Shown here: positions 1 through 43,380 of the stretch, in pieces
Numbering within the stretch: the stretch's first letter is position 1
How the letters are laid out: the number at the start of each line of letters is the position of its first letter
Origin: Halarcobacter mediterraneus
Lineage (GTDB): Bacteria; Campylobacterota; Campylobacteria; Campylobacterales; Arcobacteraceae
Assembly (NCBI RefSeq): GCF_004116625.1
Contig: NZ_NXIE01000008.1
Coordinates: forward strand, 1-43,380
DNA length: 43,380 bases
Reading direction: 5' to 3'
Program-made: the position numbers and the translations under genes
The notes under the pieces: generated by a model
The model's input: the letters and a program-made list of their open reading frames with translations, nothing else
Databases searched by the model: none
What the model was told of the DNA's origin: nothing

Positions 1-113
1 TCTTCAAGAACCTTTTGAGCAGCTTGTAAAACTCTTTCATCTTCAGATTCTGGAAGAACTATTGTTTTTAGTTCTTTCTTTGCATTTTCTTTTATGTTCT
101 CTATTAAACCCAT
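1..113 (-). CDS. pta: Phosphate acetyltransferase, N-terminal fragment (runs off window)
   Basis: The first 37 codons are visible. They begin MGLIENIKENAKK and reach the IVLPESEDERVLQAA segment typical of the N-terminus of phosphate acetyltransferases. Pta interconverts acetyl-CoA and acetyl phosphate, and with AckA it forms the reversible acetate activation/excretion pathway in the cytoplasm. The start at 113 is supported by an AAAGGA ribosome-binding site a few bases upstream. The gene lies downstream of ackA on the same strand but is separated from it by 240 bp, a palindromic terminator and its own promoter, so it is probably transcribed independently. Identity rests on a short fragment plus the ackA neighbour. 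Confidence 0.85.
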   Translation of the reverse strand, partial: MGLIENIKENAKKELKTIVLPESEDERVLQAAQKVLE

Positions 114-145
114 ATATCCGTCCTTTCACTATATTTATATATTTT

Positions 146-174
146 ATTATACAAAGCGTAGCATAAAAGTAGCA
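146..174 (-). promoter_or_regulatory. pta promoter with tandem TGCTAC operator
   Basis: Read on the minus strand, two TGCTAC hexamers (169-174 and 158-163) lie exactly 11 bp apart. Six bases after them comes a consensus TATAAT -10 box (146-151). The pair occupies the place of the -35 element, the arrangement expected for an OmpR-family activator. The same pair precedes the DUF485-1 and DUF4212 operons, and similar repeats lie upstream of DUF485-2. Seen directly: the repeats and the -10. Inferred: that the response regulator at 13526-14188 binds them. Confidence 0.6.
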
Positions 175-339
175 TTTATGTAAAAAAATGGCTCAAGTAA
201 TGTGTAAAATTAGTTCATTTGTATAAAATTAGTACATAATATTTACATAAATAAAGAAATGTTACTTTAATAAACATTTTTTAAGAAAAAAAATGAATAT
301 GAGATAAAATTAATTCTTTAATAAGGTAAAACTATTTTG

Positions 340-371
340 TTAGTAAAAAAAGCTTAAGCTTTTTTTACTAA
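340..371 (-). terminator. Perfect 32-bp palindromic terminator of ackA
   Basis: Positions 340-355 are the exact reverse complement of 356-371, so the whole 32 bp is a perfect palindrome. Its central AAGCTTAAGCTT is flanked by A and T runs. It has the form of a rho-independent terminator on either strand. The ackA stop codon (354-356) sits at its centre. It separates ackA from pta. Confidence 0.75.
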
Positions 372-1547
372 ATTGTATGTATCTTTTGCAATTACATACT
401 CTTCATTGGTTGGAATAACAAATATCTTAATTTTAGAAGAGTCTTTTTGTATTTCTCTATTTCCACTTTTTCTTTTTTTATTTTCCTTTTTATCTATTTC
501 TAAACCTAGAAATTCTAAACCAGTACAAACTTTTTCTCTAATAACATCTGCATTTTCTCCAATACCAGCTGTAAAGCAAATAGCATCTGCCCCACCTAAT
601 TGTCCCATATAAGAGCAAATATACTTTTTAATTCTATTACACATCATTTCAATACAAATTTTTGCTCTATGGTCTCCATCTTCTGCTTCTTTTAGTACTT
701 CTCTTAAATCAGAAGAAATACCAGAAACACCAAGAATCCCTGATTTTTTATTTAAGTAATCAACTATTTCATGGGAATTCATGCCTTTTCTATCCATTAA
801 ATAAGGGATTACACCTGCATCAATATCTCCACTTCTTGTTCCCATAACAAGTCCTTCAAGAGGAGTTAGACCCATTGTTGTATCAATAGATTTTCCATTT
901 TTAACAGCACATATTGATGAACCATTACCTAGATGGCATACAATTACTTTTGATTCTTTTTTATTTAGCATATTAATTGCTTCATTTGAAACGTAATGAT
1001 GACTTGTTCCATGGAATCCATATTTTCTTAAGTGGTGTTCTATATAATCTTCATGTGGAACAGCATATAAATAATTTTCTTCTGGCATTGTTTGATGAAA
1101 GGCCGTATCAAATACTGCAACATTAGGTTTATCTGCCATAAGTTCTTGACAAATTTTAATACCTAAAATATGTGCAGGGTTATGTAGTGGGGCTAGAGGT
1201 ATTAGTTCTTCAATTTTTTGTAAAACATCTTTTGTAATTAATGTTGATTTTTTAAAATATTCTCCTCCATGAACTACTCTATGTCCAATAGCTGATATTT
1301 CATTAATATTTTCAATCACTTTAGTATCATCATGGGTTAAAATATTTAAGACAAACTCAATAGCTTCTTTATGCGTTGGCATAGGTTGTTCAATTTCTAA
1401 TTTTCTGTGTTCTGCAATTTCATGCTTCATTACACCATCTATTCCAATTCTTTCACATAAACCTGAGGCTTTTACTTCGGCAGTTTTAGGATTAATAAGT
1501 TGATATTTTAATGATGAACTACCTGCATTTAAAACAAGAATTAACAT
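354..1547 (-). CDS. ackA: Acetate kinase
   Basis: AckA catalyses reversible transfer of phosphate between ATP and acetate in the cytoplasm; with Pta it links acetate to acetyl-CoA. The protein is 397 residues, normal for the family. It opens with LVLNAGSSSLKYQL (catalytic Asn of the ASKHA fold), then has GHRVVHGG, FDTAFHQTMP, the KYGFHGTSH signature, LGNGSS (phosphate loop), TRSGDIDAG and a C-terminal IPTNEEYVIA motif. I chose the start at 1547 because AAGGAG lies just upstream and conserved sequence begins there; an in-frame ATG at 1574 would add nine unconserved residues. A TATAAT at 1574-1579 suggests its own promoter. No TGCTAC repeat is seen before it, unlike pta and the transporter operons. 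Confidence 0.95.
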   Translation of the reverse strand: MLILVLNAGSSSLKYQLINPKTAEVKASGLCERIGIDGVMKHEIAEHRKLEIEQPMPTHKEAIEFVLNILTHDDTKVIENINEISAIGHRVVHGGEYFKKSTLITKDVLQKIEELIPLAPLHNPAHILGIKICQELMADKPNVAVFDTAFHQTMPEENYLYAVPHEDYIEHHLRKYGFHGTSHHYVSNEAINMLNKKESKVIVCHLGNGSSICAVKNGKSIDTTMGLTPLEGLVMGTRSGDIDAGVIPYLMDRKGMNSHEIVDYLNKKSGILGVSGISSDLREVLKEAEDGDHRAKICIEMMCNRIKKYICSYMGQLGGADAICFTAGIGENADVIREKVCTGLEFLGLEIDKKENKKRKSGNREIQKDSSKIKIFVIPTNEEYVIAKDTYNLVKKA

Positions 1548-1610
1548 TTTTTCTCCTTTTGGTTTAAAATGCAATTATACCAAAGAAGAATATAAATATT
1601 ATGAAAGTAT

Positions 1611-2231
1611 TTATTTTATTTTTACCTTAGCTTGATTTTTTAATTTTAAAAAGATCATAGCTGTCATTATTGCATCATTATAAGCATCATGTTTCCCAAA
1701 AGGTGGAATATCAAGCTCTTTCATGATAGTATCAAATCTTAAATCAATATTGCTTTGAGGAATCATTTCTATCTTATAATCATAATAAATAGCAGAAACT
1801 TCATAGGCTTTATTTGGTAATCTTATTCCCAATTTTGGTTTTAAATATTTATTTATCATTGCGATGTCAAATTCTAAATAATATCCTACAAGTTTTCTAT
1901 TACCAATAAATTCTAAAAACTCTTCAATAACTATATTTATATCCTCTGCTTCTTCTAAATCACATTCTCTTATGTGATGAACTTTGATTGCTTCAATTTG
2001 TAATTTTGTTTTAGGTTTTATAAATCTAACAAATTTTTTGCTGGCTACGATAGTATTATTTTTTATTAAAACTGCTCCAATTGATATAATATCATCTTCT
2101 AAAGGATTTAATCCTGTTGTCTCACAATCAAAACAAACATACTCATTTTCTACTGCTTTATCAAATAAAAAAGCATATTTTTCATCTTTTAAGTTTTTTC
2201 TATTGAAATAGTTTTTTATTGAATTAAACAT
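1611..2231 (-). CDS. DnaQ-like DEDDh 3'-5' exonuclease (copy 1)
   Basis: This 206-residue protein has a complete DEDDh exonuclease site: D35 and E37 in FDCETTGLNP, D122 in YLEFDIAMI, and H181/D186 in KHDAYNDA. It resembles the proofreading subunit of DNA polymerase III, but it is a stand-alone family often found beside acetate permeases and DUF294 proteins, so a replication role is unlikely. Its start overlaps the end of the DUF294 gene by 8 bp (ATGTTTAA contains both start and stop), implying coupled translation. The substrate is unknown; candidates are small RNAs, oligonucleotides or a nucleotidylated target. A paralogue with the same catalytic positions is at 8654-9286. Confidence 0.85.
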   Translation of the reverse strand: MFNSIKNYFNRKNLKDEKYAFLFDKAVENEYVCFDCETTGLNPLEDDIISIGAVLIKNNTIVASKKFVRFIKPKTKLQIEAIKVHHIRECDLEEAEDINIVIEEFLEFIGNRKLVGYYLEFDIAMINKYLKPKLGIRLPNKAYEVSAIYYDYKIEMIPQSNIDLRFDTIMKELDIPPFGKHDAYNDAIMTAMIFLKLKNQAKVKIK

Positions 2232-4068
2232 AATTTAACTTGTAATGGCTTTCTAAAATTTTCTTTAATTTATTAATAATTTTAAAACTATCTTTTAATA
2301 AATCTTTTTCCATTCTATTTAACTTATCTGGATCAATATAATTATCAATAGTTTGAGCTGAGTCCATTTTTTCAATATTAGATTTTAATTTTAATGAATT
2401 TAAATAATTAAAAGCTTCTGATAATTCTTGAGAGAACTCTTTTGTGAATATATTTTTATCTGTTAATTCTTTTATTCTTTTTAAAGTATTTACTCGCATT
2501 AATTTATATTCTAAGGATAAAGCTCTAACTCCTTGAACAACAATGAAAATACCACCTTTTTTTATATCTAATTCATGTTTATGCTCTTTATCTTTTGAAT
2601 CAAAAACAAAACCATCAAAGAAACCAAGAGGAACATCAAAATCCATAATTATCTTTGCAAAATGCATATAAAAACTTTGAGAGTCTGCACAAACTTTAAA
2701 TAAGTGTTGTTTTAGGTCATCAAGTAATTGTCTATTTCCAGATGCACAAAAAGCATCATAAAAAATAGCAAGGTTCATAAACTTTTCTTCACTTGGATGG
2801 GTAATCCAATCATAGATTAAGTCTTTAAATTCCTTTTGTGTTCTACACCAATAAGGATTCGAAAGCATAATATTACCTTCACATGGAGGAAATCCAAAGT
2901 CTACTAAAGTTTGAGTGTATTCTTTAGTAAAAGTTTCAAGCTTAGCTTTTTCAATTTTGCAGTTATCATCTAGAATTAAAGCATTATCTTGGTCTGTTTT
3001 TAAAATTTGTTCAGCTCTTCCTTCACTTCCCATTACAATTAATGTAGATTTTCCAATGAGTTCTTCTGGTGCTATCATATTAAATAGTTTATCCATGATT
3101 TTTCTATTTAATTGATTTATTAGTTTTGAAATAAATGCAACTTTTACACCTTTTGCATAGAGTGATTTTACAATCTTAAGTAAAGATTGACTTGCAATTT
3201 TTAATTCTTCCACATTTGTAGCTTTTGCAATTTCATTAGAAACAGAGAATGTATGTGTTGCAAAAAATGAAGATAAAGATATTTGATCTAAAACTCCTAC
3301 AATATCATGGTTTGAATTTTTTACTATTAATCTTTTTAATCCATGTTTTGTCATTAGTAGTTGGGCATTAAATAAAAAATCATCTTCATTTACATATTTT
3401 AGACCTGAATTTGAAATTTTACCCACACTATCATCGAAACTCATTTTATTTAAAATTACTTTTTCTCTAAAGTCTGAATCTGTTACTATATGAAGATTTT
3501 TTTCTTTATCTTTTAATAATAATGTAGGAACTTTTTTTTCTTTTAATTGTTTTACTGCTTCATAAATAGAAGTTTCAAAAGGAAGAATTAAAGCTTTATG
3601 AACCCTTGCATCTTTAACTTTTGCAACCATTAGGTTTACTAATTCTTTATTTTTTTCATGGTTTATATTTCCATTTAATTTTTCAGAAATTGATTGAAAG
3701 AAAAAATTCTCAAGGGCAGGGTTCTCATGTAGAACTTGAATAAATATTTCTCTAGGTAAAGTATAACAAATAGTCTCTTCTGTAGTTACAAAACAATTTT
3801 TTGAAAAATTCTCAATTAAGGAAATAGAATCAAAAAATTCATGATTCGAATATAATGATAAGACTTCAGAGTCTTCATTTTTTTCTTGAACTATACCTTT
3901 AATAATAAAATATAAAAATCTAGGTTCTTGTGAGAAATTTTGAATTATCTCTTCTTTTTTTAAATATACAATATCTAAGTTTTCAGCAAAGTATTCAAGT
4001 TGTTTTTTTGTTAGGTTTTCAAAAGGATGAATAGCTTTTAAAAATTTTATTTGTTCTTGTGTGTCCAT
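2224..4068 (-). CDS. cNMP-binding/CBS/DUF294 nucleotidyltransferase-like protein (copy 1)
   Basis: The 614-residue protein has, in order, a cyclic-nucleotide-binding-like domain (about 10-130), a CBS pair (about 150-275), a GlnD-type nucleotidyltransferase-like domain with GSEGR at 347-351 and DQDNAL at 359-364, and a helical DUF294 C-terminal domain. The metal-binding Asp pair and Gly-Ser loop are intact, so transferase activity is plausible but unproven. Such proteins are recurrent neighbours of ActP-type permeases. It is co-expressed with the exonuclease just downstream. A -10-like TATAAT lies at 4095-4100, without the TGCTAC repeats seen before the transporters. No membrane segment is seen. 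The paralogue is at 9286-11103. Confidence 0.85.
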   Translation of the reverse strand: MDTQEQIKFLKAIHPFENLTKKQLEYFAENLDIVYLKKEEIIQNFSQEPRFLYFIIKGIVQEKNEDSEVLSLYSNHEFFDSISLIENFSKNCFVTTEETICYTLPREIFIQVLHENPALENFFFQSISEKLNGNINHEKNKELVNLMVAKVKDARVHKALILPFETSIYEAVKQLKEKKVPTLLLKDKEKNLHIVTDSDFREKVILNKMSFDDSVGKISNSGLKYVNEDDFLFNAQLLMTKHGLKRLIVKNSNHDIVGVLDQISLSSFFATHTFSVSNEIAKATNVEELKIASQSLLKIVKSLYAKGVKVAFISKLINQLNRKIMDKLFNMIAPEELIGKSTLIVMGSEGRAEQILKTDQDNALILDDNCKIEKAKLETFTKEYTQTLVDFGFPPCEGNIMLSNPYWCRTQKEFKDLIYDWITHPSEEKFMNLAIFYDAFCASGNRQLLDDLKQHLFKVCADSQSFYMHFAKIIMDFDVPLGFFDGFVFDSKDKEHKHELDIKKGGIFIVVQGVRALSLEYKLMRVNTLKRIKELTDKNIFTKEFSQELSEAFNYLNSLKLKSNIEKMDSAQTIDNYIDPDKLNRMEKDLLKDSFKIINKLKKILESHYKLNYV

Positions 4069-4094
4069 GTTAAATCTCTATTATTAATTTATTA

Positions 4095-4100
4095 ATTATA
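4095..4100 (-). promoter_or_regulatory. Possible -10 box of the DUF294/exonuclease operon (copy 1)
   Basis: A TATAAT on the minus strand lies 27 bp before the DUF294 start, downstream of the actP-1 terminator. No clear -35 and no TGCTAC repeat accompany it. Confidence 0.35.
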
Positions 4101-4128
4101 AGAAAAAATTAATAAAAGAAAGTAACCA

Positions 4129-4159
4129 AAAAATCAAAGAGAATAACTCTTTGATTTTT
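4129..4159 (-). terminator. Terminator of the DUF485-1/actP-1 operon
   Basis: A perfect 13-bp stem (4129-4141 with 4147-4159) encloses a 5-nt loop. On the minus strand it ends in a run of T. It follows the actP-1 stop codon directly and separates the permease from the DUF294 gene. Confidence 0.8.
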
Positions 4160-4163
4160 AATA

Positions 4164-5813
4164 TTAGTGATCAACTGCTCCAGCTGCACCAATACCTGTA
4201 TTTGCTCTAATATTTTGAGCTCTATATAATTCTTTTTCTGCTTTTCCTCTATCACTTCCATCTGTTTTAGAGAAGAACCAAATAGCAATAAATGCAACTG
4301 TTACAGAGAATAGTGCAGGGTGTTTATAAGGGAATAAAGCTTCTTCATTTCCTAAAATTTGTACCCAAACAATTGGCCCAATAATTACAAGTGTTACAGC
4401 TGTAATTAATCCAATTAATCCACCTAAGAAAGCACCTCTTGTTGTTAGTCCTCTCCAATAAATAGATAAGAAAAGAATTGGGAAGTTTGCAGAAGCTGCA
4501 ATACCAAATGCTAATCCAACCATATAAGCAATATTTTGTTGTTCAAAAGCAATTCCTAAGATAACACCAACAATACCTACAATGATAACTGTGATTCTTG
4601 AAATTTTAACAACTTGCTCATCAGTAGCATTAGGATTTATAACATTTGAGTATAAATCATGTGAAATAGCACTTGCCCCTGATAAAGTAAGTCCTGATAC
4701 AACTGCTAAAATAGTAGCAAAAGCAACAGCTGAAATAAATCCTAAGAATGCATTTCCACCTAGCATATGAGATAAGTGAATTGAAGCCATATTATTTCCA
4801 CCAAATAATTTGCCATCAGTAAAATATTGTGCTCCATCTGCAGTATTTAAAAATGCAATTGCTCCAAATCCTACAATTGTAATAATAACCCAAAAATATC
4901 CTACAAATCCTGTAGCATAAACAACAGATTTTCTAGCTTCTTTTGCATTACCAACTGTAAAGAATCTCATAAGAACGTGAGGTAAACCTGCTGTTCCTAG
5001 CATAAGAGCCATACCTAATGATATAGCAGAAATAGGGTCAGAAATAAATCCACCTGGAGATAAAATTGATTCTCCATCACTATGATTTTCAGTAGCTGCT
5101 ACAGCTAATGATTCAAAGTTAAAATTAAATGTATATAAAACCATTATGGCCATAAAAGATACACCAGTTAATAATAAGCAAGCTTTAATAATTTGAACCC
5201 AAGTAGTTGCAAGCATTCCACCAAAAGTTACGTAAATAATCATCATAACTCCAACTAGAATTACAGCAAACTCATATTCCATTCCAAATAGTACTTGAAT
5301 AAGTTTTCCTGCACCTACCATTTGAGCAATTAAATATAATACTACAACTGATAATGTTCCGAAAGCTGCAAGAGTTCTAATTTCTTTTTGACTTAATCTA
5401 TAAGCAGCAATATCTGCAAAAGTAAATTTACCTAAATTTCTTAATTTCTCTGCCATAAAGAAAAGAATAATTGGCCATCCAACTAAAAATGAAACTGCAT
5501 AGATAACCCCATCATAACCTTTAAGGTAAATAAGACCAGAAACTCCAAGGAAAGCAGCAGCAGACATGTAGTCACCTGCAATTGCTAGACCATTTTGAAA
5601 ACCAGTGATTCCCCCACCAGCTGTATAAAAGTCACTAGCAGACTTTGTTTTCTTTGCTGCCCAATAAGTAAGAGCTAAAGTACCCATAATGAAAATAAAG
5701 AACATAATAATCGCTGGAATATTAAGTTCTCTTTTCGTTGCTTCAAAACTTGCATCACCTGCTGCAAATGCAGAAAGTGCAATAATAGAAATTAGTGCTA
5801 ATATTCTCAACAT
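4164..5813 (-). CDS. actP: Cation/acetate symporter, ActP family (copy 1)
   Basis: This 549-residue SLC5-family sodium:solute symporter probably imports acetate or related short carboxylates across the inner membrane with a cation. It starts with a signal-like helix ending in FAAGDA, then has the ActP hallmarks [43 protein letters not shown] and [11 protein letters not shown], with about 13 membrane segments. Its start codon overlaps the stop of the DUF485 gene by one base, the usual yjcH-actP order. It is closely similar along its length to the permease at 6433-8082, including a C-terminus ending GAVDH, so the two arose by duplication. Substrate choice between acetate, propionate, pyruvate or glycolate cannot be read from the sequence. 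Confidence 0.9.
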
Positions 5814-6130
5814 TACATTAAATCCTTTACATCTTCTTTTATTTCATTAGTTATATCTTCAAACTCACCATTTGCTCTTTTCACATAAATAACTGTTGTG
5901 ATAAAACTAATTACTAAAATTGCAAGTGCAATTGGAAATGCAATTGTTGTTAACATACCTTCACTTATTTTTGTAGCTAGTATTTCTTTGTTAAATGCAA
6001 TAGTTAAAATATAGGCATAAAACATCACTAAAACAAAAATACCAAGTTTTATACTAAAACTATTTCTTTTTGAAATCAGTTCTTCGTATTTAGGATTATT
6101 TTCAATCCTTTCAACTAACTCGTCCTTCAT
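5813..6130 (-). CDS. DUF485 (YjcH-like) membrane protein (copy 1)
   Basis: A 105-residue protein of the DUF485 family, the standard small partner encoded before ActP. Two hydrophobic segments (about 28-47 and 66-90) span the inner membrane; the first ends and the linker carry charged residues, and [10 protein letters not shown] follows the second segment. Its function is unresolved in the family, though it is thought to assist the symporter. A GGGGAGA ribosome-binding site precedes the start. The promoter region carries the TGCTAC-type tandem repeat at 6207-6223. Confidence 0.85.
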
Positions 6131-6195
6131 CTTCTCCCCTTTGTATTACAAAATCTTATAGTTAAGATTTCTAGAATGACATTTGTTTTATCTTT

Positions 6196-6223
6196 GCTAT
6201 AACAAAGTAGCATCAGCATAGCA
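6196..6223 (-). promoter_or_regulatory. Promoter/operator of DUF485-1/actP-1 with TGCTAT-TGCTAC repeat
   Basis: On the minus strand TGCTAT (6218-6223) and TGCTAC (6207-6212) are 11 bp apart, followed after 5 bases by TATAGC, a plausible -10. The start codon is at 6130. The arrangement matches the pta promoter. Confidence 0.55.
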
Positions 6224-6432
6224 TTAAAAAAAACAACAAATTATTATACTTTGGCAAAAATTAATTTAAACAAAAAGTGTACAAAAAATGTCAAAAAAAA
6301 TGATATTATGTAAAAAAGTAGCAATTAAAAGTTTTAAGAATAGTCCTATTTTTCGTTGTTTTAAGAGATTTTAATATAAAGAGAGATTTTAATCTCTCTT
6401 TATTGTATAATTATTGTACAAAGTGTACTTTT
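6224..6432. other. Intergenic region between the two actP operons
   Basis: Together with 6131-6223 this is a 302-bp gap without a gene. It holds a lone TGCTAC (6318-6323, minus) followed after 7 bases by CATAAT, which may be an additional promoter for the actP-1 operon, and the hairpin at 6377-6402. The rest is A/T tracts in which I see nothing. Confidence 0.5.
6377..6402 (-). terminator. Hairpin after actP-2
   Basis: A perfect 12-bp stem (6377-6388 with 6391-6402) with a 2-nt central gap lies 31 bp beyond the actP-2 stop. The following bases are T-rich but interrupted, so it may be a weak terminator. Confidence 0.6.
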
Positions 6433-8082
6433 TTAGTGGTCTACTGCTCCATCTGCACCAAAACCAGTTTCTGCTCTTATATTTTGAGCTTCATAAGCTT
6501 TTTCTTCATCTTTTGCTCTTTGAGAATTATCAGTAATAGAAAAGAACCAAATAGCAACAAATGCAATAGTTACAGAAAATAGTGCAGGGTGTTTATATGG
6601 GAATAAAGCTTCTTCATTTCCTAAAATTTGTACCCAAACAATTGGTCCTACAATTACTAAAATAACTGCAGTAGCTAATCCTATAATTCCACCTATGAAA
6701 GCACCTCTAGTAGTTAACTTTCTCCAGTAAATTGATAAGAATAAAATTGGGAAGTTTGCTGATGCTGCAATAGCAAATGCTAAACCAACCATAAATGCAA
6801 TATTTTGTTGTTCAAATGCAATCCCTAAAATAACACCAACAAATCCAATTATAATAACAGCAATTTTAGAAACTCTAATCTCTTGCTCTTCTGTAGCATT
6901 TGGATTAATAACAGATGCATAAAGGTCGTGTGAAATTGCAGATGCTCCTGCTAGTGTTAATCCAGCAACAACTGCTAAAATTGTAGCAAAGGCAACAGCT
7001 GAAATAAATCCTAAGAATACGTTACCACCAACAATGTGTGATAAGTGAATTGCCGCCATATTGTTCCCACCAAATAATTTTCCATCAACAAAGTATGCAG
7101 CACCTGCATCAGAGTTTAAGAATACAATAGCACCAAGACCAATAACAGCAATAACTAAATAGAAGTAACCAATAAATCCAGTTGCATAAACAACAGATTT
7201 TCTAGCTTCTTTTGCATTACCAACTGTAAAGAATCTCATTAATACGTGAGGAAGACCCGCCGTACCAAGCATTAATGCAAGTCCTAAAGAAATAGCAGAA
7301 ATAGGGTCAGAAATAAATCCACCTGGCGCCATAATTGCTTGACCTTTTTCATGACTTTCTACTGCTTTTGTTGCTAAAGCTTCAAAAGAAAAACCAAAGT
7401 GACTTAATACCATAAATCCCATAAATGAAACACCAGATAAAAGTAATACAGCTTTAATAATTTGAACCCAAGTAGTTGCAAGCATTCCACCAAAAGTTAC
7501 ATAAATAATCATCATAACTCCAACAAGAATTACTGCATACTCATACTCTAATCCAAATAATACTTGAATTAATTTACCCGAACCAACCATTTGAGCAATT
7601 AAGTATAAAGTTACAACAGATAGTGAACCAAATGCAGCTAAAGTCCTAATCTCTTTTTGACCTAATCTAAATGCAGCAATATCTGTAAATGTAAATTTAC
7701 CTAAGTTTCTTAATCTCTCTGCTAATAAGAATAAAATAACAGGCCAACCAACTAAGAATCCAACGGCATAAATAAGACCATCATATCCACTTAAATAAAC
7801 AAGTCCTGAAATACCAAGGAATGAAGCAGCAGACATATAATCTCCCGCAATTGCCATACCATTTTGGAAACCAGTAATTCCTCCACCAGCTGTATAGAAG
7901 TCACTAGCCGACTTTGTTTTCTTTGCTGCCCAATAAGTGATACCTAGAGTACCACCAACAAAAATAAAAAACATAATAATTGCAGCAACATTAAGTTCTC
8001 TTTTCGATGCTTCAAAATTTGCATCGCCTGCTGCAAATAATGCAACAGAAAATAGTGTAATTAGTGCTAATATTCTTAACAT
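6433..8082 (-). CDS. actP: Cation/acetate symporter, ActP family (copy 2)
   Basis: A 549-residue paralogue of the permease at 4164-5813, of identical length and with the same signal-like N-terminus (MLRILALIT...FAAGDA), [43 protein letters not shown] and [10 protein letters not shown] motifs. Differences cluster in the periplasmic loops and in the segment near residues 225-250. Its start overlaps the DUF485-2 stop by one base. Upstream lies the largest array of TGCTAC-type repeats in the window. Keeping two full-length copies suggests different affinity, substrate or expression rather than decay. Confidence 0.9.
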
Positions 8083-8396
8083 TATAATTCATCCTTTACA
8101 TCTTCTCTTACTTTTTCAATTAATTCTTCAAACTCACCATTTGCTCTTTTTACATAAATAAGTGTTGTAAAGAAACTAATTACAATAATTGCAGCTGCAA
8201 TAGGAAATGCTATAGTCATTACACCATCTCCTGTTCTTATTCCTAATAGTGCTGGTTCAAATGCAATTGTTAAAATAAATGCATAAAATAATACAAGCAC
8301 AAATATTCCAAGTTTAATGGCAAAACTTGTTCTTTTTTTTACTAATTCTTGATAATTAGGATTAGCTTTAATTTTAGATACTAATTGATCGTTCAT
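8082..8396 (-). CDS. DUF485 (YjcH-like) membrane protein (copy 2)
   Basis: A 104-residue DUF485 protein with two membrane segments, similar throughout to the protein at 5813-6130 (both have a KLGIFVLV first helix and end [10 protein letters not shown]...DVKDE/L). It precedes and overlaps actP-2 by one base. A GAAAGGACGAT sequence before the ATG supplies the ribosome-binding site. Its 5' flank up to the exonuclease-2 stop is 257 bp and contains the repeat array. Confidence 0.85.
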
Positions 8397-8554
8397 TATC
8401 GTCCTTTCTTTAGATGATATTTCTAGTTTTCCTGTTAATTTCTAATTTAAATAACAAATGTTCTAGAAAATATTTGAATATTATACATGAGATATTTTTT
8501 TTATACAATTATTATTTGACTATTAAGTCAATTTTAAGGCTTTAAAGGCCCTTA

Positions 8555-8569
8555 GTAACGAATTGTTAC
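8555..8569. repeat. Near-palindrome GTAAC-N5-GTTAC
   Basis: GTAAC (8555-8559) and GTTAC (8565-8569) form a short inverted repeat between the TGCTAC array and the DUF485-2 gene. It falls where the -10 region would be if the array works as at the pta promoter. It may be an operator or chance. Confidence 0.3.
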
Positions 8570-8577
8570 AGGTAAAA

Positions 8578-8643
8578 GTAGCAATAAAATAGCATAATTT
8601 TTAATGCTATTTTATTGCTATGTTCAAGCTATTTTATTGCTAC
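8578..8643. promoter_or_regulatory. Six-unit array of 11-bp-spaced TGCTAT/C hexamers
   Basis: Four hexamers read on the plus strand start at 8605 (TGCTAT), 8616 (TGCTAT), 8627 (AGCTAT) and 8638 (TGCTAC), each exactly 11 bp after the last. Two more read on the minus strand, at 8589-8594 (TGCTAT) and 8578-8583 (TGCTAC), also 11 bp apart and pointing to DUF485-2. The facing halves make a perfect 17-bp inverted repeat (8579-8595 with 8604-8620, 8-nt loop). The same DNA could therefore be both the terminator of the exonuclease-2 operon (T-rich exit on the minus strand) and an operator. A -10 for DUF485-2 is not clear here; TGTAAC, 7 bp downstream, is the best candidate. Confidence 0.55.
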
Positions 8644-8653
8644 GTTTGTAGTT

Positions 8654-9286
8654 TTATCCAGTATAAAAAGTAGAGTTTGCAGGAGATAAATCCCTTAGTT
8701 TTAAAAAAATCATTGAAGTCATAAGTGCATCATTTAAAGCATCATGTTTCCCAAGTTCTGGAATATCTAAATTTTTCATTATTGTGTCAAACTTTAGATC
8801 AACAAATTCATAATCTGAACTTCTTTTTCTTGTTTTAAAATACATAGAAGAAACTTCTATTTGGTGATTAGGCAAAGATACTCCAATGTATTCTTTTGTA
8901 TATTTAGAAATCATGGCAATATCAAATTTTATATAGTAGCCTACAATAGGTCTATTCCCTATAAAATCAAGCAAATTTAAAATAGCTTCTTTAGGTTCAA
9001 TTGCTTTTTGTAAATCTATTGGTCTGATTTGGTGTATTTTAATTGATTCTTCTGTAATTTCTTTAGAGGGTTTTACAAAAATATTTAATGTCTTTCTCAT
9101 TAATATCTTATTTTGTTTTATTCTAACGGCACCAATTGAGAGAATTTCATCTTTTTTGGGATTAAGTCCTGTAGTCTCACAATCTAAACAAACATATTCA
9201 TCTTTTAAAGGGTTATCAAAAAGATATTCATATTTTTTATCTAGTAACTTTTTTCTTTGCCAAGAATTTATTAGTTTTTTAAACAT
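8654..9286 (-). CDS. DnaQ-like DEDDh 3'-5' exonuclease (copy 2)
   Basis: A 210-residue paralogue of the exonuclease at 1611-2231. All five catalytic residues are present at the same positions: D35, E37, D122, H181 and D186. It follows the DUF294 copy 2 gene with a one-base overlap, again implying coupled expression. Compared with copy 1 it has a somewhat different segment around 150-162 (KTRKRSSDYE) and a few extra C-terminal residues. Function in carboxylate metabolism is inferred from genomic company only; the substrate is unknown. Confidence 0.85.
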   Translation of the reverse strand: MFKKLINSWQRKKLLDKKYEYLFDNPLKDEYVCLDCETTGLNPKKDEILSIGAVRIKQNKILMRKTLNIFVKPSKEITEESIKIHQIRPIDLQKAIEPKEAILNLLDFIGNRPIVGYYIKFDIAMISKYTKEYIGVSLPNHQIEVSSMYFKTRKRSSDYEFVDLKFDTIMKNLDIPELGKHDALNDALMTSMIFLKLRDLSPANSTFYTG

Positions 9287-11103
9287 TATGAAATCTTATC
9301 AATTTTAAATACATAAGTAATAAATTTTTTAAAATTATTAACAATTTTAAAACTGTCTTTTAATAAATCTCTTTCTATTTTCCCTAAACTATGGGTATCT
9401 ATTTCATTATTTATTTTTTTAGAATCTTGTATTTTTTGTAAATGTGCTTTAAGTCTTAATGTATTTAATACATCAAATGCTTCTAAAAGTTCATTTGCCA
9501 TTTCTGCTTCTAATATTTTCTTTTGTTGTAATATTTTTATTCTTTTTACTGTTGTTGTTTCTCTAATTCTTTCTCTTAGGCTTAGACTTCTAATTCCTTG
9601 AACAATAGGGAATACACCAGTTTTCTTTATATCAATATTATAAGTTTTTGTCATAAAATTTGCTACTGTACTTGGAGTGTCAAAAGTAAGTGTTGCTCTT
9701 GCAAAATATGCCATAAATACATCTTTATCATGAAGTTTATTAAATAAGTCATCTTTTAAATTGATTAATAATTCTTTATCCCCTGCCACTGCAAAAGAAT
9801 CAAAAAATATTGCTAAATCCATGTAGTTTTGCATATCTGGTGCTTCAATCCATCTTGCTGTATCTTTTTTATAATCATTTACAGTTTTACACCAAAAAGG
9901 ATTTGAAACCATAATATTACCTTCACAAGGAGGATAGCCAAAGTCAATTAATGTTTCTGTAATTTGTTGCATATAGGGTCTATATTGTTCTACATCAGTT
10001 CCATCTTTTACAACAAGTGCATTATCTTGGTCAGTTTTTATTATTTGCTCATTTCTTCCTTCACTTCCCATTACTATTAAGCAGGCATTATTTTGTAGTT
10101 CTTCAGGAACAACAAATTTATATATTTTTTTATAAACTTTTGTATTTAATTGACCAATTAAGTTTGAGATATGATGAACTTTTACACCTTTTGCATTTAA
10201 TGTTTTAACTGTATCAACAAGTTCTCCACTGGCTTCTTTTAAATCTTTTAATGTTCTTGCATTTTTTATTTTTGAGTCAACTACATAAGTGTGGTTTGCA
10301 AAGTGAGATAATACATCAATTTGCTCTAATGTACCTTGGATCTCCCCTTCATTATTTACAACTCCTACTCTTTTGATATTTTTTTTAATTAATAGTGTTA
10401 GCGCTTCAAATAAATAGTCATCTAGGTTAACTGTTAATATAGGTGAAATAGCTATCTCCTCTACTGGAATAGATAAATCTCTGCCTTCTAATAAAACTTT
10501 AATTTTAAGTAATGAATCTGTAATGATTCCATATTTATGTGTGTCAAACTTTACAATTATTGTAGATGTTTCATATTGCATTGATTTATCAATTGCATCA
10601 ATTAATTTGGTTCCTTTTTCTACTATACAAGGAGGGTGTAAAATAGTGTCTTCTACCTTTGCAATCATAAAAGAAGAAAGTTCAGAAGCATATTCTTTAT
10701 CTTTTAGTGTTTGAAATTTATTTACTAAATTGTTTAGGAAAAAGTTTTTAAAGCCGTCATTATTTTCAATTAGTTCCAGAAAAATAGTTTTTTCTATTTC
10801 ATAACAAATTAAATCTTCATATACTTTAAAAGAGTTATTTGTTTTTCCGTATATTAATGAGTTGGCATCAAAAGAGTCTTGATAGTGGTAGTCAACTAAT
10901 ATTTCATCTTCTTTATACTCATGAACGATACCTTTTATAATTACAAAAAAGTGATTAGGAATATTTTCAGGAGTAATTAAAACTTCATCTTTAGGATAAT
11001 AAGCAATATCCATATGTCTAATACATTTATCCATTTGTTCTTCTGTTAAAAGTTCAAAAGGATGAATGTTTGATAAAAAAGATTTTTGATCACGAAGACT
11101 CAT
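9286..11103 (-). CDS. cNMP-binding/CBS/DUF294 nucleotidyltransferase-like protein (copy 2)
   Basis: This 605-residue protein has the same domain order as copy 1: a cNMP-binding-like domain (about 10-130), a CBS pair (about 150-270), a nucleotidyltransferase-like domain with GSEGR at 346-350 and DQDNAL at 358-363, then DUF294_C. The catalytic signature is conserved, while the N-terminal sensory half has diverged far more from copy 1 than the transferase half. This suggests the two copies read different signals but act on similar targets. It is coupled to the exonuclease downstream. A TATAAT at 11141-11146 is its likely -10. Confidence 0.85.
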   Translation of the reverse strand: MSLRDQKSFLSNIHPFELLTEEQMDKCIRHMDIAYYPKDEVLITPENIPNHFFVIIKGIVHEYKEDEILVDYHYQDSFDANSLIYGKTNNSFKVYEDLICYEIEKTIFLELIENNDGFKNFFLNNLVNKFQTLKDKEYASELSSFMIAKVEDTILHPPCIVEKGTKLIDAIDKSMQYETSTIIVKFDTHKYGIITDSLLKIKVLLEGRDLSIPVEEIAISPILTVNLDDYLFEALTLLIKKNIKRVGVVNNEGEIQGTLEQIDVLSHFANHTYVVDSKIKNARTLKDLKEASGELVDTVKTLNAKGVKVHHISNLIGQLNTKVYKKIYKFVVPEELQNNACLIVMGSEGRNEQIIKTDQDNALVVKDGTDVEQYRPYMQQITETLIDFGYPPCEGNIMVSNPFWCKTVNDYKKDTARWIEAPDMQNYMDLAIFFDSFAVAGDKELLINLKDDLFNKLHDKDVFMAYFARATLTFDTPSTVANFMTKTYNIDIKKTGVFPIVQGIRSLSLRERIRETTTVKRIKILQQKKILEAEMANELLEAFDVLNTLRLKAHLQKIQDSKKINNEIDTHSLGKIERDLLKDSFKIVNNFKKFITYVFKIDKIS

Positions 11104-11140
11104 AAATTTTCCTTAGATAATATTCATTTATAATATAGAA

Positions 11141-11146
11141 ATTATA
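11141..11146 (-). promoter_or_regulatory. Possible -10 box of the DUF294/exonuclease operon (copy 2)
   Basis: TATAAT on the minus strand lies 37 bp before the DUF294-2 start codon. No convincing -35 and no TGCTAC repeat are seen. Confidence 0.35.
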
Positions 11147-11167
11147 GTATAAATGAATATTAAAAGA

Positions 11168-11193
11168 AAAGCCAACCCAAAAGGGTTGACTTT
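11168..11193 (-). terminator. Terminator of the DUF4212/symporter operon
   Basis: Stem AAAG-C-CAACCC / GGGTTG-A-CTTT with one mismatch and an AAAA loop, followed on the minus strand by a T-rich tract. It begins 12 bp after the symporter stop. Confidence 0.7.
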
Positions 11194-11205
11194 AGAACTT
11201 TTATT

Positions 11206-13083
11206 TTAGTGGTCGTGAGCCGCTCCAACATTATTTGGAAGTCTGATTGACTCAACTAACTCTTGAACTTCTTGAGGTGGTTCAGGAGTCATTCTAGATA
11301 CAACAAATGCTACAATTAAGTGTAAAAGTGTACCTATTGTACCAATTCCTGTAGGAGCAATTCCTAAGAAATAATCTTCAGGTTTTCCACCTAGGAATAC
11401 AAAGTAAATGATATATCCGAATGTGAAGAATAAACCAGTTAAAATACCAGCAATTGCACCTTCTTTATTCATTCTTTTATCAAATACACCAAGAATAATT
11501 GTTGGGAAGAATGCCGCTGCTGCTAAACCGAATGCAAAAGCAACAACTTGTGCAACAAATCCTGGAGGGTTAATTCCTAGATATCCAGCAACACATATTG
11601 CAACAACTGCTGAGATTCTTGCCCACATTAATTCTGTTTTTTCATTTAATTTAGATTTTCCAGTTTCTGGATCTCTAAATATTACTTGTCCCATAAGGTC
11701 ATGTGAAATAGCTGAAGCAATTACAAGTAATAAACCTGCTGCTGTAGATAATGCTGCTGCAAGACCCCCTGCTGCGATGAATGCAATTACCCAATTTGGT
11801 AAGTTAGCAATCTCTGGGTTAGCAAGTACCATAATATCTCTATCAACATATAACTCATTTTCAATTTTACCTGTATTTTGACTTGGTATAGCATTAGTAG
11901 TAACTCTTTCTCCATGCTCACCAATTTTTTCACCATCAAATGCAGGTTTACCTTTAGGTCCTTCAAATGCTGCATCAGGAGCATATTGAATTTTTCCATC
12001 ACCATTTCTATCTGCCCAAGCTAATAATCCACCTTGTTCCCAAGTAGTAAACCAAGAACCATTGTTTGGAGTACCATCAGCATGTTTTAATTCACCATTT
12101 ACAAAGGCTTTATATTCAACATTTTGAACATTTTTAATTAAGTTTAATCTACCAATTGCAGCAACTGAAGAAGCAGTTGTATACATAATAGCAATGAATA
12201 ATAATGCCCATCCAGCAGAAATTCTAGCATCTCTAACAGTTGGAACTGTAAAGAATCTAACAATAACGTGTGGAAGACCAGCAGTACCAAGCATTAAAGC
12301 TGTAGTTAACATAAACATATTCCATAAATTACCTGGTTCAGTATATGCTTTGAATCCTAAATCTGTAATGGCTGTATCAAGCGCATGCAGTAAATAGGTT
12401 CCTTCAGGAATCGTTTTTACTCCATCATGGAATTCAAATGTAGTTTGACCAAATAATGCTAATTGTGGTAAAAATGTATCAGTAACTTGTAATGATAAGA
12501 AAATTGCAGGAATTAAATATGCAAAAATCATAACAATATACTGTGCAACTTGTGTATACGTAATACCTTTCATCCCCCCAAGTACAGAGTAAATAAATAC
12601 AATACCCATACCAATAAGAACACCTGTATTTACATCAACTTGTAAGAATCTTGAGAATACAATACCAACACCTCTCATTTGTCCTGCAACATATGTAAAT
12701 GAAACGAAAATTACAGCAACAACAGCAACTGTTCTTGCAATATTTGAGTAATATCTATCCCCTACAAAATCAGGAACAGTAAATTTACCAAATTTTCTTA
12801 AATAAGGTGCTAGTAACATAGCAAGTAGAACATATCCACCTGTCCAACCCATTAAATAAGCACTTGCATCAGAACCTTTAAATGCAATAATACCTGCCAT
12901 TGAAATAAATGAAGCAGCTGACATCCAGTCTGCAGCAGTTGCCATACCATTTGCTACAGGGTGAACACCACCACCAGCAACATAGAAATCTTTAGTAGAA
13001 CCTGCTTTTGCCCAAAGTGCAATACCAATATAAATTGCAAATGAAATACCTACAAATAGGTAAATTAATGATTGTAATTCCAT
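11206..13083 (-). CDS. Sodium:solute symporter, VC_2705-type (acetate permease-like)
   Basis: A 625-residue SLC5-family permease. It has the DFYVAGGGVHPVANGMATAAD and [17 protein letters not shown] motifs shared with ActP, but it is longer and belongs with the VC_2705-type symporters that pair with DUF4212 proteins. The extra length is mostly an insertion of about 100 residues (roughly 315-420) between membrane segments, probably extracytoplasmic. This contains DRNGDGKIQY (358-367), which looks like an EF-hand-type calcium loop without the canonical Glu at position 12. It follows the DUF4212 gene by 11 bp. It likely imports acetate or a related carboxylate; the substrate is inferred from the neighbourhood. 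Confidence 0.88.
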   Translation of the reverse strand: MELQSLIYLFVGISFAIYIGIALWAKAGSTKDFYVAGGGVHPVANGMATAADWMSAASFISMAGIIAFKGSDASAYLMGWTGGYVLLAMLLAPYLRKFGKFTVPDFVGDRYYSNIARTVAVVAVIFVSFTYVAGQMRGVGIVFSRFLQVDVNTGVLIGMGIVFIYSVLGGMKGITYTQVAQYIVMIFAYLIPAIFLSLQVTDTFLPQLALFGQTTFEFHDGVKTIPEGTYLLHALDTAITDLGFKAYTEPGNLWNMFMLTTALMLGTAGLPHVIVRFFTVPTVRDARISAGWALLFIAIMYTTASSVAAIGRLNLIKNVQNVEYKAFVNGELKHADGTPNNGSWFTTWEQGGLLAWADRNGDGKIQYAPDAAFEGPKGKPAFDGEKIGEHGERVTTNAIPSQNTGKIENELYVDRDIMVLANPEIANLPNWVIAFIAAGGLAAALSTAAGLLLVIASAISHDLMGQVIFRDPETGKSKLNEKTELMWARISAVVAICVAGYLGINPPGFVAQVVAFAFGLAAAAFFPTIILGVFDKRMNKEGAIAGILTGLFFTFGYIIYFVFLGGKPEDYFLGIAPTGIGTIGTLLHLIVAFVVSRMTPEPPQEVQELVESIRLPNNVGAAHDH

Positions 13084-13094
13084 TTTAATATCTC

Positions 13095-13349
13095 CTATTC
13101 GTGTACATCATATTTTTCGTCAATTGCTGTCATTTTTGCAACATATACAAAAATTAAAATTACGAAAACATATATTGACCCTTGTTGGGCAAACCAGAAT
13201 CCTAATTTAACACCACTAATTTCAATAGTATTAAGTTCATTTATGAATAAAATTCCACAACCGAAAGAAACGATAAACCAAACTACTAATAATTTAAGAA
13301 TAGTAGAAATATTTTCTTTCCAATAAGCTTGAGCTTTTTCTGGACTCAT
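13095..13349 (-). CDS. DUF4212 small membrane subunit
   Basis: An 84-residue protein with two membrane helices (about 17-36 and 50-70), and an N-terminal YWKENISTILKLL segment typical of DUF4212 proteins. These are the constant upstream partners of VC_2705-type symporters and are presumed accessory subunits. AGGAG precedes the ATG by a normal distance. The operon promoter carries TGCTAC repeats at 13425-13441. Confidence 0.85.
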   Translation of the reverse strand: MSPEKAQAYWKENISTILKLLVVWFIVSFGCGILFINELNTIEISGVKLGFWFAQQGSIYVFVILIFVYVAKMTAIDEKYDVHE

Positions 13350-13411
13350 ATGTACTCCTTTTTAAGTTTTACAAAAAGAATAAATCTTTTTAGTAATTCA
13401 ACATTGTAAGT

Positions 13412-13441
13412 ATAATAACAGTTTGTAGCAAAAAGGTAGCA
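13412..13441 (-). promoter_or_regulatory. Promoter/operator of DUF4212/symporter with tandem TGCTAC
   Basis: On the minus strand two perfect TGCTAC hexamers (13436-13441 and 13425-13430) are 11 bp apart. Seven bases later comes TATTAT (13412-13417), a plausible -10, with the start codon at 13349. This is the same layout as at pta. Confidence 0.6.
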
Positions 13442-13474
13442 ATTGAAAAAAAATTATAAAAAAATTTATATTTC

Positions 13475-13491
13475 GTAGGATTAACGTAGCA
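13475..13491 (-). promoter_or_regulatory. Distal TGCTAC/TCCTAC repeat pair
   Basis: TGCTAC (13486-13491) and a one-mismatch copy TCCTAC (13475-13480) lie 11 bp apart on the minus strand, 50 bp upstream of the proximal pair. The first hexamer begins at the last base of the response-regulator terminator. TATAAA at 13465-13470 could be a second -10. Confidence 0.4.
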
Positions 13492-13515
13492 AAAAGGCTT
13501 TAGATAAGCCTTTTT
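13491..13515 (-). terminator. Terminator of the histidine kinase/response regulator operon
   Basis: A 10-bp stem (AAAAAGGCTT, 13491-13500, with 13506-13515) has a 5-nt loop and a T run on the minus strand. It lies just after the response-regulator stop at 13526. Confidence 0.8.
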
Positions 13516-13525
13516 TAGGTAGTTT

Positions 13526-14188
13526 CTAAACTGAATAAAATCTATCGATTTTGTAGCCTAAACCTCTAATATTTTTAATAAAATCCTCTTTTAGAGCTTT
13601 TTTAAGTCTTGATATTTCTGCTCTTATTGTAGGATTATCAATATTTTCCCCTCCCCAGATGTCAATTCTAAATCTTTCAAAGTCAACAATCATATTAATA
13701 TTAAGGGCTAAAATATGGATAATATCCAATTGTTTTTTAGTTAAAGTTTGTGGTTCAGAGTTAAAATATAGAGTTTTTTCACTCTTAGAGTAAGAATAAT
13801 TCTCTGAAAATCTTATATGAGAAGTGTTACTTTGGTCTTTTTTTAAGATTTGATTTATTTTTATTCCTAACTCTTCTAAATGAAAAGGTTTCTTTATATA
13901 TTCTCTACAACCTAAATCATATGCTTTTGTAATATCTTCTATATCTAAAAGAGCAGATATATAAATTGTAGGAATATAGATTTTTTGATTATTCAATTCT
14001 TCTAATATTTGAAAACCATTCTTTTTAGGTACATTAATATCTAAGATTAATAAATCATAAGAAGAATCTACATGTTCAATTACTTCTTCACCATCAGTAA
14101 AACTTTCAACCATATGACCAATATCCTTTAAATATTCAGATATTGTATTATTTAACATTAGTTCATCTTCAAGTAGTAGTATTTTCAT
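13526..14188 (-). CDS. OmpR-family response regulator
   Basis: This 220-residue protein has a receiver domain (E7/D8, phospho-acceptor D50 in LILDINVP, K100 in IKKPF) and a C-terminal OmpR/PhoB winged helix (about 125-218, including the ...EISRLKKAL recognition region and GLGYKI wing). It is the cytoplasmic output of the kinase encoded immediately upstream, overlapping it by 20 bp. OmpR-type regulators usually bind direct repeats spaced about one helical turn, which fits the 11-bp TGCTAC repeats upstream of pta and the three transporter operons. That link is inference. A terminator follows at 13491-13515. Confidence 0.9.
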   Translation of the reverse strand: MKILLLEDELMLNNTISEYLKDIGHMVESFTDGEEVIEHVDSSYDLLILDINVPKKNGFQILEELNNQKIYIPTIYISALLDIEDITKAYDLGCREYIKKPFHLEELGIKINQILKKDQSNTSHIRFSENYSYSKSEKTLYFNSEPQTLTKKQLDIIHILALNINMIVDFERFRIDIWGGENIDNPTIRAEISRLKKALKEDFIKNIRGLGYKIDRFYSV

Positions 14189-15752
14189 TTATTTTAAACC
14201 TATAAGTGAATTTTGTATATTTCTCATTGGAATCTAAATCAATTATAACTAAATTTTTATCACATATTTCTTTTACTATTCTAAGGCCCAGGCCAAAGCC
14301 ACCCCTTGAATCATTTTCTCTATAAAAATCACTAAAAATCTTATTAGTGTCTTCGATTTTTTCTGAATTTGTTTTAACAGAGAATTTAATTATATCTTCA
14401 TCTAAATATGAAAGTTTAATATAAATAGGTGATTTTGCTTTTGAATATTTAATTGAGTTTGATATATTGTTATCTACTATTCTTTGCAATTCTGTTTTAT
14501 TGAATTTTATATATATATCTTCTTCTATATTACTTACAAAATATAAGTCATTTGCAATTGCAATACTATCAAAGAAGTTTAGTCTTTCAATTAAATAGGC
14601 TGAAAAGTTTATATACTCTTTAGGGTATTCAACTCTATCTTTTTTTATTAAATATGATAGGTCATCATAAATATATTGAATTATTTTTGTTCCACTTTCT
14701 ATATTTGATATATATTTGTTATTTGGAGTATGCCTTTTTAATAGGTCTATATTTGTTCTTATAATGGCTAAAGGAGTATTTACTTCATGTACAGAATTTT
14801 TAAGAAATTTTTTTTGTGATTCAAGTAAATTACTTAGTTCTTTTGTTTGTTCATTTACTTTCTCTTCTAGATGGGTATTTAGTCCTTGTAGCATTTGATT
14901 TTTATCTTTTATACTATGCATTGCATCATATGCATAGTTTGCAATAACTTTAAACTCTCCAAATATTAATCTATTTTGACTTATTCTTGTATCTGATTTT
15001 TGGGTTTCCTTTAAGTATTTACCAATTTCTTTAACATCATTAACTATAAGAATAGTTGCATTTTTATAAATAAAGATAGAATATAAGACAAGCATAATTG
15101 TTAATGATAAAATTTGAAGGATATAGTTTGATATTTTTTCATCATGCTCTTTTCTTTTTGTTTTAATTACTTCATCTATTTCATCTAAGTAGATTCCTCT
15201 TCCTATTGTCCAATTCCAAGGCTTGTATGATAAAGCATAAGATATTTTAAGAGCTTCTTTTTTTAATTGGGGTTTATACCAAATATATTTGACAAAACCA
15301 CCTTTGTCTTTTTTTGAAATATCAATTAGTTCTTTTATAACTTTTTTCCCACTGGGGTCTTTAAATTCATATAAATTTTTCCCTATATTCTCTTCAAGTA
15401 TAGGATAATAAATAGATGTTCCTTCAAAATCATAGATGAAAGCATAGTCATTTAGATTTGTTTTGTCTCTCATTGTTTCTATTGCATGAAGTATATCTTT
15501 TTTTATTTTCTCTTCACTTTTTATATTTTTATAGGTAGTGTGATAATAATGAATGAATTTTAGTGTTCTTTTTATATCTGCTTGAATTAAATCTTTTTGT
15601 TTTGCATAATAGTTGTCTTTTATAATTTTTATTTTTTCATCAAAGTCATCAAAAGCATTGTTGATAATAATAAAAGTAAAAGAAGATGTTAAGAAAACAA
15701 TAAAGATTATACTATAAAGAATTAAGTGGTATAAAGATTTTGCTCTAATCAT
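14169..15752 (-). CDS. Cache-domain sensor histidine kinase
   Basis: The 527-residue inner-membrane kinase has a first membrane helix at about 9-31, a periplasmic single-Cache-type domain (about 35-205, with YAFIYDFEGTSIYYP, GGFVKYIW and PWNWTIGRGIY features), a second helix at about 209-229, a coiled stretch, a HisKA dimerisation region with H322 in SVHEVNTPL, and an ATPase domain with NNISNSIKYS and GGFGLGLRIV. Cache domains of this type often bind small organic acids. Given the flanking transporters, acetate or a related carboxylate is the likely ligand, but this is not shown by sequence. No TGCTAC repeat is seen before it, so autoregulation is not evident. Confidence 0.88.
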   Translation of the reverse strand: MIRAKSLYHLILYSIIFIVFLTSSFTFIIINNAFDDFDEKIKIIKDNYYAKQKDLIQADIKRTLKFIHYYHTTYKNIKSEEKIKKDILHAIETMRDKTNLNDYAFIYDFEGTSIYYPILEENIGKNLYEFKDPSGKKVIKELIDISKKDKGGFVKYIWYKPQLKKEALKISYALSYKPWNWTIGRGIYLDEIDEVIKTKRKEHDEKISNYILQILSLTIMLVLYSIFIYKNATILIVNDVKEIGKYLKETQKSDTRISQNRLIFGEFKVIANYAYDAMHSIKDKNQMLQGLNTHLEEKVNEQTKELSNLLESQKKFLKNSVHEVNTPLAIIRTNIDLLKRHTPNNKYISNIESGTKIIQYIYDDLSYLIKKDRVEYPKEYINFSAYLIERLNFFDSIAIANDLYFVSNIEEDIYIKFNKTELQRIVDNNISNSIKYSKAKSPIYIKLSYLDEDIIKFSVKTNSEKIEDTNKIFSDFYRENDSRGGFGLGLRIVKEICDKNLVIIDLDSNEKYTKFTYRFKINENTTT

Positions 15753-15841
15753 TAAAATTTATCCTTTTTTAATAATAAAAGAGAATATCTGAAAAAATAT
15801 AAATAATTGATAAAAAATGATTTGATAGATTTAAAAAAAAG

Positions 15842-15918
15842 TGGCGCGGTTGACGAGACTCGAACTCGCGACCTCCTGCGTGACAGGCAGGCATTCTAAC
15901 CAACTAAACTACAACCGC
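15842..15918 (-). tRNA. tRNA-Asp (GTC), copy 2 in transcription order
   Basis: 77 nt on the minus strand with full cloverleaf: acceptor GCGGTTG/CAACCGC, anticodon loop CTGTCAC giving GTC, T-loop TTCGAGT, discriminator G and encoded CCA. It is the last tRNA of the eight-gene cluster; a run of eight T follows a few bases after the CCA. Confidence 0.97.
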
Positions 15919-15929
15919 ACACTTTGAAA

Positions 15930-16005
15930 TGGTGGTCGATAGTGGACTCGAACCACTGACATCTACCTTGTAAGGGTAGCGCTCTACCAACTGAGCTAAT
16001 CGACC
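15930..16005 (-). tRNA. tRNA-Val (TAC), distal copy
   Basis: 76 nt; acceptor GGTCGAT/ATCGACC, anticodon loop CTTACAA giving TAC, discriminator A and encoded CCA. Confidence 0.96.
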
Positions 16006-16012
16006 AAATGTA

Positions 16013-16087
16013 TGGTGACCCCTAGGAGACTCGAACTCCTGTGACATGGATGAAAACCATGGATCCTAACCGCTAGATGAAGGGGCC
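16013..16087 (-). tRNA. tRNA-Glu (TTC), distal copy
   Basis: 75 nt; acceptor begins GGCCCCT with one G-T pair, anticodon loop TTTTCAT giving TTC, encoded CCA. Confidence 0.96.
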
Positions 16088-16104
16088 ATACAATATATAA
16101 TAAC

Positions 16105-16180
16105 TGGTGACCCGTGAAGGATTCGAACCTTCGGCCACCTCCTTAAAAGGGAGATGCTCTACCAGCTGAGCTAACGGGTC
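16105..16180 (-). tRNA. tRNA-Lys (TTT), distal copy
   Basis: 76 nt; acceptor GACCCGT/ACGGGTC, anticodon loop CTTTTAA giving TTT, encoded CCA. Confidence 0.96.
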
Positions 16181-16196
16181 AATAAATAAATATAAA

Positions 16197-16273
16197 TGGC
16201 GCGGTTGACGAGACTCGAACTCGCGACCTCCTGCGTGACAGGCAGGCATTCTAACCAACTAAACTACAACCGC
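16197..16273 (-). tRNA. tRNA-Asp (GTC), proximal copy
   Basis: Identical to the gene at 15842-15918, shifted by 355 bp. Confidence 0.97.
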
Positions 16274-16284
16274 ACACTTTGAAA

Positions 16285-16360
16285 TGGTGGTCGATAGTGG
16301 ACTCGAACCACTGACATCTACCTTGTAAGGGTAGCGCTCTACCAACTGAGCTAATCGACC
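16285..16360 (-). tRNA. tRNA-Val (TAC), proximal copy
   Basis: Identical to the gene at 15930-16005. Confidence 0.96.
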
Positions 16361-16367
16361 AAATGTA

Positions 16368-16442
16368 TGGTGACCCCTAGGAGACTCGAACTCCTGTGAC
16401 ATGGATGAAAACCATGGATCCTAACCGCTAGATGAAGGGGCC
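16368..16442 (-). tRNA. tRNA-Glu (TTC), proximal copy
   Basis: Identical to the gene at 16013-16087. Confidence 0.96.
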
Positions 16443-16459
16443 ATACAATATATAATAAC

Positions 16460-16535
16460 TGGTGACCCGTGAAGGATTCGAACCTTCGGCCACCTCCTTA
16501 AAAGGGAGATGCTCTACCAGCTGAGCTAACGGGTC
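16460..16535 (-). tRNA. tRNA-Lys (TTT), proximal copy
   Basis: Identical to the gene at 16105-16180; first tRNA of the transcript, 33 nt after the predicted transcription start. Confidence 0.96.
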
Positions 16536-16540
16536 ATATG

Positions 16541-16568
16541 CATTTTGAAAGTACTTCTTTTCAAAATG
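16541..16568 (-). other. Hairpin in the tRNA leader
   Basis: A 10-bp stem (16541-16550 with 16559-16568) with an 8-nt loop. Given the promoter at 16576-16604, it would form at the extreme 5' end of the tRNA precursor. It could also act as the cinA terminator, but no T run follows it. Confidence 0.5.
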
Positions 16569-16575
16569 GAGTGGA

Positions 16576-16604
16576 ATTATACTTACTTTTTTTTTATTTG
16601 TCAA
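16576..16604 (-). promoter_or_regulatory. Consensus sigma-70 promoter of the tRNA operon
   Basis: On the minus strand TTGACA (16599-16604), a 17-bp spacer and TATAAT (16576-16581) form a perfect consensus promoter. The -35 lies in the last codons of cinA and the cinA stop is in the spacer. The predicted start is near 16569. It is the only full-consensus promoter noticed in the window, fitting strong stable-RNA transcription. Confidence 0.85.
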
Positions 16605-17085
16605 GGGTTTTTTGCAAAAACTTTGAAATTTTTTCTAAACTTTTATTTGCCGCTTGATTTTGCACTTGATTTCTTGTACCTTTGAAGTTATAAATATGCA
16701 CTTCTCTCTTGTCTTTTGAAGCAACTCCTATTACTACTGTACCAACAGGTTTAGAAGTTGTTCCACCATCAGGACCTGCAATTCCACTAACTGCTATTGC
16801 ATAGTCTGCATTGAATTTTTTTAATACCCCAGCTAACATTTCATTAACAACTTCAATACTTACAGCTCCATATTTTGATAGAGTTTCTTCTTTAACATTC
16901 AATTCTTTAGATTTTATTTCATTTGAGTAGCTTACGATAGCTGCATTGAAAACTGATGAAGATCCTGCGATTTCTGTGATTTTAGAAGCTATAAGACCAC
17001 CTGTACAACTTTCAGCTGTTGTAATAGTCTTTTTGTGGAGTTTAAGCAGGTTTTGCAGTTCCTGCATATCTTGTTGAGTAAACAT
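16594..17085 (-). CDS. cinA: CinA-family nicotinamide-nucleotide amidohydrolase
   Basis: A 163-residue stand-alone CinA C-terminal domain (PncC-like), which deamidates NMN in pyridine-nucleotide recycling. Visible motifs are TTAESCTGGLIASKIT near residue 20, a SYSNEIKSKEL stretch and AVSGIAGPDGGTTSKPVGTV. There is no N-terminal molybdopterin-binding-like domain, as in many Campylobacterota. No clear ribosome-binding site precedes the ATG at 17085. The last codons double as the -35 box of the tRNA promoter, which constrains the C-terminal Leu-Asp-Lys. Confidence 0.9.
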   Translation of the reverse strand: MFTQQDMQELQNLLKLHKKTITTAESCTGGLIASKITEIAGSSSVFNAAIVSYSNEIKSKELNVKEETLSKYGAVSIEVVNEMLAGVLKKFNADYAIAVSGIAGPDGGTTSKPVGTVVIGVASKDKREVHIYNFKGTRNQVQNQAANKSLEKISKFLQKTLDK

Positions 17086-17124
17086 TGTATTTATATACTA
17101 TTATATATGTATATATTAAAGATA

Positions 17125-17148
17125 ACTAATAGGAAAAATCCTATTAGT
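17125..17148 (-). terminator. Terminator of mqo
   Basis: A perfect 10-bp stem (17125-17134 with 17139-17148) with an AAAA loop contains the mqo stop codon (17144-17146). The tail is only moderately T-rich. Confidence 0.7.
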
Positions 17149-18502
17149 CTTCTTTTTCTGTTAATTCATCTAAGAATTTATCTTGATCAAATGTTAAATT
17201 AAGATAGTCTGCAACAATTTTAATATCTCTTTCTGCATTACCTAAACAAGATGTAGCACCTGGAGATGGAGTCATATTGAATAAGATTCCATCACCTGGA
17301 TTAATAGAAGCTTCACCTAGCATAAGCTTTTGCTCTTTTTTATCAAGTACTTGTGGTCTAACTCCACCAAAGCCTTTTGCATACTCTATATCTTCTGTAC
17401 TTAATGAAGGAACAATTTTTTGTGCATCTTTAACAAAAAGACCTTTATTGATTCCTGGAACTTCAAATAAGAAGTTTCTAAATACATAGTTTCTGATTTC
17501 TGAATCTTTTAATAAGTCCCAGAAGATTTTGATAGTATCTCCACCAATGTTCATAGTTTTTAAACATTCGAAGAAAGATTTACCACCTTTATATCTTTCA
17601 AGTACTGCAAGTGCTAATGCAGTTGGTCCAAATCTAGTTTTTCCATCACAAAGAATATCTGGGTCTCCATGAAGTGCAGCGAATGGAAGTTTTGGATTTT
17701 GTACCATATAAACTTTACCATTTAAGTAAGTATCATTAGTAATATAAAAAGATCCAGCCATAGAAAGTGAACCCATGTGTTTTCCATACCCCATTTTGTG
17801 TGCAAGGTGTAATGAATGAGCACCTGCATTTACAACTACGAAGTCAGCAGTATAAACTGAACCATTTGTTGTAGTAATTTTATATTTGTCACCTACTTTT
17901 TCAATTTCATCTACTCTAGCATTGAAATAAACGTCAGTTTCAACACCTTCTTGTTCTTGACCAGCTTTAACTAATTCCTTAGTCATCTCTCCAAAGTCAA
18001 CAGTAGTATACTCACTTTGAGTTCCCATTGCTAAAATAGGCTCTGGTCTATCTTTTGTTCTTTCTTTATCTGCATATACTAATAAAGGTTCTTTTTCTCT
18101 TAATGCTTCTTTATCCCATAATTCTAAATAAGGGAATAATTCTTTAAATTCTTCATATCTGTTTTTAATAAATTCAACTTCTTTTTCGCCTACACCTAAA
18201 GCCATTTTTTGGTGAGCGAACATAATTTTATCTTGAAGCCCATATTGTAGACAGAACTTTTCAATCATTTTTGCAGTTCTTTTTGTGATTTTTGCTTTAT
18301 CTAAAGTATAATTTGTTTCAATATCTCCTACGTGAATAGTTTGTGAGTTACTTGTCCCTTTAGAGTTTAATGTTGCTAAATCATCATATTTTTCTAAAAT
18401 ACATACACTTTTTGCATCTGTATATCTAGCGATTTCGTAGAAAAGTGCAGCACCTGAAATTCCACCACCTACAATTGCTACTTGATAATGTTTCGTATTC
18501 AT
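17144..18502 (-). CDS. mqo: Malate:quinone oxidoreductase-type FAD enzyme
   Basis: A 452-residue FAD-dependent oxidoreductase. It starts with an ADP-binding fold (VAIVGGGISGAALFYEIAR), followed by SNSQTIHVGDIETNY, and ends with a GDGILFNMTPSPGATSCLGNAERD segment characteristic of Campylobacterota Mqo-like proteins. It would oxidise malate at the inner face of the membrane and pass electrons to quinone in the TCA cycle, which fits growth on acetate. I start at 18502 because the conserved fold begins there and AGGA lies upstream; an in-frame ATG at 18547 adds 15 unconserved residues. The assignment to malate rather than another 2-hydroxy acid is by overall similarity as I recall it. Confidence 0.85.
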   Translation of the reverse strand: MNTKHYQVAIVGGGISGAALFYEIARYTDAKSVCILEKYDDLATLNSKGTSNSQTIHVGDIETNYTLDKAKITKRTAKMIEKFCLQYGLQDKIMFAHQKMALGVGEKEVEFIKNRYEEFKELFPYLELWDKEALREKEPLLVYADKERTKDRPEPILAMGTQSEYTTVDFGEMTKELVKAGQEQEGVETDVYFNARVDEIEKVGDKYKITTTNGSVYTADFVVVNAGAHSLHLAHKMGYGKHMGSLSMAGSFYITNDTYLNGKVYMVQNPKLPFAALHGDPDILCDGKTRFGPTALALAVLERYKGGKSFFECLKTMNIGGDTIKIFWDLLKDSEIRNYVFRNFLFEVPGINKGLFVKDAQKIVPSLSTEDIEYAKGFGGVRPQVLDKKEQKLMLGEASINPGDGILFNMTPSPGATSCLGNAERDIKIVADYLNLTFDQDKFLDELTEKED

Positions 18503-18887
18503 TAATATATTCCTATCATAGTTTATTTTTGCAAAATATACTAACACAATTTTTTTTTACTTTATGTTAGTTTTTTTTGCAAAGCTTCTTTTCTTAAAGA
18601 AAATATGTTTAATAGTAACATTTTATTGATTTTTCTTCAATTTATTGTACGTTCAAAATATGTACATTTTATGTCTTATGAAATATTTTTTAAACAAAAA
18701 AAATAAAAATGTACTATTTTTGTCCAATTCTTTTAGTTCAAAAATTATAAAAATAAGTTATAAAAAATTACTAAGTTTTAATATATCTTTTCTTTAAAAA
18801 ATTTAACTTAGTCAAAATTAAAAGTGCTTTAGATATAATCTGCGATTTATAGAAAGATGATACAAATTGAGTAATAAGGTATAAATT
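18503..18887. other. Divergent intergenic region mqo/ileS
   Basis: 385 bp of very A/T-rich DNA without a credible ORF. It contains a 7-bp inverted repeat (ACTAACA 18540-18546, TGTTAGT 18565-18571) at the mqo side, three scattered GTAC words between 18640 and 18720, and the ileS -10 box. Nothing else is recognised. Confidence 0.6.
18834..18839 (+). promoter_or_regulatory. -10 box of ileS
   Basis: TATAAT with a poor -35 (around 18811), 48 bp before the ileS start. The weak -35 is usual for Campylobacterota housekeeping promoters. Confidence 0.5.
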
Positions 18888-21617
18888 ATGGATTATAAAG
18901 AGAGTTTACTTTTACCAAAAACGGCATTTCCTATGAGAGGTAATTTGCCACAAAATGAACCAAAAAGATATAAGCTTTGGGATGAATCTAAAGTTTATGA
19001 AAGAATGAAAGAAAATAGAAAAGGTGCACCTTCATTTACTTTGCATGATGGTCCTCCCTATGCAAATGGACATATTCATATTGGGCATGCATTAAATAAA
19101 ATCTTAAAAGATCTAATTGTTAAATATCACTATTTTGACGGAAAGTCTGTAAGGTACGTTCCAGGATGGGACTGTCATGGTCTTCCAATTGAACAAAAAG
19201 TTGAAGAAAAAATTGGAAGTACAAAGAAAAAAGAACTTCCTAAATCAAAAATTAGAGAACTTTGTAGAGAACATGCTTCAAGATTTGTTGATATTCAAAG
19301 GGATGAGTTCAAGAAGCTTGGTGTAATAGGAGATTGGGATAATCCTTATTTAACTATGGATTTTAAATTTGAAGCAAATATTTATAGAGAACTTTGTGCA
19401 ATTGCAAATCAAGGGCTATTAGTTCAAAGATCTAAGCCTGTTTATTGGTCATGGGCTGCACAAACTGCACTTGCTGAAGCTGAAGTTGAATATGAAGATA
19501 AAACATCTCCTTCTATATATGTTGCTTTCAAACATGAAAAATTAGATGCAAGTGTTATTATTTGGACAACTACACCTTGGACGCTTCCTGCAAATACAGG
19601 TATTTCTTTAAATGGTGAAGAAGAGTATGTTTTAACAAGTGATAAATTTATTGTTGCAAAAAAACTTTATAATTCATTAATTGAAGAAGAGGTTATCAAA
19701 GGTGATATTGTAGATTCTATAAATCCAAAAGACTTAGAAAACTCATCAGCAATTAATCCGTTAAATGGAAGAGAATCTAAAATTATTCTTGGTGAACATG
19801 TTGAAATGGATGCTGGTACAGGTGCAGTTCATACAGCTCCTGGACATGGAGAGGATGACTATAAAGTAGGACTTCAATATGGACTTGATGTTATTATGCC
19901 TGTTGATGCATATGGTAAATATGATGAAACAATTGTAAGAGAAAAATTATTTAAAGATACAGATAAATACCTAGGTCTTCATGTATTTAAAGCAAATGAA
20001 CTAATTTTAGAAGAATTAGGTGAGTCTTTACTTAAACATACAGATATTAGACACTCTTATCCCCACTGTTGGAGAACTCATAAACCAATTATCTTTAGAG
20101 CAACAAAACAATGGTTTATTTCAATTGATGATGAGTATGGAGAGCAAAATAAAACTCTTAGACAAAATGCACTTGATATAGTTGAGAACCTTACTTTCTA
20201 TCCAGAGTGGGGAAGAAATAGATTAAGATCAATGCTTGAGGGAAGACCTGATTGGTGTATCTCACGTCAGCGAGATTGGGGTGTACCTATTGCATTCTTT
20301 AGAAATAAGAAAACTGATGAAATCATTTTTGATGAAAAAGTTCTTAACTTTACAGCTATGATTTTTGAGCAAAAAGGTTGTGATGCTTGGTATGACTTAC
20401 CAATTGAAGAATTATTATATCCAGGAAGTGGATTAAATCCAGAAGATTTAGAAAAAACAATGGATATTTTAGATGTATGGTTTGACTCAGGTTCTACTCA
20501 AAATGCTGTATTAAGAAGTAGAAATTATGATGCGGGAACATTTCCTGCTGATATGTATTTAGAAGGAAGTGATCAACATAGAGGATGGTTTCAGTCTTCA
20601 CTTTTAACAACACTTGCATCAAGTGAAGTTGCACCTTATAAATCGATTTTAACACATGGATTCACTATGGATGAAAAAGGTGAAAAAATGTCTAAATCTA
20701 AAGGTAATGTTGTAGACCCTGCAAAAGTTATGAAACAGTATGGTTCTGAGATTTTAAGACTTTGGGTTGCAATGAGTGATTATCAAAATGACCAAAAAAT
20801 TTCAGATAATATTTTAAAGCAAAATGCAGAACTTTATAGAAAAATTAGAAATACAGCAAGATTTTTACTTGCAAATATTAATGATTTAGATGAGATTATT
20901 AATGTTGAAGAAATGGGTATTTTAGATAAATGGATTTTAAATAAAGCAAAAAGAGTTTTTGATGAAATTGATAATGCTTTTAAAGAATATGAGTTTTCAA
21001 AAGGATTAAATAGATTGAATAACTTTTTAGTTGTTGATTTATCTGGAATTTATCTTGACGTTTGTAAAGATAGATTATATTGTGATGATAAAAATGATAT
21101 TCATAGAAGAAGTTCTCAAAGTGCAATGGCTCTTATTGCTAAAAAGTTAATATCTACTCTTTCTTGTATTTTAACATATACTATGGATGAGTTATTAGAG
21201 TATGCACCTGAATTTATAAAAGGTAATGCAAAAGATATCTTTGATTTTGAAAAACAAGAATTACCAATAGTTGAAACTACTCTTAATGAAGAAATTTTAT
21301 TAAAAGCTAAAGAAAAATTTAGTGAAGCAATAGATACACTTAAAAAAGATAAAGTTATTAAATCAACTTTAGAGTTACAACTTATAACAGATTCTAAAGA
21401 TATTTTAGCTTTAGATCAAACAGAAGCAAGTGATTGGTTTTTAGTAAGTTCTGTTTCAGAAGGAACAACTTCAAATGAAGAGTTAGTTAATTTTGAGTTA
21501 GATAATGTAAAATTTATTATTGCAAAAGCAAATGCAGCAAAATGTCCTAGATGTTGGAAATATACATCTTCTGATGAGGAAACACTTTGTTCTAGATGTG
21601 AAAGTGTAATAAATTAA
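18888..21617 (+). CDS. ileS: Isoleucyl-tRNA synthetase
   Basis: A 909-residue class I synthetase that charges tRNA-Ile. It has the [11 protein letters not shown] motif (HIGH at 64-67), an editing domain insertion with [12 protein letters not shown] and [15 protein letters not shown], the [15 protein letters not shown] segment, the KMSKSKGN catalytic loop and a C-terminal zinc ribbon (CPRCWKYT...CSRCE). It is full length and bacterial type. AAGG upstream of the ATG is a modest ribosome-binding site. It is the first gene of a tight cluster: a small membrane ORF, an NFU protein, a TPR-like protein and murE follow with overlaps or one-base gaps. Confidence 0.98.
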
Positions 21618-21727
21618 TGTTTGAATCAGAGGTTACTTTAAATTTTATTTTTTTAACTATAGCAGTTATTTTTATTATTACTGCTATAGGTATAATTTAT
21701 GTAAATATAAAAGCTAAAGGTAAGTAA
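21617..21727 (+). CDS. Small single-helix membrane protein (36 residues)
   Basis: A 36-codon ORF starts at the last base of the ileS stop (TAATG) and ends one base before the NFU start. It encodes [10 protein letters not shown], then about 18 hydrophobic residues, then a lysine-rich tail (NIKAKGK), as expected for a single-span membrane peptide with a positive inside end. It fills the space between two genes completely and is in coupled-translation position, which argues that it is real. I do not recognise a family. Confidence 0.6.
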   Translation: MFESEVTLNFIFLTIAVIFIITAIGIIYVNIKAKGK

Positions 21728-21728
21728 A

Positions 21729-22007
21729 ATGATACCCTTTTCTGATGAAGATTTAAAACCAGCAGTTAGTTCTATAATTGATACTAAAATAGCTCCTATG
21801 CTTGCAAAAGATGGTGGTGCAATAGAGTTATTAGATGTTATTGATAGTAAAATTTTTATTCAATTACAAGGAGCCTGTGTTGGTTGTAGTGCAAGCTCAA
21901 GTACTTTAAAGTTTATTGTTGAAAAAGAAATAAGAACTGCAATTCATCCAGAACTTCAAATAATAAATGTACCTCAAGGTATGGAAAATAATTTACAGGA
22001 GCTTTAA
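21729..22007 (+). CDS. NFU-type iron-sulfur scaffold/carrier protein
   Basis: A 92-residue stand-alone NifU C-terminal domain. It has a KDGGAIELLDV strand and the GACVGCSASSSTLKF motif with C50 and C53, which bind a bridging Fe-S cluster in a dimer. It delivers or stores clusters in the cytoplasm. The stop codon overlaps the next ATG. Confidence 0.9.
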   Translation: MIPFSDEDLKPAVSSIIDTKIAPMLAKDGGAIELLDVIDSKIFIQLQGACVGCSASSSTLKFIVEKEIRTAIHPELQIINVPQGMENNLQEL

Positions 22008-22600
22008 TGATAAATGAGACACGGCTTTTAAATGAAGCTAATAAATATTTTTTAGATAAAAAATTTGACAAAGCTTTATTTATATATTCTCAACTCTCAT
22101 CAAACTTTCCTAAAAATAGAGAATATCCAATATATGCACTTTTTTGTGATATTGCAAACGAAGATGAACAAAAAGCAATGTCTTTATATGATTATTTTTC
22201 TCTTGCAAAAGAAGAAAATTTAGAAGAAGCTATAAAATATGTAGAAGATCTAATCAATGCATATGATGGAGATATGGATAAGATGATGGAAATTCTAAAA
22301 GAGCTAAGTTCTTCTACTATTGACTCTTTAGATGCAATAAAATATGAAGATTTTAAAAGATTGATAGAATCGAGAGGTTCTTTTAGAATAGCTTTTGAAG
22401 ATATTATGTTTTCAACAAAAGTAGCAATTGAGACAAAAGAAGATTTCTTTGATTTTGTTGATAAATTAATTGAAAATGATTTTAATAGTACAGCTTATTC
22501 ATATTTAGATGGTTTTAATGAGTATTTTTCTTATGACTCAAAAATTGAAGAATTATATAAAAAACTAGAAGAGAAAAAAATTGCAACTAATCATAAATAA
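22007..22600 (+). CDS. TPR-like helical protein of unknown function
   Basis: A 197-residue, acidic, largely helical soluble protein. The N-terminal LNEANKYFLDKKFDKALFIYSQL followed by FPKNREYPIYALFCDI resembles one or two tetratricopeptide units; the rest is helical without a recognised motif. It starts on the NFU stop (ATGA) and overlaps murE by 20 bp, so it belongs to the same operon. Function not assigned. Confidence 0.75.
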   Translation: MINETRLLNEANKYFLDKKFDKALFIYSQLSSNFPKNREYPIYALFCDIANEDEQKAMSLYDYFSLAKEENLEEAIKYVEDLINAYDGDMDKMMEILKELSSSTIDSLDAIKYEDFKRLIESRGSFRIAFEDIMFSTKVAIETKEDFFDFVDKLIENDFNSTAYSYLDGFNEYFSYDSKIEELYKKLEEKKIATNHK

Positions 22601-23867
22601 TACAATATTTACAGATAATTCAAAGGAAGCTGTAAAGGGTACAGTTTTTGTTTTGTCAAAACAAAATGAAAAATTTAAAGATGATGCTATTTCAAATGGC
22701 TGTGAAAAAGTAATTAAAGCAATACAGCTTAAAGAATATTTTGATATGAGTTCTATTAAAATTATAGGTGTTACTGGAACAAATGGAAAAACAACAACAG
22801 CAGGAGCTATTTATTCTATTCTTTTAGACTTAGGTTATAAAGTAGCCTTGCAAGGTACGAGAGGTTTTTTTATAAATGATCAAAGAGTTGAAGAATATAC
22901 TTTAACTACTCCTGTTCAACTTGGTAATTTTGCCCATATTCAAAAAGCTATAGAAAATGATTGTCAATTTTTTGTTATGGAGGTTAGTTCCCATGCAATT
23001 GAACAAAAAAGAATTGAAGGTTTGGATTTTGAACTTAAAATTCATACAAATATTACAAGAGATCATTTAGATTATCATAAAACAATTGAAGAATATATCA
23101 ATGTAAAGAACTCTTTTTTTAATGATGAATCTAAAAAATTAATTAATAAAGATGATAAAGTAGTTAAATTTAATCCTAAAAATGCATTAACATATTCTTT
23201 GGAAAATCCTTCAACTTATAAAGTTAGTGCCTATTCATTTAAAAATGGAACAAATGTAATGTTCTCAAAAATTGAAGAAGTTCATTCTTATTCTTCATTA
23301 TTAATGGGAATTTTCAATATTTATAATCTAACAGCAGCAATTGCAGCAGTTGATATGGTTACAAATAAAAGTCTAGATAAAATTTGTAAAGTAGTAGAAA
23401 ACTTTGCAGGTGTTAGTGGTAGAATGGAAACTATTAGTGAAAATCCTTTTGTCATAGTTGATTTTGCTCATACCCCAGATGGGATGAAAGAAGTTTTTGA
23501 AAGCTTTAATCATAAAAATATCATTACTGTCTTTGGAGCAGGAGGAGATAGGGATAAAGAGAAAAGACCTTTAATGGGACAAATAGCAGCAAACTTTGCT
23601 AAAACTATTATTGTAACTTCTGATAACCCAAGATTTGAAGACCCAGATTTAATTATTGAAGATATTTGTAAAGGTATAAAAAATAAAGAGAATCTTTATA
23701 TTGAAATAAATAGAAAAGAGGCTATTAAAAAAGGTATTGACTTAGCAAGAAAAGACAAAGATTCAGTACTTTTAATCTTAGGAAAAGGTGATGAACCTTA
23801 CCAAATTATTTATGATCAAAAAATGCCTTTAAGTGATAAAGAAGAAGTTTTAAAATATCTTTCTTAA
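22581..23867 (+). CDS. murE: UDP-MurNAc-L-Ala-D-Glu:meso-DAP ligase
   Basis: A 428-residue Mur ligase that adds meso-diaminopimelate to the peptidoglycan precursor in the cytoplasm. The ATP loop TGTNGKTTT is at 65-73. Further on come the MEVSSHAIEQKR segment, ITRDHLDYHKT, a VSGRMETI segment and the DNPRFEDP motif, whose Arg selects diaminopimelate over lysine. The N-terminal domain is shorter than in E. coli, as is common in Campylobacterota. The start codon is TTG inside the previous gene, with GAAGAGA upstream. Confidence 0.93.
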   Translation: MQLIINNTIFTDNSKEAVKGTVFVLSKQNEKFKDDAISNGCEKVIKAIQLKEYFDMSSIKIIGVTGTNGKTTTAGAIYSILLDLGYKVALQGTRGFFINDQRVEEYTLTTPVQLGNFAHIQKAIENDCQFFVMEVSSHAIEQKRIEGLDFELKIHTNITRDHLDYHKTIEEYINVKNSFFNDESKKLINKDDKVVKFNPKNALTYSLENPSTYKVSAYSFKNGTNVMFSKIEEVHSYSSLLMGIFNIYNLTAAIAAVDMVTNKSLDKICKVVENFAGVSGRMETISENPFVIVDFAHTPDGMKEVFESFNHKNIITVFGAGGDRDKEKRPLMGQIAANFAKTIIVTSDNPRFEDPDLIIEDICKGIKNKENLYIEINRKEAIKKGIDLARKDKDSVLLILGKGDEPYQIIYDQKMPLSDKEEVLKYLS

Positions 23868-23901
23868 AGTAAGAGTAGGATTGGTTACCTACTTTTACTT
23901 T
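23866..23901. terminator. Bidirectional terminator between murE and the exported-protein gene
   Basis: A 14-bp stem with one G-T pair (23866-23879 with 23888-23901) and an 8-nt loop sits between the convergent genes and overlaps both stop codons. A and T runs flank it on both sides. Confidence 0.8.
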
Positions 23902-24385
23902 GAAGTTCTTTCATAAGTTTATTTGTATTTATTATACTAATTATAATTGTTGCAAAAAGAAGAATAAAAGCTATAAGTATTGAAATAGTTACAGCTTTAC
24001 TTGATGATATTTGTGCATTTGCTCTACTTGGTCTTTCTTTCTTTTTTGTTTGTTCTTTTTTAGGTTTTATAAAACCTTCTTCTGGTTCTATCCCTTCTTT
24101 TGATACAGTATGTCCAGGTCCTCCATCAAGAATTACTTGATAAGGAATATTAGGAATATCAACTGTTAACTCACTACTATCTGAAAGTCTTTGTTCAAGA
24201 AGTATTTCTCCTGAGCTTAAAGCTTCAAGTTTAATTAACGCTCCTGCAGCACTTTCTCCTGTATTGAAACCTCCTACAATTGTCATTGTTCCATCTTCAT
24301 TATCAATTAAATTTAATAATAATGAATGGGAATATAGTGATATAGGAAGTACTAGTATTAATAAAAGTTTATATATTTTTTTCAT
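23885..24385 (-). CDS. Exported protein with C-terminal membrane anchor
   Basis: A 166-residue protein with a signal peptide (MKKIYKLLLILVLPISLYSHS), a compact beta-rich domain with repeated acidic/glycine turns (NEDGTMTIVGGF, DGGPGHTV), a proline/lysine linker and a C-terminal membrane helix (about 132-155). It resembles small periplasmic proteins of metal-uptake loci, perhaps DUF4198-like, but I cannot assign a family with confidence. It is coupled (ATGA) to the PepSY gene and is the last gene of the siderophore-receptor operon. Confidence 0.7.
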   Translation of the reverse strand: MKKIYKLLLILVLPISLYSHSLLLNLIDNEDGTMTIVGGFNTGESAAGALIKLEALSSGEILLEQRLSDSSELTVDIPNIPYQVILDGGPGHTVSKEGIEPEEGFIKPKKEQTKKKERPSRANAQISSSKAVTISILIAFILLFATIIISIINTNKLMKELQSKSR

Positions 24386-25956
24386 TTTAATTCCTTTTTA
24401 TTTTTTGGCCAAAATACTTTAGCCTCTTTTCTTTCTTTTGGAAGTTTTTTTCCAATATAAATAAGTAATACACCAAATAAAAATAAGCATAAATTTACAT
24501 TAAATATATTTATCATACCTTGTTGGATTAATTCAAATGGAGTAAAATTTGAATTTAGTGTATTTATAAAAACACTTAAAATAAAAATTACACCTGCACT
24601 AAAGAAAAACTCTTTTGAAGCTTGATATGAGTTTATTCTATAAAAAGACCAAAAAAGAGTAAAAAGCCATACATTATAAAATATTCCTTGCTGCCATAAG
24701 ACTCTATCCTCTAAATTAAAAGGTAAACTCCATTGTAATAAGAATAGTACAGCAGTTGCTGGTAACACGCCTATCATACTTGCTAATGATAGTTTTCCTA
24801 CCCAGTGATAAAAAGTGATTTTATTTTCATATTTTTTGGCTTTCTTCTCTAGCCATAACATTACACCAAAACCAATTGCAATTGCACAAAGTGTCATAAG
24901 TAAAGCTACAATAATTCTTGAAACAATATCTATACCAAATAAAAAATGTAGGAAAAATAATCCTTCTGCTACAAATACAGGCCAAATATTATCCATAACT
25001 TTTTTGTTTTTTATTAGGTCTCCTGTTACTGCACTTAGAGTTATTGTTGGTTTATTAAATATTCCTCCATTTAAAAAAGGTTTGTAAGGGTTATATCCTA
25101 TTATTTCAACTCTTGCACTTTTGTCATTCCAATTAATTAGTTGCACTTGTTTTAAATCTAATTGAGGATTAATCTCTTTAGCTTTAGTTAATAAAACATT
25201 TAAAGGTAACATAACAGCTTTTTCATTTATCTTTTCTATAGGTTTACTTTGAGGGAAAAGAACAGTTCCTACAACTCCATCAATTGCTTTTGCTTCGCCT
25301 TTTGTAAGTATTTGAGACATTGGACCTGCACTTATTAATCCTACATTCATAACAGCACCACTAATAGTAATTAATAAAAAAGGTAAAAATGCCCAAGTAA
25401 AAATTTTTACATGGATTTTGGAAAATACTGCTTGTTGATTTTTACTTTTATTTTTAAATTTCATAATAGTTATTAGTATAAGACCTGTAATAATTAAAGA
25501 TAAAGTTCCAACAGCAACGAACCCAAATATTAGTCGTCCTATGATTTTTAATGGTTGACCATAATGTAATTCATTTAAAAAGTCTGCTAAGTGAGATTGG
25601 GTTTTATCTTCATTAGCTATTTTTTCTTGGGTTTTTGGATTAAAAGCAACAGCCTTTGTAAATCTATGAGAAATACTTAAAGCAGGATCTCCCATATTTC
25701 CAGGAAGTGTAACTAAAATATTGTTTTTAGGAAAGTTTGGATCTTCTAAAACTTGATTAATCATTGGATTATAATCTATTTTAGTAATATCAACTTTTTC
25801 AATATATCTTGATGGTTTTTCCCATGTTTTTATATAGGGTAATAAAATTGCAAAAACACCAAAAAATATAGCAAGATACATAATTATAGAAAAACTAATT
25901 CCTGCTGCAATATGAAGTCTAAATAATCTTTGTTTAAATAATTTTGATTTTTCCAT
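24382..25956 (-). CDS. PepSY-associated membrane protein (putative ferric-siderophore reductase)
   Basis: A 524-residue inner-membrane protein of the PepSY_TM family. It has an N-terminal helix after RLHIAAGISFSIIMYLAIFFG, a periplasmic region, a second helix, HVKIFTWAFLPFLLITISGAVMN, further periplasmic domain and several C-terminal helices. Proteins of this family beside TonB-dependent siderophore receptors are thought to reduce ferric-siderophores in the periplasm or help iron entry. Conserved His residues in HIAAG, HFLFG and HWVGK could bind heme. Same operon as the receptor and DUF3649 genes; 12 bp from the latter. Confidence 0.85.
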   Translation of the reverse strand: MEKSKLFKQRLFRLHIAAGISFSIIMYLAIFFGVFAILLPYIKTWEKPSRYIEKVDITKIDYNPMINQVLEDPNFPKNNILVTLPGNMGDPALSISHRFTKAVAFNPKTQEKIANEDKTQSHLADFLNELHYGQPLKIIGRLIFGFVAVGTLSLIITGLILITIMKFKNKSKNQQAVFSKIHVKIFTWAFLPFLLITISGAVMNVGLISAGPMSQILTKGEAKAIDGVVGTVLFPQSKPIEKINEKAVMLPLNVLLTKAKEINPQLDLKQVQLINWNDKSARVEIIGYNPYKPFLNGGIFNKPTITLSAVTGDLIKNKKVMDNIWPVFVAEGLFFLHFLFGIDIVSRIIVALLMTLCAIAIGFGVMLWLEKKAKKYENKITFYHWVGKLSLASMIGVLPATAVLFLLQWSLPFNLEDRVLWQQGIFYNVWLFTLFWSFYRINSYQASKEFFFSAGVIFILSVFINTLNSNFTPFELIQQGMINIFNVNLCLFLFGVLLIYIGKKLPKERKEAKVFWPKNKKELK

Positions 25957-25968
25957 TTATTTAAACCT

Positions 25969-26271
25969 TTAATACCAAATAATTAATAATATTGAAAATA
26001 CTATTGTTGGAATTACAACTTTTAGTAAAGCACTAAGTTTTGTATAAGATAAAGCTATCCAAGTAGAACAGGCAGCCCAAGCAAAAGTATTAAACATTAT
26101 TGAAATAATAGCTGATTCTTTTATTTCAATAGGAATAAGTATGGCTATAACAGTCATTCCTAAATAAGCAACTAATAAACCTCCAAATATTGAGCAAATA
26201 GTTCTGAATAAGCCTATTTTTCTAGCTTTTTCTTCAGGAGTTATTAGGAAGTTATAAATTTGATTAAACAT
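25969..26271 (-). CDS. DUF3649-like membrane protein of siderophore locus
   Basis: A 100-residue protein with three hydrophobic segments (about 25-47, 57-75 and 80-99). It sits between the receptor and the PepSY gene, the position occupied in many proteobacteria by the DUF3649 iron-uptake protein. Family assignment rests on size, topology and context; the biochemical role is unknown. Confidence 0.65.
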   Translation of the reverse strand: MFNQIYNFLITPEEKARKIGLFRTICSIFGGLLVAYLGMTVIAILIPIEIKESAIISIMFNTFAWAACSTWIALSYTKLSALLKVVIPTIVFSILLIIWY

Positions 26272-26295
26272 TAAAATCCTTTTATAAAATGTGAT

Positions 26296-26326
26296 TTTTC
26301 AAAGAAAGAGATTCTTTCTTTGAAAA
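26296..26326 (-). terminator. Hairpin between receptor and downstream iron genes
   Basis: A perfect 14-bp stem (26296-26309 with 26313-26326) with a 3-nt loop begins 3 bp after the receptor stop. It has no clear T run on the minus strand, so it may cause partial termination or protect the receptor mRNA end rather than stop all transcription. Confidence 0.6.
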
Positions 26327-26329
26327 TTA

Positions 26330-28414
26330 TTAAAATCTATAGCTAAGGGTTGCCATAACTGTTCTAGGATTTCCTACGTAAACTCTTGTTCCTCTTGCAT
26401 TACTAGACATAGCTCCATCAACATACTCTTCATCAGTAAGGTTTTGAATACTTAAATTAGCTCTCCAGTTTCCTTTTTTATATCCAAAAGTTGCATTATA
26501 AATAATCTCAGAATCAAATTTTATTGTATTTGCATCATCTGCATATCTACTTCCTAAATATCTAGCTCCACCACCAATATAAAAGTTTGGTAAACTAAAT
26601 GAAGACAGGTAATATGTTGTAAATATATTTGCTGTATGTTTTGGTATATTTCTTAAATCTAAATCATTATTATCTTTGTTTTTTGTACTTGTATATCCAT
26701 AAGAAGCTACAATAGACCAATTATCTGTAATTTGTCCAGAAAGATCAACTTCAAAACCTTTGCTCTCTTGTTCTCCACTAGCAATAGAAGCTTGACCTAA
26801 AGGATCATTAGGATCAGATAAAGCAATATTTACTTTTTCAATATTAAATAAGGCAGCAGTTAAACTAAAGTTGTCATCAAATAGTTTTTGTTTGATTCCA
26901 AGTTCATAACCTTTACCTTCTTCAGGGTCAAGAATATTGTCATCAATATCAGTAGCACTGTTAGGAGAGAAAGACTCAGAATAATTAGTATAAATTGAAG
27001 TTTGAGGTGTAATTTTATAAAGTAAACCAAAAGAAGGAGTTAAAGCATCACTTTTTTTACCATTTTGAGGTTTAGATTCACTATATCTTAATCCTGCATT
27101 TAAAATAAGATTTTCAGTTAAGTAGATATTATCTTGTAAAAATGCTCCCCATGATTTTACATATTGCTTTTCTCCTGACATATTCATTGCAGATGAATGA
27201 TCAGATATACTTGTAAGTGTCTCATAATTTGGATTTGATAAGTTTATTGTATATGGATTGCTAGGATCATAATACATATCTAGTTTTGAATAAGCTTTAT
27301 TATAATCAGTACCCAAACTAAGTTTGTTTTTTTTACCAAAAAGTTCAAACTCTTTATTTAAAGTATATTGTAAAGCATGTTCTGAAAACTCTTGTCTTTG
27401 GTAAGCATAAGCTCTTGTTACTATATTTGTATCAGAGTTATAAGACTGTGGCATATGTACATTACCATTGTCTCCTATATAGTCAATATATCTATATCTT
27501 AAATTTGAACTCCAAGAACTAAAAGTACTATCAAAATCAAACCCTATAATCTTTTGAGTCTTATTAAACTCTTCATCTGGATGTGAAATTGTGTTTTTTA
27601 ATGGAATATTTAAGTTTCCATATTTATCTGTGTATGTTCCAAAAGCAGAAGGTGTTGTTTCATCAGTATATTCTGCAAGAATAGTAAAAGTATTATTATC
27701 ATTTATATCATAAGAGATAGAAGGGGCTATAAATACTTTATCTGTATTTGTATTACTATTAGTCCATCCTTCATCATGTTTTAAAGTGGAAACTAATCTA
27801 AAATATAATGATTTATCTTCATTAAGACTTCCTCCTATATCTAGTTTTGGAGTATAAGCGTGATTTTCTGTTACTTCTAAAGCTATTTCAGAATGGAAAT
27901 CTTTTTGAGGTTTTTTTCTAACAAGATTTACAAGTCCCCCGGGACTTGACTCTCCATATTGTAAAGAGTTTGCTCCTTTTAAAACTTCTACAGCTTCTAA
28001 ATTATAAACTTCAGGATGTGCTATTTTATTAGTTACTTTCATTCCATCAAATAAGATAGGAACACTAGAAAACCCTCTCATCCCAATTTGAGTAGTTCTT
28101 CCATGACTATCACCTTGATAAGTTGTATTTGATGACATTTTTATAATATCTTCAATATTCTGAAACTGAGCATCTTGTATGAAATCTTCATTAAATACTT
28201 GAATTGCTTTTGCTGTATCTTCTATATCAATATTTGTTCTGTTTATTGATGGTTTTTCTTTACTTAAATAGTTTGATGATTCATTTCCTATAATTGTAAT
28301 TGAATCAAGTTCTTTTACATCTTTTTTTTCAACTTCACTTGCAAGTAAAGCACTACTTGCTATTAATAATGTTGATAGGGTAAATGAAATATGTTTTGAA
28401 AAAAATTTTTTCAT
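26330..28414 (-). CDS. TonB-dependent siderophore receptor
   Basis: A 694-residue outer-membrane receptor. The signal peptide ends near ALLAS; a plug domain (about 50-170) contains IGMRGFSSVPILFDG and the LEAVEVLKGANSLQYGESSPGGLVN signature of ferric-siderophore receptors; a 22-strand barrel follows and the C-terminus is ...YRF with terminal Phe. A stretch around residues 30-40 (DSITIIGNE) resembles a TonB box. A Fur-like palindrome lies 49 bp upstream of the ATG and an AraC/PchR-type regulator gene lies on the far side of it. The siderophore cannot be told from sequence. Confidence 0.92.
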   Translation of the reverse strand: MKKFFSKHISFTLSTLLIASSALLASEVEKKDVKELDSITIIGNESSNYLSKEKPSINRTNIDIEDTAKAIQVFNEDFIQDAQFQNIEDIIKMSSNTTYQGDSHGRTTQIGMRGFSSVPILFDGMKVTNKIAHPEVYNLEAVEVLKGANSLQYGESSPGGLVNLVRKKPQKDFHSEIALEVTENHAYTPKLDIGGSLNEDKSLYFRLVSTLKHDEGWTNSNTNTDKVFIAPSISYDINDNNTFTILAEYTDETTPSAFGTYTDKYGNLNIPLKNTISHPDEEFNKTQKIIGFDFDSTFSSWSSNLRYRYIDYIGDNGNVHMPQSYNSDTNIVTRAYAYQRQEFSEHALQYTLNKEFELFGKKNKLSLGTDYNKAYSKLDMYYDPSNPYTINLSNPNYETLTSISDHSSAMNMSGEKQYVKSWGAFLQDNIYLTENLILNAGLRYSESKPQNGKKSDALTPSFGLLYKITPQTSIYTNYSESFSPNSATDIDDNILDPEEGKGYELGIKQKLFDDNFSLTAALFNIEKVNIALSDPNDPLGQASIASGEQESKGFEVDLSGQITDNWSIVASYGYTSTKNKDNNDLDLRNIPKHTANIFTTYYLSSFSLPNFYIGGGARYLGSRYADDANTIKFDSEIIYNATFGYKKGNWRANLSIQNLTDEEYVDGAMSSNARGTRVYVGNPRTVMATLSYRF

Positions 28415-28462
28415 TTTCTTTGCTCCTTGTTTGTATAATAAAAAATAGAATAATATCAGTTA

Positions 28463-28477
28463 TGATAGTAGTTATCA
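28463..28477. promoter_or_regulatory. Fur-like palindrome upstream of the receptor
   Basis: TGATA-N5-TATCA is a perfect 5-5-5 inverted repeat (TGATAGTAGTTATCA on the plus strand) embedded in A/T-rich DNA, matching part of the Fur consensus. It is 49 bp upstream of the receptor start. Binding by Fur or by the AraC-type regulator is possible. Confidence 0.5.
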
Positions 28478-28526
28478 ATAAATAAAAGTCAAGAAAGGGA
28501 AAAAAATATATAAAGAAGGGAAAATT

Positions 28527-29495
28527 TTAAATAAATTGTTTTTTATATTTGCTTGGAGAAATACCAAAATGATTTTGAAATAGTTTACTGAAATTTCCTG
28601 TATGTTTATAGCCTACTTTTAATGCTATTTCTTTAACACTTCCATCATTTTCTAATAATTGTTTTGCAATTTGTAAACGTTGTTTTTGAAGCATTTCATA
28701 GACGGTAATTCCAAAATATTCTTTAAAATCTTTTTTTAGATAACACTCATTTATAGCTGATCTATAAGCAATTTCTTTTATTGAAAGGTTTTTATTATAT
28801 TCTTGAATGATTATCTCTTTGGCCCTTTCTAAAGAGGAAATTCTTGTTTTGTCATAATTCAAAAAGTTTGAAGTCCTTAAACTTTTTGATACTTTTTCAA
28901 TTGTGTAATGAACTAATTCATTTGCTTTTGATTCTAAAAAGAAGTTTTTTGATAAATCTTTAAATGAATTATCTTCTTTAAAAGTATTTATAATTTCTAT
29001 TTGATTTATATCAATCTCTCCATCTTGAAAGATACAATAGCCATTTTCTTTGACTTGTTTCATAAATTCATTTATATTTTTTATTGGATGGTTCAATTTT
29101 AAGAAAAGCTCTTCTTTTAAACCAATACTTAAAGTATTATATTGTTTATCTTTTTCTAAAAAAACATCTGCCGAAAATTTATTAGATAATACTCCTATTA
29201 AAAAACTATTATTTTTTAAAGAGAAAGTTTTTTTGTCTTCATATATAAAAGAAAGTTCTTCTCCTAGATTAAAGATAAAACTTGTTCCTGCAATATTACT
29301 TTCTTCTGTTAAAATAAGATTTTGTTTTGGAATGAAACTACGAACAAAAATAGCAAGACCGTTTCCTATATCATATTTTATAGCTATACCACTTCCAAAA
29401 GAATTATTAATTGTTCCAATAAAAACTATTCTAGAAAAAGGGTGTTCAATTTTTCTATCAAGTTCTATAAATTCTTTATAAGTGATTTTTTTCAT
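28527..29495 (-). CDS. AraC/PchR-type transcriptional regulator
   Basis: A 322-residue regulator with an N-terminal ligand-sensing region and a C-terminal double helix-turn-helix of the AraC family (about 225-320: LSIKEIAYRSAINECYLKKDFKEYFG and SVKEIALKVGYKHTGNFSKLF). Proteins of this form next to siderophore receptors act as ferric-siderophore-responsive activators (PchR type). The gene ends 112 bp before the receptor start and points to it. Its start overlaps the preceding gene of the MoxR operon by ATGA and has no obvious ribosome-binding site, so its translation may depend on that operon. Confidence 0.85.
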   Translation of the reverse strand: MKKITYKEFIELDRKIEHPFSRIVFIGTINNSFGSGIAIKYDIGNGLAIFVRSFIPKQNLILTEESNIAGTSFIFNLGEELSFIYEDKKTFSLKNNSFLIGVLSNKFSADVFLEKDKQYNTLSIGLKEELFLKLNHPIKNINEFMKQVKENGYCIFQDGEIDINQIEIINTFKEDNSFKDLSKNFFLESKANELVHYTIEKVSKSLRTSNFLNYDKTRISSLERAKEIIIQEYNKNLSIKEIAYRSAINECYLKKDFKEYFGITVYEMLQKQRLQIAKQLLENDGSVKEIALKVGYKHTGNFSKLFQNHFGISPSKYKKQFI

Positions 29496-30307
29496 TGTTT
29501 ATTATTGTTAGGAGTATAAAAGCCTTTAATTATAACGCCTTTATTTGTTTTAGCAGAAGTAACATAGTAATTTGTCGGTGTTACAACTACATATTTATCC
29601 AAGTTTTTTCTGATAAATGAAGAAACTTCAATAACTCTTTGTCTTGAAATACCTCTTAGTAGATATTCTTGAACTCTTTTCTTTATTGCTTCATTTTGAT
29701 TTTTTATGTCATTTTGTATTTTATTAAATAAAACATTATCATCATTTGCAACAACTGCAATTACTTCAACTCTAGTAAAGTCTGTATTCTTTTTTATGAA
29801 ATTTGTAATTTTGTTTTTACATTCTTGACTTATAATAGAACTATCTGCTTTAAAATCATAGCATTTTAAAGAACGAGTTTTCTGGGTATAATAATATTTT
29901 CTAAAGTTTTTATTATCTAAATCAACAATTTTTGTTTCAACTTCTTTTACTATTTCTTGTTTTATTACCTCTATTTCTTTTGGTTTTATTATTTCTTTTA
30001 CTATTACTTCAGGTTCTTGTTTTGTTTCTTTATAAACAATTTTTACTGAATTTTCATTATACATAATCAAATAAATAACTAAGGCAGCTAAAACAATGAT
30101 GATAAAACATAAAGCATAGATTAAATAGTTTGTAAATCTTAAGTCATTTGTATTCTTTATTTTAATATCTTTAGGGTTTTTAATTTCAGAAGATTTAGTT
30201 TTTTTATTGTCGCTAGGAGATTCTTTTTTTAATTTTTTTTGTATCTCTTCTTGTGTTAATGTTTCTCTTAATGCTTCTTTTAGTTTTTCTGTTTTATCTG
30301 TTTGCAA
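29492..30307 (-). CDS. Membrane protein with coiled linker and OmpA-like periplasmic tail
   Basis: A 271-residue protein. It has a lysine-rich cytoplasmic N-terminus (about 1-60), one membrane helix (about 62-84), a long stretch of alternating E/K/V/I residues (about 90-130) and a C-terminal domain. The segment from VEVIAVV to EAIKKRVQEYLLRGISRQRVIEV resembles the end of an OmpA/MotB domain, though the peptidoglycan-binding Asp/Arg residues are not obvious. It follows the vWA gene by 8 bp and is coupled to the AraC gene. No family is assigned with certainty. Confidence 0.65.
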   Translation of the reverse strand: MQTDKTEKLKEALRETLTQEEIQKKLKKESPSDNKKTKSSEIKNPKDIKIKNTNDLRFTNYLIYALCFIIIVLAALVIYLIMYNENSVKIVYKETKQEPEVIVKEIIKPKEIEVIKQEIVKEVETKIVDLDNKNFRKYYYTQKTRSLKCYDFKADSSIISQECKNKITNFIKKNTDFTRVEVIAVVANDDNVLFNKIQNDIKNQNEAIKKRVQEYLLRGISRQRVIEVSSFIRKNLDKYVVVTPTNYYVTSAKTNKGVIIKGFYTPNNNKQ

Positions 30308-30315
30308 AATTGACC

Positions 30316-31230
30316 TTATTCCTTATTTTTTAAATAAATTAAAATGATGAGTAGTATAATAGCTAAAAATAGTGGATAGAAAAATAAATAATTTTTTAAA
30401 GTAATTTTATTATTGTCTATTTTACTTTTTTCAAGTTTATCAATTTCTTGATAAATTGAGCTAAGTTCTTGTTTTGAATTTGCAAAAAAAGCTTTTCCTA
30501 AAGTTTCTTGAGCAATTTTATTTAGCATTATTTTATTTGAGTTTCCTATTCCTATAGTATAGACTTTTATTGAGTGTTTTTTTAACATTTTTATGGCAAC
30601 TTGGAATGGAATGGTACTAGCATTATCAGCTCCATCACTTAATATAACCATCACTTTTGATTTTGCCTTTGAATTTTTTAAGATTTTACTTGCAGAAACT
30701 AAAGAGTCAATTAAAGCAGTTTTATCTCCTACTATTCCAATATCTAAATAATCAATGATTTCTAATTGGGCATTTTTATCAAAGCTCAATGGTGTTGCCA
30801 TCATAACTGAAGTTCCAAAAACAATAACTGAAATATTATCATTTACTCTTTTAGGTATGAAATCTTTTACAATATCTTTTACTACTTTAAATCTTGTTTC
30901 TTCAGGTTTAAGTTGATTAAAGCCAAACTCTTTCATAGACCCACTTGTATCAAGACTTAATACAATATCTATTCCTTCATTTTTTATTATTTGTGTATTT
31001 AGATTTTTATATGGAGAAGCAAGTGCCAAAATAGAACAAATAATTACTAAATATTTTAAAAGAGAATGTATCATATTTATTTTTTCTTGACTTTTATTAA
31101 ATATATTTAAGTGAGGAATTAAATATGTTGGAGTTTTTGCTTTACAGTATATTGAACATAAAATAAAAACAATAATTAGTAATAGTAAATATGGGTATTC
31201 AAACTGTATTGAAAAAAGATTATTAAACAT
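30316..31230 (-). CDS. von Willebrand factor A membrane protein (BatA-like)
   Basis: A 304-residue inner-membrane protein with two N-terminal helices, a vWA domain with the MIDAS motif DTSGS at 94-98 plus LSDGADN, and a C-terminal helix. It belongs to the MoxR-DUF58-BatA module, in which an AAA+ chaperone and vWA proteins cooperate in envelope or stress functions. I start at 31230 (MFNNLFSIQF) because it overlaps the preceding stop by 8 bp as in a coupled pair; an upstream ATG at 31254 is possible. Confidence 0.85.
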   Translation of the reverse strand: MFNNLFSIQFEYPYLLLLIIVFILCSIYCKAKTPTYLIPHLNIFNKSQEKINMIHSLLKYLVIICSILALASPYKNLNTQIIKNEGIDIVLSLDTSGSMKEFGFNQLKPEETRFKVVKDIVKDFIPKRVNDNISVIVFGTSVMMATPLSFDKNAQLEIIDYLDIGIVGDKTALIDSLVSASKILKNSKAKSKVMVILSDGADNASTIPFQVAIKMLKKHSIKVYTIGIGNSNKIMLNKIAQETLGKAFFANSKQELSSIYQEIDKLEKSKIDNNKITLKNYLFFYPLFLAIILLIILIYLKNKE

Positions 31231-31609
31231 CAATATTATCCATAAACCTTCCATATAAGATTTTTATTTCATCATCAAATTGTTCTACATTTTTTTTATA
31301 TTTATATCTTTCTAAGGCTTCTAACAGTTCTTCCATAAGTTTTTTTTCTCTAAGTGATTGGGCAAGAAGTCTAGAGTACCTTGTAATTTTATAGGCACTT
31401 TGTTTTGTATTTGAAAAATCTATTTCTTTTAAATTTTTATAATACTCTTTCCTATAGTTTTTCTTTCTGTTTTTTATTAATTTATATACTAAATAAATAA
31501 ATGCTAAGAAAAGTAAAGAAGCTAAAATCCATAATAACATATAAAGACAAATAGAAAAGTCTGGAATTTCAACTAAGCCTTTTATGTCATGTATTTTTAA
31601 ATCTTGCAT
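31223..31609 (-). CDS. Small membrane protein of the MoxR operon (DUF4381-like)
   Basis: A 128-residue protein with one membrane helix (about 22-45) preceded by a short periplasmic start (GLVEIPDFSICLYML) and followed by a basic, helical cytoplasmic domain with YRKEYYKNLKEI and YKITRYSRLLAQ. Position between DUF58 and BatA-like genes and overall form match DUF4381 proteins. It overlaps both neighbours. Confidence 0.7.
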   Translation of the reverse strand: MQDLKIHDIKGLVEIPDFSICLYMLLWILASLLFLAFIYLVYKLIKNRKKNYRKEYYKNLKEIDFSNTKQSAYKITRYSRLLAQSLREKKLMEELLEALERYKYKKNVEQFDDEIKILYGRFMDNIDV

Positions 31610-32442
31610 TATTTCATTAACCTTAAAAGTTTAGGTAAAGGATTTTCATGAGTATATATTTTCACAAATTTAATTGCACATTTTTGTAAATGCTCATAAA
31701 GTAGGTGGTCATTCTCTTTTACATTTTTTTTGTACTCTTTTATTAAATTATTATTTATATTCCCTTCAAAACTTAAGTTTGAAGAAGGATCAACTAAGTT
31801 TACATTTCCTAAAACAGTTGGTTCTTCTTCAAATTTATCTCTTACTATTATAATAATAATTTCATGTTTTTTATTTAATACTCTTAAATCTAAATTTTTA
31901 ATTTCAAAAAAATCTCCTACTAAAAATAGGGTTGATTTTTTTTTGATTTTTAAAAACATTTCATCAATTATCTTTGGATAAAGTACTTTTTTATTTAATA
32001 CTTTATAGTTATAAATTTCTTCACTCATTTTATGAATAGAAAAATCTCTTTTTGATTTTTTTGTGCATAATTGCAAAGATTCATTTGCTATAAAAGAAAT
32101 AAAAGGATCACCTTGTTTTATACAAGAGAAGCCTAGTATAGCGCAGATTTCAGTGATTAACTCTTGCTTGAATTTTTTTGTTCCAAAATATACTGAACCA
32201 TTTAAAATAGGTATTATTGCTATATTTAGTTCCCTTTGAGCATGAAATACTTTTACATAAGGTTTTTTTAGTTTTGCACTTATTACCCAATCGATATTTT
32301 TCACGTCATCTGGATATTCATACTCTTTTAACTCTAAAAAATCATAACCTTCTCCTTTTAATAAAGAAGAATTATTACCAATATTTTCAGAGAAAACACC
32401 TCTTTTGGTTTTTATTAATATTTTTTTTAAATTAATATTCAT
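31609..32442 (-). CDS. DUF58 domain protein
   Basis: A 277-residue protein with the DUF58 core: GEGYDFLELKEYEYPDDVKNIDW followed by SAKLKKPYVKVFHAQRELNIAI. The Asp of the usual metal site after this stretch is replaced (IPILNGSVYFG), so its vWA-like fold may not bind metal. DUF58 proteins are partners of MoxR ATPases and BatA proteins. It overlaps both flanking genes by one base. Confidence 0.85.
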   Translation of the reverse strand: MNINLKKILIKTKRGVFSENIGNNSSLLKGEGYDFLELKEYEYPDDVKNIDWVISAKLKKPYVKVFHAQRELNIAIIPILNGSVYFGTKKFKQELITEICAILGFSCIKQGDPFISFIANESLQLCTKKSKRDFSIHKMSEEIYNYKVLNKKVLYPKIIDEMFLKIKKKSTLFLVGDFFEIKNLDLRVLNKKHEIIIIIVRDKFEEEPTVLGNVNLVDPSSNLSFEGNINNNLIKEYKKNVKENDHLLYEHLQKCAIKFVKIYTHENPLPKLLRLMK

Positions 32443-33395
32443 TAAGGTACTTGAATTACTTCCATGATTTTTTGAATTATTTCATCTGTTGTCTTTTGCA
32501 TTGCTTCTGCTTCATAAGATAGAATAATTCTATGTCTTAATACATTTTTTATTATTAAAGCAATATCAAGTGGACTTACATAATCATTTCCTCTAATAAA
32601 GGCCATAGCTTTTACTGCTTTAAACATATCAATCGTAGCTCTTGGGCTTGCTCCAAATTGAATATAGTCTGCAATCTCTTCTAAGCCATACTCTTTTGGT
32701 TCTCTTGTAGCACAAATTATATCTACAATATATCTTTGCAATTCTTCATCAATATGAATACTCTCAACTTCTTTTCTTAAGTCTTCTAAGCTTTGTTTAT
32801 TTATCACTTTATTAACATCTTCTTTTTTACTTGAAGTAACTTTTTTTGCTATTTGAAACTCTTCTTCTTTTGTGTTATATCCAACTACTATTTTAAACAT
32901 AAATCTATCAAGTTGGGCTTCAGGAAGTGTATAAGCACCTTCTTGTTCTATAGGATTTTGTGTTGCAAGTACTAAAAAAGGAGAATCAACTTTAAAGCTA
33001 TCTTCTGCAATAGTTACTTGTCTTTCTTGCATAACTTCAAGTAAAGCTGATTGAACTTTTGCAGGAGCTCTGTTTATTTCATCTGCAAGTAAAAGATTAG
33101 TAAATATAGGACCTTTTTTTATTTTAAATTCACTTGTTTTCATATCATAAATTTGTGCACCAATGATATCACTAGGAAGTAAATCGGGAGTAAATTGCAC
33201 CCTTTTAAATTTTAAATCAATTACATCTGCAACTGTTTTTACAGTTGTGGTTTTTGCAAGTCCTGGTACACCTTCTAGAAGAATATGACCATTTGTTAAT
33301 AGCCCTATTAAAATTGAATTGACCATATCTTCTTGACCAACAATTATTTTTGAAATCTCTGCTTTAATTTCTTCTATTATTTTATTATTTGTCAT
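32442..33395 (-). CDS. MoxR-family AAA+ ATPase
   Basis: A 317-residue ATPase. It has Walker A GVPGLAKTT at 42-50, Walker B LLADEINRAPAKVQSALLEVMQE, sensor 1 ATQNPIEQEGAYTLPEAQLDRFMF, and a C-terminal lid with GASPRATIDM. MoxR proteins act as chaperones for vWA-domain partners, here encoded by the next genes. It is the first gene of a six-gene operon that ends in the AraC-type regulator. A TAAAAT at 33433-33438 on the minus strand is a possible -10. Confidence 0.92.
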   Translation of the reverse strand: MTNNKIIEEIKAEISKIIVGQEDMVNSILIGLLTNGHILLEGVPGLAKTTTVKTVADVIDLKFKRVQFTPDLLPSDIIGAQIYDMKTSEFKIKKGPIFTNLLLADEINRAPAKVQSALLEVMQERQVTIAEDSFKVDSPFLVLATQNPIEQEGAYTLPEAQLDRFMFKIVVGYNTKEEEFQIAKKVTSSKKEDVNKVINKQSLEDLRKEVESIHIDEELQRYIVDIICATREPKEYGLEEIADYIQFGASPRATIDMFKAVKAMAFIRGNDYVSPLDIALIIKNVLRHRIILSYEAEAMQKTTDEIIQKIMEVIQVP

Positions 33396-33510
33396 TTATT
33401 TATTCTTTGCTTATTTAGATTAAGTTCTTCGTATTTTATCAAAAGATATTTTCTATTAACTTAAGGAGAAGATACAATTATTTCAAGTAATATTTTTATT
33501 TTTCTCTTGA

Positions 33511-34209
33511 AAGTTTATTTCAAAATTTGACCCTCCTTTAGGTGAGACAATGATGCTTGTATATGGAGTTACTTCAAATGCAACTACACCAGAAGCACAA
33601 ACAGGTCATAACTATGAAATAGATTTTGATTATAGCTTATTAGATATGTTAAATGCAGATAATGCAATATTTGGATTTACAGCATATAAATACAATGTAG
33701 ACAACTATATGCATCCAACTAAAAACCTAACTTTAAATAACCAAAGTGATATGGATATTTGGGGAGTTGAGTCTGTATTTAGATATCAGAAAGATGAATT
33801 ATCATTTAGTTTAAGTCATACTTATACAGATGGTGAAGTAAAAGATTTATCATCAGGAGATACATATGATCACTTTACTTCAAATATTCATATCTTTAAA
33901 ACAGATATAGATTATCAACTAAATGATAGACTTTACTTTAACTATAATGCTGAATTTGTCCCTAGTAATAAAATACAAAATTCTTGGCAAACAGAAGAAG
34001 CAAATAGAGCAGGTTATGCAGTTCATAATATTTCAACTACATATTCTCCTGTAAGTTTATCAGGTGCAAAAATTCTTTTTGGAATAGACAATCTTTTTGA
34101 TAAAAAATATCAAAGACATACTTCATTTGGTGCATATTGGGGAGATACTGATAGTGGTTCTTATGAAGTAGGAAGAAACTTCAAAGTTAAACTTTCTTAC
34201 AAATTCTAA
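33511..34209 (+). pseudogene. C-terminal remnant of a TonB-dependent receptor
   Basis: An open stretch of about 230 codons encodes only the last third of an outer-membrane receptor: barrel strands, the FGIDNLFDKKYQRHTSFGAYWG motif and a terminal ...LSYKF. Signal peptide, plug and most of the barrel are missing. Barrel-like sequence already begins upstream of the first ATG (33550), from FDPPLGET after a TGA at 33508, showing that the ATG is internal to an older reading frame. It is unlike the intact receptor at 26330-28414 in detail, so it derives from another gene. The frame is still open, so the truncation may be recent. Confidence 0.8.
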
Positions 34210-34283
34210 AATAAAAATAAAGTCAGTTTAAAGTCGAAAGAAAAATGAAATATTAATTAAAGCTTAATTAAAGTATTTTTAGC

Positions 34284-34289
34284 TAAAAT
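34284..34289 (+). promoter_or_regulatory. -10 box of rpsB-tsf
   Basis: TAAAAT within TTTTTAGCTAAAATCACG, with an A/T-rich upstream stretch and no clear -35. The start near 34296 would give a leader of about 115 nt. Confidence 0.45.
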
Positions 34290-34318
34290 CACGATTCTAT
34301 TTTAAATAGAAAGTCACA

Positions 34319-34387
34319 TGTGTCAATCCTGGTATGGGTTGTGACAAGTTGCAAACTTGCCATTAAGGGACACAGAGGCTAAACCCT
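34319..34387 (+). ncRNA. Structured rpsB leader (candidate ribosomal-protein autoregulatory RNA)
   Basis: The leader is G/C-richer than its surroundings. It offers a closing pairing TGTGTC (34319-34324) with GACACA (34369-34374), a hairpin CAAGTT-GCA-AACTTG (34345-34359), a possible competing hairpin TGTCA (34321-34325) with TGACA (34342-34346), and a pseudoknot GGGTT (34336-34340) with AACCC (34382-34386) just before the ribosome-binding site. Such structures upstream of rpsB are often feedback targets of S2. Pairing was judged by eye only. Confidence 0.5.
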
Positions 34388-34411
34388 AAAAAATTAAAAC
34401 AAGGAAAAAAC

Positions 34412-35221
34412 ATGGTTACAATGAAAGACCTATTAGAATGTGGTGTACACTTCGGACACCAAACAAGAAGATGGAATCCAAAGATGAAAAAATACATTTT
34501 TGGTGTTAGAAAAAATATTTATATTATTGACTTACAAAAAACATTAAGATATTTCAGATATACATACAATGTAGTTAGAGATGCAGCAGCAGAAGGTCAA
34601 ACAATGATTTTTGTTGGTACTAAAAAACAAGCTAGTCAAGCTGTTAAAGATGCGGCTATCAAATGTGGAATGCCTTATGTAAACCACAGATGGTTAGGTG
34701 GAATGTTAACTAACTACGGAACAATTAAAAAATCAATTAGAAAATTAGAAGTTATTAAAAAAATGAGAGAAGAAGGTCAATTAGATCTTTTAACTAAAAA
34801 AGAAGCTTTAATGCTTACAAGAAAAGAAGAGAAGTTAGAATTATACCTTGGTGGTATTAAAGAAATGAATAAACTTCCTGATTTAATGTTTGTATTAGAT
34901 GCAGTAAAAGAAAAAATTGCTATTAAAGAAGCAAGAAGATTAGGAATCAAAGTAGTAGCACCATTAGATACTAACTGCGATCCAGATGTTGTTGATTATC
35001 CAATCCCTGGAAATGATGATGCAATTAGATCAATTCAACTATTTTGTAATGAAATGGCTGAAGCTATGAATGAAGGAAAAGCTGCATTAGCTGAAGAAGA
35101 AGGTACAGAAGTTGAAGAAGCACCAGTATCTGAAGATGAAGCTAAAGAAGTTGTTGCAGAAGCTGTAGCTGAGGGTGAAGCTGAAGCAGTTGAAACTGAA
35201 GAAAAAACAGAGGAAGCATAA
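34412..35221 (+). CDS. rpsB: 30S ribosomal protein S2
   Basis: A 269-residue S2 protein. Markers are [37 protein letters not shown] and [15 protein letters not shown], and a final [11 protein letters not shown]. The C-terminus carries an acidic, Glu/Ala-rich extension of about 40 residues. AAGGA precedes the start. It is followed after 2 bp by tsf, the standard pairing. Confidence 0.98.
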
Positions 35222-35223
35222 AA

Positions 35224-36267
35224 ATGGCAGGAGCGACTCCAAAACTGATTAAAGAGTTAAGAGAGAAATCTGGTGCAGGAATGCTTGATTGTAAAAAAGC
35301 ATTAAATGAGTGTGATGGAAATATTGAAGAAGCACAAACTTGGTTAAGAGAACAAGGTCTTGCAAAGGCTGCTAAAAAATCAGGTAATGTAGCTGCAGAA
35401 GGTATTATTACTATTTTAGTTAATGATGATAATACTAAAGCTACTATGACAGAAGTTAACTCACAAACTGACTTTGTTGCTAAAAATGCACAATTTTTAG
35501 AGTTAACAAGTCAAATTACAACTCACGCTCAAGTTAATAACTTAAATGATGCAGAAGCATTAGCTTCTTCATCAATTGATGGACAAGAGTTTACAACTTT
35601 CTTAAATGAAAAAATCGCTGTAATTGGTGAAAACTTAGTTGCTAGAAAAGTTGTTAATGTTGAAGGTCCAGTAGTTAATGGTTATGTTCACTTAGGAAAA
35701 GTGGGTGTTGTTTTAGCTGCTAAATGTGATGATGCAGCAAAAGAAAAAACTGTTGATTTATTAAAAAAAGTTGCTATGCACGCAGCTTCAATGAAACCAA
35801 CTGTTATTTCGTATGAAGATTTATCAGCTGAGTTTATTGAATCAGAAAATAAAGCAATTATTGCTGATATTGAAAAAGAAAATGAAGAGTTAGTAAGACT
35901 TGGAAAACCTCTTAAAAACATTCCTCAGTTTGTTTCTAAACAACAATTAACTGATGAAGCAGTTGAAGCTGCGAAAAGTGAAATGAAAGAAGAGTTAATT
36001 GCTCAAGGAAAACCTGAAAAAATTATTGACAACATCGTTGCTGGTAAAATTAACAGATGGATTGAAGATAACTCTGCTTTAGATAAAACACATGCATTAT
36101 TATCTCAAACTTACGTTATGGATGATTCAATGACTGTTGAAGAAGCTATTAAAGCTGTTGATGCATCAATTGAAATTGTTGAGTATGTAAGATTCGAGCT
36201 TGGTGAAGGTATTGAGAAAAAAGAAGAAGATTTCGCTGCTGAAGTAGCTGCTCAAATGGGTAATTAA
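35224..36267 (+). CDS. tsf: Elongation factor Ts
   Basis: A 347-residue EF-Ts, the nucleotide exchange factor for EF-Tu. The N-terminal UBA-like domain has KELREKSGAGMLDCKKAL and EEAQTWLREQGLAKAAKKS; the core has VNSQTDFVAKN. Length is longer than E. coli EF-Ts and typical of Campylobacterota. Co-transcribed with rpsB. Confidence 0.98.
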   Translation: MAGATPKLIKELREKSGAGMLDCKKALNECDGNIEEAQTWLREQGLAKAAKKSGNVAAEGIITILVNDDNTKATMTEVNSQTDFVAKNAQFLELTSQITTHAQVNNLNDAEALASSSIDGQEFTTFLNEKIAVIGENLVARKVVNVEGPVVNGYVHLGKVGVVLAAKCDDAAKEKTVDLLKKVAMHAASMKPTVISYEDLSAEFIESENKAIIADIEKENEELVRLGKPLKNIPQFVSKQQLTDEAVEAAKSEMKEELIAQGKPEKIIDNIVAGKINRWIEDNSALDKTHALLSQTYVMDDSMTVEEAIKAVDASIEIVEYVRFELGEGIEKKEEDFAAEVAAQMGN

Positions 36268-36297
36268 AAGAAATCCTACATAAAAATGAAGTCATAG

Positions 36298-36333
36298 TAA
36301 TGAGTGAATCCCTAGAAGAACAATCACTCATTA
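36298..36333 (+). other. Hairpin covering the start of the ABC ATPase gene
   Basis: TAATGAGTGA (36298-36307) and TCACTCATTA (36324-36333) form a perfect 10-bp stem with a 16-nt loop. The predicted ATG at 36300 is in the 5' arm, so the structure could hold back translation. No T run follows, so it is not a typical terminator for tsf. Confidence 0.45.
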
Positions 36334-36992
36334 CTAATGATAAATCTAATATTTTGCTAGAAGCTAAAAATATCTCTCATAGTTTTGACTATAAACTTTT
36401 TGAAAACATTAATCTAGAAATAAAATCAAAAGAGTCAATTTCAATCATAGGTATGAGTGGTAGTGGGAAATCTACTTTTTTAAATATCTTATCTTCCTTA
36501 CTAAATCCAAAATCTGGAGAAATTCTTTATAATAGTAAAAATTTATATACTTTAAAGAAAAAAGATCTTTTAAATATAAGAAGAGAAGATTTTGGTATAA
36601 TATTTCAAGCACATTATTTGTTTCGTGGTTTTTCTGCAAGTGATAATTTAAATATTGCTACTTTATTAAGTGGAGAAAATATAGATAAAGATCTTTTAAT
36701 AAAACTTAATATAGATTTTGTATTAAATCAAAGTGTTGGAGAGTTAAGTGGAGGTCAACAGCAAAGATTATCTATTGCTAGGGTTTTAACTAAAAAACCT
36801 AAAATTATATTTGCAGATGAACCAACTGGGAATTTAGATAAAGATACAGCAAAAATTGTTATGGATACTTTATTTGATTATATACATAATAATAATGCTG
36901 CACTTGTATTAGTTACCCATGAAGAAGATTTAGCTAAACAGTGTAATCACACTTATAAATTGGAAAATTTACAATTAAAGGAGTTAAAATAA
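36300..36992 (+). CDS. LolD-like ABC transporter ATP-binding protein
   Basis: A 230-residue ABC ATPase. Walker A GMSGSGKST, Q-loop FQAHYLFRGFSASDN, signature LSGGQQQRLSIARVL, Walker B IIFADEPTGNLD and the H-loop LVTHEED are intact. Sequence and size match the LolD/MacB/FtsE group, most likely a lipoprotein-release ATPase, but no LolC/E-type permease is encoded in the window. It starts 32 bp after tsf. A TTG at 36354 is an alternative start if the hairpin blocks the first ATG. Confidence 0.85.
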   Translation: MSESLEEQSLITNDKSNILLEAKNISHSFDYKLFENINLEIKSKESISIIGMSGSGKSTFLNILSSLLNPKSGEILYNSKNLYTLKKKDLLNIRREDFGIIFQAHYLFRGFSASDNLNIATLLSGENIDKDLLIKLNIDFVLNQSVGELSGGQQQRLSIARVLTKKPKIIFADEPTGNLDKDTAKIVMDTLFDYIHNNNAALVLVTHEEDLAKQCNHTYKLENLQLKELK

Positions 36993-36995
36993 AGA

Positions 36996-37769
36996 ATGGA
37001 TATAGTATTAATTACAAAAACTCCTATAATAGAAAAGATTTTTACTTTAGTATGTAAAAAATTAGATTTAAATTTAAATCTAAAAAACAATACCTCTTTT
37101 TCAGAAGAATTTGTTGATATTATTATTGTTGATGAAGAGTTTGTTAATGATGATTTTAATAATTTAAAAAAGCATACTAAAAAATTAGCTGCAATAACTA
37201 GTGAAGAACTACCTTTTGAGAAATCTAGAGATTTTATTATAAATAGACCATTTTTACCTACAGATTTAGAAGTATTGCTAAAAGAGCAAATTGAATATAT
37301 AAAAGAAGATAATACCACTAAAGAAGATGTAAGAAATAGTTTTAATGAAGAAGAAGTTATTTCAAACTATGTCGAATCACTTGCTGATGATGTAGCTTAT
37401 GATATTGAAGAAGATAATGATGAATCTATTGTAAGTGTTGCTTCTTTGAACATTGGTGGGGTATTAGATAATAATGAACTTCATAAAATAAGTGATATTT
37501 TACATGATGAAAATATTGAAAATGAAGTTACTGTCACTGAAAATGATTGGAAAGATATAAATGAAATTATAGATGATGCATTAAATGAAGTTAGTGATTA
37601 TGAATTTGACTTCAATGAAAATAGTGATGAACCTATAAAAGTATTACTAAATAACTATAATATAGAAGAATTAAAACCCTTTTTACAGAAATTTAATCAA
37701 AATGTTATTGATAGATTATCTAATGGGGAAGAAATAGATGTAAGATTAAGCTTGAAGGTTAATAATTAA
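36996..37769 (+). CDS. Highly acidic protein with receiver-like N-terminus
   Basis: A 257-residue, strongly acidic protein (many Asp, Glu and Asn). The first 100 residues (MDIVLITKTPIIEKIFTLV, VDIIIVDEEF, FIINRPFLPTDLEVLLKEQI) look like a degenerate response-regulator receiver fold: an Asp-containing strand, and a Lys-Pro position replaced by Arg-Pro. The middle is low complexity and acidic; the last 45 residues form a compact region (LLNNYNIEELKPFLQKF). From memory, an acidic protein sits beside gmk in Campylobacter too. Function unknown; it overlaps gmk by one base. Confidence 0.75.
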   Translation: MDIVLITKTPIIEKIFTLVCKKLDLNLNLKNNTSFSEEFVDIIIVDEEFVNDDFNNLKKHTKKLAAITSEELPFEKSRDFIINRPFLPTDLEVLLKEQIEYIKEDNTTKEDVRNSFNEEEVISNYVESLADDVAYDIEEDNDESIVSVASLNIGGVLDNNELHKISDILHDENIENEVTVTENDWKDINEIIDDALNEVSDYEFDFNENSDEPIKVLLNNYNIEELKPFLQKFNQNVIDRLSNGEEIDVRLSLKVNN

Positions 37770-38386
37770 TGGAAAAAAAAGGTGCTATTTTAATATTATC
37801 AGGACCAAGTGGTTGTGGAAAATCAACATTACTAAAAAAAGTTTATGAATATATAAATGATTATACCTTTTCAATATCAACAACAACAAGAGAACCTAGA
37901 GCTGGTGAACAGCATGGAGTTGATTACTTTTTTGTATCAAGAAGTGAATTTGAAGAAGATATTAAAAATGGACAGTTTTTAGAATGGGCTGAAGTTCATG
38001 GAAATTATTATGGAACTTCTTTAAAACCTATAAAAAAAGCTTTAGCTGAAGGAAAACTTGTTATCTTTGATATTGATGTTCAGGGACATGAAATAGTAAG
38101 AAAAAAGTTAGATAAAGTTGTAACTTCAGTATTTATTACAACTCCTACTTTAAATGAATTAGAAAACAGATTAAACAATAGAAATACAGATACAAAAGAT
38201 GTAATTGAAAAAAGAATTGAAAATGCTAAATATGAAATTAAGTCTTTTCAAAAGTATGATTATTTTATAGAAAATGATAATTTAGAAGAAGCAAGTATGC
38301 AATTACTTTCAATTGCAAATATTGCTAGAATAAAAGCTACGCTTTTTGAAAAAGAAAAATTAATTAAAGAGTGGTTAGAAGACTAA
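37769..38386 (+). CDS. gmk: Guanylate kinase
   Basis: A 205-residue enzyme that phosphorylates GMP to GDP. P-loop ILSGPSGCGKSTL, then STTTREPRAGEQHGVDYFF (GMP site), FLEWAEVHGNYYGT and VIFDIDVQG are all present. It is the last gene of the rpsB-side cluster and converges on the EAL-protein gene with a 9-bp gap; no clear terminator hairpin is seen between them. Confidence 0.97.
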   Translation: MEKKGAILILSGPSGCGKSTLLKKVYEYINDYTFSISTTTREPRAGEQHGVDYFFVSRSEFEEDIKNGQFLEWAEVHGNYYGTSLKPIKKALAEGKLVIFDIDVQGHEIVRKKLDKVVTSVFITTPTLNELENRLNNRNTDTKDVIEKRIENAKYEIKSFQKYDYFIENDNLEEASMQLLSIANIARIKATLFEKEKLIKEWLED

Positions 38387-38395
38387 CCTTTCTTT

Positions 38396-40018
38396 TTAAT
38401 CAATTTCATCATAACTTAAAGGTGCATTGAAGTAATAACCTTGGCAGTAGTCAACACCAATTTCTTTTATTTGATTATATATTTCTTCACTTGATACAAA
38501 TTCTGCAACAGTAGAAAAACCAAATTTTTTAGCAAATTCATCAATAGTTCTTACAATAATTTTTTGATTTTTTGAAGAGTCAATATTTTTAATTAAAGAA
38601 CCATCTATTTTTACAAAAGAGATATTTAAATTAACCAACATATTAAAGTTTGAATACCCAGCTCCAAAATCATCCACTCCTACTTTACAGCCATAGTTAC
38701 CAACTCTTTCAATAAATTTAAATACTTCGGAAAAATCAGATATTTCTTCTGATTCTAGGATTTCAAATTCAAGTAAATTTGCAAACTCTTTATGTTTTTC
38801 AATTGTAGAATAAATATAAGACATTGTATTTTCACTAGCAATATCTTCAAAAGAGATATTAACAGCAACTCTTTTATTCTTTTTAGTAATTAAATTGAAA
38901 GCTTCATTAATCATTATTTTTATAATATTGGGATAAAGTTTGGCTTTTTTGGCTATATCTAAAAATTTAAAAGGACTAACAACTGTTCCATCTTCTTCTA
39001 TATATCTAATAAGGGCTTCATACTTATAGACTTCTTTTGTTTGCGTATTTACAATTGGTTGGAAATAACCTTTAAAGTTGTCATTTTTTACACCTGTTTT
39101 AATCTTTTTAATCCATTTTATATTTTCTTCAAATGATTCTTGAATATTGAAAGAATCATCATAGATTAAAATTGGTTCAAACTTCTTTCTGGCATAAGAA
39201 ATTACTCTTTGAACATATTTATAAGCATTAGCATTAGCACTTTTTGCAATTCCTATTGTAATATTTAAATCAATTTCATGTTCATCAATATAAACAGGCA
39301 TTTGTTCTATATAAATCTCAAATTTTTTACATAAGTCATAAAATTCTTGAACATCTTTTTCATAATCATTGGCAATAATTAGAAACTTATCTGCTTCTAT
39401 TCTATAGAGTTTAAAGTCATCATTAGAAAAGTATTTTCTTAAAGCATCAGAAAACTCTAAAAGAACTTTATCTCCATTACTTTCTCCAAAAAGATCATTA
39501 ATTGTCGAAAATTTATCAATATTAATCATTGCCATTAGACCTTGATTATTGTCTTCTAAATCTTTTTTAAGTCTATTTCTATTTGGTAGATGAGTTAAAT
39601 TATCAACATATAAGTCTTTAAGTTCATGGTAAAGTAAAGATTGACTCATTAATTGCAAAAGTTTTTTCATATCAATAGGTTTTAAGACATATTTATCTAC
39701 ACCTATGTCAATAGCTTCTAATAAATATTCAGTATTTGAAAAAGCAGTAGCAACAATGATTGGAATATTTGGATTTATTTTTTTTATTTCACGAATCATT
39801 TCCAGCCCATTCATAATAGGCATATTTACATCAGTAATTATTATATCAATTTCTGATTCATTTTTTTTAAATAGTTCTAAACCTTCGGCTCCATTTTCTG
39901 CAACTAGTTGTTTTTTAGTAAAGCCTTTTAGAATATTAAGGGTGATTTCTCTTAAAGCAGCTTCATCCTCAGCATAGAGAATTGTTATATTTTTTAATAT
40001 TGAGACATTTGATATCAT
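38396..40018 (-). CDS. Response regulator with degenerate GGDEF and intact EAL domain
   Basis: The 540-residue protein has a receiver domain (about 10-125; D63 in IITDVNMPIMNG; K in LKPID), a GGDEF-like domain (about 140-290) whose catalytic motif reads IEADK instead of GGDEF, and a C-terminal EAL domain (about 300-540). The EAL part keeps YEALIR, NISFED, EILESEE, DDFGAGYSN, KIDGSLI, VAEFV and CQGYYF, so c-di-GMP phosphodiesterase activity is likely. The GGDEF domain probably only senses or regulates. A partner kinase is not adjacent. The start region shares a short intergenic gap with ccoI. Confidence 0.9.
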   Translation of the reverse strand: MISNVSILKNITILYAEDEAALREITLNILKGFTKKQLVAENGAEGLELFKKNESEIDIIITDVNMPIMNGLEMIREIKKINPNIPIIVATAFSNTEYLLEAIDIGVDKYVLKPIDMKKLLQLMSQSLLYHELKDLYVDNLTHLPNRNRLKKDLEDNNQGLMAMINIDKFSTINDLFGESNGDKVLLEFSDALRKYFSNDDFKLYRIEADKFLIIANDYEKDVQEFYDLCKKFEIYIEQMPVYIDEHEIDLNITIGIAKSANANAYKYVQRVISYARKKFEPILIYDDSFNIQESFEENIKWIKKIKTGVKNDNFKGYFQPIVNTQTKEVYKYEALIRYIEEDGTVVSPFKFLDIAKKAKLYPNIIKIMINEAFNLITKKNKRVAVNISFEDIASENTMSYIYSTIEKHKEFANLLEFEILESEEISDFSEVFKFIERVGNYGCKVGVDDFGAGYSNFNMLVNLNISFVKIDGSLIKNIDSSKNQKIIVRTIDEFAKKFGFSTVAEFVSSEEIYNQIKEIGVDYCQGYYFNAPLSYDEID

Positions 40019-40044
40019 TAAGACTTACTCCATAAATATTACGA

Positions 40045-40050
40045 TATAAT
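40045..40050 (+). promoter_or_regulatory. Possible -10 box for ccoI
   Basis: TATAAT, 71 bp before the ccoI start, in a 103-bp divergent gap. The opposite strand also has TATACT/TATTAT words that could serve the EAL gene. Confidence 0.35.
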
Positions 40051-40121
40051 AGTATACAATTATTTAAATGAATATTATATTTATTTGTAACTAAATAATA
40101 AAAACTACTTTAGGAAAATTA

Positions 40122-42563
40122 GTGTCAAAAGTAAAATGTGACCACTGTCATTTAGAGTTTGATGAAAGTGTGATGATAAAAGAAAATGACTTGAATTTTT
40201 GCTGTAAGGGCTGTCAAGGTGTTTATCACCTTTTAAAAGATGATGGTTTAGATTCTTTTTATGATAAGCTTGGAAATAAGACAATTTCTCCCCCTCTTGA
40301 AATAGATGATGATGTAGATAGATTTGATAGCAAAAGTTTTGAAGAAATGTTTATTTCTACTACAGATGATGGCTTTAAACAAATTGATTTAATTATTGAA
40401 GGTATTCATTGTGCTGCTTGTGTTTGGTTAAATGAACGAATCCTTTATGACACAGAAGGAATAGTTAGTGCAGATATAAATTTTACAAATAATAAAGCAA
40501 AAATTATTTGGGATGAAGATGTAATTAAACTATCAGAAATCATAAAAAGAATTAGAAGTATTGGTTACAATGCTTATGCTTATGATTCAAGTAGTGCAGA
40601 TAAAGAAGCAGCAAAAGCAAAAAGAGATTATTTTATTCGTATGATGGTTGCAGTTTTTGCAAGTGTGAATATTATGATGTTGGGAGTTGCAAAGTATACA
40701 GGCTTTTTCACTGGAATGGATGATGAAATAAAGTCTTATGTACATCTTGGTGAGTTTATTTTTGCTACTCCTGTAGTTTTTTATTCTGGTTGGATATTTT
40801 TTAGAGGTGCTTATTACGGTTTACGAAATCGTATATTAAATATGGACTTTTTAGTAAGTTCAGGAGTTGTTTTTACTTATATATATTCATTATTTATTCT
40901 TTTTGGAGCAAAAGGTGAGAGTTATTTTGATTCCGCTGCAATGATTATAACCTTTGTTTTAGTTGGTAAGTATTTAGAGGTAATTGGTAAAAAAAGTGCA
41001 GTTGACACCTTAGATAAGATAAAAGGAACATTACCTCTAGAAGCAACAATTATTGAAAATGGGATTAAAAAATCTTTACCTTTAAATAGTATTAAAGTAG
41101 GACATATAATTGAGTTAAGGGCAGGGGAAAAAGTTTGTATTGATGGTATTATTACCAATGGTGAAGGAAGCTTTGATGAATCTAGTTTAACAGGAGAATC
41201 AATACCTGTTTATAAGAAACAAGGACAAAAAGTTTTTAGTGGAACAATAAATAGTGATAGTGTTATTAGGTATGAGGTAACTAAAACCTATAAAGATTCT
41301 ACACTTAACTCTATAGTAACACTTTTGGAGGATTCTTTACGTTCTAAACCTAAAATAGAGTACAAAGCTAATGAAATCTCAAAAAGTTTTAGTATTACAA
41401 TTCTTTCTTTATCTTTACTTACTTTTATAGTTTGGTATTTCTTTGGTCTTGATTTAGGTTTTGATTATGATGGAACTAATCACTTTGAAAAGTCTTTTAT
41501 TGTTGCAATTTCGGTTATTGTAATTGCTTGTCCATGTGCTTTGGCTTTAGCAACTCCTATTGCTAGTTTAATTGGTATTTCTGAACTTGCTAAAAATGGT
41601 TTACTTTTTAAAGAAGCAAAATATATTGAATCAATGGCAAAAGCCGATACTTTAGTTTTAGATAAAACAGGAACTATTACTAAAGGGGAATTAAAAGTAG
41701 TAAAAGCAAGAATTTTAGATGATAATATCCATAAATTGAATTTATTATACTCTTTAATTGATACTTCAAACCACCCAGTTTCTAAATCGGTAAAAAAATA
41801 TTTACAAAAAGAATATGATTTAATATCAAAAGATTTATCATCAATAAAAAATATTGAAGCTAAAGGAATAAAAGCTAATTATAAAAATGTTGAAGGAAAA
41901 GTCTTTCAACTATTAGGTGGTAATATTGATTTATTAAAAGAAAATGGAATAAACTATAAATTTGATTCTTCAAATACTGTATACTTATTTGCAATAAATA
42001 AAAGAGTAATTGCAACTTTTGAATTAATTGATGAAATAAAAGAAAATGCAAAAGAGTTAATATCTGATGCAAATAAGAATGCAATTAAAGTTATAATGCT
42101 TACAGGGGATAATAAAAAAGTTGCTTCAAGAGTTGCTTCAAAGGTTGGTATAAAAGAGTTTGTTGCAGGAATAAATCCAATTGAAAAAGCTAAATATATT
42201 GAGAATTTAAAAAAAGAAGGAAAAACTGTAATTATGGCAGGTGATGGTATAAATGATTCAATAGCTTTAGCTAAGTCTGATGTGGCAATAGCAATGGGAA
42301 ATTCTTCAGATATTACTATTTCTGTTTCAGATATTGTATTATTAAATAACTCTTTAGAAAGTTTACAAAAAGCATTTTCTATTTCAAGAAGAACATATAA
42401 ATTTATAAAGCAAAATTTATTATTATCTTTGGTTTATAATGCAATAACAATACCATTGGCAATGTTAGGTTATGTTATTCCTTTAGTTGCTGCTTTATCT
42501 ATGAGTTTAAGTTCTTTACTTGTAGTAGCAAACTCAATGCGAATTAAACAAAAAGATAAATAG
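40122..42563 (+). CDS. ccoI: CcoI/FixI-type copper P-type ATPase
   Basis: An 813-residue P1B-type ATPase of the cbb3-oxidase assembly type. The N-terminal cysteine-rich domain (C6, C9, C27, C28, C31) is followed by a heavy-metal-associated domain with CAAC at 97-100, eight membrane segments with the CPC metal site (VIACPCALALATP), TGES, phosphorylation motif DKTGTITKGE, HP (SNHPVSKS) and GDGINDSIAL. It exports copper from the cytoplasm for insertion into the oxidase. The start codon is GTG with AGGA 7 bp upstream. CcoS follows 10 bp later. Confidence 0.92.
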   Translation: MSKVKCDHCHLEFDESVMIKENDLNFCCKGCQGVYHLLKDDGLDSFYDKLGNKTISPPLEIDDDVDRFDSKSFEEMFISTTDDGFKQIDLIIEGIHCAACVWLNERILYDTEGIVSADINFTNNKAKIIWDEDVIKLSEIIKRIRSIGYNAYAYDSSSADKEAAKAKRDYFIRMMVAVFASVNIMMLGVAKYTGFFTGMDDEIKSYVHLGEFIFATPVVFYSGWIFFRGAYYGLRNRILNMDFLVSSGVVFTYIYSLFILFGAKGESYFDSAAMIITFVLVGKYLEVIGKKSAVDTLDKIKGTLPLEATIIENGIKKSLPLNSIKVGHIIELRAGEKVCIDGIITNGEGSFDESSLTGESIPVYKKQGQKVFSGTINSDSVIRYEVTKTYKDSTLNSIVTLLEDSLRSKPKIEYKANEISKSFSITILSLSLLTFIVWYFFGLDLGFDYDGTNHFEKSFIVAISVIVIACPCALALATPIASLIGISELAKNGLLFKEAKYIESMAKADTLVLDKTGTITKGELKVVKARILDDNIHKLNLLYSLIDTSNHPVSKSVKKYLQKEYDLISKDLSSIKNIEAKGIKANYKNVEGKVFQLLGGNIDLLKENGINYKFDSSNTVYLFAINKRVIATFELIDEIKENAKELISDANKNAIKVIMLTGDNKKVASRVASKVGIKEFVAGINPIEKAKYIENLKKEGKTVIMAGDGINDSIALAKSDVAIAMGNSSDITISVSDIVLLNNSLESLQKAFSISRRTYKFIKQNLLLSLVYNAITIPLAMLGYVIPLVAALSMSLSSLLVVANSMRIKQKDK

Positions 42564-42573
42564 GATAAGAAAA

Positions 42574-42801
42574 ATGATGAATGATATTTTGTTAATGATG
42601 TTAATAGTAGGGGTAGTTGTATCTTTTATAATATTAGCTTTTTTTATTTGGGGTGCAAAAAGTGGTCAGTTTGATGATAGTAAAAAAATGATGGGTGGCT
42701 TGCTTTTTGATAGCACTGAAGATTTAAATGATGCGGTTAAAAAAGAAGAGAAGGTAAAAAAAGCAAAAGAAAATAAAAAAAGTGAACCATCAAAAAAATA
42801 G
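42574..42801 (+). CDS. ccoS: cbb3-type cytochrome oxidase assembly protein CcoS
   Basis: A 75-residue protein with one N-terminal membrane helix (about 8-28), the WGAKSGQFDD motif of CcoS just after it, and a lysine/glutamate-rich tail. CcoS works with CcoI to insert heme and copper into cbb3 oxidase. Two consecutive ATGs (42574, 42577) could start it. The stop codon is inside the terminator hairpin. Confidence 0.9.
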   Translation: MMNDILLMMLIVGVVVSFIILAFFIWGAKSGQFDDSKKMMGGLLFDSTEDLNDAVKKEEKVKKAKENKKSEPSKK

Positions 42802-42811
42802 TTCACTTTTT
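42777..42811. terminator. Bidirectional terminator between ccoS and cytochrome c
   Basis: An 11-bp perfect stem (42777-42787 with 42801-42811) with a 13-nt loop starts within the ccoS end and is T-rich at its exit; the mirror A run serves the opposite strand. Confidence 0.75.
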
Positions 42812-42822
42812 ATAAATTTAGA

Positions 42823-43101
42823 TTAAAATGCTGCGATTTGTTTAGCTAAATCTTGAATGTCAGCGTCTGAAAGTCTCGCTGTTTGACCTTTCATAACACC
42901 TTTCATTGCTCCACCATAAGAACCATCTTTATATCCTTTTAATGCAGCAACAGTTTTTTCAACTGGCCAACCAGCAATTACATGAGATTTACCTAAAGCT
43001 TTTTTTTCAGCTTTTGCACCGTGACATGCTGCACATGGTGCCCAATTAGCTGCCATTAATGAACCAGCAACAATCATTGTTCCTAAAACAATTTTTTTCA
43101 T
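42823..43101 (-). CDS. Small periplasmic class I cytochrome c
   Basis: A 92-residue protein with a signal peptide ending near LMAAN, a heme-binding CAACH (C23, C26, H27) and a GVMKGQ segment that supplies the likely axial Met. It resembles the c553-type electron carriers of Campylobacterota, which feed the cbb3 oxidase. Context next to ccoI-ccoS supports that. AAGGAG lies before the start and TAAAAT (43130-43135) is a plausible -10. Confidence 0.9.
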   Translation of the reverse strand: MKKIVLGTMIVAGSLMAANWAPCAACHGAKAEKKALGKSHVIAGWPVEKTVAALKGYKDGSYGGAMKGVMKGQTARLSDADIQDLAKQIAAF

Positions 43102-43129
43102 TTGTTCTCCTTAATATAATAAGACGTAA

Positions 43130-43135
43130 ATTTTA
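43130..43135 (-). promoter_or_regulatory. -10 box of the cytochrome c gene
   Basis: TAAAAT read on the minus strand, 28 bp before the ATG at 43101. No -35 is clear. Confidence 0.4.
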
Positions 43136-43162
43136 GCAATTTATTCTTTTATTAAACTTATA

Positions 43163-43187
43163 AGAAAGCCCTAAAATAGGGCTTTCT
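43163..43187 (-). terminator. Terminator of the upstream response-regulator gene
   Basis: A perfect 11-bp stem (43163-43173 with 43177-43187) with a 3-nt loop. It lies 58 bp beyond the stop of the gene at 43246 and has a T-rich exit on the minus strand. Confidence 0.65.
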
Positions 43188-43192
43188 AGATA

Positions 43193-43211
43193 TGATAATC
43201 ATTATTGATAA
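43193..43211. promoter_or_regulatory. Fur-box-like sequence
   Basis: TGATAATCATTATTGATAA contains GATAATCATTAT, 12 of 13 bases of the Fur core, and another GATAAT follows at 43218-43223. It lies 92 bp upstream of the cytochrome c start, beyond a terminator hairpin, so its target is uncertain. Confidence 0.4.
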
Positions 43212-43245
43212 ATATAAGATAATAAAGTTACTTTTATATTATTTT

Positions 43246-43380
43246 TTAGGTTGTTTCATTTTTAATTAAGAAAAGATCAAAAAGCTTATAAAGATCAGAA
43301 GTGTTAATAGGTTTACTTAAGTAACCATCCATACCTAAACTTAAGAATTTTTCTTTATCACCTTTTACTGCATTAGCAGT
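43246..43380 (-). CDS. C-terminal end of a receiver-domain protein (runs off window)
   Basis: The last 44 codons are present: TANAVKGDKEKFLSLGMDGYLSKPI then a final helix. This is the end of a receiver domain, with the conserved Thr/Ala strand and the Lys-Pro pair (LSKPI), of the type found at the C-terminus of hybrid sensor kinases or response regulators. What precedes it is outside the window. Confidence 0.8.
   Translation of the reverse strand, partial: TANAVKGDKEKFLSLGMDGYLSKPINTSDLYKLFDLFLIKNETT

Follow-up and report, generated by a model that had tools for sequence, protein, structure and literature searches.

A six-module TGCTAY-type array between exonuclease-2 and actP-2 in Halarcobacter mediterraneus, a probable target of an OmpR/PhoB-family response regulator

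In the activation layout typical of PhoB, tandem modules recur every 11 bp and about 10 bp separate the last module from the −10 box. ArcA of Escherichia coli, a member of the OmpR/PhoB family that controls carbon oxidation, recognizes direct-repeat elements spaced 11 bp centre-to-centre, with three to five elements in 92 sites versus two in 66; according to the accessible part of that report, the arrangement of the elements dictates the length of the site and a concentration-sensitive occupancy (PMC3798270). In Sulfurospirillum, which belongs to the same phylum as the organism studied here, the sites of the OmpR-family regulator PceP at pceAB are CTATA repeats with 6-nt gaps, i.e. an 11-bp period. 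As described in the available sections, they either overlap the −35 element or sit 85 bp upstream of the start, in the latter case between two operons, both of which the site is thought to serve (PMC7755780). Two-component control of acetate or pyruvate use has been described for CrbS/CrbR and RpuS/RpuR, whose sensor kinases are of the SLC5/STAC type (PMC9100948, PMC8402216, accessible parts). For the Arcobacter group, the accessible text of the A. butzleri genome paper states that functional prediction was impossible for most of its two-component systems (PMC2147049). A 2019 review, in its available sections, mentions an effect of ECF sigma factors on ackA and pta in Arcobacter and states that, beyond the regulatory proteins it discusses, no functions have been reported for those of Arcobacter (PMC6682613).

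The window analyzed here is a stretch of 43,380 nucleotides that makes up one whole contig (C8) of the 2.83-Mb genome of the marine bacterium H. mediterraneus (G000), and the relatives with which it was compared are Arcobacteraceae. Its symporter promoter resembles the pho box, with 11-bp tandem modules and about 10 bp to the −10 box, whereas the array upstream of actP-2 lies at least 92 bp upstream and not at −35. The array is similar to ArcA sites in consisting of multi-module direct repeats at 11-bp spacing. It differs from them in its element and its proposed regulator, and its six modules in two opposed groups form a palindrome, a layout not described for ArcA in the accessible part of PMC3798270. 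With PceP it shares the 11-bp repeat period, a far-upstream site and, as we propose, a regulator of the OmpR family; the PceP regulon, in contrast, concerns tetrachloroethene, its consensus is CTATW-N17-CTATW, and the available sections describe no hairpin (PMC7755780). As with CrbS/CrbR and RpuS/RpuR, we propose two-component control of acetate use, but the window encodes a Cache-domain kinase and an OmpR-family regulator (PMC9100948, PMC8402216, accessible parts). Multi-module 11-bp arrays are thus already known; what is new here is the motif and the regulon it probably defines, the arrangement of modules back to back in opposed groups, and the way in which the site changes position from one relative to another. 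In our literature search, which covered mostly open-access papers, no such regulon was found for Arcobacteraceae among the papers listed, no paper on an overlapping terminator and operator was found, and none of the papers on acetate or pyruvate two-component systems among the matches listed named Campylobacterota.

On the minus strand, the genes follow the order Cache-domain histidine kinase, RR1 (the OmpR-family regulator), VC_2705-type symporter, DUF294 protein, exonuclease-2, the array, DUF485-actP-2, DUF485-actP-1, a second DUF294 gene with a second exonuclease gene, and ackA. The exonuclease-DUF294 pair occurs twice (1611–4068 and 8654–11103), at approximately 40–52% identity, each time beside an actP operon. 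The features referred to below are as follows.

158–174, minus strand: site pair preceding a gene that is cut off by the contig end and is read as pta
6207–6223, minus strand: site pair at actP-1, 19 bp downstream of the actP-1 −10 box TATAAT (6248–6243)
6433–8082, minus strand: actP-2, cation/acetate symporter (family match)
8082–8396, minus strand: small gene upstream of actP-2, which we take to be DUF485 (no family profile match reached its cut-off)
8480–8485, minus strand: predicted −10 box TATAAT of DUF485-actP-2, within TGTATAAT, conserved among relatives
8523–8538, plus strand: 11-bp tandem, CTTAA-N6-CTTAA in gene sense, ATTAAG-N5-TTTAAG on the plus strand, an HP1043/CosR-like box
8555–8569, no strand assigned: GTAAC-N5-GTTAC element, GTTAC ending 69 bp before the −10 box
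8578–8594, minus strand: forward (gene-sense) pair TGCTAT-N5-TGCTAC, two modules, ending 92 bp upstream of the actP-2 −10 box
8579–8620, no strand assigned: perfect 17-bp inverted repeat with an 8-nt loop, a possible weak terminator of exonuclease-2, with the minus-strand tail CTTTTACC
8605–8643, plus strand: four modules of opposite orientation, TGCTAT, TGCTAT, AGCTAT and TGCTAC
8654–9286, minus strand: exonuclease-2, 3'-5' exonuclease of the PRK09145 family (family match)
13425–13441, minus strand: site pair of the VC_2705-type symporter promoter, with the −10 box TATACT 10 bp downstream (13414–13409)
13526–14188, minus strand: RR1, OmpR/PhoB-family response regulator with receiver and Trans_reg_C domains (Response_reg and Trans_reg_C matches), the proposed binder
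14169–15752, minus strand: sensor histidine kinase with a Cache domain, its N-terminal part MctS-like but far under the MctS cut-off

The first-pass annotation had described four plus-strand and two minus-strand hexamers on an 11-bp period, a perfect 17-bp inverted repeat with an 8-nt loop, and a location between the exonuclease-2 stop and the actP-2 operon. All three descriptions were confirmed from the sequence: the plus-strand hexamers start at 8605 (TGCTAT), 8616 (TGCTAT), 8627 (AGCTAT) and 8638 (TGCTAC), the minus-strand hexamers are TGCTAC (8583–8578) and TGCTAT (8594–8589), and all steps within both groups of these six TGCTAY-type modules are 11 bp. The arms of the repeat, the longest perfect one in the window with a loop of 3–10, are 8579–8595 and 8604–8620, and the array lies between the exonuclease-2 stop codon (8654–8656, minus strand) and the start of DUF485-actP-2 (8396). 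The statement that the two groups face each other was wrong. When module direction is set from the side on which the −10 box lies in symporter promoters, the groups diverge (<-<- ->->->->), two modules pointing toward actP-2 and four away from it. The half-sites are direct repeats about 11 bp apart, as in the tandem sites of the OmpR/PhoB family. The six-hexamer array and its inverted repeat are not due to chance: GCTA at 11-bp steps never exceeded two in a run in 60 simulated windows, and 10 simulated windows contained no perfect inverted repeat of at least 17 bp. Runs of three modules gave 25 overlapping matches in eight same-genus genomes versus none for the reversed string, a lenient control that holds CG, which is rare in window DNA.

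The motif was most regular in the gap between RR1 and the symporter gene. The forward pair TGCTAY-N5-TGCTAY was found there exactly in 59 of 61 loci and with at most one mismatch in all 61, and it was reversed in none; among 14 loci added later, 13 had the exact pair, all had it with at most one mismatch, and again it was never reversed. The pair was thereby present in all 75 symporter-bearing loci of the 79 RR1-type loci, and the remaining four, all of one genus, have neither a symporter nor a pair after RR1. A −10 box lay exactly 10 bp downstream of the pair in 61/61 and in the 14/14 later loci, and a third module was found at none of the 61 symporter pairs. In the control gaps, exact pairs numbered 0/60 between the symporter and DUF294 genes (one with one mismatch), 0/40 between the exonuclease gene and ackA, and 1/52 between actP and DUF294 genes. 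The gaps between two ackA genes (0/20 in the last 1000 bp) were dropped as a control, since the whole gap holds a pair in 5/5 further loci; such gaps can hold further genes and promoters, probably including pta. Because the pair and its −10 box at 10 bp occur in all symporter loci, the array upstream of actP-2 is most plausibly interpreted as a set of binding sites for RR1 or its paralogue.

RR1 is encoded in the same cluster as the array. A paralogue, RR2, is 54% identical to RR1 with a nearly identical recognition-helix region; in G000 it is encoded on contig C2 (L209:3991–4650) near an exaC-like acetaldehyde dehydrogenase gene that has its own TGCTAY sites (L209:2024). Three-module runs lie less than 3 kb from RR2 in seven of the eight same-genus genomes searched. 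An Aliarcobacter-like group (L153, L154, L157–L160, L162–L164) keeps the sites and has no second, RR2-like regulator among the matches listed (to approximately 220 bits), and three genomes (G044, G052 and G072) have RR2-like regulators only, yet carry a pair approximately 60 bp before the DUF485 gene. RR1 is the simplest and most likely candidate binder of the array; RR2 could be the binder instead, and either or both may bind. Comparison of genomes and recognition-helix regions did not separate the two. Seven checked genomes are without an intact RR1, and the symporter match is absent in five of them. The two exceptions were rejected as natural RR1 knock-outs: in G026, RR1 (L208:14140–14798) is present beside a symporter with an intact site and is split by a frame change (an assembly error or a broken gene), and the G019 symporter match is only partial and lies on a short contig; neither case provides a test.

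Across 104 genomes of the family we counted 837 exact pairs, approximately eight per genome, with overlapping pairs in longer arrays counted separately; in a genome the size of G000, the window dinucleotides would lead one to expect about 1.7 pairs to first order. The reversed pattern gave 28 matches in the same genomes, but only about 0.02 matches to it are expected per genome as against 1.7, and the excess is therefore closer to fivefold than to thirtyfold. On checking, this control proved too lenient and was set aside as overstating the excess. G000 holds 12 exact pairs, five of them inside the window. Ten genomes without a close RR1 or RR2 nonetheless hold 43 pairs, 30 of which are in four genomes of one genus (G037–G040). 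Some exact sites precede plausible targets (an exaC-like gene, the genes for the cytochrome b subunit of fumarate reductase and the small subunit of hydrogenase) and others fall within genes or at their ends (L003, L006), so that not all matches can be regarded as functional. The gene downstream of the pair at 158–174 is presumably pta, judging by its N-terminus, and this site suggests that acetate activation probably belongs to the same regulon.

At actP-2, the relevant gap is that between the exonuclease and DUF485 genes, which follow one another in 56 of 61 loci, the window included. A forward pair with at most one mismatch occurs between the exonuclease gene and actP-2 in 46 of these 56 loci and in 9/9 later ones. 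Reverse (plus-oriented) pairs with at most one mismatch were found in 13 of the 56 regions, all within one 15-row clade with a support of 98 (the window, L106, L107, L108, L110, L111, L112, L115, L116, L117, L118, L122 and L123), and lie 88–142 bp before the −10 box. Of the 15 rows, two are without a reverse pair: L113 has single cores, and L109, the only same-genus genome without a pair at this place, has one lone GCTA core and only the actP-1-type copy left. The nine further loci gave one reverse pair (L217), which contains a mismatch and lies in an unrelated hairpin. In L116, L117, L118, L122 and L123 the reverse pair is the sole pair, and in L115 the forward pair is found only near the gene start; these six genomes have neither an adjacent forward pair nor a long stem, the longest stem being nine pairs. 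As the reverse pair is kept in these six relatives without a long stem, the sites outlive the hairpin, and it is the sites rather than the hairpin that appear to be conserved. A helical phasing of the reverse pairs was weak: a first test on six lineage values gave a p of 0.005, and on rechecking the p was 0.013 (10.5-bp turn) or 0.05 (11-bp turn) with L115 included, and 0.03 or 0.11 for the six values.

The comparison with close relatives, which the first-pass annotation had proposed as a check, turned out differently for the two aspects of the array: the sites are kept (forward pair in 5/5, reverse pair in 13/15), but the palindrome is not conserved beyond the window's clade. The annotation had also stated that no plus-strand gene explains the plus-oriented sites. 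This holds in so far as no consistent plus-strand −10 box follows them, but no such gene is needed, since a sister clade (L116, L117, L122 and L123) retains only the reverse pair upstream of actP-2.

The promoter downstream of the array has a conserved frame consisting of TGTATAAT, the CTTAA tandem 37 and 48 bp before it, and GTTAC 69 bp before it. GTTAC stands 69–72 bp before the −10 box in many relatives of several genera. The tandem agrees with the HP1043/CosR box TTTAAG-N5-TTTAAG in 11 of 12 letters, and it is likely that a second OmpR-type input reaches actP-2 through it. In many relatives, the actP-2 promoter carries an HP1043/CosR-like box at a constant position. The array itself does not take the −35-replacing position known from PhoB: a weak AACAAT is found about 10 bp on, and the conserved TGTATAAT is 92 bp away. 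The distance from the forward upstream pair to the −10 box is 92 bp throughout the five-genome clade to which the window belongs (the window, L106, L107, L108 and L110), 91 bp in L139 and L114, and 112 bp in L161, and the sequence in between has partly diverged despite the kept spacing.

We therefore consider it probable, at roughly 70%, that the feature is a six-module cis-regulatory array at actP-2, serving a response regulator of the OmpR/PhoB family among which RR1 is the likeliest. The motif, its orientation, spacing and conservation, and the neighbouring regulator gene are direct observations; from the conserved motif, the OmpR-family regulator in the cluster and the fixed spacing to the promoter we infer that the array controls actP-2. 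RR1, probably nutrient-responsive and encoded together with the Cache-domain histidine kinase five kb from the array, would bind the modules with one protomer per 11-bp module (TGCTAY plus 5 bp) and with dimers on tandem pairs. On the back-to-back modules, two toward actP-2 and four away, the bound regulator would act approximately 92 to 160 bp upstream of the −10 box in TGTATAAT, probably as an upstream activator, and the number of modules may tune occupancy. The hairpin would for the most part arise incidentally from near-identical sites that run in opposite directions, although it may have been recruited to form the 3' end of the exonuclease transcript. The feature would then be a true regulatory array, familiar in type but unusually laid out, that may additionally serve as a gene end. 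The proposal provides a concrete motif and a candidate regulator for the uptake of acetate and related carboxylates in Arcobacteraceae.

The palindrome could instead be chiefly the intrinsic terminator of the symporter-DUF294-exonuclease transcript, with the hexamers kept for the sake of the stem. The minus-strand stem is stable (−21.5 kcal/mol, z −7.2) and lies 33 nt after the exonuclease-2 stop codon, and in a scan of 8300–8800 for terminator-like sites the hairpin was the sole site versus 0.2 expected; over 20 kb, however, the same scan gave 10 sites versus 6.8 expected. All five perfect inverted repeats of at least 12 bp in the window, that of the array included, are at the 3' end of a minus-strand gene, and in several other genera (e.g. 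L127, L132, L158 and L160) the exonuclease stop is followed by hairpins unrelated to this one. On the other hand, the long palindrome built from the sites was seen only in the five-genome clade of the window, apart from L112 with its 17-pair stem that includes G-U, the reverse pair is found in six genomes with no long stem, and four modules stand in a run where two are enough for the stem. The inner 15 stem pairs are perfect in four of the five clade genomes; L106 breaks three and can fold with another module. One of the 15 pairs changes on both sides, from U-A to A-U, in 2/5 genomes, but this covariation is not beyond that of shuffles (49/500 as high) and was discarded as proof of an RNA stem. 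Only 4 of the 17 stem pairs are G-C, other gene-end hairpins of the contig being A+T-rich as well, and the tail CTTTTACC is rather short on T (four in eight). A known structured RNA was rejected after an Rfam search, in which the five matches up to an E of 1 all fell short of their gathering scores and belonged to unrelated kinds. On balance, we find a primarily terminating role unlikely; the hairpin may end the exonuclease transcript in the window's clade, a role that is not conserved.

The first-pass annotation had suggested that the same DNA terminates one operon and controls the next, and that bound regulator could couple the two. Control of actP-2 is well in line with the conserved motif, the regulator in the cluster and the fixed spacing to the −10 box, whereas for termination, which is possible, the favourable gene-end position has to be weighed against a tail with rather few T and the 4/17 G-C pairs. 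Coupling could not be supported, as we saw no sequence signature of it. A working array that is also a working terminator, in which the bound regulator changes termination, would account for the coexistence of both sets of features in the window and its clade; given the missing signature and a palindrome not conserved beyond the clade, we hold this to be somewhat more doubtful even than termination as the chief role. A plus-strand transcript antisense to exonuclease-2, driven by the four plus-oriented modules, appears highly improbable. In some genomes, among them L106, L107 and that of the window, plus-strand TATAA or TATAG does lie 8–19 bp past the array, but these letters are exonuclease codons for FYT and are found also in outgroups without reverse pairs (e.g. 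L114, L119 and L121), and a −10-like match 8–12 bp beyond the pair accompanies 5 of 13 reverse pairs as compared with 61 of 61 symporter pairs. An antisense promoter was rejected on these grounds.

For the regulatory array preferred here, the placement of the sites in relatives bears on the direction of its effect. In many of them the pair lies 11–24 bp downstream of TATAAT, namely in 22/27 genomes at actP-1, where the distance is 11–20 bp, and in 21/46 at actP-2, a placement that suggests repression, and the sign of regulation at actP-2 is accordingly uncertain. A −10-like match 10 bp after the pair is found at actP-2 in 22 of the 46, the weak AACAAT of the window counted among them. In the clade of the window, the actP-2 pair stands far upstream instead of downstream of TATAAT. 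One may tentatively picture a single regulator that works in three geometries within the 13-kb acetate cluster, as an activator at the symporter, as a roadblock 19 bp past the −10 box at actP-1, and from a back-to-back upstream array at actP-2, where the window's clade would have lost the downstream operator and expanded the upstream site mostly in reverse, thereby turning repression into activation and supplying a gene-end hairpin. The relatives offer a natural series of one promoter with its site downstream, at −35, or upstream in either orientation, so that the dependence of the effect of an OmpR-type regulator on position and orientation is directly testable.

Two further variants were seen. 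In the exonuclease-DUF485 gap of another genus (L222), four forward modules stand in a row just downstream of TATAAT; the number of modules thus varies in the operator position too. At actP-2 in L133, L142, L143, L145–L147, L150–L154, L157–L160 and L162–L164, the second half-site is TGCAAC in place of TGCTAY, often with a −10-like box ten bp downstream.
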